From: Margaritifera margaritifera
Lineage: Eukaryota > Mollusca > Bivalvia > Unionida > Margaritiferidae
Direction: 5' to 3'
DNA length: 64,000 nucleotides
NCBI GenBank assembly: GCA_029931535.1
Contig: JAQPZY010001498.1
Location: forward strand, 2,988,001-3,052,000
The number at the start of each line of letters is the position of its first letter. The stretch's first letter is position 1. Positions 1 through 64,000 of the stretch are shown in pieces. The position numbers and the translations under genes are program-made. The notes beneath the pieces were generated by a model. That model did no database searches, had not been told where the DNA came from, and saw only the letters and a list, made by a program, of their open reading frames with translations.

Positions 1-59
1 TATGGCGACTTCCATGCGAATGAATTGGTCCGTATTTCAGCAAACTTACCCTTTTTGTG

Positions 60-475
60 CGTCTTGGAATGGTATGTGTCGCACACCAATACTGGGTCAC
101 TATATCCAACTTTATGTACAAGACATTGGTAACAATTATTTCTTGGCTCTAATTCCATTACCTCTTTACCTATTGCTATGAAATTACAATAAAAATGCAT
201 TGTAGAATTAAAACATTTTAAAGATTTACAGGATTTTGAACACTACTTAAAGATGGTGTCTGTGTACAAAGTATAACACCTTCAAACCTTAAAACCATAC
301 TAAGAATGCATGAGAAGATTTCACACATTACAATTGGGTCACTGTGACCTCTTTTCAAGAATTATTACCACTACATAAAGATGGTGTCTGCGCTTATCTA
401 TTACCACTAAAAGTGCATGTCAGTACATATGGGAAATCAGTTATGTCACATTGGGTTATGGTGACCTACATTGTA
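60..475. repeat. degenerate tandem repeat, ~128-bp monomers
   Basis: About three diverged monomers can be seen. The phrase aaagatggtgtctg occurs near 249 and 377, and a gggtcactgtgacct-like phrase recurs near 90, 333 and 451. Spacing is roughly 125-131 bases apart from the less clear first unit. No open frame is maintained, so this is probably an old dispersed or tandem repeat. Confidence 0.4.
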
Positions 476-2020
476 TGGTTAATTGGTCACTCTCAAAAAT
501 ACTGAATGGTGTCACAGAAGTGGAGATATCGTGTCAGATTCTACTCACTAACGACTCTACTTCACTAACAGCTCTAGTGTTCACGAGTAAGACATGAAGG
601 TAGACAGGCGTAGCAGGTGCAGTTGTATCCCTACACTTTCTTCAAATTCAATTTGTAAAAGCTATAAAAAAATTTGTTAAGCAATCTGAACAACACAATC
701 AATTGGCACAAGTCTAAGCTGTCTAGGTCCTTTTCTAACACAGTTCCATGAAGATTTCACAACTAATGAGTCTAACGTGTAGAGGTTCATTTGCTGACGA
801 AATTCCCTTCAGATTTTAATGTATTTAGTATTTTGATTTTAGAGATGAAGACAACTTAATTAATTTTGACATAAATGTACCTAAAAAATCTCACTCTGTT
901 TCCTAACCAAATGGGAGCGTACTTCATGGCCTAGATTTTTGTGCAGCTTTTGATGTTAGGTTCTAACCTTTATGCACATTTCTGGCATGCTTTATAATTG
1001 TAAAGAAATGAAAAGGTGACTAATATTCTGTAACTTAATAAATTTTTCAATTCCTGTAAGAATGCTTTAGTTGTAGAGAAAAAATGGACGTAATATTTTA
1101 TAAGGACTGATGTGTGTTCAGTTTTCATTAAGGTCTTCCTGGCATTATTCTTGGCAAATCAAGAACAGCTCTAATCGATCTCATACTGTTTATTTTTCTT
1201 AATATACACTGATACATCGAACAAATTTTATATTGGAGACTCTTACCTTATTGATGTCGAAAGAGATAATTTTTCTTCTACAAGATATCCTTCATAATTA
1301 AATTTAAAAAAAAAATCTCTTTGTTTGATCTTTTGCACTATCTTCGCCGATAATGTTATCAAAATATGTTGAATATATATCGATGTCAGCCCTTAATCCA
1401 TCTTAACCATGAAATAGATAGAAGGCTCATCCTTGAATTATTTAGTTTTACGAGAGACAAACAGATACAGAGACGGACAGGTAGACAGACAGAGGCAAAG
1501 ACTGATGTTTTAACGCAAACTCTCACTCAGTAATATATTAAGATGACTCCACAATCCCCGTTACACAACAAATGACTTGCTTCATTTATTGCTCTTGCAT
1601 GAAACAGTCTTTTATTATCAAAGAAATTAATGTGACATCAGCAAACATGCACTCTCCTCTCGAGATCTACATGTCTGACCCTAGTCAAGCCTTTGAAGCA
1701 TCACGTGACAATACTACACGCAGTCATGCTCTATTTTTACAACAGGAAATATTTGCGCACGTTTAACCTTGACCTTCTTTAAACGCGATTTTCGGCATCT
1801 TTACCTTGAACAGATGCTTTATTTCAAAACTTGTCGACATTTGAATAAAACAGAGAAAAAAAAATGCAAAGTAAAATTTATAAAAATGTATATAGCAGTG
1901 CTCCATTATAAGAGAAAAACATACAAACGTTGATCATCATAAAATTTGATCCAAATCAAACAGAACATTAGGATATCCTAATTTTCCGTTTTAAGTCTGA
2001 TGAGTACGAGTAATGGAAAA
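476..2020. other. non-coding stretch, no gene seen
   Basis: AT-rich sequence without a convincing reading frame. A short GACA-rich patch lies near 1455-1500. The 64-codon frame at 1572-1766 has no recognisable motif and no splice signals that I can support. Confidence 0.5.
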
Positions 2021-2050
2021 GACAGACAGTCAGACAGACAGACATACAGA
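2021..2050 (+). repeat. (GACA)n simple repeat
   Basis: A run of gaca units with one imperfect unit. Similar gacaga-rich sequence occurs at 1455-1500. Confidence 0.75.
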
Positions 2051-2055
2051 CTTAC

Positions 2056-3462
2056 ATAAGTAGTAGAAACACCACAGCCAGCAGCACCAAGAGCCAGTTT
2101 GGAATGGACACAAGGCCTATAACCTCCATTTTGTAAAATGCAAATAATTTTCTGCTCAGTCAACTCAGCTGTGCTATTAAGAGACCTGGAGATAACAACT
2201 TTACCGTGTATATTATTATGGAGGGGGATCAGCGCCATAATTATATATATGTGTTTTCTATTAATTTACAATGTATATTCTATTTTGCATTATTCCTTTT
2301 TGCATTTTCTATGTGTGTTGGATGTAAAATCTGGGTTGCATCTTTACAACTGCCAATATTTCTTTCTAAATTTGATATGTGTGATATTGGAATACTGCAA
2401 CTTCATATCATCAGTTTCCATGTTAGTGATTCTATGCGCATATTTTTAATATTACACACGTCACCATTCTACATTGCATCTTTCCATCTCTAAGTATGCT
2501 CTCTGCATTTTGACAATTCCTTTGATGACGTATGTTATTGTCCATAACGGTAAAAATACATAACATTGTAGAAGTTATAATGTAGTACAGTGAAAGTTTG
2601 CAAGTAAGATGTTAGCATAATGCAAGTTGGAATTATGTAATCAACGCCATCTGTTGTCATAATGGAACATTACTGTAATGCTTATGGCTTAGGATCTCTG
2701 AGTTACAGTCCTGGGGGTAGGAGGGGGTAGAGGTGGGGGACAAAGGGTGGGGACTTGAGGGTCTAAAGTGTTACTGTTTACTGCTATCATTTCTCTTCCT
2801 ACGCACACACCCGGACTCTTTGAAACTAATTGGATATCTTTGTTTATTTAATTTGACTTTATTTTTGATTTTAAAAAAAATAGTTTGAGGCATTTCATGT
2901 AAACCGCAATTATAAGTAAAAATCGTGTTTTGGTTAGCTGATATTTTTGACAAGTCGGTGCAACATTTGCAACATCGCAACCGCCTAATTCCCCGCCCCC
3001 CCTCCCTCTCTATTTCTAGCTCTCAAACACTTAGTTCAAAATATAGTTCTTTTTATGGAACAATATTGTGACAAATCCACATTAAATCGTTTTTAACAAA
3101 CCAATAATCATTCTTAAATTGAATTTTTAAAATAAATGTCTTTCTAAATATAAAACATTTACAAAACTTACATTAAATAAATAATAGCAATGTTCTAATA
3201 CCGTGTGTTTATCGTTTTACTGAGTAAGAAGATTTTATTATAATTTTATAATGTTTTTTATAGCTGTGAACACAAAATGACAAATATGTGAACAATTCGA
3301 GGTGATTATTTGATTTGCTCTCACAAACTGAGTAAACATCCTTGCGTCATAAATGTTTTCCAAATGCTTCTTTATACAAACTATCACATGATGCTCTCTT
3401 GTGAAGTTACTTACGTGATCATTCCCGTTGGAATTCGACAGATTGTTTGGTTTGAAACAGAC
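2056..3462. other. non-coding stretch, no gene seen
   Basis: Overlapping frames at 2138-2493 are hydrophobic, low-complexity translations of T-rich DNA and look accidental. A G-rich patch (about 2704-2757) and a C-rich patch (about 2989-3006) flank an AT-rich segment. No gene is supported. Confidence 0.5.
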
Positions 3463-6400
3463 AATTTAGTGTATTTGTGGATAAATAAAGTTAAATGTCA
3501 GTTGGCTGCAATTCTTTATGACTGGACTTCTGCCACTGCCTACACAAGTGCCACCTTCACTTCAGCGGCTTGCCACCATCGGAGTCTGCGATGTCTTCTG
3601 TGTCATTGCCGCTTTTGCCTTGGTCTTCTGCATGCTCATTTGTGTCCGGCACTATGCCTTCCCCTTTGGCCAGCTTTACAAGGATGGCCATTAGACCACT
3701 CTTCACATGGCAGTGCAGCATTGCTCCATCAGCTGCAAAGATCGATCTTGGCACAACTGAGAGCTCGTGCCTCTCTACAGTTTTCTGTAGGCTGATTTCT
3801 GGAATTGACTTGGACACCAACAATGTGCGAGCAAAAAGGTTTCTGTCTTGTTTCAGCCCAACCATCTTGTCTTCGGTATTCACACTCATTTGCTTCCCTG
3901 TGGTCTTCCAGCCCTGTAGTTGACTCTTCTTCGTTGGAGCCCACAGGTTTGTCGTCCCTGACTTGATACGGTTAGAGACAAATTCGTCAAGTAGCTTGCT
4001 GCCAATTGTCCTTTGTCCGCATAGATCATTCTTGACCTTCTCAGGCTTGACTGTCTTTATCACCAAGTTAAATAGCTCACCACAGTCCTCGGTGAATGGA
4101 TTGGTAAAGCTCCTCAGAGTATCAGTGAGGGCTTCAGTGTTCTTCTCTTGCCGCGTGAGCACTTAAGTTGAGAGTGCAGGGTGATGCATTTGCGTAGCCG
4201 ACGATATGCCAGTCATCTCTTGAGCTTCTCCATCAAGCCTCGCTAGTTCTGGCGAGATAAGGAAGAACTTGCGATTGATTTATATTCAGGGTGATACCTA
4301 CGAGTCCACCAGTCACTTTCATTGAGCGGTTGATATGCTCCAGGGCATGATCAGCTCCAATGGCACAGAATGGCACATGTGGATTCTTGTTCATAACCCA
4401 ATTGTCAGGCAGAAACTCCTAGTTGATGTCAGTGTCTGACTCCTTCAGTGATTCCATGTCTGCTAGGTACAGGGGGATCATCCGTGGATAGACGAGCTTG
4501 TCATGAGCAAAGAAGTGCTTGGTGAATGCCTCGAGTATCATCTCCATAACCATCTGTATGTACTGACGCATCACGACTGGCAGTGGCTGGATCCCGTACT
4601 TCAAATCGAATCGAGTCATTTCTTTCATTACTTTCCAGGATTCGATGGCCTGCAGCTCTAAGCCGTCCTAGCAGATCCGGATGCTCTTGGAAGAAGGCTT
4701 CCTGATATAGTATAAGCAAGGCCTGCATGGTGACCATGTGTGCCTCTACTCCTCTCTTCACGTGATTCTCCTCAATGATCTGCTTGACTGGCATGGGTCC
4801 AGACAAGTCAGCCTAAGTCCAGTAGAAGTCTGTCCCGCTGTTCTCGATTTCAGATCAGATCCAATGCCGCGTAGCGCTGCCATCACTATGTGAAGCTCAC
4901 TAGGTCGGAGTATCATGTGATCCATGTATTTCCTAGCCGTTTTGAGCTGCTTTGCAGGCTTGTAGAGCCCGATGTCAATAAAGATGACAGTCGTGCGATC
5001 AGGGTCCACTACTTTTGTGTTGATGCCTTGGGCCTGCATGAGCACTCTCAGTAGTGTCTGCCAGTCATGTGCAGGTGCAGAAATGAGTGGTGGTGTGCCG
5101 ACTCCTGTGGTAGCTAGCTCATCGCCTATCAACGAGTGATATGCAGACCACGCGGGGATGTTTCCACGGGTAGTAGCAGCCTCTTCATCAGGACCTGCAT
5201 CGTCCTCCTCCATCATAGGTACTTCTCTCAGGCAACATCTGGGAGGCCGGCATCTGATTGTGGTTGTAAGTCTTCTTTCAGGCTGAATGAGGCATAGACA
5301 GGACTTGGTGGCTTGGGTGTTGGTTTGGAGAAGTCCAAGAGTGCAGTAACTGTGCTCGACAGTTACTTCATCGAGCGCCTCAGAGCTGGGCTAGTGAGCT
5401 CCAGCTTTGATACCTCATTTTCAGGTTGACATCTCCGGTAGATAACCATAGAAGTAGCATGGAGTGTACGTTTCCCATCAGGGGGTGTTTTGCAAAGAAG
5501 ACATGTCTTCCGTGAATGAAATAAGGTGGGAAGTAAATGCCATGATTAACCAGCATTCTCTGGAGTTTCTGCCCTTCCACTCGCAGGAGTCTGTTGTATT
5601 CAACTGACATCCCAAACCGATGTAAGATGTAGATTATTATCTTGCTTCGAATGGCTTGAAGAATGGCTACTCCAACTGCTAGCTGTTGTGGCATTTTATG
5701 TGTTGACATTATGGTCTGTGCTTTCTTGTTGCAGACTTGTTGCAGGGACAGGAACATCGTCACTGTACTTTGTGCTAGGTTTATGGAATGCTTGTTCACT
5801 TGTGAAGACTTCTTGTCAGGTGATAGCGTTTATTTGGTCCCTGAATGACCCACCGATAGAAGCTGTTCAGCTTTTTTGGTAAATGTTCCTCTGTAACATC
5901 TGTAACTGAACCACCAAATATCCATATTTTAGCTTTACTGATTGCTTTTCTCAGCACAGAAGCCGCATTGTATAGAACCTTCATGTCCATTTCACTGTTC
6001 ACGTTGTTCTCTTCCACCAGCTGTATTGCAGCATCTCGTGTGCTCTTGAGGGTTACAGGTTCATTGGTTTGTGGAATTCTACATCAGGTATTTCAATCGG
6101 TATGAGCTGTTTCAGTATTTTATGACTGCACTCATGGTTCACCATATTGTTGGCAGATAAGATGTCTTTTTACGCCTAATGGTGTACATACATACTAATT
6201 ACATTTCCATCAAGCAAAGTGCCCTCAACCAGACTGAGGAATTCAACCTCTGCTGCCAATTCATCAGCTGTACTTGGCCTAGATGGCGATGTGTTTATTG
6301 CTCTGCGACGAACATTTGTCATGTGCATTGCCCAGCATCGCTTGAGGTATTTGATGTCAATTGCATGTGCATCTTCTGGGTTGATGGATGTGTAGAGTTT

Positions 6401-6934
6401 GACAGGGAGCTGTTCGTTTCCACTCTTTTCGATGGCTTTTTTGAGAGAACGACCATCATTATCTGCAAACACGTGTAAAATATTCTTGTAAAATGTTCCG
6501 TTTTCACAGAAGAAGCACAGATCCTTCTTGCAAAGGGCTGACTGAGAGCGAGTGAAGGTGTCACAACCGGATGAATAACTAGAAGATGATTTTCGTCTGG
6601 TACTCTTGGAAACCATTCGCATTTCATATCGTTCTTTGCCTCTAATGCGCATTCCTGCATGTACTGTGTCTTGATGGCCCTTTCTGTGCCATGCGGCACG
6701 TCTTGATTCAAGACCATGGAAAGTGACATCACCAAGGCGTCTGCTTATCTCAGGATAGTCTTTATCGCCATAGTGAGAACACTCTCTGATGAAGTTTGGT
6801 ACTTTCTCATAGACACCTGGTTTCTCCACGAGTACTTCACCTGTCGCTGTTCGGCAGATGATGCAGAGCGAGTAGTTGATATCATACCTGGCCACTTTTA
6901 CAGTTGGCACTTGAATTTGAGCTACTGTCTCCAT
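3463..6934 (-). pseudogene. decayed large transposon-type protein (Academ-like?)
   Basis: Collinear minus-strand fragments run 6934-6176, 6017-5796, 5799-5380, 5216-4758, 4806-4501, 4628-4419, an unlisted piece at about 4420-4180, 4162-3557 and a last trace to 3463. Frameshifts or stops separate them, for example near 5480 and 4780. The N-terminal part has paired cysteines (CIIC, CFFC) and a WH motif suggesting zinc binding. The middle contains FYRWVIQGP, MPQQLAVGVA and FGMSVEYNRLLRVE; the later part contains AYHSLIGDE, HVKRG, FFAHDK and FAADGAMLHC. I recognise this as an uncharacterised multicopy protein of invertebrate genomes. From memory, its missing C-terminus resembles an XPG/FEN-type nuclease, hence the tentative Academ link. 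The copy ends just after a VIKNCSQL motif, before that domain, so it cannot be functional. The internal piece encoding VPFCAIGADHALEHINRSM confirms collinearity across the breaks. Confidence 0.75.
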
Positions 6935-7597
6935 AACGGTAGAATATAAATGCCGTTGCAGCAGAATGTTCGTGCAAACAGAATGTTAGTTTTAGCAAGA
7001 GAAAAGGATGGTGTTTATGCTGGATGATGCGTGTGCTCCCACCACCACATCGTTCACCTGCAACATTCAAGAAATACATGGAGGTTAGTTAGATGTCACT
7101 CAACATGGTACACAAGCTACACTACCTGATTTACACAGATGCAGAGTGTATATATTGAGCAGAGCAGAGTTGACACTGTATTAAATCTGAAACACATATA
7201 GAGCAAACAGATGAATTTATCAGTTTATGTTGGTATAACATACTATGCGAAAATGCTCAGATCAAGTGTTTCATGTACTGACTCATCACCATGACCAGAG
7301 CAGATTCCTAGACTGCCAACAAGTTTTTTTTATTGTTCTTTGGGCTCCCCTTAAGACATCTAGACTAGTGGTTTGCATTTATCACAAAATTCCAACAGGA
7401 CTGTATTTCATCGATTATGTTACCTGACTAAGTGTAATAACACACTCTTAACAAATTCAGCAATACATATTTTGGCCGTGGTAAAGAATGGACATCGTAT
7501 ACACAGAGAAAATGCAAACAGAATAAAGCAACAAAGAATATACATCGTATACTAATAGAAAATATATAGACAGAATTATGGCGGTGACCACCTGCCA
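6935..7597. other. 5' flank of the decayed transposon gene, no gene seen
   Basis: Upstream (minus-strand sense) of the decayed coding region. It may hold the element's promoter or terminus, but I found no inverted terminal repeat partner for it near 3.3-3.5 kb. The open frames here are short and featureless. Confidence 0.4.
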
Positions 7598-8176
7598 TAT
7601 ATTATGGGGCGCCGTAGCTGATAAAAGTTGGTCCAATGAGCAGATGAAGTTTCAATGTTATATGTCGAGAATTCCAATTTCAGATGTTCCATCAAATTGT
7701 TGGTGTTGAAAGTTCCGTTTCATATATCGAGTTTTTAGATTTTATCTCTTGAATTAGACAGCGATGATTGATAAGACAAGAACTTGTATACTAGAAATTA
7801 TGATATTCCAAATTTGGTTATAATCAGAACACAAGTATATATTACAAAATTAAAACACACTTATTTTCGATCATCTTCCTCGAGTGTTTAAGCAAAGAAA
7901 ATTTCTTCCACTCGTTTCCATAATGTTTACACTTTCAACCTGCCATAGTTTTTAAGTTTTCTCTTTTATGTCCTTGTAGAGTTAATTTTGGTCACCAAAA
8001 ATCATGAACCAATTTTTAAAAATATTTTTTTAAAAGTGATTAAAAAAGTTTAGTATGATTAATACATAAAAATTAAAGGTTTCTCTGCCTGTGTTTTGAT
8101 TGTAGCATAATGTTGTAAAAATAAATCAACTTTCTCATAGGACCATCTTTTGTCTGTTACGGCGCCTCATAGTATA
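7598..8176. mobile_element. putative non-autonomous DNA transposon (MITE-like)
   Basis: The segment is bounded by imperfect inverted repeats at 7598-7618 and 8156-8176. The shared core is GGCGCCGTA, and I count 18 of 21 positions complementary. The interior is AT-rich and non-coding, as expected of a miniature inverted-repeat element. A target-site duplication is not clear because both ends sit in TATA-like sequence. The GC-rich ends on an AT-rich body recall hAT-type miniature elements, but that is inference. Confidence 0.5.
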
Positions 8177-8725
8177 TCAGGCCTTGTATAGAACGTAGTT
8201 CAGCAAAATCTATCTCAGTGGAATAGATAAATCTGGTGATAACGTCGGAACGGTCACGGGTCTTATCTACCCATTTTCCGCCCCTGTTAACGGACACTAT
8301 CGAGAGCAGTAGTGGCGCGAGTGGAGGTGTGTGTGTGTGTTTGAGGGCAATTGCCCCCGGACGCCGAACGAGAGGGGGGGGGGGGGGCGCCGTCGGAAGT
8401 TTTTTTTTTGGCTCCCCCCTCCCAATCTAAGCCCCTGGTTTCAGGGCTTAGAGGGGGGGGGGGGGGGGTTGGAGGTTGGCAACTGACATAAAAACTGTTC
8501 TCTGTGACAAAGTTGGGGCGCCACTAAAGCACTAAAGAACATTTCCCCCGGGTGCCTCAGTAGGCGGGCGCCATTAAAGAACATTGTTCCCGGGCGTCTC
8601 AAACCCTCGTGCAGACACTGACCGAAAACACCCAATAGAATCAATATAAACTGATCATCGAAATAATACATTGACTGGTTATATGGGTGCTGTCTGGCAC
8701 TTAAATGGCTACTTGTTACCGCCAT
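8177..8725. repeat. GC-rich transposon-end-like sequence with poly-G runs and a hairpin
   Basis: Two poly-G runs (about 8373-8387 and 8453-8468) surround a hairpin: arm ctaagcccctg at 8427-8437, a 4-base loop, and arm cagggcttag at 8442-8451. Both arms read outward as CAGGG(G)CTTAG, like two transposon termini meeting head to head. The following 8515-8610 contains repeated ggcgcca and cactaaagaaca phrases. A coding origin is unlikely. Confidence 0.45.
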
Positions 8726-11700
8726 TCATCTGCCTGACCCTAAAATAGATGATAAATATTATGTCGTGAGAACTCTTCTTCCTCTTTGATTTGACTTGCT
8801 ATATCGACTTCTTTAACACTTTGAAGAAAGTTACGATAGAATTAGAATATACAAGGAAAAAAAGAAAGAGAATTAACTAAAAACCTAAAATTAAGAAAAA
8901 TAAATAAATAAATAATTAAATCAGACTTTTTTTTTCAATCCATAGGTAGTGTTGCTTATGATATCGATCACTTGATCGCCCACAGTGCGATGTACCGAGC
9001 AGCAAATCTAGTTGTTCCTTTGGATCGATATTTAGGTCGACGGTTTGCAGGGGGAGCATTCACAGTTAGTACAATTACGTGATATTGTGCAATGCTTGAT
9101 GCCTCCACAGCAAGTTGCCTTGTATTGTGCAAGTGCCCTCTCCCCCACCCGTTATTAATGAAGACGATTGAAACTTACCAGAAAAAAGGTGAATCTAACT
9201 TATCACGATACAACAAGACTTACTATTTCTTCCGTCCATTCTTTTCGTTTTTAGTCTGTCTCTTTTCCCACAAAAACCCATCGAGAACATCGAAGAAACG
9301 AACGAAGTGACTTATGCAGGTGCATTGGTAGTAACTCATAGAGCTGTACATCGCCTGCTTGGTCGCGATACGATACATATCACAATACTTCGGTGGCGAT
9401 ACAACATGTACAACAATATATATCATACAATTAACAGGCGGTATAATGTTGCTTGCAATGCAGGAGTGACGACAAAACACTATGATGCAGACTTCTACCT
9501 TGTCCCTTTCTCATGGCATGTAATATCAATGTCGCTGTGTTGGCGTTGTAAGCGTGCGGCAAGGTTACTAGTATTACATGCATATGTATATCATGTCCGT
9601 TTTGCAGATTCTGCATGTTTTTATTAACTAATTGTACAATACCTTTGCAACCTCTGTGACCTCTGAAATCTGAAATATTTCCAGACGTGAGCCTTAAAAA
9701 CAGGTGGGGAGTCAATCTTTGAGATTTCGTACACCTTTTTCTCTTAGCAAAACATTATGGTATTTTGACATTAATACTGCAAACTATTTTTCATACCTGA
9801 ATTTGTAATAAAAATGTTCAAATTGATTCATTTATCATCTTACATAACCATATCTGACTAAAGAAATTATTCTGATGTTTCGTCAATGACACTGACGGCT
9901 TTTCTTGCAAACTTCTCCCCAGGCGGCGGGTTCTCGCTTCTCTCGAAACTCCACTGCCACCCACAAGTTGAAATCTGTCACCTTCTGGCAGAAACGCTTT
10001 CTCTTGTTTTTAACCCACTTTTCAAGAGATTCGCATAAAGTAACAAAATCTATAGATATTTTAAGCCATGAACCACCGACTCCAGTACTGTTATTGTTAA
10101 CTTTTCACCTTTTTATACACAAAATTCAACGCAAAAAAGACTTAAATGACAACTCACAACGAGGCGAACCTTTGAGGCAAATTTTCTGTGCAGGCAGTGG
10201 CGTTGTTTACTCACGTCACTGGAGAGCAGTGTGGTTTCTCTTGGTGAGTTGGGGAATCAGTAAGATGACCAATGTCAAAAAGATGGATAATAATACACAA
10301 AAGAGCAGAGCTAATATCATTAACACTTTTATTGAAGAGACATAGGGCTCTTCAATGTTCTTTCATTTCTCAATTTTAATTCATGTATAGCGTGATACAT
10401 CGCCTTCAAGTGCTACTGCATTGATGTGTTTCCAGATTAGCGATGCAATAGTAAAAATATTTGATACAGTATGTCGTCACAGAAAATATCGCGATGCCGA
10501 TACATATCGATGAATTGCTACACCTCTAGTACCCCAGGCCACAGACTACGAACCATCCGAGACAATAGCAAACAAGATGCAAGAAATTCATTCAGGAGAC
10601 ATAGATTACAAGCTAACTCGATGAGAAGGAAAGTGACACAAGCAGGCACAAACTCCTAAAAAAATAAGGAAAATAAACCAATTGTAGAACAACATAACTT
10701 AAGAAAAGTTTCATGTGCACTATACAGTGCTGAAGGACGTGATATAAGAATCTAAAGAAAAACAGCAACAATGCAATATACACTAATGTTAAATGCTATG
10801 GGTTCAGAGTAATATAATGTGGACAAAAGGATGACTTGATCATACAGATACACAAAGAACTCACCCTGGAAAAAAAAACTGATTTCCACACTACGCCCAA
10901 CAGGCAAGAAATTACAAAATGCCGGAGCAATGAAATATAAGGCCAATTCACACTCGCTGGGAGAGTACAAATAAGATATACAAAACATGTTGTTCAGTAA
11001 GAAACGTTTATCATAGCAAAATAATATAATCGGAAACCGCTACGAAAATGTTAATGCCTAATAAAATCACAGGCATTTACAAAAAATCAGCAGCTCAACC
11101 ACAAGGTTGCATTAACGCAGGCCGTGTACTAACAAGGATGACAAACAATCGTACGTTGCTGATCATTACAGGCCAGAAAAAAGACATAATAGTGATAACC
11201 TATAAGTCCACAACCTGTCTAGCGACATATTTTTGAAAGTTACTCACTAGAATGATTGTTGATAAGATGAACGACATCTAAATAAAATAACCTCATCCTT
11301 GCAGAGCTAAAGGATAGTCGGCGAATGGAGATAGGAACAAAAAGACTAGCAGCTGATCGATAAGCTACTGCTCCAGCAGAAGCGGTCAAATGAACATTGA
11401 ATGGCATAGAACGGGACAAATTAACAGTGTAACTCATGGATTTCTTCTAAGAAGGCTTGCAACACAATAATCATCTTATTGATCTTAAATGACTAGTGCT
11501 GGAGAGAAAAACATACAAGTAATAGTTGTATAAAGGATTACATTTTCAAGAATGCATGAAACGATTCAGGACAAACTGGAAACTGTAGGGACCAGAATGG
11601 GTTTCTTTTAAGGAGAGTCCCTTTCGACTATCCTAACGAGGGTGTAGAAACAGTTCTTCAGGAGTTCAACTGAGAAAGACATCCAAAAAGACGAATCACT

Positions 11701-12121
11701 TCCTGTTCATAGAGGATTTTAAACTTTATAGACAAAATGAGTTTGAAATAGCCTCACAGATCCTGCCAGTAAGGATCATTAGAACGAACAAAAGGAATAT
11801 GGAATCTACAAGTATGCATCAATAGTAGCAAACCGGAGAAAACAGGGAAATTAGCTCCCTGACATTCGGATACTGAAGCAAGAGGAGTGTGGTGGATGCC
11901 ACCAATATATATGAATTTTTGAGACAGATAACAGCAAACAGGACAAGCTATATGGGGAAGATAAAAAAAAGAACACAAAGACATGGGCAGTTTGCAAAAG
12001 AAAAAGAACTTCGGACTAATGAATGACCTGGATATGACTTCAGGTAGGAGAATTAAAGAAAAGGAGAGAGGGATAAGTAATAGAAGACGGCACTTGAGAC
12101 CCAAACGGGGTTCCATGTTAA
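8726..12121. other. non-coding stretch, no gene seen
   Basis: No recognisable protein on either strand. Frames at 9307-9627, 9905-10345 and 11754-12131 lack motifs and have no supporting splice pattern. Sequence is ordinary AT-rich spacer with short A-rich runs near 8850-8930. Confidence 0.5.
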
Positions 12122-12478
12122 ATAGGGTCAAAATATTCGGAGGATAAACGGGAATTTAGCATAGGCGCCATCTTGAAAGGTATGGTTTGCAACAGTGTAG
12201 TATGAGGTGACGGTCTGCACTCGAAAACGGAAATACGCTGTTACGTCATAGGCTTCAACAGGGGGAATCTGTCTGTTTTGTAACAGTGTTGCGTGTGTTT
12301 GGAACGGAAATGTAGTTTATCTGCCTTCTAAATGAAAGGCTGTAGAGGAGTCCTGTGATAAATAGGGTCGACAATTTATAGGGACAAACGGGAAAGTAAC
12401 ATGGGAAAATTAATGGTCTAAAATCTATAGGGACAAAGGGTCGAAAGTTTATGGGGACAAACGGGAAATTAACATGAG
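12122..12478. repeat. degenerate repeat with 'agggacaaacggga' units
   Basis: The phrase (g)ggacaaacgggaaa with a following taacatg occurs at about 12380-12400 and 12453-12475. More diverged versions lie near 12138-12160 and 12430. Units are irregularly spaced and partly overlapping, suggesting decayed tandem duplication. No gene is seen. Confidence 0.45.
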
Positions 12479-12814
12479 ACCGCCGTGCATTGAAGTTGTG
12501 TATCTTAAGAGATGTCCTGAACCATGACGGTCGTCTGTATTGATGACATAAGCTCCAACGTCTTCATGTTTATTATGTGTAGGGTTCTTTTATTATTTTT
12601 GCCTATAAGAAGAACAGGGCAGGATGTAAAAGAAGCGGTATAAAATAGAATTGAAACCCTTCTCAATAAACTAACAACCCTAACCCTAATCTCCAATGAA
12701 AATTGAAATATCTACCTCATTCTATAATATCCCTATCGTACCCCTACCTTACTTTTTAAATACAAAACTACCATCCTCATAATCTTTACATATCAATACC
12801 CAATCATATAATAT

Positions 12815-13065
12815 CCACAAACCAGTTGCCTACAATCAAGTACCCTGTTATCTACCATCCAACACCCAGTTATCTACTACCCACAAACCAGTTATCTACT
12901 ATCCATGAACCAGTTATTTACTATCCAGCACCCAGAGACCTACTATCCACCAATCAGGGACCTACAATCCATTAGCCAGTTATATATCCCTTCTAAATGA
13001 AACAAAACTACCTTGAGTATCTCCACCAACCAGTTATCTACTATCCACTAACAAGTTATCTATCC
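12815..13065. repeat. degenerate ~22-bp minisatellite
   Basis: About ten diverged units of the type ccagttatctactatcca are seen, clearest at 12820-12980 with two further units at about 13025-13060. Spacing is about 21-24 bases. A two-unit telomere-like ccctaa motif at 12675-12689 lies just upstream and is too short to interpret. Confidence 0.6.
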
Positions 13066-13433
13066 CTTTTAAATAAAACTAACGACCCTAACTTCCCATA
13101 CCGCACTATGATTATAAATAAAGTATAAAGCATCTGTCTTATTCTGCATGACCCCTTAGTTACCTCCCTTTATAATATACCTACTCTACACTCCTTCAGT
13201 ATCTCTACTACAACCCTGTAGAGTAAACCTTACTCAACAGGCTACAGACCATATAAAGCCCTTCTAAATACAACTTAAAACCATTGAAAGAAGAGGGTGT
13301 GTGTGTTTGTGTGTGTGCATGTGTGTGAAACACAGAGAGAAAGAAAGAGCTAGGTAAAGTCCAGTTAACACCTATCCATTACCCTATTTATTTAATATTT
13401 AGCCTTGTCAAGGGTCTTACTCAACAGACCATT

Positions 13434-13510
13434 ATTCTTCTTCTTCTTCTTCTTATTATTATTATTATTTAGACCATACAAATTATTATTAATATTATTA
13501 TTATTATTAT
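13434..13510. repeat. (TTC)n/(TTA)n simple repeat
   Basis: A TTC tract passes into ATT/TTA tracts with one interruption near 13471-13480. Confidence 0.75.
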
Positions 13511-13528
13511 TTATTAATTAATCAATCA

Positions 13529-13602
13529 TTTTTCATGATGTGTGCGAGGGGCGTGAACAATCTGACTCACGACATGGGTGGGTGTCAGAGGGAGAGAGAG
13601 AG
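13529..13602 (+). repeat. dispersed repeat copy, first of a pair
   Basis: Begins tttttcatgatgtgtgcgag and includes ggggcgtgaac and catgggtg, followed by gagaga. The same block recurs in the same orientation at 14679-14740, each time preceded by an (ATT)n-like stretch. This suggests a small dispersed repeat carried together with its simple-repeat flanks. Confidence 0.6.
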
Positions 13603-14678
13603 AAGAGAGAGGTAAATGGGGGATGTTAGAAGACAGAAAAGTAGGGCGCTATTTTTTCTTATTATTTTGTGACATTATAGGACAAGGAGAAATTAACATT
13701 AGGCGACCCTTTTCATGAGTGTCTGAGGACAAGGGTAAATCCTATGTTAGAAATGTTCATTGCCATATTTTTTCATTCATCAGTTTTTGAAGAAACGGTG
13801 TTAGACCTATATTTATTGTGAATGAACGCAGTAACATCTGCAGGGATGCTACAAATCTAAGATTCTGGCACATGTCATGAGATTACAGAGAATGCAGTCC
13901 GTCAACACCCAACAATGTTACAAATTCCCAAACCAGAGATTGTAAATTTTGGTTAAACGCAAAGCGTGGTGTATACAATTTTCATTTCTTGTTCTATCGG
14001 CAGGCTGATTTCAACTGACTGAAAACAATGCATACATTGTTACATTTTCTTAAACTCGTGTTTTGGCTCTAGAATGAGAGTGTAGAATAGGACGAATCAT
14101 ACTCAAGCTATTCTTGCACTGTAAAGTGGCGTGCGGATTTTTTTTTTTTTTAAACGGTAGATCTAATGTTGGAAATTGACCCTTCATACATTTCAGTGTC
14201 AAAATAGGGCTACCTCTACACAAAACTAAGATATCTGACATACAAACAAAAAGCCAACTTTACTCTAGATTTTATATAATCCATGAAATTTACCCTACGA
14301 ATAAAAACTGTTCTACATATTTTGGGATGCAAGTTTTATAAAAAGTACAAAATTAAAGTCACAATGCCTTTTATTTCACGTAATTAATTTGACTAAGGCA
14401 AATTGTTTTGAGCGGTATCTTAAAGTTGGAACAGATAAATCATGAATTAAATCTAAATCATTTTATAGGAAGATCAAGTGTGTCTGTATGTCTGTCAGTA
14501 TTACAAAGTGTGCCTTACGTTATGTCAGCCACGGATAATGTGCATTTTTTTATATCGTACACGGCGTGAAAATGATAAATATAGAGACATAAAAGTACAT
14601 CTAATGGAATTCGTAATTTATGAGAGAGAGAGAGGTCATTATTATTAATTATGATTATTATATGATTATTATTATTAA
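13603..14678. other. non-coding stretch between the two repeat copies
   Basis: AT-rich, with no reading frame showing recognisable motifs. A short poly-T run lies near 14138-14150. Confidence 0.45.
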
Positions 14679-14740
14679 TTTTTCATGATATGTCCGAGGG
14701 GCGTAAACGATCGATATGGGTGCGTGTCAGAGAGAGCGGA
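14679..14740 (+). repeat. dispersed repeat copy, second of a pair
   Basis: Matches 13529-13602 (tttttcatgat, gtccgaggggcgt, atgggtg, gtcagagagag) with a roughly 9-base internal deletion relative to the first copy. Confidence 0.6.
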
Positions 14741-14786
14741 CCTTGCAGCTAACACTAAAGACGGGAGCAACGGACGTTTGAACCGC

Positions 14787-14790
<4 letters not shown>

Positions 14791-14867
<77 letters not shown>

Positions 14868-14873
14868 CAGAGA
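14791..14873. repeat. (TG)n(GA)n compound microsatellite
   Basis: (TG)n at about 14787-14828 joins (GA)n at about 14828-14860, followed by imperfect acagag units. Confidence 0.95.
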
Positions 14874-14879
14874 ATGATA

Positions 14880-17585
14880 ATACTTCTACTTTAAAAAAGA
14901 TATCAAGGCATACAGAGACTTAAAAACAAATTTATGGTATATTTTCCTTTTTAAATTTCAAGATTACATCCCAAAAAATTCACATCCCGAAGAAAACTTT
15001 TTGGGATACAAGCTGACAAGAGTTCATCCATACACTATACAATATATTTGTCCAAAGCATAAATGTAGGTATATCCCAAAATCCATTACTCTACTGCCAG
15101 TTGGGCGACTAGGTGTCATGTTTTTTTCATTTATCCCAATAAAGTCAATTTTTCTTTTATAATTATACCCCAGACTAAATATTAAAATGGTTCTTTATAT
15201 TTCACTTGAATCTGTACAAAGTAGTGGTAAATGCACTCATGCAGTTCCAATGGTAAATTCTGAATGGGGCTCTTATAATCAGTCCATTCACAGGAATGTC
15301 TTTTTGATGGAATAGTGATACATTTGCCAAATGGAATAATCATATCGTTGAAATTCAGTCACTAACTCACACACAACATGTCGTGAAAAAGTCTCTTCTT
15401 GAGGCGACACTTCTTTTAAAAGTTTTTTAAATTTTTATTTTTTTATTTTTTTTATTTGTATTCATGTAGGTCATAAACTTTTTCTGGACTTCGTCCCATG
15501 GAATTCTGTGTAACGCACCAACCTTGTAGCTTCGTTATGGATATGGGCGATTGATCAAAATCTGACCATTTGAACACGTTCAAACTAATCAGTATTCTTA
15601 TAACATTCAGATACCAACGGTTAAAATGTCTGTGTCGTACAGGATGCAATCTTGACAAATTCTCTGTAAATGAGTTCTCGCAACTCCAAAGGTAAACTAC
15701 GAATCCTCTTAACTTCTAAAGTATCCTATATGAGGATCATATTTTGGACCGAATTTACGGTTTAGTGCGAAGTAAATTTACACACCCGGCAAAGTCTAAT
15801 ATAGACATTACAACGAGAATATAATGAATTATGGATAAAACGAATTATCTGCAATATTTAGGGCCCCACGAGGTTCACTATCAACATGTTTTACTGCATC
15901 AGTTCATTTTATATTTCAAAGCGTCAACCATTTTCTTTAGGTATCACTATACTAATTGGGCCACTCTGCTGTTATTACATCCAATTGTAGTATCTAAAAC
16001 AATCATTATTATATTTTCTCCAATATTTATTGGAGATTTGCTTACCAGTGAAAATTGTTACTTGCATTAAATAGAAAGTAGCATTAAAGTCTAAACAGAA
16101 AATAAAATGTTTATTGAGTTAAGAGTTTTGGTTTTTGTGTAGGATGACAAAGAAAACAAATGTGATTTGGTCGGTTCCGGAAAGGTCACTTGCACTAAAC
16201 ATTCCAGTCATGATTAAGATAGTCTTTGTGCATCTAAACATATAACTAATTCACTGGATTTCATCACAAATGTAGAAAAATTAACAAAATATATAAGGAA
16301 AATAATTAGTGTAGTAAAACGGTTAAGGGTGGAGTGATAGTAGGGCTGATTTTGTTACCAATGTTAGGAAAAAGAAGAATTAAGTTCAGCATATTTTTAC
16401 TTTGTAAGCTACGAACATTCCAGAAAAATGTGCTAATTTTCTTCAGAAAGATTACAACAAAATTGTCACCGACGTTATTCTCGTACAAATGAACACTATG
16501 TGTCTTTTTTGTTACGAAGCTGTAAATGGATGTTATAGTTAACTCTATTACATTATTGTGTTCCATTTTTGGGGAAATGGGTTTTTGACCCATGAAATTA
16601 AGCAGCTCACAGGGCTTCTGTGATTCGACAGTTAGTGAAAAGAACCTGATTCTTGGATATCTAAAAGCGACATCGCGTAATGTGTACAGATTTCAACACT
16701 GATTATATGGAACTAAAGTGTTGGTCACTCCAATGCTTCAGCCTTTCCAGCATTTTCTATATATTTTATCAACCGATTAATAATCAATAATTACCTACCT
16801 TGAATATATGATTTGTAAAATATATTCCCAGATGAAAATTTCGACTTATAACTGATTTGATAATGTAGCAGAAGAAAACTCGAGGCTTCATCATTTTTAT
16901 TTGTGCTTTCTCTTCGTAATCTGACTGCTTTGTGCTCCTTTTATTAGACTAATCCATCCAAAAAGAGCCAGGGACCAATAGCTTACAGTTACCAACCAGT
17001 TTACTGATAAAACAACGGTAACATGTCGCAAGCTGGATTTTCGTCTGCTAAACGATGAAATTTGTAATAAATCGGAAATTTTCCTCTACAAATGTGTTTA
17101 AAAAGTCATTTGTTTAAGGTAGGTAATGAGTAATTTTCAACCGGTTGTTGCATTTTCTAGAAACTGCTAGAAAGGTTGAATCATGGTTGTGTGTTCCAAA
17201 ATGTTGTTATGGTAACAAGGAACTTCTCCTTGATAACAATTGCTGAAGAGGGGAACATTGCTGCCATTTTTGCACACAGATAATCGTTGCTGACAAAGTA
17301 CCTCATACAGGACTGAATTGAGGGTATCTTTATTTTACCAGTAATTCTTCCATCCCCATTCTTATGTATAATTCCAAGCAGATCAGGTTGCTATATCAAA
17401 CAATCACACATTATAATATTGCTTTATTTAAAAACCATACAGAACAAAAAGATACCCTCTTGAGGCGTTTCTATCACCTTCTCTGAACATTCAATACATT
17501 TTTAGCCTTATGAACAAAAGTACCATGAACGACACAGTATGTTTAATAGTCCTCTCTGTAAGTGAAATTTTTGTTCAGAAACAAT
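14880..17585. other. non-coding stretch, no gene seen
   Basis: No recognisable coding sequence. Frames at 15831-16070 and 16306-16593 have low-complexity AT-driven composition. A homopolymer-rich patch lies near 15418-15460. Confidence 0.5.
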
Positions 17586-17589
17586 GGGT

Positions 17590-17985
17590 ATTCTTTCCGT
17601 CAACGACCTTGACCTTTGATCTTTTGATCCCAAAAGCAATAAGCTTCTTCTTCCTACCTACCAATGCAAGCCACCCGCAAAGTTTGTTCAGGTCTATAAT
17701 GTAGAACTAATAATACTGTGCGGAAACCATTTTTCTGCCTTCAGTCAACTGAAGAAAAACTCGAATTATTGTGCAGAAACCAGTTTTCTTCCTTCAGTCG
17801 CAGTGACATCGACCTTTGAGCTATTGATCTCGAAATTGACAGGGTTCTTCATTACCCAGTTGCAAGCCATCCGCAAAGTTTGGTAACTGTAGATGGTGGA
17901 CAACTCGAGTTACTGTGCGGAAACGAAATTGGTAACAGAACGACGGACGGACGGACGGACATAATAAAATCAGAGCTCCGCCTTT
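17590..17985 (+). repeat. mollusc-type dispersed repeat with gacggacggac tail
   Basis: Contains gaccttgacctttgatc, tgcaagccacccgcaaagttt, actgtgcggaaacc twice or more, and ends in (GACG)n followed by cagagctccgcc. Two partial monomers are visible (about 17605-17720 and 17800-17930). A reverse-oriented relative lies at 42045-42560. I associate this family with mollusc genomes from memory. Confidence 0.6.
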
Positions 17986-17989
17986 TGGC

Positions 17990-19628
17990 AGGCGTATCAA
18001 ATAAAACTTATCAATATTTTCCAATATTTCATCTGATATTAGTGTAAGACGATAATGGCTATATCTAATCTGACTGTGCAATATTACATCGTCTAATTCT
18101 GTATCAAGTATGCCGGTAGTATTATGAGTTAATGGAACACTTTTAGGTTTGTTTTGGCTTATTGATCCGCACCAATTGATAGCCAAATTAGATGTATATC
18201 TTAAGTAATGAAAAGGAATATCAAAACATGTATAAAGAACATAAGTTAAGGCTAAAAAAATATTTCATCAAAAAATGTCATATTCTCAGTTATGTCATTA
18301 AAACATTATGGAAACGAGTATGGAACAGAGATCACACCCTGGAGAATGACTTTAGTCTTCGCTTAACACTCTTTGACGCCTGTACTCCAACTAATTAATG
18401 TTGGTTAATTACATATAAATTGATTTAGTGGTATAGAGTTTAACATAAGTACAAAGGGCCCTATCGAAAAAGCAGACATTGATGTAAATGCTAAATAAAG
18501 CGCATAATTGTCCGGTTTCTTGTTAATACCCATATCATCATATATAGCTGAAAATGCCTTATCGCATAACGCCGACCTTTGACCTCTTGATTTGGAAACG
18601 GCGTTAAGGATGAAGTCCACGACGATTCAAAGCTTTGCAGAATTCTAAGATCGTCCATGTCTGAAAACATAGTTGAAAGTACACAAACCACCAAGAAACT
18701 GCACATCAATATTTTCCGGCCATTTCATTACATCTGCGGGTCTAAAGACTTCATGAATAGATATTTAATTGCTCTTGAACAGCCACGTAAACCAAGCGCC
18801 TCAAGCATTATTTACTTCTGCAAAAGAATTTGTCCCCTGCCTCTTCACACCTCACATGTATTAGAAAACGGTTAGAGAATAAAAGCGACGGAGTTTTTTG
18901 GTGGAATGTGTTATTATTTTTAACGATTCTATGTTATCATAAACTTACAGCTCTGACCGATCTTAGAATTTTTGTAATATTTTGTAGTTGTCAAATACTA
19001 GATACACCAGAAACACAAAATAAGCTTTACATATATAATTCTAGCTGTATGAATGTACATTCATCACATATACACTAGTAAATAGGTCTAATACAAAGGG
19101 ACATAATCCTGACATCACTATCAAAATTGGGCAATGACGCCCCAGCGCCATTACGCAGTGATTCAAAGGGATAATCCTGCCTTCACATTTAATTTCACTA
19201 CATTAATCCGCGGTTAATTCTAAGCTATTGCACGAATTTTCAAAGGTTTTGCTAATCAGATAATCAACATATGGGCCGAAATTTAAGTGCCACAAGACCG
19301 CGCCATATTCATTATTTGAACAGTATTTATTTAGGAATACATTTTCATGTGTAATTAACAACAATATAATATATATGGGGAATCAGTAGAAAGCTAGAAG
19401 CTTGTTGAAAACTTTCTCCCCTTTAATTCCATATTCATTCTATCCCGGTACCCAGAGACGAACTACGATGACGTCATACCTGCATATCTCGCTGGTAATA
19501 ATGGTTGGAATTTACACGTTTTCAAGCGAGCTTACATTCCTCATACTGCTCTGTGTTTTTTGTATATATGAAACGTTTGCACGTGTACTTTTTCTTAAGA
19601 TCAATATTAGTTAAAACAAAGGGATTCT
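17990..19628. other. non-coding stretch, no gene seen
   Basis: AT-rich spacer up to the left edge of the Penelope-like cluster. Short frames at 18405-19078 on both strands have no motifs that support a gene. Confidence 0.45.
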
Positions 19629-19665
19629 AAAGCTGATAATGTATAAACTGTTCAATTTCATACAC

Positions 19666-19737
19666 AATAAATACATTGAAAGCTAACCTGAAGCTTTCTT
19701 CCTTGTACTAAGGACTTCATCAGCAGAATGATTTATT
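19666..19737 (-). ncRNA. hammerhead-ribozyme-like motif in Penelope terminal repeat
   Basis: Read on the minus strand: CTGATGA (19723-19717), a hairpin with stem TCCTT/AAGGA, then GAAA (19698-19695), then a GC-containing hairpin. The outer flanks AATAAATCATT (19737-19727) and AATGTATTTATT pair with one bulge, giving a candidate stem I. Hammerhead motifs are known in Penelope-like terminal repeats. The unpaired bases beside the core are not ideal, so catalytic activity is unproven. Confidence 0.5.
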
Positions 19738-19957
19738 CTCTGCTGATTGTTAACATCACCCGAGGGAATAGTGAGCGATGTTAACAAATTGTCCCAGATA
19801 TGCGGCAGATTGTAACGGCCCGCGTCCCTGTTCAGCGTTGAATTGTGAGCACGGATGTATGTAGCCTCTTTAACCCCCCGCTCAAACCATGATTGTTCTC
19901 GATCTAAGATATTTACTGAGTCCCAAGGTACCGTATGGCCCGATGGAACATCGTGTT
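19683..19957 (-). pseudogene. C-terminal part of Penelope-like endonuclease protein
   Basis: About 91 codons read without a break on the minus strand to a TAG at 19685-19683. No start codon is present, as expected of a 5'-truncated copy. Diagnostic stretches are ILDREQSWFERGVKEA, STLNRD and RYNLPHIWDNLL. These match the end of the GIY-YIG endonuclease region and C-terminal tail of Penelope-type proteins as I know them. This small piece preserves the part of the protein that the neighbouring plus-strand copy has lost, so it is useful for classifying the family. It cannot be functional alone. Confidence 0.8.
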
Positions 19958-19960
19958 AAT

Positions 19961-20115
19961 GTTAACATCGCTCACTATTCCCTCGGATGATGTTAACAAT
20001 CAGTAGAGAATAAATCATTCTGCTGATGAAGTCCTTAGTACAAAGATGAAAGCTTCAGGATAGATTTTAATTTATTTATTGTGTATGAAATTTAACAGTT
20101 TAGGCATTATCAGCT
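19961..20115 (+). repeat. Penelope-like terminal repeat (pLTR), plus-strand arm
   Basis: A 155-base arm that is the reverse complement of 19631-19785 with scattered differences. It includes the end of the ORF coding sequence (a stop interrupts it), the 3' untranslated part and a weaker hammerhead-like core. It directly precedes the plus-strand reverse transcriptase ORF, as in the usual Penelope arrangement. Confidence 0.75.
20009..20076 (+). ncRNA. hammerhead-like motif, degenerate copy
   Basis: CTGATGA at 20023-20029 and GAAA at 20048-20051 are intact. The stem II partner has changed (AAAGA instead of AAGGA), as has the stem III side. The copy is probably inactive, and it mirrors the better preserved copy on the other arm. 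Confidence 0.4.
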
Positions 20116-21212
20116 GTGAATAATACTACACAGTTAAGCTTTCACCAAAGTATACCGATTAACTACGGATCGGGAATCCTAAAAGATGTGCGGCAATATG
20201 AAGGAATGGCTAGGAAGGTTGCTCGTTTTAAGAATCATTTGAGATTCAGTTTACATTGTAAGCACCACGGAGTGATACCAGTTAGCTTGAGACTGAAAAG
20301 GGCTAGTCAAAGTCATCAGGTTCAGAAGATTTTACGTAGAGCGGAAAGTGCATTATTGAATTAGCGGATTACGGATATTTATCGAAAAATAAAACATCTG
20401 GAAACAACGGAAGGTTATCGGAAGAGGGTAAGACAGAAATGGTTAGGCTGACAACGCTTGCGCAGTGGAGGGAGCATGAGGACTGTAAACAAAGACAAAT
20501 TAATAAGTTTGAGATTTTAAATAAGAAAAGGGTTGTTAACAAGCAATGTGATAGTGATTCTGTGTCGGATAGTTGGGGGTGAAAAATGTGTATCAGCGTA
20601 CATTCTCTGAATCAGAACTATCGGTGTTAAAAAAAGGTTTGAACTTTGCAGTTTCACCGGAAAAAATGCCAGTTGTTGATTTACTGACAGCTACGGAATC
20701 TGCTGACAGGAATTTACTTAATATGGACGCCGATGAACTCAGAGCCGATGTGGTTGGTATCTTGAAAAAGAAGGGTAATCGGACCAAACCTAACATTAGT
20801 AAGGATGAAAGAAAAGCCTTGACCAATCTTCAAAGAGACAAGGACATCATTATTCTTCCTGCAGATAAGGGTCGGTGCACTGTTGTAATGGACAAATCTA
20901 CTTACAAAGAGTTATGTGTGAACATGCTTCAGGACTCTAACGCATACAAGAAATTGGCACGTGACCCCACTACCAAATACAAGAAAGAACTGTCAGATTA
21001 CATCAGAGATTTACATGAGAAAGAGAAGATAATTGATTGGTCACTTAGTAGACTATTATATCCTACTACTGAATCACCTCCGAAGTTTTACGGTTTACCA
21101 AAGATCAATAAAAAGAATATGTCATTGCGGTTGATAGTCAGTAGTGTGGGCTCTATTACCTACAATTGTGCAAAATGTTTGACCAAAATTTTATCACCAT
21201 TAGTTGGAAATA
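20116..21212 (+). pseudogene. Penelope-like reverse transcriptase, N-terminal half
   Basis: First fragment 20116-20364 carries the family's N-terminal RFKNHLRFSLHC motif. Stops and a frameshift interrupt 20362-20580. The main frame then runs 20573 to about 21210. Clear family motifs are the segment with LKKGLNFAVSP, the RT core start ILPADKGRCTVVMDK, and YGLPKINK followed by LRLIVSSVGSITYN and ILSPLVGNTE. Protein order and spacing fit a Penelope-type RT. These elements prime at chromosomal breaks and integrate with a GIY-YIG endonuclease. The frame is cut at about 21212, where a reversed transposon fragment begins, and roughly 50 family residues are missing before it resumes near 22940. Confidence 0.9.
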
Positions 21213-22454
21213 CTGAATCTTGGAAATTTTCCACGGAGGTATTTGAAAGCTGCTTGTGTTTTGTCCATGGCCTCGACAAAGTTCTTCATCAGACCCAGCT
21301 TGATGTGCAAGAGTGGTAACAAAATCTTCCTTGATTCAACAAGTGGTGGATGCTGAACACTTTTCATCTCAGGCTCAAATGACTGTTGGAGTGGCCAATC
21401 TCTCTTGATGTAATGAGAATCTCTCGCACGACTATCCCAGTTGCAGAGAAAACAGCAGTACTTTGTGTATCCTGTCTGCAGACCAAGCAAGAGAGCAAGA
21501 ACCTTGAAATCGCCACAAAGCTGCCACTGATGTTGGTCATAGTTTATGCACCTCAAAAGTTGTTTCATGTTTGCATAGGTTTCCTTCATATAGACTGCAT
21601 GACCAACTGGAATTGATGGCAAAACACTGCCATTATGCAGCAAAACAGCTTTAAGACTCGTCTTCGATGAATCAATGAACAGTCTCCACTCATCTGGATC
21701 ATGAATGATGTTGAGGGCTGCCATCACACCATCGATGTTGTTGCAGGCTACAAGATCACCTTCCATGAAGAAGAATGGGACAAGATCCTTTTGACTGTCA
21801 CGGAACATGGAAACCCTAACATCACATTCCAGGAGATTCCACTGCTGTAGTCTGGAGCCCAACAGCTTTGCTTACTCTTGGGTAGTTCCAAATCCCTAAC
21901 AAGGTCATTCAGTTCACCTTGTGTTATGAGGTGTGGTTCAGAGGAGGAGGATGGGAGAAAATATGGGTCATGTGACATTGATGGCTTAGAACTAGAAGTT
22001 TCATCCTCTTCCTCTTCCTCATCTGACTCAAGTGAGAATGATTCTGGTGCATCAGGAACCGGCAGTCCTTCTCCGTGGGGTACTGGGAGTATAGCTGACG
22101 GAATGCTTGGATAATGCACAATCCACTTTTTCTTCTTTGACACACCTTTCCCAACTAGAGGCACCATGCAGAAGTAACAATTGCTGATATGATCTGTTTG
22201 CTCTCTCCAAATCACTGGCACTGCAAAAGGCATAGATTTCCTTTTCCTGTTCAACCACTGGCAAAGATTTGTTGCACAAGTGTTGCAGCATATGTGTGGG
22301 GCCCACATCTTGTCCTGATCTCCAATTTTACAGCCAAAATAAAGGTAATAGGCTTTCTTAACCATAGTGGTTATACTGCGCTTTTGTTATGCAAAAGTCA
22401 CTTCACCACAAACATAGCAGAAGTTATCTCATTGTTCACACAATTACGAGGCAT
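21213..22454 (-). pseudogene. truncated invertebrate transposon-type protein (family unnamed)
   Basis: Likely original start is the ATG at 22454 (MPRNC). A frameshift and a stop interrupt the first 40 codons, around FCYVCGEVTF. The frame 22365-21880 carries WAPHICCNTC and YFCMV (paired cysteines, probable zinc binding), an acidic serine-rich linker and ITQGELNDLVRDLEL. After a frameshift near 21870 the frame continues to 21213 with VPFF, DPDEWRLFIDSSKTSLKAVL, GHAVYMKETY, LGLQTGYTKYCCFLCNWD and HIKLGLMKNFVEAMDKT. It stops after KYLRGKFPRFS. I recognise it as a multicopy 'uncharacterised protein' of arthropods, cnidarians and molluscs that is very probably transposon-derived. The C-terminal half is absent. 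Confidence 0.75.
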
Positions 22455-22935
22455 CTCTGCTCACTTTGGCTAAACAGAAATGTGTCCCTTTGCAAAATCA
22501 AACACTGACAAATAAGAGAGCACGACACTGTATGATTTGTAGAGCTGATATAGGGCAATTTCTTCAGCAGAGTGATGTAAGCTTAGTTATGATTGCATCA
22601 TCCATGACTTATAGGAATAACATGATGCAATTCATATCATGTATGAAGCAATACCAGCTTCAGATTGCATCATTCATTTGTTTTGCCTAAAAAGCAAGTA
22701 CTGTCCAAACCCAGTCATAGATTTATTCATAGATCCAGTCAAAGATGTATTTTTAGCCATTTCTGGTTTAAATTGAGATCCCTTCCCTTTATAACTCACT
22801 TCATCCTCCACCATTCCCAAGTCAAGGGTCGTATATACTGACCCAGTATAATATCTTTAAAACTAGAGCCAATCAACAATTTTAAGCATCATTTTCGTTC
22901 TCAGTGACCCAGAATTAGTAAAGTTTTACAACATT
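21213..22935 (-). mobile_element. opposite-strand transposon fragment nested in the Penelope copy
   Basis: This block separates the two halves of the reverse transcriptase. Its coding part runs 22454 to about 21213 on the minus strand, with a non-coding flank from 22455 to about 22935. The left junction shares the bases actgaatct between the two proteins' readings. No clear target duplication or inverted termini were found, which suggests microhomology-mediated insertion or rearrangement of a fragment instead of clean transposition. Edges are uncertain by about 30 bases. Confidence 0.65.
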
Positions 22936-23943
22936 TATTGCGGAAGCGTTTTTGCTGTAGACCAGTGTTATCATCTGATATTACCCTTACAAAGAGAACA
23001 CCACTTTCATCACAACAATTAACAAGACTGTTGGAGTTGTGCTTGAAGTGCACATACTTTGTGTATGATGGAATTTTTTACCGTCATTATACACAGTGCT
23101 GCGATGGGGTCGCCAGTTTCCCCTATAGTGTATAATTTATATATGGAACATTTTGAGTGGTTACCGCTCACCACTGCTCCACATCCCCCGGGTTGTTGGT
23201 ATAGATATGTGGATGACACACACTTAGCAGAAGGTAGAATATGTAACTGAGTTCATATATCACAATAATAGCACTAATCCAGATTTTACATTCACCATAG
23301 AAAAGGGAATAAATGGCGGATTAGCATTTTTGGACACGAACACGGTCAGAAACATCGACGGCACCTTGAAAGTTACGGTTTATCGTAAACCTATGCATAC
23401 AGACCAGTACCTTGATTTTGACTCGCACCATCAATTAGATCAGAAACTTGGGGTTGTCAGAATATTACATCATAGAGCCAAAGTCGTTACATCTGACCCC
23501 ATAGATTTAAAACAAGAACTCGATCATGTCAATGCTGCCATCAAGAGGTGTCATTATCCGGATTGGGGGATTAAGAAGGTCACCAACAGGCTGAACGCTA
23601 GTCAAAGTGACAGTACCGGGAAGAGCCGACCAATAACAAATAAAATTGACTCGAAAGGTAGCATCATCCTACCTTATGTGAAAGGGACTTCCGAATGCCT
23701 GAAACGCGTTTTTCAGCGACAGAAAATTAATGTGTGTTTTAAACCATACCGGACCATAAGACAGATGCTAGTTTACCCAAAGGATAAGTCTAATCAGAAA
23801 GATATTTGTGGACCTATCTATCACATAAAGTGTGTGAAGGACAAGGTGACAGTCAGTGCCTTCACAACTACATTGGGGAAACGGAAAGGATATTGAAAAC
23901 GAGATTCAACGAACATAGAAGACCAAGTTCAAGTTCGTCTGAG
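22936..23943 (+). pseudogene. Penelope-like reverse transcriptase, C-terminal half, with partial GIY-YIG
   Basis: Resumes with SSDITLTKRTPLSS and LLELCLKCTYF, then shifts frame to AAMGSPVSPIVYNLYMEHFE and the catalytic WYRYVDDTH (YVDD box, about 23197-23220). A break follows, then 23330-23896 gives AFLDTNTV, KVTVYRKPMHTDQYL and GPIYHIKC. A last frameshift leads to YIGETERILKTRFNEH and ends at RRPSSSSSEV. The GPIYHIKC and YIGET pair is the start of the GIY-YIG endonuclease. The remaining endonuclease residues and the C-terminal tail are missing because the reading runs into the GC-rich island at about 23944. At least three frameshifts make it non-functional. Confidence 0.88.
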
Positions 23944-23944
23944 G

Positions 23945-24340
23945 TACATCGACCAACAAGTCAATCTCCGGGTGGCCTAGTCTGGCGACACCATGGCCGG
24001 CGACCGGAACATTACCTCAAACAGGATCACGGATCTGGCGGCTCCCATTAGCGACCACGACGCGGTGAGAAAACAGTACGTCTCTGCTGTGGTGGCAAAA
24101 AGAAAACTTAAACCGCCGGGCGCCACAAATCAGACGTGCCGACGCGGTTAGGAAACAATGTGTCGACACCGCGGATGCAACCTTGGAAGAATATGTAAAT
24201 CGCCAATCCGCGGGAAGGTTCCCCAAGGCGGGTGATAGCATGGCTGGCCCCCTAAATGTGACCTCGAACAGGATTGTTGGGGTTGCGGATCTCCCAATTG
24301 TGGCAGCCAAAAGCTATATGGATGAGCTTAAACGTTGGAC
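23945..24340 (+). pseudogene. phage tail-fibre-like repeat protein fragment
   Basis: Two and a half copies of a repeat are visible. The unit reads roughly: YIDQQV..., SGDxMAGxxNxTSNRIxxxA, then DAVRKQYV. The first MAGDRNITSNRITDLAAP begins at the ATG at 23993 and is preceded by RYIDQQVNLRVA and a TAG. The second (MAGPLNVTSNRIVGVADLP) begins at about 24239, in another frame, preceded by DAVRKQCVDTA. This is the pattern of phage tail-fibre and adhesin repeats (N.I..LA.P....DA..K.YVD). From memory, similar repeats occur in multicopy, uncharacterised proteins of cnidarians and molluscs. A stop and a frameshift near 24095-24135 show decay. The function in an animal genome is unknown; attachment or trimeric fibre structure is inferred only. 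Confidence 0.6.
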
Positions 24341-24574
24341 GAGGCCTCTGGCCAGATAGTCATCGAGCAGTGGGGTCACCCAGATCACCCGAGGCCTAAC
24401 TGAAACCAGCTGGGGTTAATCGCACTTTCACTGCAGCAGCTAGCGCTAACAATTATTATTTCTAAATCGAGACCGCAGACATTGTCGATGCGCTCTCTCC
24501 GTCGCCCCTGCCGTGGCTATACAGTGAAGAGCAAACGCTCACCCGCATCAGAGGGCGTAAGACCCGTTTCTCTT

Positions 24575-24760
24575 TTAGAAAGGATATGCTGTGTCGCATT
24601 TCGTTCCTCGGATAAAAACACCCCGCTCAATGTCCGCGTTATAGCGAGAGCCATAATGATTGGATAAAACATCGACATATACTTCAACCTCATTACCATC
24701 GTGTGGGTGTGCCAGTGTGAAAAGCTGAAGGCTTGCGGGCGCAGAATTGCCCTTTAGCAC
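24575..24760 (-). pseudogene. unidentified reverse-strand reading frame in the GC-rich island
   Basis: Sixty-one codons on the minus strand, lying between the two plus-strand coding traces and divergent from the membrane-protein gene. The composition looks protein-like: contains FTLAHPHDGNEVEVYVDVL and RYNADIERGVFIRG. I do not recognise a family. It ends at a stop beside AYPF and may be a remnant of a longer gene or a chance frame in GC-rich DNA. Confidence 0.3.
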
Positions 24761-24861
24761 CCTGGTCGCTGGTGATCAATTAAAGTTCTACCTCACACTG
24801 CTCATCGAGGAACTATGTGTCTGCATACAAAGCTCGACGACCTGCAAGACTTTCGACTCAC

Positions 24862-25400
24862 CTGAATATCAGAGGTAGAGGCCGCCCTACATGCTGAGGC
24901 AGAGCAGCGGCGGGACCTCTACAAGAAGTACCACCGCGCTGTCGGCGTGGTGGACGGCGTCGATCGACGGCGCCCTGACCGTCTATCCATGGCGGGTGAC
25001 GTTGCAGGCGTAGCTCTGTTGACCACCATAAGCGACGTGCCCATGGTGGTTGGCCTCGATGGTCTGTCCTTGGACTGTGCCCTATTGTCCCTGATGGGGG
25101 CGTACATCAGCCGCCGATTCACCTCAAAGGCCAAAAAGCACTACGAATTCCGCATACTGCCGGAGGCCAAGCGCAACACCATCATGGACCCGGTATCCCG
25201 AGCGCTGCACGACCGCTCATACTCTGAGGAGGAGTTCCGGCTCATCCTCGATGAGCGCGAAATGTACGAGGTGTCCAAGAACGAGATCGGGCAAACTCGC
25301 AGATGGTGCATGCCGCACGATCCCTCGACGAGGCGGCAAAAAACCGGTTGATCCCCCTCAAAGGACGAGGACCGCGCAGACCTTCTGGCAGCGCTGGGTG
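24862..25400 (+). pseudogene. two-membrane-segment, coiled-coil protein of the GC-rich island
   Basis: A continuous plus-strand frame runs from about 24862 to 25290; an ATG is not evident, and the first GTG is at 24947. Order: a charged helical lead (EAALHAEAEQRRDLYKKYHR), a VDGVD turn, two hydrophobic segments at about 24993-25115 (AGVALLTTI and GLDGLSLDCALLSLMGAYI), then ISRRFTSKAKKHYEFRILPE and a helical tail (EEEFRLILDEREMYEVSKNE). After a frameshift near 25295 the homologous-looking tail continues (AARSLDEAAKNRLI). I recall this architecture in uncharacterised multicopy proteins of cnidarians and molluscs, sometimes near the fibre-like repeats. Membrane association is inferred from hydrophobicity; no function is known to me. 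Confidence 0.55.
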
Positions 25401-25519
25401 CACTTGGGAAGTCTTCTTGAGCTGTGCAGCGCCACCTGCCGCCGTCAGCGTGTGATACCCCATGGACGCCACTCTCCCCAAACGCTCCTCGACGACTGTA
25501 TTCATCGTGCGTCGCCGAC

Positions 25520-25980
25520 CTATGTGTCCTGATCGATGTCCATGGATTGTGGCACCACCGACATGCTGCCAGCTGTTCTAAGCTGCTCGGTTTCATAGGG
25601 GCCGTCGAGCACATATACATGTTCCATAAATACTTCTTCCGATACCTTAAACAAGAGTAAACGCAAGACGTATGTCGTAGGTGGGGCGGTGTTATACTCC
25701 CACAACATAAGGTGCGGGCCGTGAACCCAGTCATATCGACTTTGATCCGTTTTGCCTAGATGTGTAAGATAGATGTTGACCACGACAGAAAAAGAAAATA
25801 ATAATAGGCTTCCGGATGTCTGACGTAATCATCTGTTTCGTCATTACAGTGATCGGAGCCGTAGGTGATTTCGTACTCAAACATTATACCTTCATCATCG
25901 TCCGAGGATTAGCTCCACTCCTTCATACCTTTATACCGCTTCTGGACCCCCGTCGATACATATTGCTCGCGCTCATGTCT
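25520..25980 (-). pseudogene. unidentified reverse-strand protein remnant in the GC-rich island
   Basis: A minus-strand frame from 25783 to 25520 contains YDWVHGPHLMLWEY and EHVYVLDGPYETEQL. A second frame immediately upstream (about 25980-25790) contains an acidic stretch DDDEGIMFEYEITYGSD and RHPEAYYYFLFLSW. The two appear to be one gene split by a frameshift near 25785 and a stop near 25905. The amino-acid usage is protein-like, but I recognise no family. It is convergent with the membrane-protein gene. Confidence 0.35.
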
Positions 25981-26275
25981 ATGATGGTATAGCATAGACA
26001 CACCTCTTCTCTAATTGGTTGTTAGGTGGTGGTGGGATCCTCTCACACCCACAACAAGTATTAGTTGCCAAAACGTTTCGGTTCCCATGTGCCTCTCTGT
26101 AGTAAGGCCGGGCGGAGATGGCGCACAGTGGAGGGTGCTCTCTTTTGGCTGTCTTGCAGAAGCCAAACGGTAACCCACAAAAGCTCCCAGAGTCTAGCAA
26201 AAACGTTGCTGCACCGTGATATAGCAAAAGTGAATCAAGGTGGCCTCAAAGAGGCAGTCTACAACTACTAAACCT

Positions 26276-27527
26276 TTCACCCTTTGCGTTGCGTATCCAT
26301 AAAGCACTGTATATATGTCAAAATTGTGTCAGGTGCAGGAGGATCCATCAACATGATATGCAACAATTTTGTGTACTTTTAATGGCATACTCTATTGGCA
26401 ACATGATCAGCCAAAATGGGGATGACATGAGGAGTAATCTATATGGCAAATAAATGTGTGTCACGTCCAAAGAGAAATAATATTCAAACTCTAACAACGA
26501 GAGCTGTCCTATGTTTTTGAATGCCAAGAAGAGGCTAAGAATCAAACTTTACACAGGGAATCTCACTTGCCAGAGACTTTTTGGACCTTATGCCTTTTAA
26601 TTTATATGATCAAGCCTCATTTAGAATAGTGTAAAGTATCCACATGCATGTGTTCGCAAAGTAAGATTATCAGAGTTCACGTTGGTTCCTACAACACAAC
26701 ACAACATAGGCAAACAAACGTAAAACGGGTGTCCAATGAAGACACTCAGAGCTGGTTGGTACTTCAGATTTGTGGACTACAAATCATTTCTTTCTGTATT
26801 CGAAAATAAGTAGAATGTAATGGGTTGAAACTTTAATTAATATTCTATACCAGTTGGATAGATACACCCCTATGGGGTACACCCGCAATGGAATCTTACA
26901 TCATCTCACTAAGTATTTTTTTTTTCATCATTTTCAAATTTATTATTAAATGAAAAAGTCACCAGAAGTACTGGTGAGAACCACGAGTCAAAAATATGAG
27001 ACTGAAAAAGCTGATAAGATTTTCTCTGGGACTTGATCCCATGTTCCTAGTACCAAATAAAGGAAGATCAGAATCACTTATCTTTGTAAGAAAATGATCC
27101 AAAACTGATGATTTATAAAATCAAGTGTGCTGCCTTCCTTCAAACTTTTTCAAAACTCTGATAAAGATATGTCTTGCATCATCTGAAAGTCTTTGTAGTT
27201 CTGAAGAACTGCCAGTCAGGTTCAATTTTTGTTGAACATGAAACATTTCTGTACAACTTGTGTTCCCCGAGAGAAGGAAGTTTTGTTAATGTACTCTGAA
27301 TAGGGTTGGCATCATTTCTTCAGAAACATGCTGAAATAGCAAACCGTTCCCTCAAATATAGGAACCCTGCATAATCATTAAGAAACATTATGTTGGAGTG
27401 ATGTGCATGCAGTCAGACAGAGTTGGGTCTCAGTTTCCTTCTGAAGAATTATAATGGTTGCTATTTAGGGTATGGGAGATTGGTTCTGGCTATGTCACTA
27501 GAGTCTACTGAACCTGTTGTGAGTTTT
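26276..27527. other. non-coding stretch, no gene seen
   Basis: AT-rich spacer between the GC-rich island and the palindrome-ended element. No motif-bearing frame was found on either strand. Confidence 0.45.
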
Positions 27528-28096
27528 GATCGGTGTTATGAAACACCCAAATCCACCCAAATCCACACCAAATCCACCCAAATCCACACCAAATCCACCC
27601 AAATCCAAACCAAATCCACCCAAATCCAAACCAAATATACGAAATCTTATTGAGTCTACCGTCTCGTCTCTAAATTGCAACGCACTCCCATTTTTCATTC
27701 AAAGTCGACGTTCCTGTGTTTGGTTGATATATAAATACAAATGTAATTGACGAGTCGTATATCTTTAGACTGTAATCTTCACGCCATTAATAAATAAACA
27801 GACAAAGATTAATAAACGTTTCACTTAATTTAAATGAATAATTACAGCATGAAAATGCATAACAAACACCTAGTAAACAGGACTGATAAAGGACTGATAA
27901 AGAAATTATATATTGCGCATATCCGTTATAATTCTCATTCAAAGTCGGGTTTCACTATGTCCTCCAACTCGGTGCATCATTACATGTGCTAATATAACAG
28001 ACTCACCCTTAGTTGTATCCCTATATTTCGCGTTGTGACAACTATATATGCCGAAAATTGTTACAAAACATCTAGATTTGGGTGTTTCATGACACC
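27528..28096. mobile_element. putative palindrome-ended non-autonomous element
   Basis: Both ends carry the same roughly 22-base inverted repeat: ggtgttatgaaacacccaaa at about 27532-27551 and its complement at about 28075-28096. Each end is itself a near-palindrome around atga/tcat. The interior has two direct copies of cattcaaagtcg (about 27697 and 27938) and the minisatellite at 27546-27640. No protein is encoded. Confidence 0.4.
27546..27640 (+). repeat. 21-bp minisatellite, about 4.5 units
   Basis: Units of the type aaatccacccaaatccacacc, with a later variant where the second half ends in aaacc. Because 21 is divisible by three, both strands show short open frames with heptapeptide repeats; these are not evidence of a gene. 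Confidence 0.85.
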
Positions 28097-29945
28097 CAGT
28101 TTTGATTGCCCGTAAAATGTCTATGCAAAGTACACCTCAGATGCAGTAGACATCACTGTTTCACTCGAAATATGCAATATACTGAATTGTTTATTGTTCA
28201 CATCATTCTCTAAACTCCAAAAGTCCAATACCTGTTTGAAATGGTCAAATATGTTATGTGATTGGTAAGTTGATATATATTAATCATAAGCAAATACTAT
28301 ATTTCTGCCATCATAGAAGTTACTAACAATAATTAAATGGGTAATTGATCAGTATACAAATTTCGAGTCTGATAATGTTATTGTTTTTTGTTTATATGAT
28401 AAATTGTAACATTTATCTTTACTATAAATGTGTGTCCTATAGATCCGAATATTGGTATGCATAAAGAAAAAAGTGTAATAGATAATCATCTTTTGGTAGT
28501 TTCCAGTGTAAGTTTGGGGAATATTATGAACAATAAGTTTAAACATTTTCCCTGGTTAATTAAGTTGAAAATTTGCAAATAATTTGTGTATTCATACAGC
28601 TTACCTGTTTTTTGACAGAGATACTTTAATAAATAGACTGTCATATGCATAACATGAGCATGTTCCTTTCTTTTCTTCTAATATATGCGTATACACTGAG
28701 TCTCTAAATTATAAAATCAACTGTCATACGACATGAAAACCCATTATAATAGTAGGTGTTGTTACAGAACAAGAACAGTATGTCACTAACCTAAGATCGG
28801 GTGGCATAAACCTCATAAAGATCTTTCCATAATATGATAGTGTACGTGCGGCTTTTGTGGTGTAGTGCTATGAAAGATGCTATTACAAATCAAATTTACT
28901 CAAACTGTGGGAGTATTGGCTGAAAAAAGGACTTGAATTTAGAAAACTAAGAATTCAACCAAAGTGGGAAACATAGGTCACATTAACCGACTTTAGCAGT
29001 AGTACACTTATGTTGTGTAGTTCAAATCGAGATGCATATCAATGTCAATACCTGTGCATGTGGCAGTTTCTGAATAAAGGATCCGCCCACACTCACAAGG
29101 CATGATTAATAAAGCATGAAAGTAGTGCTTCTCAGATAGGACAAAGAAAACACATTTTGTTATTATACAGAAAAGAAAGCATTGAAAACAAAGAGAGCAG
29201 CTCGACATTGTCTCTTGGTCATCAATTTGTGCTTTGCAGGCGAGAATAGACCATGTCATCAGATAGATGTAGCCATTTGTTTTACGTCAGATGCTTAGAA
29301 ATGCTTACAAATTATAACTGATAATTTAACTTGCATGATGTAACAAGACGGTGATGGAAAAGATAACTTACCATGACTTTATAATGCATATGATGGTAAA
29401 ACAATATGTGGTCCAGAATGAGATAATAATGACGAACAAACGAAACTTTTCTAATACGAAACTACTTTGTATCTAACATTATACATTTCTCGAGTTTTTT
29501 GTGCTTTTAACTTGTTATACACATGAGGTTACCAATGAACCCAAGGTAAACAACATATTTTCTGTCATATCTTCCATTATTACACTCACTGAAGATTTCA
29601 GTTTTATCAATATAAGACTGTTGAGGCATGGTACCATGGTGACCATATTTTCAGGTGAACCTGTGTGATAGTCTGATGTACATTGTTTAACAAAATGTAT
29701 GGTACAGTTCAGAATGAAAATTGATAAAGTAAAGGTCAATCACCTGCTTGTCTCTTTAAATAGTTAACTGTATCGAGTAAACAGTTTAAATAAACATTGT
29801 AATGTAGTTAGTACTCAACTGACATTGCCAATATTTTAATGTCATGATTTCCAAAATAAAGAATTTGTACAGTACGGGATACATTTATAACTGTACGTTG
29901 GGAGTTGTTTTCCTAAATAATTTACGCTATATAAAATAAATTAGA
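28097..29945. other. non-coding stretch, no gene seen
   Basis: AT-rich spacer. The frames at 28349-28546, 29008-29259 and 29515-29739 have no recognisable motif or splice context. Confidence 0.45.
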
Positions 29946-30110
29946 TTTTATATAGATAGCGATCACTATGGAATTTGGTCGACCCTGATTTTGAAATTGT
30001 ACCTGCTATATGTAAAGACAATTGCATAAAAAATGTATAACGGCTCAAATACAAAACAGTTTCCCAACGTTTCAAGCTAAATGAGCTTTTCGTCAGGGGA
30101 AGAAACAATT
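29946..30110 (-). mobile_element. candidate Penelope-type terminal repeat fragment
   Basis: Read on the minus strand, a hammerhead-like core at 30103-30066 is followed by gaaacgttggg, atttgagccgttata and ggtcgaccaaattcc. Such 'gaaacgtt' termini are typical of Penelope-like terminal repeats in animal genomes. No reverse transcriptase lies beside it, so this would be a solo, truncated terminus. Confidence 0.4.
30066..30103 (-). ncRNA. hammerhead-ribozyme-like core, second family
   Basis: Minus strand: CTGACGA, a hairpin AAGCT-CATTT-AGCTT with a perfect five-base stem, then GAAACG. AACG could pair with CGTT about 30 bases downstream as stem III, placing a cleavable site before ATA. Stem I is not convincing in the flanking sequence. 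Confidence 0.4.
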
Positions 30111-30229
30111 TACATCCACAAAACAAACACTAAACGCAAAAGCCAAGAAGAATTCATGACTTTTACATGTTTCAATGACGGGGAAATAAACAAACAAAGG
30201 ATAAACAATAGAAGAAAGAAAAAAGACAT

Positions 30230-30337
<108 letters not shown>

Positions 30338-30952
30338 TCACGTTCGAGAGAGTTCAACCCAAATAAGAGAAACAAAATGTAGATTTCATTTATTCATCAG
30401 ATTTTGAGATATTGTCTGCCTTCACTAATCTTTCTGTTTTGAACATTGCTTCTCTCCAGAAAATAAAGACTTTATAAACATCACGCAAAAACTTTCTTTT
30501 TAAGAATTTGAGAATAAGATTAATGCTTTATTTTGGGTTAAAGGTAAGTAGTTAATTTCCACCTCTTCACTAAAAGCTTACAATCTCTATCAAATATTTG
30601 ATAGTAATATGTAGTGCGTCTCAAAATCTGTTGAGATTTATTCAAGACATTTTCTTATTTTCGAGCTTTTATTTCGGGACATACAGTAGATTGTTACCTC
30701 TTACATATTTTGGGAAAGTGTGGCTCATTTTTTCCAAGAGTACCCTGTTTATGTCACATACTAATATGTCAGGGTTGGGAATTTGAGCTAGAAAAATTGC
30801 TTTGATTGAGAGTATGCTCATTGTTATAACATTACAAACTTATAAGATTTACTCCATTGAAAATTACAAGAATGCTTCTTTCGATTTCATTATATTCAAT
30901 ATTCTAGGACATGGACATGTTTTTTTTACAAATGTCTCACAAAGGCTGACAG
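30338..30952. other. non-coding stretch, no gene seen
   Basis: AT-rich sequence with no supported coding segment; it would be intronic or intergenic upstream of the candidate exon at 30953. Confidence 0.4.
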
Positions 30953-31139
30953 TAGAGGAGTTCAGTCTATAATTTTCTTGATTCCTGAGCTGTATAACAT
31001 TCAGCGGGACACCACATTGTTGGCAAGGACCCTTAGCTGTTGCGTGAAGAGATTTGCCAAAAATACTCCCTTCTCCAGCATCAAGAGAATTTACATTCGC
31101 ATTGACATGTCAAATCCATGGTTGCAAGAAACTAAACAG
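30953..31139 (+). CDS. candidate internal exon, function unknown
   Basis: A 187-base open segment preceded by ctgacag and followed by gtcggt, fitting AG...GT splice sites. Its frame opens just at the acceptor and leaves in phase 0. The translation contains SIIFLIPELYNIQRDTTLL, RTLSCCVKRFAKNTPFSSIK and IYIRIDMSNPWLQETKQ, with protein-like composition unlike the surrounding AT-rich translations. I do not recognise the family. Its phase does not directly join the exon at 34423, so either an exon lies between or it belongs to another gene or pseudogene. The start is uncertain because a second acceptor (attcag at about 31004) is also possible. Confidence 0.35.
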
Positions 31140-33090
31140 GTCGGTTTCATAATATTGTACTAATTGGCATTAAATAGAAGTGAGAACTAACTGTTTGAAT
31201 GTGCTTTGTAGCAAATGAATTGTCAGTGCATCATCTGCAGTTTTATCTCTTAGAACAAATGGGTTAGAACATTTTCTATATTATCCCATTTGTTTGAAAC
31301 GCATCGAAAAAGATTTGAAGGCAACATTTCCTATATAGATATAGAAGGATAAAAATGATTAAAAAGTTTTACAAGTTTGGTCACTGGAATAAATATTCTT
31401 TAACAATTTATAAATTTATGTTTTCTATAAGTATATAAATGTATTTCATGTTTTCCGGAATACTGTCATTATTGCTAGTCTTTTTGTGAAATGAACAGAA
31501 TTCGAGTTATTGTCCATTCATTTATTAGGCTTACAGGCCATTCATACATCTGCTCGTCAGGCTGACTGGACGTCCACCACATTTTAGTTTTATCTCTTAT
31601 CTTTCGATCTTTTGAGCTGAATGAATAAAAGCACGTATAATTTATATAATTAGTAAAATCTGTGTCGCATACCACATCGTGGGACCTATTATCTTGGTCA
31701 CTGATCAATATTACTCTCTTTATTTCCCTTGCAACATTTTGACTCCAAAGCTGTTTGATATATTTCCCACTATCTAAAATATAGCGTATATCATAACTGG
31801 GGGATATTTCCAAGGTCAAGATCAAAGGTTAGTATCACTAACTTGTGTAAATGCTCTCTAACTATACAACAATTTGAGACAGATGAATAATTCTATGTAT
31901 ACTACTTTATCACATGCCTAGCATGTTATTTACCTGAATATACAAATATAATAGTTTTCAGATATGTAACGCGTGTAATAACATGTCATGACGTTACAAA
32001 ATGACATCATAACGTTATGGAAAGGAAGGGCGTAACGTCTGAGGCATCGGAATGTTTTTCAAGTCATTTATCTACACTATTCTGTTGTTTGGTCAAATAA
32101 AAGCAGTATTTTTCGTCATGCGATAAATATAATATTGCACATATGTGCTCGTTTGAAATGAAATTTTTGAAACTCCTCGAACAATTTAAATATTTTGCTC
32201 GCCTAAGCTAAAAAAAAATAGGAATTAATCTACTCGTTTCATAAATGTCTTTTAAAATGGGCACGCCTGTAAGATCCTGTATGTATCACAAGAAAAAAAA
32301 GTGTTGAGGTCCACATTCATGGTCTCATTTTAAGGACTAAGGTCAATTTTTTTTGTTTCTTCTCCACAGCCATTCAGTATGGGGTTGAAATTGGAAACAT
32401 ATGTATAACATCCAGCAATTATATCGCATACAATATTCACTATGCTACCTTTATTGTCAAAGTCACATATAAACATTACTTTAAGTTTCTGCCTTATAAT
32501 TCTTGAGCCGATTAAATTTGAGATATATAATTTGTTTGTGTATATATCACTACCACAGAGTGTGCAGTGTACCACAATTGAGACTAATAACAAGGCTACA
32601 GTAGGAATTAGTTTTCATGCCTGGTCTGTTAATCCAAATAACAGTCTCTAATATCATAACTCATTATTGTGACTTCACTATAGCAAACGGATGACATAAA
32701 TTTACAGAATATATTTGTTTTTAACTGATATTGCACGATGAAGTGCATTGTAGGTATATACAGGTGTACTTTATTGTTATTATGAACATCACACTCCTAC
32801 TGTTATATTGCCGCTATAGCATATTTGAGAATACAAAATTCAAATGCATTTTCATTTAAGGTCTTTGAAGAAGAATGGGCAAACAAAAGTGGAGGTAATT
32901 GTTACGGAATTATGTATTATTTCGTTTTTAAATAATGGTATAGTTTTATGATCTCCGCATAATAGTCTAACAGCTGTCATCTTGCAGAAAATACATATAC
33001 TGTATTTCAATATGACTCAGTACAGTGGGCTTGTGAAATATTGTCGGTTATAGCATTATATCACGTGATTTAGCACGTGAGAATTGAACT
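31140..33090. other. non-coding stretch, no gene seen
   Basis: AT-rich. Short palindromic phrases around cgttac/gtaacg lie at about 31968-32030. The minus frame at 31475-31825 has no recognisable motif. Confidence 0.4.
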
Positions 33091-33099
33091 TCTGACCTA

Positions 33100-33832
33100 G
33101 ATTCTATGTTCAAATAAGAAGTCAATACTTTGTTGACTGGTAATAACGTCAGTGCACAGGTACTTTAGCTGTGTCACGCATAACCTAGTTTCTGATTGGT
33201 TCGGAGAAGGTTGTTTTCTAGAAGGATTAAATTGTTTTTAAGTCACAATACAGTTTAAATTGGTTTTCCTTATTCTGTTCTGCGAGAGTCGGAAGCTATA
33301 TAATAAGATGTATTGCTGTGTTTGGGATTCTTTCAGAGTTCGTTCAGCCTGAGAGGTCATAAACGAGATTGGTTCATTTTGTGTGTGGATATTCTGTTTC
33401 AGTGATATTATTATTATTATACAGTACATTCTGGATTCAGTACTGCTACTTAAACTTTAAGAATTATACAGCTCCGTGGAATTATCGGAAACATTTCTAG
33501 AACTTGTGTGATATTCCATATTCACAAGGGCTATTTGGAATTAATAACACTTGGATATAACTGATTCTTGTTAGTACATCAGTACAGTGAAGGTTTCATT
33601 CGGAATCTTTTTCATTCTGAATATTTGGATTAACTTCCGGATCAGTGAACTTTCGAGCAATTTAGGACTTTTAAGGATATTCTATACTGTAAGTTATTTT
33701 TAATTCTTTCACTTTGATTGTTTGTTGAAATATTTTAATATTTTAGGAAATTAAATATTTGTTTTAAATCTTGAAAGCTTGTTTGAGTCTTTTCTTTTGT
33801 TACATTTACCCCTAGTCGTAACAGTAATGTAC
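33100..33832 (+). repeat. LTR-like dispersed repeat, copy 1
   Basis: Ends in gtcgtaaca and shares segments with the reverse-oriented copies at 52805-53660 and 59159-59690: the GCACAGGTA...AGCTGTGTCACG region, an A/T-rich tail and the terminus. Promoter-like and processing features are a TATA-like ctatataat at 33296-33304 and a splice-donor-like ctgtaagt near 33688-33695. This arrangement (promoter, donor, short tail, TG/CA-type terminus) suggests a solo LTR or LTR-retrotransposon leader. No gag or pol is nearby. Confidence 0.45.
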
Positions 33833-34422
33833 CTGGTAGTTGGGTCAGAGAGGGCAATTTATTTAACATTTAAATTTCACGGTCCAGAAACGTCAAACTA
33901 GTATGAGAGGGGACAATAAAACTAAAACAGTAGCCATAATACCTTAGTCTGTGCCTTGAAATAATAATACACTGAGTTTAATTTGTGGATAATATCTTTA
34001 TCACAAAAACGACAAACTTATACTAAAATCTCTTGATTTTTGCCACTTCTCACCACTCTTCACAAAGTCAGCTTAACATAGTTTAACTTTACAATCTGCT
34101 AGTAAACTTATTTTTTATATATGTACAAATATCTTTCTATCTAAAATGTTTCAAATCATTTGGTAGGTACCATATTGTTACTCGCGTTTTTATTACAATT
34201 CAAATTAGGGTTGAATAAAAATGTTAATTCTTATACTGCATTATCTAGAATGGATGCTGTGGATTCAGAAATCTTTAATTCATAATTCCCTAATGAGATT
34301 ATTTTGTACGTGTGAATTGTATAATCAGCATTTTTATATGGAGATAAATGGATAAACAAATTTGACTCATTGTTTAATATATAATATTGTGGTTTGCAAT
34401 TAAAATCGTTTTACCTGTGCAG
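33833..34422. other. non-coding stretch upstream of candidate exon
   Basis: No coding segment recognised; probably intron or upstream flank of the candidate gene. Confidence 0.4.
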
Positions 34423-34500
34423 CTCATACACTTTCAGAAGATAAAGCCGAAGACTTGTCACTAAAAGTCGATGAAAAACAGGAGCAGAAGAAACAAGGAG
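34423..34500 (+). CDS. candidate small exon (charged linker)
   Basis: A 78-base open segment bounded by acctgtgcag and gtatct. Entering with two bases of a split codon, it reads HTLSEDKAEDLSLKVDEKQ and EQKKQG and leaves with one base, G. That G plus the GT starting the exon at 39195 makes a glycine codon, so the phases agree. The peptide is acidic and lysine-rich, as in a disordered linker. The intervening intron would be about 4.7 kb and contain the 62-bp satellite. Confidence 0.5.
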
Positions 34501-35473
34501 GTATCTCAAGTTTTTATTTTTTCTTTATCTTTTTGTTGTTGGTTTTTTTTTTTTTGTGTTGTTTGTTTTTTCAAATATTGTCGGTTGCCTTTTACTAATG
34601 ATGTCTGAAATCTGTTTAGTTACTATGTTGATAGATCCCATGTTAACACATTATTGCAAGATATCGGTTTGCTACCTCAATATAAAAAATTAAAAGCTTA
34701 TATTCATAACTCATGAATTTATTTTGACTTTATGAAGTCATATTTCGCCTTTACAGCCTTAGCTAAATATGATTATGAATAAAGAAAAGGGACAAACACG
34801 GGAGAGTACGATGTACAGGTTGGGGTCAATAAACATCAAAATATTATTCTGGGTGGCCCCTATGTCATGCTGTCAGTTACTATTTGACATTTTAATGAAA
34901 CTAAGAGATGGAAATTGCTGCAAGGCTGGCAAGTTCAGCATCAACGAGCATACAAAAATGGATCAGAGTTGGATACCTTTGCGAGAAATATTTACTTTAT
35001 CGTAAAATAGCAAAACCGATGAAACCTGACCAATGGAAAACAAAAGATTCCATTTTATAATCCGAACTTTAATTAGCGATTTATCTGAAAAATGCACAAA
35101 GTTTTGGGGTCTTTCTGTAATACTATACCATACATAGGTGCATACATGTCACATAAAAAGTTTAGGTTACATTAAGTAAGAAACCTAACATCAACATGTC
35201 AAAACTTTTACTTATTTCATGCTCAAATATCAAGAAAAATTGCAACTGAATGTATGCAATCTTATAAAACAATCCTTTCTTCAAAGTATAGGGCATACAC
35301 GGTATATATTACCTTCGCCACAGCTGTCAGCATAGTGTACACTCCAATGTTGTTCTGTTTGTCGGGCAGCAATATAGTGGTGTACGCAAGGTGTTGTGGG
35401 TAAATTACATAAACTCTATTTATAGCAACAAGTTTAATTCGTAACTTTCCCTATTTACGTTTTGTGGAAACCT

Positions 35474-35590
35474 TTTTTGTGGTTTCAGAGTTGCTTGACA
35501 TTTTGCTTTTGCACGCGAGAAACACATTGGTTGTCATTGGATCTGTAAATATGAAACTATGATGATATTCAGCTGAAATATTGATGACAT
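35474..35590 (+). repeat. direct repeat, copy 1 of 2
   Basis: Shares tttgtggttt, gcacgc.agaa.cacattggttgtc, and aaactatgatgatattcag with 35985-36105, in the same order and spacing. Probably a tandem or segmental duplication with about 500-base spacing. Confidence 0.6.
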
Positions 35591-35984
35591 TTTGTAATGT
35601 TCTGCCTTTTTATGTATTTGTATGTGTCAGTTTGTATATCTCTCTATATGTAAAGTGTTTCTCTGTCTCCTTATTCTAGAAAACAAAAAGTTCAGAGGTC
35701 ATATATTCTCAATAATTGGCATATATTCAAGTATCGTTCTAAGCCATGATAGAGAAGTAATAGATACTTTTAAGTAAGATAAATATACCAAGTCTTACAT
35801 GTTCTATCATTCTTTCTGATATCTCTCTCCCTCTCTCTCTCAGACCGCCAAATATCTACATATATTGTATACTGTCTGTATTTATGTATTGTAAGACAGT
35901 GAGCCAAGGGCTCCTCAACATTTGCAATCTTGCTTCTTGTCGGAGGGAATAAAAAAATTAAAAAAACATTAGAAATGAAAAGCC

Positions 35985-36105
35985 TTGTTTGTGGTTTGTT
36001 TTTGGAGCTGCTTTAAGCTTTGCTTTGGCACGCAAGAAGCACATTGGTTGTCGCTGGATTTATAAATATTAAACTATGATGATATTCAGACGAAATATAG
36101 AGGAC
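35985..36105 (+). repeat. direct repeat, copy 2 of 2
   Basis: Partner of 35474-35590, about 80% alike by eye over the shared blocks. Confidence 0.6.
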
Positions 36106-36704
36106 TAGTTAAATATATACTACACGTGCATGAAGAAAAACAAATGGTAGTGTGACTTGATTACACCATTACTCAAAGGAGTTAACTAGATATGTGTACA
36201 GGCAATAATATTGTATCAGCTTTTATAATTTGTTATTGCATTGGTAGAAATGAGATTTATTGGAAGTTTCTTGGCGGCTATCTGAAGGACAGATACATTG
36301 GAATTTATTTGTGATTTGCAACAATATGTAAACCCACATTACATGTTGCAAATCATAGTTTGGATACATCAAAGGGTTGCGATTGAACGAGAAATGTTCA
36401 GTATTGAAGGTAATAGTTATGTAATGATGGTATGAAAATTATTAAAGTGAAAAATATTTGATATTTAGTACAAGGATGGGAAGGTCCACGTGAGATATAG
36501 TAAATATTAAATTCAAAATATTTAATTAAATAATTTGTGTCTCCTGGAATTGTAAGCAGACTTCATTAGAGTAAAACGGACAATAAACGATTCCAAGATT
36601 TTTTAACGATATATACTTTATATTATTTGATTACATCCGCTTAGTTGAGCCATGCAGTTCTTAATCTTATTAAATTTTCCATCATATTTAGTATTATAAA
36701 ACGT

Positions 36705-37394
36705 AAAGGCATGTAACGCATGACAACATTCCTGCCTTAAAGTGCTACCTGATTAGTTCATAATCTAAAGGCATGTAACGCATGACAACATTCCTGCCTT
36801 AAAGTGCTACCTGATTAGTTCATAATCTAAAGGCATGTAACACATGACAACATTCCTGCCTTAAAGTGCTACCTGATTAGTTCATAATCTAAAGGCATGT
36901 AACGCATGACAACATTCCTGCCTTAAAGTGCTACCTGATTAGTTCATAATCTAAAGGCATGTAACACATGACAACATTCCTGCCTTAAAGTGCTACCTGA
37001 TTAGTTCATAATCTAAAGGCATGTAACACATGACAACATTCCTGCCTTAAAGTGCTACCTGATTAGTTCATAATCTAAAGGCATGTAACGCATGACAACA
37101 TTCCTGCCTTAAAGTGCTACCTGATTAGTTCATAATCTAAAGGCATGTAACACATGACAACATTCCTGCCTTAAAGTGCTACCTGATTAGTTCATAATCT
37201 AAAGGCATGTAACGCATGACAACATTCCTGCCTTAAAGTGCTACCTGATTAGTTCATAATCTAAAGGCATGTAACGCATGACAACATTCCTGCCTTAAAG
37301 TGCTACCTGATTAGTTCATAATCTAAAGGCATGTAACGCATGACAACATTCCTGCCTTAAAGTGCTACCTGATTAGTTCATAATCTAAAGGCAT
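36705..37394 (+). repeat. 62-bp tandem satellite, 11 units
   Basis: Eleven consecutive 62-base units start at 36705 and end in a partial unit at 37387. Each begins aaaggcatgtaacRcatgac and ends ttcataatct. Units are otherwise identical by eye. The single variable site is the R following 'taac': G in units 1, 2, 4, 7, 9, 10, 11 and A in units 3, 5, 6, 8. The near-perfect identity implies recent amplification or homogenisation. Confidence 0.95.
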
Positions 37395-37426
37395 AATTTA
37401 AATGAAGCACTTACATTAATATCTTC

Positions 37427-37516
37427 AAAATCCACATTCCATACTTGAGTTTAAATACCCGTCTGTCTTATAAAATCCACATTCCATACTTGAGTTTAAA
37501 TACCCGTCTGTCTTAT
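37427..37516 (+). repeat. 45-bp tandem duplication
   Basis: Two identical copies of a 45-base unit beginning aaaatccacattccatactt and ending gtctgtcttat, at 37427-37471 and 37472-37516, just downstream of the 62-bp satellite. Confidence 0.95.
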
Positions 37517-38766
37517 GTGAAATTGTAAAATATATGAAATTGTAGCTATTTCCATTTCATGCCGCTTTTTAGCATCATTAATATTGGATATTGGCAAATG
37601 TGAGGTAAATGATATTAATTTCTAAAGAGAATGGTGACTATCCTAAAGTCAATTTATGTTTAATAGTTTCAAGATATTGAAATTAAAACTACAGAATACT
37701 TGATTTTGGGAAGTAATTAATGATTATATTATATTATCTTCTTTGCTCGGTGTTCCTTTCTCTGCGATGGTTACGATGTTGTACTGGCACTATAATTAAC
37801 TGCAAATAATCTGATACAAGTGACTTTAAACCTTAGAACCATCATATACCCATTACCGATTTCTTCAGGTATCACTAAATATTTTCAAATCATTTTCAAT
37901 GGGACACATTTATTTTTTATTGAAGAGCCATCCTATTTTATCTTCTTGTTTGTTCTCTTAAATTACAGTTGTGTCAGGAGTGCATGATATGTTTTGTGTA
38001 CAAGGTGACGATTCCAATGCAGATGCACATTTGTGCTAGCTGGGTTCGAGATTAAAGTTTGGCGAGTAAATGCATGAGAGGCTACCCATTTTCTCCAAGA
38101 TAAATTTTTATGCATTTATAGAAATTTTCATAGTGAGTGATTTTGGGGAAAATCGGTCTGTTCATGTTTCACTTTCCTCGTCATTCAAGTAGTATATGTG
38201 ATGCATTTGTCAGTGGCATATATATGGAATAACTCTGATTTTGTTCTGTACTAGTTCTTTAAGGGATTGCAATTTGCATGTTTTGCGGATTTTTTTATGT
38301 TGTAAAGAAAAGGAGTCGTGGGACTGTAAATAGGAAAACACAGAAGGATCAGCTTTGCCCTGAGAATGCTTTTAGTGATTAAATAGTTCTTCTATTGTTG
38401 AATTTAGTACTGTCATTGTAATCTGTGTTCTTAATGGTGCCACCTGTGTTCAACAGTGGGACAATTTGCACAACATGTAGCTAAGGCCCGATCATGCTCT
38501 ACCCAGTGGGATGTAATAGGTCTGATAAAAAAAAAGAAAACAAAGAAGAAAATAAAAATACACGAATATGAACACCATGCCTGGATATCGTGAATATTAA
38601 ATGTTAAATAATGTCATAATTTTCTGGAACAAATCGGGAAATAACTATTTTACGGAATTAATATCGCCCAAGCTTGCCGTGTGATGAACTTTTGGGATAT
38701 TCAGCATTACATTTTGAGTGACTTGTCAACAAAAAATAAAGAATGGGATTATCTTTGATAATGCAG
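37517..38766. other. putative intron, 3' part
   Basis: No coding segment recognised. AT-rich with short A-runs near 38526-38560. Confidence 0.4.
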
Positions 38767-38932
38767 TACGCAAAATGTTCAAAATGATGTTCGTTTTAAA
38801 CCAGATCTCACTAAATTCAAGGTGTTCGATAAAATGAATCCTTTTACCCGTAAAGTGGATAAAGAAGAATGCGTTACTGATAAAGACGTGCTAGATTATA
38901 TAGATACTGTGCCTCTGTTGGTAAAAGAATAA
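38767..38932 (+). CDS. candidate terminal exon or coding remnant, function unknown
   Basis: The open frame begins immediately after ataatgcag and runs 55 codons to TAA at 38930-38932. It includes DVRFKPDLTKFKVFDKMNPF and DEKE-type acidic residues: KEECVTDKDVLDYIDTVPLL. The sequence is clearly more protein-like than its surroundings. It lies inside the putative intron between 34500 and 39195 on the same strand, so it could be an alternative last exon, a neighbouring gene's end, or an old coding insertion. The acceptor has a poor pyrimidine tract. I do not recognise the family. Confidence 0.35.
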
Positions 38933-39194
38933 CAACATTTTTAGGTTATTTAATTAAACCTTGTATCAAGCTGTTGTCTTTAACTAGACGTAAACTGACT
39001 CTAAAATCTGTTGACCTAATCGTTCTCCTTTAAACTTATAAATGTATAAAATGATTTGAATTCAATACACACTAAAATTTACACAATTTAAAACAGATTT
39101 AATCATATAAAAAACCACAAAAGAATACTGCGTAATTTGATGATGTCGATCAGATTTTTTTTTTTTTGCATCATGCATATATTCCTCTATTCAG

Positions 39195-39304
39195 GTAAAG
39201 AGGGCTCTCCATCTTCTGATATCTACTTGAAAAACACCGCGATCTCCTCGAATCTTCCTGAAAAATCCAAAGATGGCTCTAAATATTTTCCTGAAGAAAA
39301 AGTG
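39195..39304 (+). CDS. candidate exon (serine/lysine-rich linker)
   Basis: A 110-base open segment between tattcag and gtatgt. The first two bases complete the split codon left by the exon at 34423. It then reads KEGSPSSDIYLKNTAISSN, LPEKSKDGSKYFPEEKV and leaves in phase 0. That agrees with the phase-0 start of the segment at 39742. The sequence is polar and low in hydrophobic residues, like a disordered linker between domains. The consistent phase across three segments is the main evidence for a real gene. Confidence 0.55.
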
Positions 39305-39741
39305 GTATGTATTCTTTGGATAATACCTCATGTGTTTGCTGTATCATTATTTTAAAATTACTTATATTATACCATATCATATCATATATCTCATATCATA
39401 GCCAATGTCATATCAACTAATTCTCTCTATTCCATTTTACACTATCAGTTTAATTTATTCCGAAGCTTTTCCTCAAATATTTAAAATGTGTACATTTGTA
39501 ATATTTCTGAGAAATACAAGTCAAAAAATGGTATCATAAATATGGCAAAGCGCCACAAAGAAAATATACATCAGTTTTAGAATGCGGTGTGTCTTTTATA
39601 ATGTTAAATTTACATAACATCCAACAACAGTTATATTTACAGAAAGAAATTGCCCTCTCTACTGACATTATATAAACCCCAATGTATTGTCATATTACCT
39701 TTACGTGTCAATAACGTAACTGTTATATTATTTGAATGCAG

Positions 39742-40269
39742 GTTTCAATCAATGATGTGCTTGTGACATTTTTGAGGAGACATCCACAATTTGCACTTAT
39801 CACCAAATTCATTTTAGTTCAGGGTGCTTCATTCATCCTAAAGATTTGCCTCTGGTCATGCATACAAAAATTGTCTTTGTAGAACAGACGAAAGAGTCAG
39901 ATACGAATAAATTGGCATACCTCCCAGTCTACAGTCTAATAAATTATTTGACTATAACAGATGTAAGATCAGATTCTGTTATTTGGGCTCGTGCCAGCAA
40001 AAACATAATGGATTTCTTTTGCAAGCATGTGAGCTCATTGTATTTTCATGAAACGTATGTCTGAGTTTAGTGCAAAAAGGCCTTTCCTGTGTTTTCTTGA
40101 TGTGATTGATAATGCTATGGCAGATATATTCTCAAATAATGACATTCCGTTGAACTCATTTTCAGATATTTTTTCTGGTGTTACATCTGTGAAGTTAAAC
40201 AACATGGATGCAGTACAACCATCAGACGTTGATCATTTTATTAACAAAGACTATACTCTTATCGTATAA
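39742..40269 (+). pseudogene. candidate last exon with two frameshifts, function unknown
   Basis: Follows a tttgaatgcag acceptor in phase 0: VSINDVLVTFLRRHPQFAL continues to about 39822. The protein-like reading then moves to another frame (about 39822-40045, including CFIHPKDLPLVMHTKIVFVE and LAYLPVYSLINYLTITDV). It returns to the first frame at about 40048 (KRPFLCFLDVIDNAMADIF, NKDYTLIV, stop at 40267-40269). The two shifts cancel, which could mean a decaying gene or a pair of sequence errors. It appears globular with mixed alpha/beta composition. I do not recognise the fold. A direct translation stops at about 39883. Confidence 0.45.
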
Positions 40270-41991
40270 ATTGATGAAGGTTGCTTTAAACAAAAGATGG
40301 AATATAAATTAATACTTTCAATCGAAGCAAAATATTCAGCGTTGTAGGACACAAAATATGTCTGCTATTCAAATTATTTTAAAAAATGTTATGGTGTCGG
40401 TCTGGTACATGACATGCAGACCTGATGCCAGAGAACATCCTCTGTTTAGTCATTTCTTGTACACAGTGATCTATACAAGCTGCCATTGCCCAGCGTGACT
40501 TCAGATTATTGCATTATCTTCAAAAGTTTTGTGTTTTGTTTTTCTTCCACAGTATTTATAATCTGTATTAAGTCTGGTATGAAGCTGATGCACTTTTGGT
40601 GGACAGAACAGACATAATATCCAAAACTCTCTATCTCTCTTTGTTCATTAAATCTGAAAATGATCACTGGAATCAAATGCCTGTCAAATAAGTTGCACAC
40701 TCTTTTTGTTGACTAACATGTGTCCAATCTGTTTATGAGACCATTCTATGGGACCTTCTCTATAAATTCCCAGTAATGCTTTCTTTTGACCACCCTTGTA
40801 AATTAAGTACTATTCACGGACTCAAAAGAGACATCTTTGATAGATTATATTCCATATATCTCTGCCTTTAATCCACTTTTGTACTCTCTTCGTTTCATTC
40901 TCGTCCAACTGAGAATATCCTGTTTGTATTGATGCAAATGACACTGAATAAATTAATAGGATTAAAATGTAAAATAAAAGTAATAAATAAATAAATTTAA
41001 GTACACATACATATATAATTCTGAAATGTTTGAGTTATTTGTTTCTATTATTAGGTAATATCTTTACAAAATTCCCCTTTGGGGCCCCCAAGAAAAACCT
41101 TAAAGAGATCATTGCCATAGTTTCTACACCCTAAGTTTAACATGGATTCAAATATAACATTAATGGAACACAACAAATTCTGTGATATAAGAGATGTAAT
41201 AAAAGCACAAACATACTAACCCATGCACATCAATTCATTCACCCACACACAAATACACTACCTTCTCAATCCTCCTTTGTTAGAGTGTCCACATTATTCC
41301 AATAATTGTAAAATATCTGCATATCTTTTCGATTTTTTCATTTTGTAAGTTTTTATATCATCTTGCAAGTAGTATAATATATTAATATGCTTAAAATTTT
41401 CTTTGCAAATCTAATATAAAGTATTGCCAAGGATGTATTTTGTGTAACATTTATACTTTGAAAAAAATTGTCTTTTTTTAATCAGTAAAATGACAATAAT
41501 TTAAAGAGGTATACTAATTACTTTCGGTGTGAAAAGTTTTGGAAACTATGCTTAACTTTAAAATATTAAATGGTACAGTGATATATAATCATACATTTTC
41601 AGTTAAGAGGGTTTTGTGGGTTTTTGCATTCACATGAAAGTAATTATATTTTTTGCAATACATTTTTTTATCACGCCTCTAGGCATAACAAGTGGATCTG
41701 TTAACCTGACTGTATCATTGTCTCTACACAAGTCATACAACTTTTCTTCCATATTGAAAGGATTATAACCCCTCTATTAAGATACATGAACTGTCCCACC
41801 ACGGAGTATTTCATGTAAACTTTGGGCGGAGTCCTCGTGTAGCATGACATAACCCTGGGGTTAGCAATTATTCAAATAACCGCAGAAAGGGTAATCAGCG
41901 CAAGGTATTACTCGCAAGTATTTTTCCACTACGTCCCAAAATTTCTTTGTATCCAGAGACAGACATAGATAAAAATTTTGGGATACTCAAC

Positions 41992-41994
<3 letters not shown>
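40270..41994. other. non-coding stretch, no gene seen
   Basis: AT-rich spacer with a moderately GC-richer patch at 41770-41900 of unknown origin. The minus frame at 40506-40700 is 64 codons, protein-like in places but unsupported. Confidence 0.4.

Positions 41995-42024
<30 letters not shown>
41995..42024. repeat. (TC)n microsatellite
   Basis: Uninterrupted tc units. Confidence 0.9.
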
Positions 42025-42028
<4 letters not shown>

Positions 42029-42044
42029 ACCGTGGAATGGGTCG

Positions 42045-42560
42045 CTTAGTTTTTATACGCCCGCCATAAACCGGAGCTTATTATGTTATATGCTCCGTCC
42101 GTCCATCTGTCTTTTGCCTTTTTCATTTCTGCACAGATACTCTAGTTTTACATGAGCTATAGTATGCAGTCTTTGTGCATGACTTATACTTGTGCTAAAG
42201 AAGAATCCTATTTATTTCGGAGTAAAAAGGACAAAAGTTAAAGTCACTGAAAGAAGAAAAATGGTTTATACATAATAACCAGAGGTGTCCACCATCTAGA
42301 GATACAAAACTTTGCAGGTGCCTTGTACCTTGGATAGTAAATAACCATATCGATGTAGGGGTCCAGAGGTCTAGGGTCGAGGTCGCTGTAACTGTCAGAA
42401 GAAAAATAAAAGTTTCCGCACAATAACTCTTGTTATTTCACATCCACAGTTATGAAACAGTGTGGGTCGCATGTACTTGGAGCACAAAAGAAGCCCCTTG
42501 ATTTCGGCGTGAAAAGGTGTAAAATTGTATTTTATTCATGGGGATCCGTCTTCCTCAAAA
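42045..42560 (-). repeat. mollusc-type dispersed repeat, reverse-oriented copy
   Basis: Starts with tttttatacgcccgccataa and ctccgtccgtcc, the complement of the tail at 17940-17995. It then contains reversed versions of the gcggaaac / cttcag blocks, with at least two partial monomers (about 42120-42250 and 42300-42450). Confidence 0.55.
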
Positions 42561-43355
42561 CGTTTTCTACAGCAATATAGGTGCCATTTATTATCAAAGT
42601 AAATATGACTAATACTAATTTTTGTCTGATATTTATAAAGTTTCTTTTTTATTCTTTCAGAATTAGCTTCTACAAAGACCACACGAATCATTGAAATGAA
42701 ATTCTTCTATTATCACATTGTACCAAGGAAATTTAAAATAACAATGTTCTGATTTTACCAACTTGTTCCATGATTTTGCACTGTGAGAAGAAAGTTATGA
42801 TATAATTGAAGAAAGCTTATGAGGTTGGTTCATATCTATCAGAGGCCATGTATGTAATGGCTGCATAACCCAACGTTGTACAAGCAACAAATTCGAGCAA
42901 TGGAAAAATATATAAAGATCGAACAAGGTGGATGTGCCAATTGACCAACATAAAAGCACATGTATGAAGTTGAAATGTATTATTTTCCTAAAATGTACTC
43001 ATTTGCGAATCATAGAGATGTTGATCTTTGTTTCCCAACATACGGTGGCCGAATAGAAGTAGCAGCAATACTATCAACAATATTTGTTAGAAAAAGTATT
43101 TATGTGTACAATTATTCATTACATTCGCCATGTTTATATTGCACATTTGCTAGGTGTTGGTTACAAGACATTTATTGACGAAACATATATTATATCACAC
43201 AAAATATCTATTCATTTTATCTCTACTTTAGATTCTATTTTTGCATTATTATCATTTTAGCCTGAAAACATGTGTGCATACCCATGCAATATATACATTT
43301 CAAGATTATTGATCTGTTTTAAAATAGATGTACATGTATTTTTGCATGTTTGTTT

Positions 43356-43356
<1 letters not shown>
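42561..43356. other. non-coding stretch, no gene seen
   Basis: AT-rich spacer. The frame at 42960-43178 has no recognisable motif. Confidence 0.4.

Positions 43357-43450
<94 letters not shown>
43357..43450. repeat. (CA)n(TA)n compound microsatellite
   Basis: (CA)n at about 43357-43390 followed by (TA)n to about 43450; the reverse-complement arrangement of the one at 30232. Confidence 0.95.
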
Positions 43451-43451
<1 letters not shown>

Positions 43452-43704
43452 GAATAAATAATATTATTATACAGATTAGAGCATTTAAATATGTACTCCA
43501 CGGCGACCAGAACTCGGATCCGCGAGCCACGGCACCCATCGCTCCACCCGCAAGCACCAAACCCCATACCATCTCGACTATGCACACATCACCAAAATGA
43601 TGCTATGTTCATTCGTGCATAGCAGATATACCCGCATGTCGACCAAGTAATTAATTCTCATCTAAGTACATAGTCCATCTAGATTATTACTACATAAATC
43701 AAGG

Positions 43705-43869
43705 TATATAAAAGTTATTATAGAGAATTACAAACATACACCAAAAAGAGCGGAAAGTGCTTTCCCTGGATCATACAGGAGAATTCTTGATAACATTAGC
43801 AGAATTTTAAATATGAATAAATAACATGTTTGGTGTATATTTGTAATTCTCTATAATAACTTCTATATA
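43705..43869. repeat. foldback repeat: 40-bp inverted arms with palindromic centre
   Basis: Left arm 43705-43744 and right arm 43830-43869 are complementary at 38 of 40 positions by eye. The 85-base loop contains the palindrome ggaaagtgctttcc at about 43753-43766. No coding potential. It could be a short foldback transposon or part of a larger element whose ends are these arms. Confidence 0.7.
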
Positions 43870-45029
43870 TATAACTACTGCCAACATAACTGAAAATAAT
43901 CATTCTGGCTGTTGGAAATTGCAGTGACATCCCCCTCTGTCAATGCAACTGCCACAACAGATTGAATTCTGGAAGAATCTTAAATGTTCTGACTTTACTT
44001 CCGTTATTCAAGGGATGTGCCAAAACTGAATGGAAAATATAGAAAATGTAATGCATAAGCCAATGGATCTAGTACAGTCCTTGTTGGTCTGTTTTCTTTT
44101 TGTATAAACTCAAATACACCAATAGCAATTCAAAACGCAGTCAGTGACTTTCTCACCCCTTTGAAATACAATACTATTGCTGCTTATGCGTGGGGTTTTT
44201 ATTGGGGTGCGGGGGGTAAGGTGAAGAAAAAATTACTATTTTGTGTCAGCCTTTAAAAGTTGAAGAAAAAATAATTATTCAGTATCAGCTTATACAGAAA
44301 ATGGAAATCCTGCCAGCATGTTTTAACCTTGCAAAATATTTGATGCATTCTATAATACCGGTATGTAATTGATGCAGTTACATTATATAGTGATTTAAGG
44401 ATACTTGTATGTATATTTTGCTTCTTGCGACTCGAGGTTAAATATGACAATTGTTCAACTGCATCAACTGTTTCAATGAAACTGCAATGTGATAAGAAAG
44501 TTACAGTGTGCATGTAGAATGCTGATGAGTTAGGCCACAAAAGATTGGCGTCTGAGAACTGAAGAGCTACATAATTAAAAACTATTAACGTAACTAATCA
44601 GAATTGATTGGAGAGAATCTACATGTCATTATGTGGCTAATTAAGAAGTGTAATTAGTATAATTGTATGAATTTAAAGACTAATCTTTCCTACAACTGAA
44701 TCATTATGATAATTATAAAAATATCGATGTCTGTGCTTATACCAACATTGAAAAGGTAATCAAGTACAATTGGTCGCAGTATATGGATAGATTCATAGGT
44801 GTAATATGAATCATTATATTTATCATTTTCCTATTCAGTATTGTTTATGATGATGCTTACGAGAACATTTTGGTTCCAATATGCCTCAAAGCATTAAAAA
44901 AAAAGTCATTATATCAGTTCTTTTGTGTGTATAACTTACATAACTTTGTACCGATTGGTCCAATTTATAAAAGCAAAGATCATTGCTGTGATTTGCCAGT
45001 GCATTAAAAATGTGTATATACCTACAGAC
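43870..45029. other. non-coding stretch, no gene seen
   Basis: AT-rich spacer with no recognisable protein or RNA gene. A G-rich patch lies at 44190-44222. Confidence 0.4.
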
Positions 45030-45105
<76 letters not shown>

Positions 45106-45106
45106 A
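45030..45106. repeat. (TA)n(TG)n compound microsatellite
   Basis: (TA)n 45030-45089 followed by (TG)n to 45106; same order as at 30232. Confidence 0.95.
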
Positions 45107-47335
45107 TGCAGGTATATAGGTATGTATATATTATGTATACATCTGTATTTAAGGAGAAAATAGATCTATGCTTTCTAAACATGTTTTTTGATATGAATAA
45201 ACGTAGATATGGATAAGCTGATAGTTCAGTGAGACAAAGCTGTGCAAGAAAAAGAATGTTGACTCTTTATATGTGATGGATTTGTTTTTAAATCTAGGAC
45301 AAAGTAATTGTGAGAGAAATTATGCCATGCACTAAAAGATTCTATAGTGATAGAGAATACCATAACCTTGCTCATCACGTAAAATTGAGGAGATTTTGAC
45401 AATATCGTTCAACACTAATTCTGATCATGACAAATCCACTCTTCCATATTGAATACTAAATAATCCATATTCCATTGTCTCTCTTTATTAGCATGAACTA
45501 TAATCATAATTTTAAACTTACAATCAAACCAAAAAGCAAAAAATTGTCCCTTGAAATGTCACTTGTTAAATGTTTACTCGATGATTATTACTGTTGAACT
45601 TCGGGACTGTTAAAACAGCTAAATATTTATTTTAGGCGTCAAACAATGCATGTATATGTGCTTTTTTCCTTAAGAGACATTAGCTGCAAATGTTGGTACC
45701 TCAGAAAGGAAATTTTCAATGGTATCATTCAGTTACAGACAAAATGTTACGAACATTTAATGATATTTGAAAAATAAATTTTGACGTTTTAGAAGGAAGA
45801 TTTGGATAAAAAGGATGAAAATTCTGTAACAAAATGTTACTGGTTGAAAAGAGTCTTCGTTTTTTCCGCCCTCTTTTCCAAATACACCATTTCACGTCTG
45901 CGCAGTAAGGATTTCCGCTATCAGTCCACGTGGCTAATGATAGAGTGGTAGACCAGATAATGTGCACCTTTTGAAAGAAAATGCATAGAACAGATACAAG
46001 ACAAATAATTAGTCCTTTATATAATACAATGGAGACATCAACTGGATCGCTAGAACAATATCAACTAACAGATTGAGGCCAAACGTAACTTGCAAGTGGT
46101 GAAATGCAAACACATAAGTTTAAATAGCTAAAATGATGGTATCAGTGAAAATTAGAATAATAATTAAAGTATATTATTAATTGTATCGAATTACAAATTT
46201 TCTAAGTTATTAGGATTTCTATTGACGATTCTATTCAACTGCTCCACGCGTGTCAGATGAAGTAAATGTACTTTTCTTAATGTTATGTGTAGATCGACTT
46301 GTCCATTTTGGCCTTTCATTGGAAATTGTACTGGGGCCTGGTCCAATCCGTAAAAAGGTGTAACGGAGTGCATGCACTGTGCATGTTTCATGTGAGCGAG
46401 ATGCTGCCATGCTATGCCATACTCTGCACGCATGATGTATGCACAACAATACATATTTCTCGAGTGGACCATGCCCCTTATAAACATACCACTCGAAGGT
46501 CAGACCGTAAGGTCACTTAGATCGACCTCTATATTCGTGTTTGTCTGCGGGCATGTAAATAATGAACGAAGTCAAATCAATGCTAAGAACAATGACACAA
46601 TATCACAACCACGTTTCTTCCTGGTTGAAATTTATATATTTGGCACGCGTTGGTCCTAAGGCATGCCAGAGAATAAGAAAGTAACTATACACATTGCTAT
46701 GTTAAAATTGAAATACAGCCAATACCTCTATAACCGCTATCGTGATAAGTTGTAAGGATTATATGATTGGTTCTAAAAAAAGTTTAACACAGCTGCATGG
46801 TGTTGCTTACAGCGAATTTTACAGACTGTTACAATGATCCGTCTCTCTTTGGTAACCCAACGACTAAAACCGCATGTGCATGGGCAGCGGACGAACCATA
46901 GGTTATTTATTCTAATTTATTCATAGTGACAGATACATTGCAAGCTGGTTTCATTGGGTGATAATGTCAAAATCCATTAGATAAGTTTGAACCTCTTGGA
47001 ATGTTGGCGACATTTGTCCATGGGTAATTTTTGTAGCAGAATATTTTTTCAAACTCTTTACAATCAAAATTAAATTCCAAAATAAAATAGTCACATACGT
47101 GGAGGCTACAAGAAAGTGTTAAAGACATTACTTTTGTTGAAGAAGGAAATATTCTTTAAATTTGTTCATGCATATTTAAAACCTAATTTCATTCATATCT
47201 GAAGTAGTATGCCTTCGCTCTCTAAAAAGTGCATGGGATGGATATTATTATACAGTCTGTACATAGGTATATATCCTTTAACTTTTCCTACAACATTAAG
47301 GCAAGTCTCATGAAACTTATGTCAATTATAGTCGA
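45107..47335. other. non-coding stretch, no gene seen
   Basis: Overlapping frames on both strands at 46191-46520 have no recognisable motif and no consistent splice context. Otherwise AT-rich spacer. Confidence 0.4.
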
Positions 47336-47750
47336 AGGGGTATAAAGTGTATAAACACTTTATTCTCGATCAGTGACCCAAGGGTCAACATATGTCAAAT
47401 TGGGACTCTGGGTCATACCCCAGTGTACTTCCCTATCCCATAAACGTCGCCACCGGGTCATAACATAGAAACTATTGAGATTTTCATCCTATAACCATAT
47501 ATACACTTACAATGCATGAAAATACGAATGTAAGCATGCAGCCAACATGGACGCTGGGTTCCATCACTACACCTAGAGACTTGGACTTAAGGCCAAAACT
47601 TGGAAACTATTGATTTCCCTGCCCTAAAATGATGTATAAACTTTCTGGGTAAGAAATGTATACGTGAGACTGACATTAACCCTGCGAGTACCATCCTTAT
47701 CTCTAGGGACGTAGCTCCAATGTCATAACTTGGAACTTATTGAGATTCCC

Positions 47751-47839
<89 letters not shown>

Positions 47840-47945
47840 TGGCCATGAAATGTGTACATGCAGCTTTCTCTGGTCCTGACCCTGAAGGGTCTTAACTCTA
47901 TATCATAGCTCGGAAACAGCAATGCACGTGCCTAATGGGAACGGA
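47336..47945. repeat. degenerate ~130-bp tandem repeat, mollusc-type
   Basis: A phrase like cataacttggaaactattgag recurs near 47460, 47594, 47724 and, degenerate, 47902. The spacing is about 130 bases once the (TA)n insert is discounted. Shared phrases include gggtcataac and a ccctaaa/ccataa block with atgtatac. Non-coding. Confidence 0.55.
47752..47835. repeat. (TA)n microsatellite
   Basis: Uninterrupted TA units inserted within a monomer of the ~130-bp repeat. Confidence 0.95.
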
Positions 47946-48845
47946 AAGTCAAATGCACATGCCCAAGTGATATTTGCCACTTGGGGCAATTTTTACCCCC
48001 AGGGACCTACCGGGGACACAAAAATATCCAGTTGGAAGTCAACACAGGCAATTGGAGGGTAACGTGTTTAAAAAAAAAACAGACTTCTAAATTACCTTAA
48101 TGATAACAATTGATAATTCGCATGTATCCTAATTTAAATTTAACAAGCTACGTTTATTCTGATGCCACAAGCGTTATGTATATATGCAGATAGTGATATA
48201 GATCATCCAGTAGTCTTCAACATTAACTTACATATATATATATAGGGGGTCACATAGAGAGAGAGAGAGAGAGAGAGGGGGGGGGAGACAGACATATAGA
48301 TAGATATGGAAATGTATTTTATTGTATTGTCACATTTGATTATATATATCTGTATATAGCCATAGAAATGAGTTTCTAGTTTGTATTCACTACATAATAA
48401 TTATGGCACAACTTGCAACAAAATATAGAATATAGAATATGTATGCTGATCGTTGAAGATTGCACTGACTTGTTATGCAAAGAAATACTTTTTATTTGCC
48501 TGAGGGAAAAAAAGTAAACTACTTCACCCAACTAGCACTTTCGACTTTCTTGAAACGCAACTGCAACAACACATGTATTTGTGCAAGAATCTAGAAAAGC
48601 GCCTATTCTGGATTTTCCCTGCATTGTCCATGAATTGTTCCGAAATTGATCAGTACATATAAATAATGTTCGGCATTAGCCAACACATTTAGCACTGTCC
48701 TTGTAATTTTATGCTTTCCTTGTAAAATAGAGAACGCAGAACGGCACCAATAGTTTTGCAAAGCAAGCAATGACCCTGGTCAAACGGTCTCTGGGAGCAA
48801 TGGCGTTGTTTACCACCATCATTTAGGTACATTCACACAATATGT
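47946..48845. other. non-coding stretch with a (GA)n/(G)n patch
   Basis: A gagaga tract passes into a G-run at about 48257-48288. No gene is seen elsewhere in the stretch. Confidence 0.45.
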
Positions 48846-48924
48846 ATGTGCTTTAAGGTCATTATATTGTCTAAGGTTATCATATTGCATAATATCATTA
48901 TATTATATAAGTTCTTGATATTGT

Positions 48925-48930
<6 letters not shown>
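48846..48930 (+). repeat. degenerate 18-bp-type units (outlying minisatellite copies)
   Basis: About four diverged units resembling those of the array at 49494: aaggtcattatattgtcta, ggttatcatattgcat, aatatcattatattatat and agttcttgatattgtatc. They lie about 560 bases from the main array and are interrupted by the (TA)n tract. Confidence 0.6.

Positions 48931-48992
<62 letters not shown>
48928..48992. repeat. (TA)n microsatellite
   Basis: Uninterrupted TA units starting directly in a degenerate 18-bp-type unit. Confidence 0.95.
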
Positions 48993-48993
<1 letters not shown>

Positions 48994-49010
48994 CTCATGT
49001 CAAGATGTTT

Positions 49011-49075
49011 GCATCAGAAAATCTGGATCAAGGCGATACGGGAAACGTCGAGCAATGATCCGGATTTTCTGATGC
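49011..49075. repeat. 20-bp-stem hairpin
   Basis: Arms gcatcagaaaatctggatca (49011-49030) and tgatccggattttctgatgc (49056-49075) pair at 19 of 20 positions around a 25-base loop containing gatacgggaaacgtcgagc. It stands between the outlying 18-bp units and the main array. Confidence 0.7.
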
Positions 49076-49202
49076 TGACAACAAGACATGATCCAGCAAT
49101 CAAGATAGAATTACTATGCTAATGATATTTTTGTTATATACCTATCAATTTTCAGATAATTTAATAAAATTCCTATATGTAACTGAATAAACAAAGAAAT
49201 TA

Positions 49203-49269
49203 CTTTGCATTTCAACCTTTTTAATACGAACTTTTTTGCTTTGCATTTCAACCTTTTTAATACGAACTT
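49203..49269 (+). repeat. 36-bp tandem duplication
   Basis: Two copies of ctttgcatttcaaccttttt plus aatacgaactt, starting at 49203 and 49239. Confidence 0.85.
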
Positions 49270-49493
49270 CAATTTACCGGTATATCATAAAATGAATTAC
49301 GTTTTGATCACCTGATATGCGCATGAATATCACCGTTTTATGAACGAAGCACGTGTAGTTCCAGCCTTGTGTGAGTGTATGTTGATACGGAATCAGAAAC
49401 ATCAGTATCGTTTTTCTACCTCTAGAAAATGGTAGTAACATTCGGGCTCTTTCTTGAGTGACAAAACTGATAGATATATAACAATATCAAGAT

Positions 49494-50441
49494 AATTATA
49501 TTGTATAAGATCATTATATTGTGCAAGATCATTATACTGTATAAGATCATTATATTGTATAAGATCATTATATTGTATAAGATCATTATATTGTGCAAGA
49601 TCATTATATTGTGCAAGATCATTATATTGTGCAAGATCATTATACTGTATAAGATCATTATATTGTATAAGATCATTATATTATATAAGATCATTATATT
49701 GTATAAGATCATTATATTGTGCAAGATCATTATATTGTGCAAGATCATTATATTGTGCAAGATCATTATATTGTATAAGATCATTATATTATATAAGATC
49801 ATTATATTGTATAAGATCATTATATTGTGCAAGATCATTATATTGTGCAAGATCATTATATTGTATAAGATCATTATATTGTGCAAGATCATTATATTGT
49901 GCAAGATCATTATATTGTATAAGATCATTATATTGTGCAAGATCATTATATTGTGCAAGATCATTATATTGTATAAGATCATTATATTGTGCAAGATCAT
50001 TATATTGTATAAGATCATTATATTATATAAGATCATTATATTGTATAAGATCATTATATTGTGCAAGATCATTATATTGTGCAAGATCATTATATTGTGC
50101 AAGATCATTATATTGTGCAAGATCATTATATTGTATAAGATCATTATATTGTGCAAGATCATTATATTGTGCAAGATCATTATATTGTGCAAGATCATTA
50201 TATTGTATAAGATCATTATATTATATAAGATCATTATATTGTATAAGATCATTATATTGTGCAAGATCATTATATTGTGCAAGATCATTATATTGTATAA
50301 GATCATTATATTGTATAAGATCATTATATTGTGCAAGATCATTATATTATATAAGATCATTATATTGTATAAGATCATTATATTGTGCAAGATCATTATA
50401 TTGTATAAGATCATTATATTGTATAAGATCATTATATTGTG
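49494..50441 (+). repeat. 18-bp minisatellite, about 52 units
   Basis: Unit gatcattatattgtataa with three main variants at the last bases: gtataa, gtgcaa and atataa. The variants alternate in blocks, and one block (gtataa-atataa-gtataa-gtgcaa) recurs four times, showing higher-order duplication. Because 18 is a multiple of three, long open frames exist on both strands (six-residue hydrophobic repeats). They are consequences of the repeat and lack any other gene evidence. Confidence 0.97.
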
Positions 50442-50449
50442 ATTGACAT

Positions 50450-52299
50450 GATCTTTTAAAACTTAAATCATAACTTATGATGCTCTCAGGAAACATGGAT
50501 GCCTTTCTCTTTTGTGGCTATATCCATCAATGAATATGATTTCTTTTGTGTGTAATAAAATCGATATACTGACATCTAACTCAATGTTTTGATTATTCCC
50601 TAAAATAAACAATTTTTTTGAATTAGAAATCAAATATTGCTACTATGAACCCGATGTTCAACATTTCTATTAACATCGTTTCTCCTTATGCTGAAATCCT
50701 TTAGACTAATAAAATTATATAACTCCAACACTCTAACAACTGATTCCTTCATTCATTAAAATCATACTTGTTGATATGTTTATTCTGTAAAAAAATATTG
50801 GACTGAAATGTCTGGATATTTTATTCCTAAGTAATCGGCACGATGCATATATTATGTTGTGTGCCATATGTATACTATATTTTATATCCTCACTTGTCAC
50901 GATATTGTGATACCCTCTATTTGTACGCCCATGTGTCTGTCTATAACTAATTCCTCCTAAGACGCGAGGTTGAAATTCACTAAGTTTCGTAATAAGGTTG
51001 CAGGTGCGGTAACCACCGGCAAGAGGATATAATTTAGCGGCTTTTCCGCCGGGGTTCAGTAGAAGTTTCAGGGGTCAGATATACCAAACAATCAATTACA
51101 GTTACATTTTTAAATATTTTTTGAGCAAACTTAATAAATGCAATGATACCGAACGGATACAAAATATATTGTGTCCGCTCATTAGTTCATCAGAACCGAT
51201 TAATCTCTAGAAGAATACAGAAAGAGACAAGAATAAAATGCAGTCTAAAACTAAGCCATGTGCTGTTATTGTATCAATTTAATGTAATTTGCTGCGAAAA
51301 TCAGGATGTATAAAATTTGCCTTTAAGTCCGTGTGTCCATCTGTCCAGGACATTACTTTTTTCACTTTATAAGTTATATAACATTGGAAAGAAAAAACTG
51401 ATAAAACTTGGTAAGTTTGTATATCATTACTACAAATTGCGTTGTTTATCACACCATGGGTCATATATTTTAAGTTAAGGTCAACACACACAAACACATA
51501 TAGACACACATGTGTGTGTGTGTACAAGGAATGTGCCTAAGATTATAAGTCATGTTTTCCTGGTTATAGTCAAAATTCAACATTGATTATCCAGTCTTCC
51601 CCTTGTAGTCTTAAACTCCATCATTCGTCCTGTATACGTTAAGTGGGAAACATAAATTCGCTGAATCTGTTCATTTCTCGTTGCATTTACGATCGTAAAT
51701 ATTGGCGAATTATGTATTCTATTCGATAGAGAACAATATCTATATCATTATGTTATTTCAGCATATATATGAGTCATATTCACTGCTTTTATAAAAATGC
51801 ATATCCTTTACTGTGCATGAGCAGTGTTTCATTATGCATTACTTGGTAGCTAGAGGTCAGCGTTTTAATATTATTCTCCTAATACCTTTGATTTTAGGCA
51901 CTAAACCGTATTTTCCGGCCTTCCGATATATGTATAGCACACATATCAATATCTGCTAAGGATATCCCTTACATTAAAGTTCAAGTATAGTCGCCCTGCT
52001 TATTCTCGTACAAACATATTTGAAAATTTTCGTAAATAAATTGCACCGTTCTAATTTGAACCCTCTTGTCAACGTTTATATTATAGATTTAAACGCATCT
52101 TCACAACGAACTATTTCGGTTTCCATTTCTCTCTTACAACGTAAAAGAGCTGCAGTCAGTCGAAAATGTATAAACAATGTAACAACTGAACTATGAGCGT
52201 TACAAATATATTATATATACAAGAATGTGTAGCAAAGTCAAATGTCTATCTGTATTGGTACATTCACAGGTAAAGTGTCACCCTGATATTTTTTTCTAA
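50450..52299. other. non-coding stretch, no gene seen
   Basis: A fragment around 50920-51060 (tttgtacgcccatgtgtctg, gcggtaaccaccggca) resembles the mollusc-type dispersed repeats. A (TG)n-like patch lies near 51485-51525. No gene is supported. Confidence 0.4.
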
Positions 52300-52390
52300 A
52301 ACTCTCTCTTTCTCTCGTTCTCTCTGTCTCTTTCTCTCTGTCTCTGTCTCTCTCTGTCTCTCTCTCTCTCTTCCATTATTTCTCTCTGAG
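52300..52390. repeat. imperfect (CT)n tract
   Basis: ctctct units interrupted by gtct and ttct. Confidence 0.85.
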
Positions 52391-52804
52391 ACTCAGCCTT
52401 GCAAGCTTAGCGACGGAGATATGGGGATTCCTGAGCTAGAACTTTCATTGTGTATCATCGTATTTACTGAGCGGAAAAGAAAGCAATTTTGTTCAGACTG
52501 TAACACAATATGAACAACTGAATACATGTTTCTTCTTAACCGGCAACGGTACATTATTATATTAAAAATTAAAGTTTATATCAGTCAAGTTGCAAAGGAA
52601 TGAAGTAAATAAAAAATTTCTTTCAGTAGGCAGTAAAATATGATAACTAAAATTAAAGGTGTTAGGGAAAATATTGAAACTGCAGACGTGAGAAGGATTA
52701 ACCACGGATTTTGCACAGAAATTGATATCCATCTTTTTATGAATGCAAGTACATTTATTAATAATGACAATTCCAGCCCACAGCCAAAAATCAGTGTCTT
52801 ATTT
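52391..52804. other. non-coding stretch, no gene seen
   Basis: AT-rich sequence without supported features up to the LTR-like repeat. Confidence 0.4.
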
Positions 52805-53660
52805 TTACGACTCTAGGTCTTAAAAATATGTAACAGAAAGAAAGTGAAACAAACAATGTTAGTAAAATCAACAAGCAGTTTTTTTTCAAGACAATTAAAA
52901 TGAAAATTCAAAGACACTTACAATATTGTGAATTGAAACCCAAATAATCCAATAATACTAAGTGTCCTAATAACAAGTCCATAATATAAATTGTTTTGAC
53001 TAAATTCCAGTAGCCTTGAATGTCCGGATGTGCTAGTAGTCTTGAATGTCCCGATGTGCCAGTAGATTTTAATGTGCTGATATGCCTGAATTATGTAATT
53101 CTGAATATCTTTGAATGAATTCACAAAAATCCCAAAGTCATGTATCAATGCAAAGTAAGAATGAGCACTTTAGTAATCCAATGACTATTTTAAATAAATT
53201 ATTCCTCTCTCTGAATTTGCTCTGATTTTCACAACACAACTATAAACATATGATTATTAAACCAAATTCCTTAAAGACTGATGGTTAGCATAGGAATGAA
53301 ATACTGCTTACCAAACTTCATATATATCACCTGGCAGAATTTTTCATAGGGCTTACCTGACAAATATCAGTAATTCTAGTGAGAAAAAAAAAACTATAAT
53401 TGTAAACAAAAGCAACCCTGTCCGCGAAATCTAAGTAAACAACTTGTTTACATCCTATAACCAAGGGGACAAAGTAAATATGTAGGAGAAAAGTTAAATA
53501 TGTAAACATTATACGTAACACTTAGGTTCTAAGAAAGTTTATAAGATGCTCCTGTCCAAGTCATTCCAAAGATAACGTCGTGCTACAGCTTACCTGTGCA
53601 AAGTCATTCCTAAGATAACTTCGTGCTACAGCTTACGTTACATTTCATTATATTCATAAA
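52805..53660 (-). repeat. LTR-like dispersed repeat, copy 2
   Basis: Begins ttacgactctagg, the complement of the copy 1 terminus. It shares an a-rich gtaacagaaagaaagtgaaac segment, cacttacaatattgtg (the reversed splice-donor region) and caaagtcattc...gtgctacagc with copies 1 or 3. It contains an internal 41-bp duplication at 53557-53637 and twice-repeated cttgaatgtcc(c)gatgtg phrases near 53015-53060. Confidence 0.5.
53557..53637 (+). repeat. 41-bp tandem duplication within LTR-like copy 2
   Basis: Two near-identical units containing aagtcattcc.aagataac.tc and gtgctacagcttac. Confidence 0.8.
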
Positions 53661-56600
53661 AATCAGTCTTGAAAACCTTTCTCAAACGTGAGTTATGAAT
53701 GATTTTAGAATCTTTTGTTAAACTGGGCTCTGGTTTGAAAGAACGAAAAGCAAGCTCAGTCTATCTAAAGTAGGATCCTAGCCTACTGACCAGAACTCAA
53801 GCGGGCAAAGGTTTATTTCAATTTTAAGTACGGGCACTATATTTCCAATAGCCCGATATTTAAAGTTCCCTAGATATCACAATCAAAAATAATGGCAAGG
53901 TTCTCTATCAATATGTCTGAAGCACATGAAAAACATAGGCCAATGACGATTTGCTGACTTAAACAGTGAAACTGAAATTATTTTGAGAATAATATAAAAT
54001 AGTCTATGCAAAATTAATAATATCCTATAACAAGACATTTTTCCAAAATTTGACATTTGATAATGTCATATTTATTATGATAAATATGTTTGCTTTAACA
54101 AACAAAATAGGTACATAGTTTTTTTGATTAATTATATGAGAACAATATTGATCATAAAAAAACATTGAATATTTTTACAGTTACATCGGAGTGTGACAAT
54201 TTCTAGTTCACATTATTATTCTCAAATTTAGAGAGCATGAAAATTGAGAACTTGCATTAAAGTTTTTTCCGTGTTCATACTTGTGTTGCAGTAAAGACAG
54301 AATAGGAAAGATGCATCGTGTAATTTTCTACATACTTAATATTAAGTGAATACCAAGTTTTCTCTTCAAAACGTATATTCCCTGATTTAACACTACGCCT
54401 CATATTAATATAAATTTTCAAGTCATATATTCAGTTGATTTACCCAAAACTCAAATGTTTAAAATCATTGTTTCCCTCAAGCCACAGGTTTAAAAATGTA
54501 AAATGGGGAGGGGATTATATTTCATCTTCTATCCCTTTTCTGTGCATCCCTCTGATAATTATAATGTTATCTAAAAACAATTGCTCGTATATAATAGGTT
54601 CAAACAATATATTAATATGTGTTAGATATAAAATTATGATCAAAAACCGGAACTAATAAATGCCCAATTATATTATATTATGAAATAATGTCATCATTTA
54701 GATTTAAAAATTTTTAAAAAATCAACCATATAAAATCGATTATTCATTTTTACAATAGGACAGGAACATTTATAAAAAATGAAAAAGATGTAAAATTTTA
54801 AAGTATATTTTATAAACTAATAATATGTACAAATCTAATGTATTTGATAAAACACAGGTTGAATATTTATTTATTTAGTTAGATATTTTGCTAGTTAGTT
54901 AAATGCGTAATAATAAAATGAAATCAATAACATCAAGTCACATTTGTTATATCTACAAATAATGAGGCATTTCTTTTTAAGTTATGATATTTGATGCAAA
55001 GTAATGTATTGTTATGTGATTAATAAATAAATAAATATAATATAATTACATATTTACATTTTTACTTACTTACTAAATTAATTAATTAATTAGATAATTA
55101 ATTCTACCCATTATTATATGGTTATTCATTCCATGAACCAATTATAACTACACAGCAACAAAAGTATTGATATAATTAAGAAGTTTTCCCGGGTTATAGC
55201 TATAGTACACTTTAATGTGAACTACCTGGTGTACAGTTGTTTTCTTTGCTGTGAACTGGTAGTGCCGGCCGAGTTTAAACTTAGAAAAGGAGGGCACAAG
55301 TGACAAGCTTAATCTACTGTATGACCCACTCCATACGATAATATGTGATAACATGTAAAACAACGCAACTATATAAATGTTTCGGAGCATGGAATATCAA
55401 TGAAATCACCTCATTGGAAACGTGACTTTTAAACTTTGTACAGAAAACTTGATAAGGTGCGAGTGTATATGAAGGAACTAATAAAGCGTCTAGGACGAAA
55501 ACTTCATTAACGTAGAAGTAAAATCTTAAACGACCATGCAAGTTTATTTTATGATCACTGACACTGATTAATTTACAGTAAAATTTTCATTTTCATTTTA
55601 AATTAAAATGTACACAGCCGAATGCATTACAATATTATATTTCAAACCCTTAATATATTTGTAGCTTACTAGTATTTTCCTTGTAGCTCTATCTGATTTT
55701 GAAAATTGACGGACACTAAAAACAAAGAAATTATTTTTAAGTTAATCAAGCTTCCTTTACGTAATGTTTTTAAATTGTGCTCTACTTTTTGCAACACAGT
55801 CACTTAATTCAGTTTTTATTGTTACTACTTTTATCTTCTCTATTTTAGAAGTAAATAATTTAAATGACATTTATTTTGAGACGACATTTAATGGTATTAT
55901 TTGGTGACCAACTTTCTATGCTCTTTGATACAATTGATGGCATTTTGTAATCTGAAATCCCCAGAAAACGTTTATTATTAGTATGTTTATATTGCGTCCG
56001 TTAAGATTTACAAGACAAATATCTCATATATTGTAACCTTGCAAACTGAAATTGTTGTACATCGATACACAAATACACCACATAATACATATATTCAAGA
56101 CTTTATGATATTTAGTCAATCAATTAATCAGTCAGTCAACCTCGGTAGATTGCTTGATCCATAAGTCATCTTGCAATCAAATCGCACAATATATACAAAT
56201 GGAAAACTAGGGACGGAACCTAAACTTATTTGACTTTTAATTATTTGTTAGATGATTTCAAAGATTTCTAGAAGTATGCGAATATTGCTTTACTAGTGCT
56301 CTGTCTAAAAATATGAAAAAACTGATCATATATCGTTACAAATACATATAATTTCTTCAACGTCTTGTTGCGCCGTAAAATACCAAGAAACCCAAACCTT
56401 CATCCGTCTCAGCGTATTTTCTTTCTTTGTTTCAGAACTTCTAAAATATTAAAAGACATTTTACCGTTTGAGGGTGTATCTCCTCTTCATGTCATTTATC
56501 TGATCATCTCGTTGCGACAATTAAAAGACTGACTAAATCAAATTCATTACATTTACTTGTATGATAACATTGGCTTAATTATTAGCATGAACCCACAATT

Positions 56601-57079
56601 TTTACTATCATGTTGAAACGTGATGACCACTTTTCAGTTGGCTTGCATTCTGGAACAAATTGTGTGCACAATGTGCAATGCATCATTATTTTCAAAAGAC
56701 GGAGACAATGTCAAATAATTTAGACGTTTCTGACTTTACAAAAGGTTTCATTTTCTTAAAAATAATAATATCGAACTAATGCTGATATCACGTAAGCATA
56801 TATAGTATTCACTCTTGCGAAATTATCAAAAGTAGAGAGCTATATTTAAATTGATTGGGTCATGAAAGTTTTGTTTCCGTTTAAAATTGATCTGTTTACT
56901 AGTGAATATGATATAAACTTCCATCGCACGTAAATCAAAATTTTACCTTTTTCATCACCCCTCCCTGCTCCCTACCCCCCACCGCTACTCCGGCCGTAAA
57001 GTCAAGTGAGCTTATGGTATGGTTATCGATCCGCCATGCGTCTTCCTTCGTTCTTTGGCCGTCAACATTTGCTTTTTAC
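53661..57079. other. very AT-rich non-coding stretch, no gene seen
   Basis: Particularly AT-rich at 54600-55100 with (AAAT)n-like phrases (55020-55100). A C-rich patch lies at 56960-56995. No frame on either strand has recognisable motifs. Confidence 0.45.
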
Positions 57080-57870
57080 AAGTTCTTAAAAGTCACAACA
57101 GATCTGAACAAATTTTGATAGGTAGCATTCAGGGGTCAAAATCTCTCAATCTTGTGAAGATCGTGTTGATCCGCAGTCAAATACGACCACCATTTTTAAA
57201 AATAGAACAATAATTCAATAACTCAGAGAAAAGCTCTTAACAGAATTTGACCAAGGTTAAGAGAAAACATTTAGGTGTAAGGGACTATCAGAGTTTGTTG
57301 TTTTTTTTTTTTTTTTTTTTTTTTAAATGCCGATATGCCTTCCAATGTTCTTGCCAATACGAAAAATAGAAGAAAAAAAACAAATGTGAATAAATCTGAC
57401 AGAAACCAACCTGTTAGAAATACCTTTCAAAATTCTGATTATTATGTCAATCCGTCATCAAATTTGGCCGCAGTTACTATAATAAGCATACAAATAAAAT
57501 GTATTGATCTAAGAATACTCTCAACAGAGTTTGACCAAATTTGATAGAAATTCTTGTCTAAAGACCTTTTACAGTTGTGAAAATTATGCCAATTTACCAT
57601 CAAATATGGTCGCTGCTTTAAAAAAAAATCAATTTTGAAACCATATCTCAAAACTCTCAACAAAATTTGACTCAATTTAACAGAAATCATTGGTGTATAC
57701 AAGTCGTAACATAATTTTGCCAAAGAAACATACAATATGGCCGTTGTTACTAAAAATATAAAACACTTAAAACGACCTCTTTCCAAAACCGATTAGCAGA
57801 TTTAAGCAAATGTTTAAGAAAGCATCATGGTATAAAGTCTTTTCATATTTGAAAAAAAAAAACAAAAAAA
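57080..57870. repeat. degenerate ~130-bp repeat monomers, block 1
   Basis: The phrase (aca)gaatttgaccaaatttgayagaaa recurs near 57105, 57240, 57525, 57660 and 57790. Between them are 'tatgccaat...ccatcaaatatggycg' and a poly-A/T link. A poly-T run at 57301-57324 sits at such a link. The repeat type is non-coding; open frames across it are incidental. Confidence 0.6.
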
Positions 57871-58479
57871 AAACAAAACAATTCTCCATTAAATCAGACT
57901 TCCATTGCCAAAAATATAAAAACGTTTAAAACGAATATCAGTGAATTTAACGGAAAGTATAATCAGCTTGATGTACATTGATCGCACATACAATTGAAAA
58001 TATATGACAAGCACAGGGCATGTGTAAAAAGACTTAATTGAATGTCAATGTAAGTCATAAATCGGGCGTGTGCATGTTTTATATATTTTCACACCGAAAT
58101 CTTTAAGCTTGTTCTTTGTTATCGTTATATTTGTATCCACCTGACACAACTGCTTCTTTATATGAAAAAAAAAAACAAACAGTCATAACATGAATTATCA
58201 AGTCTAATTATAGCAAGCATGTGTTTTTTGTGGGTGAATTGGTGCAGTGCCTACGGCCAATACTACAACCCACTTACGTCATGATACCTTAACCTCAGAT
58301 GGTAGCCAAACACATCTTGTCAAACTGCAGCTTAATCTACTGAGTAATACGTGCGAGGTAATTCCTCCCAAGTGCTTGTTTGTGAATTATTTATGTATAC
58401 GCCAAACAGTTTAGCAACGCCTTAAAAATCAAGAAATTTATGCAGTGGTGTGTCTACAAATAAATTAAAAATCATATCA
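57871..58479. other. non-coding stretch, no gene seen
   Basis: AT-rich, with A-runs near 57853-57880 and 58165-58180. No gene. Confidence 0.4.
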
Positions 58480-58568
58480 GATCATAATTGTCGAACTTTT
58501 TTAAAAGTTTGTGAAATTTGAAAAAAGATCATAATTGTCGATTTGTTTAAAAGTTTGGGAAATTTGGC
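58480..58568 (+). repeat. 47-bp tandem duplication
   Basis: Two copies of gatcataattgtcga followed by ttt.aaaagtttgkgaaattt, starting at 58480 and 58527. Confidence 0.8.
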
Positions 58569-59158
58569 ACACATCTGGAGAGAATTTAATGTTATAGTCC
58601 ATCCGTTACTAAATATAAGCCTCTTAGTATAGGACAAGTGACTCAGGTCCGCCATATAATATGGACAAAGTTACTAAATATAAAAATAACTGAAAAATAC
58701 CGCTAAAACAACTAGAGCAATTGTAAAAACAGGCATCTCAGAATGAAAGTCTTTCAGTGTTATACAAATGGTGCCAATCTGCCATGCTATATGGTCATTT
58801 TACCAACACAGAGTAAAATGGCAAGCGACTACTTCTTAAAACCACACAACAGAACTTCACCACATTTACAGAAATCACCCTTGCATATAAACTTTTAAAA
58901 TGTCTGCAAATAATGCTAATCTGCTATTTAATATAACCACTGTTAGTAAAAGTAGAAAAATCATAAAATGACCTATTAGAAATTTGACTGAAATTGACAG
59001 TGAGAGAGCACTATAGTATGAAGGCCTTTTAATTTGATACAGAAAATTCCGATCCACCATCAAATATTGCGGCTGTTGCAAAAAAAAAAAAAAAAATTCA
59101 AAGAATTTGACCAAATGTGACAGCAAGCATCCTGTTATTGGGCCCTTTAAAGTGTATG
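58569..59158. repeat. degenerate ~130-bp repeat monomers, block 2
   Basis: Further monomers of the type at 57080-57870: tatacaaatggtgccaatctgccat near 58750-58790, and ttgacc/acagaaatcaccctt and gaccaaatgtgacag near 58850-59125. The block directly abuts LTR-like copy 3. Confidence 0.5.
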
Positions 59159-59690
<532 letters not shown>

Positions 59691-60224
59691 TCAGATCATT
59701 ATATACACTTTTCAGATGACCTATATCATAACAGGATGTGCGTCATTTAATGACCCACAATGCAGTAGAACATGCGTCGTTCTTGTGGAAAATCCCCAAC
59801 CTTGGTGTGAATAATTGTCAACATGACTGGCCTTAAACTCATGTATAAGTCAACATCCTGTTGACAACTTAACCAAAACTTAAAATGTGACTTACTACAT
59901 TTACTAAGGTTACGTGCACTTAATAGATTCAGTATACATAACATCTATAAATGATGCTGATCTGTTATCCAATATAACCAATGTTAATAAAAATGGAAAA
60001 ATGTTACATGATTTTTTTCGAAGATTGGTCAACAGCATCTAAGCAAAATTTGAACTAAATCAACCACGTCTTTCAGTTATGCATTTTTGATTCTGATATG
60101 TTCTCCAGTATCGATGAAAGTACAAGAAGCAGAAAAACCTTTAAATATTTGTTTTATAATCAATCTACATCATATGGATAATGTGCACATTAATAACCGG
60201 GATATCTTGACCTACTGCTCTTGA
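59691..60224. other. non-coding stretch, no gene seen
   Basis: Contains another diverged monomer resembling the ~130-bp repeat at about 59940-60060. No gene. Confidence 0.4.
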
Positions 60225-60290
60225 GTTTGGTTTTTAGGTAAATGTTAGCCAGGTGAGCGATCTCGTGCTTAGTTGGACCTCTTGTTTAAA
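60225..60290 (+). repeat. 3' end of a mollusc-type dispersed repeat
   Basis: Contains gccaggtgagcgatctcgtg and ggacctcttgttt. I associate ccaggtgagcga...cctcttgtt with the end of abundant bivalve/gastropod repeats, from memory. The body upstream is too diverged to delimit. Confidence 0.4.
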
Positions 60291-63169
60291 TGGACATTTT
60301 TTACATTCAAAATATAACCTTTTTTGTCTTTTATTCATTGCTTTATAAATTTTAACATTTGTGACTCTCCAGCTGGTTCTTTAAGATAAAGGAAATATAT
60401 ATCATCGCAATACGTAACCACGCGAGCTAATAGATTTGTATCACCTCTTTTTTGAACAAGTACGCTATAATAGAGAAGCATACATCACAATGGACAGACG
60501 GGCAGACGTGCGGTCCAACAATATATAACATATTTACTAGGCAAAGCGTGGGAATAATGATAGAATGAGACCAAAGGCTGGACAAGAGATTACATAAACT
60601 GAACCATCATAAAAAATACAACAGAGTTGGTTAATACTTCATGTTGAAAATAATGCTGATGACAGTACTAATTAACATGGACTGTATTGAATATTTGTAT
60701 GATTTGCCGATTTTATCTTGGAATATTTTTTATCTGGTGATTAGTTCAGTCAAAATCAAAGTTATACAGCTATAATTACTCTTTATACTAATTTGAATAC
60801 ATTCCATCTGGTAACCGCCTACATCGTATTTTATTTACTAGTATCCCCAGATATTACAATACCTGTATTAATTGGTTTGTAGGTATTTATGCGTAACGCA
60901 CCAAGTCTCATATATCTGCGAAATCGATCATAACAATTTCATAAAGTAAGGGCATAAATCATAATTAATTTCGTGATCGATAGAAAGTGCTGATCACACC
61001 GAGTTTCATACTATTCCTGCCAGTAGAGTATTTGTTTTTAGTTTCAAGATGGTGTAAATTTGGTCTAATCTGCGTTTATTTGGTAGATAACGCGAGTGCG
61101 ATAAGTGCTTCACCAGCAAAACAGGCAACGTTGTCATTCTTTGGCTCAGACACTGTAGTCTGGAACTAGATCTCTATCTCAGGTCAGAGTTTAGTTATGA
61201 TAGTTATACATTTAATCTTGATTCGGTATCTAATCCGAATCGTATCTGACGGTGAAATGTAATCAATTGATTGTTGTTATACGATAATATAACCTCATTG
61301 GTTTAGATTTTTCATGTAAAATGTATCATGAATAACCTATTGTCCGAGAGTATGTCATGTTACAGTTCGTCATGAGCCTTCGATACATTTTTTTTAATAG
61401 ACAAAATGAACGCTAATTTGTCATACTTGATATTGTTTAGGAAAAAACAAAACAATTGTTATTTTTCCTACAACACAATGTGTTGCTGTTGTTGTTGGTG
61501 GTGGTGGTTGTAGTGTGCGTGTGTGTGTGTGTTGGGGCCTGCGTTTTAGTTATCTCCCAGTGTTCAATGTAGGACACATGACTGTCATCTTACAGATCGG
61601 AAAACTGGAGAAAATACAGGTATGGTTCTATAAAGTTAGCGTGTCAGTTGACAACGTTACTTATGTCGAAATATATTACTTAAGTTTCAATCATGTTCTT
61701 GTCATGATCATTACATATTTATTATGAAGTGCTTTCAAATGATTATTATTATTACTGCTGCTAAGATATCTTGGTCAAAATATATTTGTAAATGTCCACA
61801 TTTTATAAATGTATTTGAATGGTGAATACCAAATTTCTTTTTTAATGACCTTGAATTGATAGAAATATCCTTATTTGCTTCAAGTATATTTTAGAGTATT
61901 TCAGTAGCTTTCATCGACAAATTACGCAATTATAATCTTCCATCTGTTTTTCCCACAGAGTTATACATGCATTTGTCAAAACATTTATTGAAAACAATAC
62001 ACCTAAGGAAATGACAACAAGTGCCACTCCTTATTAAGGTTTGTATGTCTGAATACATTTGAAACACTTTTTATTGTCTGCAATACTCATTAGATTTGTA
62101 TTATACATTCCAGTTTGTAATGCTTAATGCAGAGTTGAAAGTTCTAATGTTTACCTACCTGTTACAATGGTTTACATTGCCCAATATGTATGTAAAATGT
62201 CAATACTTCAGGTCTCACTATTATGGGTCTGGACTGCGGGAGTCACCCTAAGGACATATGGTGACTGCACGGCTAACATCTAATCTATCGCCGATATATT
62301 GGTCAGCCGATTCGCTGTTGCCATAAATGTTATTCTGGAAATGTAGAAAACAAATATGGCACAGAACAAAGATATTAAACTATGTAGTAAAAAACAAAGA
62401 TGGATTCTGATAGTGGAGATACAACAAGTTTAAAAGGCTGTCAAATATGTGCAAAAGTCTCTGGAAACCTACCGCTTTTGACTACGAAAAGATAACTATT
62501 AGACAATAATTACTTAAATTGTTATCAATATCATGATACCCAGTGCGAATGCGTGTACCTTTTAATTTGAAATCAAATTACATCCAAATTAAATCCAATC
62601 TTATTAACATCTTCCCAATATTGGAATTACTTTCAAACGACTGTCAACTTGCCATATAACCAGAATAGACTAAGCAACGTTACGTTATGGACAATTGCTG
62701 GTTTTACATAAAAAGAGCTTACAAATATGGAATTATTCACTGCATCTAGAGTGTCAAAGATATTAGAAAAGAAAGTTAAATACCAAATTTCTACACATTT
62801 TACATTTAGTAAAACCGGTTTCCCACAAACAGTTCGCATTACGTTAGACGTGGAATGCATCCGACTTTCAAATAAGACCGATTATTGTCTTGACGAATGA
62901 CCTAAGCTACAGATTGCCGTTTCAGTTAGAAAGCCAATTCTTTAAAATTTAAAACGAAATTGAAAAATAGGTGATTTTGTTCTAAAAGTCTGAATTAACT
63001 TGACATGAATACCTTCTACAGGGTCAAAATCAATTTATTTTTACCTAATAGTCAGATACATTATTTATGGTTTTCAAATTTTAAATATAAGTAATATTGG
63101 TAAATATTTGATAGTCAGTCATTCTGGTCATCTTTGATGTATTAAAGGGGCGTTGGCCTAAAGAAGCCC
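60291..63169. other. non-coding stretch, no supported gene
   Basis: AT-rich spacer. Short possible coding bits at about 61030-61169 and 61580-61620 (atcggaaaactggagaaaat between cag and gtatgg) are too short to call. A GTTGTTGGTGG-type patch lies at 61485-61530. Confidence 0.35.
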
Positions 63170-63310
63170 TCCTTCTGAAATTCTGGAGAAGGCTGGTCTG
63201 ATGATTAAGACAGAATTTAAAGAAAAGTTTCCATCTGGACTAGAATATGCAGAAGTGGCTGTTTTAATGGATACAATCATCCCTTCAGAAAAATACTGTA
63301 TTGTTTCTGC
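63170..63310 (+). CDS. weak candidate exon, function unknown
   Basis: A plus-strand frame with protein-like composition: EILEKAGLMIKTEFKEKFPS followed by GLEYAEVAVLMDTI and PSEKYC, after a pyrimidine-containing stretch (ccctccttctgaaattctgg). The frame stays open to 63452 but becomes hydrophobic and low in information after about 63300. No clear donor was identified and I recognise no family. Confidence 0.25.
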
Positions 63311-64000
63311 ATTAAGCATTACAGTATTTATTGTATCCTTTTACTTGGCTCAAACAGGTTTAGGCATTTTAGATATTCACAATGTTCACACACCATGCAT
63401 ATGTATTAACACCATGACAGTGCATGAAATCTTTCGGTTATATAATACTTAGCAAAACCCCATATATAGATATGTCTCTTAAGGTTACAACATACTTATG
63501 GCTGTAGCAAGAGTTGTGTACATTGCATATGAAATTTATAAAACTCATTCAATTGAACAATACGTCATGCATTTTAAAACTTCTAATGCTGTCGACATAT
63601 GACAGGTTCGTTAGTATTTGTCTTTATTTAATACATATCACCCTTCCCTATAATTTGTTGAATATGATATGGCTTGCCAGAATTGTTTAAATGAAATGTT
63701 GCATCCACAATGTTGTAGTAAGAGCAACTACCTTGATGTACTTCTATCATGCACTTAAAGCAACATTTTGTGGCTGTGCTTGTGAAATGAGAGTTCCCTA
63801 TGGATCTTATAACTAGTCTATATGTTTGTTGTGGTCATCGTATAGCAACTTAAATAGTCCATTTATACTGTATTGAGTAAAATTACTGCAAATTGTAAAA
63901 TAAATTAAACAAAAAACCATGTACAAATTATAACGCTTATTTATCAATCGTATTAACCATATGACACAAAAATAATCTTTGGTCGGTTTAAGTTTACGTC
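63311..64000. other. non-coding stretch, no gene seen
   Basis: AT-rich sequence to the window edge with no supported feature. Confidence 0.4.

Follow-up and report, generated by a model that had tools for sequence, protein, structure and literature searches.

The window analysed here, a stretch of 64,000 nucleotides, looks like animal chromosome: it is AT-rich, contains simple repeats, satellites and retroelement-like fragments, and gave no match in tRNA and Rfam scans. Within it lies a block (23944-25420) with a GC content of 0.551 vs 0.347 in the remainder of the window, which bears out the sharply GC-rich block described in a first-pass annotation made from the sequence alone. The block carries the remnants of two adjacent genes on the same strand, a phage-type fibre and a membrane protein, and is preceded by a broken retroelement (Table 1). 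Measured over 200 bases at a time, the GC content is 0.385-0.43 from 23000 to 23899 and 0.54 at 23900-24099, and is higher further on, up to 0.63; the onset at about 23944 is the place where the retroelement breaks off in its GIY-YIG part. Beyond 25420 the GC content declines unevenly, and a second sharp edge is absent.

Table 1. Features of the locus, with positions in the window and the basis of each assignment
Positions	Strand	Feature	Basis
20573..23943	+	Penelope-like retroelement (probable), broken, with RT fragments followed by the first part of GIY-YIG	Pfam; ends at the junction
23939..23950		Junction: retroelement reading ends, fibre-like reading begins	Reading frames, tblastn, GC step
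23945..24356	+	Phage-type fibre gene remnant with repeated modules, 5' part missing	PHROG, Pfam, internal repeat
24357..24814	+	GC-rich interval downstream of the fibre repeats, up to the membrane gene; unassigned	Position and GC only
24815..25420	+	Decayed gene for a membrane protein, LYPxL family	Profile, tblastn; end from reading frames
24821..24835	+	Site corresponding to the family's LYPxL motif, with LHTKL in this copy	Reading frame begun at the ATG (24815); alignment columns of the family
25421..26300		Uneven, partly raised GC, no identified gene	GC 0.36-0.62 (200-base windows)

The upstream element was matched by the Pfam families RVT_1 on 23047-23247 (E 0.0051) and GIY-YIG on 23794-23958 (E 0.034), both under the curated cut-off, while 20573-21316 had no Pfam match; its reverse transcriptase (RT) and GIY-YIG pieces are broken, but stand in the order expected for a Penelope-like element. 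We call it Penelope-like because it combines an RT with GIY-YIG, and also because of its sequence, which we take to be that of the family. An RT joined to a C-terminal GIY-YIG domain is the Penelope-like architecture (PMC3846280, in excerpt). Two overlapping open pieces on the minus strand (21203-22386, about 212 and 223 residues) lie inside the retroelement and split the RT; they are probably a nested insertion of another element, and Pfam gave chance-level matches only (E 0.072) for the one of the two that was searched. At the junction the retroelement reading stops at about 23944 and similarity to the fibre begins at 23945 (tblastn), and both partners are truncated.

The fibre remnant consists of modules in the order MAG, DAV, DAV, MAG: GDTMAGDRNITSNRI at 23984, DAVRKQYV at 24059, DAVRKQCV at 24141 and GDSMAGPLNVTSNRI at 24231. 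The two patterns, which were composed after the modules had been seen, match only these four places in the six frames of the window and were found in none of 2000 block shuffles, and the modules match one another within the window (tblastn, E 2.7e-5 and 3.2e-4). Thus the two or more copies of a MAG...DAVRKQYV repeat that had been claimed stand as two MAG..TSNRI and two DAVRKQ modules; after the second MAG module, a diverged end (AAKSYMDE) stands in place of DAVRKQYV. Since the modules lie in different frames with stops between them, the fibre gene is broken. The earlier comparison of these repeats with phage fibres is supported by PHROG, in which the 56 residues encoded by 23981-24148 matched 11 families at E<=10, of which five carry a tail name and PHROG 2710 (tail fiber) is the best (E 1.1e-4); none of nine shuffled controls matched a tail family, the shuffles giving two weak matches to families of unknown function (E 0.24 and 0.29). 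A short fibre piece also matched Pfam Phage_T7_tail (E 0.0047, under the cut-off), and the repeat matched the tail fiber protein gp9 in PDB (E 0.17). Among phage records there were 168 matches at E<=10, of which the best 20 have 31-52% identity (best E 5e-3) and three have 60-80%. The second fibre piece matched no PHROG or Pfam family, and no relative of the fibre pieces was confirmed in IMG/VR by scans that need short conserved stretches and work best for close relatives. Judged from its sequence, the fibre repeat is real, and a close relative was not reached by these searches. The module and its spacing style (N-x-I...L-x-x-P...DA-x-x-K-x-YV) are shared with phage tail fibres, but the remnant is only remotely similar to them, is broken, is flanked by an animal-type retroelement and adjoins a membrane gene that has no phage match. 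The GC-rich stretch that follows is possibly the end of the fibre; for 24404-24664 PHROG gave no match and Pfam nothing beyond DHFR_2 at chance level (E 0.2), and 24466-24612 had no Pfam match.

The membrane gene has a stop-free core (24866-25348) with two hydrophobic stretches. By tblastn with family member P0058, its homology continues past a stop as far as the ATG at 24815, and the reading frames suggest a C-terminal end at about 25420; the gene is broken by the stop near 24863 and by frame changes, so that the decay noted earlier holds for both genes. When the core was used as a query a single protein was found (P0001, 38% identity, E 7.9e-17), and the highest identity over the core is 48%, to P0103 (tblastn). 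In public sequence, a two-sequence profile detected at least 258 homologues (E<=1; 7993 candidates scored), in keeping with the many members that had been expected, and the 120 of these that are listed come from metagenome and archive contigs. Alignment A3 comprises 72 of the 120 (48 were omitted, being judged truncated, odd-ended or redundant); A2 contains 37 of the 120 and the window piece, A4, a divergent set, 11 and the window piece, and A5 contains 36. The profile from A3 matched the window at E 6.2e-40, as the sole match among 2099 six-frame segments. No branch of the family tree is longer than that of the window gene (1.59), which clusters with ten divergent members (100/99); the program itself flags this position as unsure. 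The gene thus belongs, by sequence, to a real family that is unnamed in the searched libraries.

A conspicuous property of this family is a short motif in the N-terminal tail. YPxL or YPxxL, mostly as LYPxL, occurs in 83 of 91 tails (from the 120 listed of the 258 homologues), whereas 1000 shuffles averaged 2.8 such tails and never exceeded 9, and a hydrophobic residue precedes the Y in 82 of the motif-bearing tails. The 91 are those homologues that start with Met and have 10 or more tail residues ahead of an FRL-type motif; another 28 of the 120 are without such a tail and one is too short. A cruder count, of the motif within the first 70 residues, gave 82 of 112 Met-starting homologues. In A3 the motif is present in 68 of the 72 rows (52 with the strict form [LM]YP.[LI]), with Y in 71/71, P in 68/71 and L in 70/70, the residue between P and L being free and the rest of the tail variable. 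It starts anywhere from residue 1 to 32, and is separated from the FRL motif by 6-31 residues (66 rows); because both place and spacer vary, it has the character of a short linear motif. All ten second-clade members keep it. Membership of the window copy in the family rests on the match over the core, the copy being decayed and the motif not universal.

By its sequence pattern the tail has the form of an ALIX/ESCRT late domain, and is a candidate ALIX motif. It is conceivable that it represents a tyrosine sorting signal of the YxxL type instead, but since the P is conserved the ALIX reading is favoured. The YPXnL late domain binds ALIX, and tiger frog virus, an iridovirus, recruits ALIX through a YPXnL protein for budding (PMC4880917, in excerpt). 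With ALIX-binding late-domain proteins (viral Gag and others, and syntenin) the family shares a YPXnL motif whose P and L enclose a free residue, here in an N-terminal tail; it differs from them in that no Gag or matrix domain was recognised in it, and the window copy is without the motif.

AlphaFold models of P0011 (pLDDT 79.5, pTM 0.49) and of P0103, which is close to the window copy (pLDDT 82.8, pTM 0.63), both consist of two helices of about 60 residues followed by two shorter ones, with the hydrophobic stretch around the turn, and so agree with the first-pass picture of a same-strand protein with two hydrophobic segments and helical flanks. In BFVD the top five matches were identical for both models (A0A068QKD3, A0A5B8RH66, S6DF61, Q06VM1 and A0A6G6ZQR1), with E 1.4e-6 to 1.3e-3 for the P0011 model and 6.8e-9 to 1.8e-4 for the P0103 model, while the next ranks had E 4.3e-3 and 5.0e-3. 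Three named matches among them are uncharacterised proteins of Armadillidium vulgare iridescent virus (A0A068QKD3), Liz-CrIV (A0A5B8RH66) and IIV-22 (S6DF61), the last a betairidovirus. For these three, Foldseek gave E 1.4e-6 to 6.8e-6 and 6.8e-9 to 6.1e-8 with the respective models and TM 0.54-0.66, at high rmsd between all-helical structures; such scores run too high for helical hairpins, and many alignment rows went into both models. Identity in the structural alignments is 15-24% over the five viral proteins and 22-24% for the three iridescent-virus ones. The return of the same kin at the top in both searches, together with this 22-24% identity, argues, at the level of predicted models, for a true relatedness between the family and the iridescent-virus proteins. 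In the predicted models a long hairpin of helices would make up most of either protein, at a similar length (214-276 aa); they differ in the low identity and in the genomic setting, a free virus vs a chromosome here. The conserved YPxL/YPxxL tail of the family and the iridescent-virus proteins as its top structural matches are the new observations of this study.

We give about even credence to the view that the block is a decayed and truncated remnant of an undescribed virus-like element of animals, in which a fibre of phage type would have been encoded together with a membrane protein that recruits ESCRT. It is the simplest account because the fibre adjoins, in a single decayed GC-rich block, a protein whose family has the ALIX-type motif and the iridescent-virus kin, and this motif and the structural relatives strengthen a viral reading. 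We infer that both genes belong to one element. In such an element a fibre of phage-tail-type repeats would sit on the particle and bind cells, while the membrane protein is predicted to form a hairpin whose hydrophobic turn would be the membrane part, with both ends on one side; the LYPxL tail of intact relatives would recruit ALIX and then ESCRT-III, which would cut membrane necks and so allow particles to bud. Several findings count against this: the pair was seen at one locus only, residues 24-96 of the frame of the second fibre piece had no match at E<=10 among 5.8 billion proteins (54 scored), the rmsd to the five viral proteins is 2.6-28.5 and often large, and the motif is missing in eight of the 91 tails, with near misses such as YANL, YSEL, YAVL and YPSF, and in others no such sequence. 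The capsid, polymerase or integrase that the first-pass annotation had thought of as companions of the two genes was not found at this locus, nor was a phage structural gene or any other Pfam domain (six frames of 23939-27939, E<=0.1), in a scan insensitive enough to miss the short-piece fibre match as well. The virus-database search that it proposed gave no confirmed relative of the membrane protein in IMG/VR, where the scans depend on short conserved stretches and are most effective for close relatives. Its interpretation is partly supported.

It can be put forward tentatively, and with more doubt, that invertebrate genomes contain a lineage of virus-like elements outside the described groups, combining a phage-type fibre with an ESCRT/ALIX-recruiting membrane protein, which would then be homologous to the unexplained iridescent-virus protein; such elements would bud, and their fibre would bind receptors. 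Both protein types presumably recur in invertebrate assemblies. Polintons/Mavericks are large virus-like mobile elements of animals, and the putative element would resemble them in that respect, but in this truncated fragment no polymerase B, integrase or capsid was seen (Pfam, E<=0.1, 23939-27939). If the reading is correct, a nameless gene family gains a candidate function in ALIX recruitment, uncharacterised iridescent-virus proteins acquire relatives as well as a hypothesis, and an attachment fibre of phage type becomes linked to an element of animal chromosomes, which bears on passage between animals.

Rather unlikely, in our judgement, is an origin of the membrane protein in the host, as a host-derived or domesticated multicopy family linked to ESCRT-dependent vesicle traffic, with the fibre an unrelated neighbour brought there by rearrangement and the iridescent viruses having taken the gene from their hosts. 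LYPxL is indeed used by host proteins too, and occurs three times in syntenin (PMC7176721, in excerpt); moreover, no source name among the 120 listed homologues says virus, none was confirmed in IMG/VR, and, with each gene truncated or broken, the two may have become neighbours secondarily. On the other hand, the two genes are adjacent, on the same strand and within one GC-rich block of an AT-rich window, and several hundred diverged homologues would be no less expected of a viral or mobile gene than of one from the host. Less probable again is that a mobile element carried the membrane protein as a SLATT-like or LeoBC-like effector, in a membrane-permeabilising module for defence or competition, and not as a budding factor. 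Such a bacterial-type membrane effector could be meant because PADLOC LeoBC profiles match 27 of the 72 proteins in A3 (cut-off E<=0.01, lowest E 4e-6, with profile positions 421-550 out of 601 covered in the case of the first member) and 11 of 12 in the divergent set A4, which makes a remote tie to a bacterial defence-linked membrane protein possible from sequence profiles. SLATT-named giant-virus proteins were also among the structural matches, but in the searches with either model they came after the iridescent-virus proteins (best E 0.012 for P0011 and 0.026 for P0103). We know of no N-terminal LYPxL tail in SLATT proteins. SLATT is a predicted pore-forming effector (PMC7159879 and PMC9503650, in excerpt), and such two-TM effectors and LeoBC share with the family two hydrophobic segments, helical flanks and weak profile or fold matches. 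These matches are weaker than those to the iridescent-virus proteins, no SLATT family is among the 25 Pfam families (of 31) listed for 38 family members, a partner sensor gene or other partner genes were not seen here, and the conserved LYPxL tail would be left without explanation.

An assembly artefact, in which phage or microbial DNA was joined to an animal contig at 23944, would account for the abrupt change in GC and for the truncation of both partners at the junction, but we consider it very improbable. Stops and frame changes abound in the block, as they would not in intact coding DNA of a phage, and its far end lacks the second GC edge. In line with the first-pass annotation, no close phage source was found: the matches of the fibre are remote (31-52% identity in the best 20 of 168), and the membrane family has no match among the phage records and no confirmed relative in GTDB genomes, in a scan that needs short conserved stretches and is best for close relatives.

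Other parts of the window have features of their own. Downstream of the membrane gene, where Pfam and PDB searches with pieces of 25421-26300 returned nothing usable, a stop-free stretch of 102 residues with raised GC is present on the minus strand (25523-25828, no match in Pfam or PDB). Also on the minus strand, 3557-6985 has a GC content of 0.39-0.48 per kb and contains several open pieces, by appearance fragments of one long uncharacterised protein; the two pieces searched (6179-6985 and 4761-5216) had no match in Pfam, and similar multicopy proteins presumably exist in invertebrates. Finally, a satellite array with units of 18/108 bases occupies 49489-50440, and 36704-37394 is a tandem repeat with 11 copies of a 62-base unit at 99% match.
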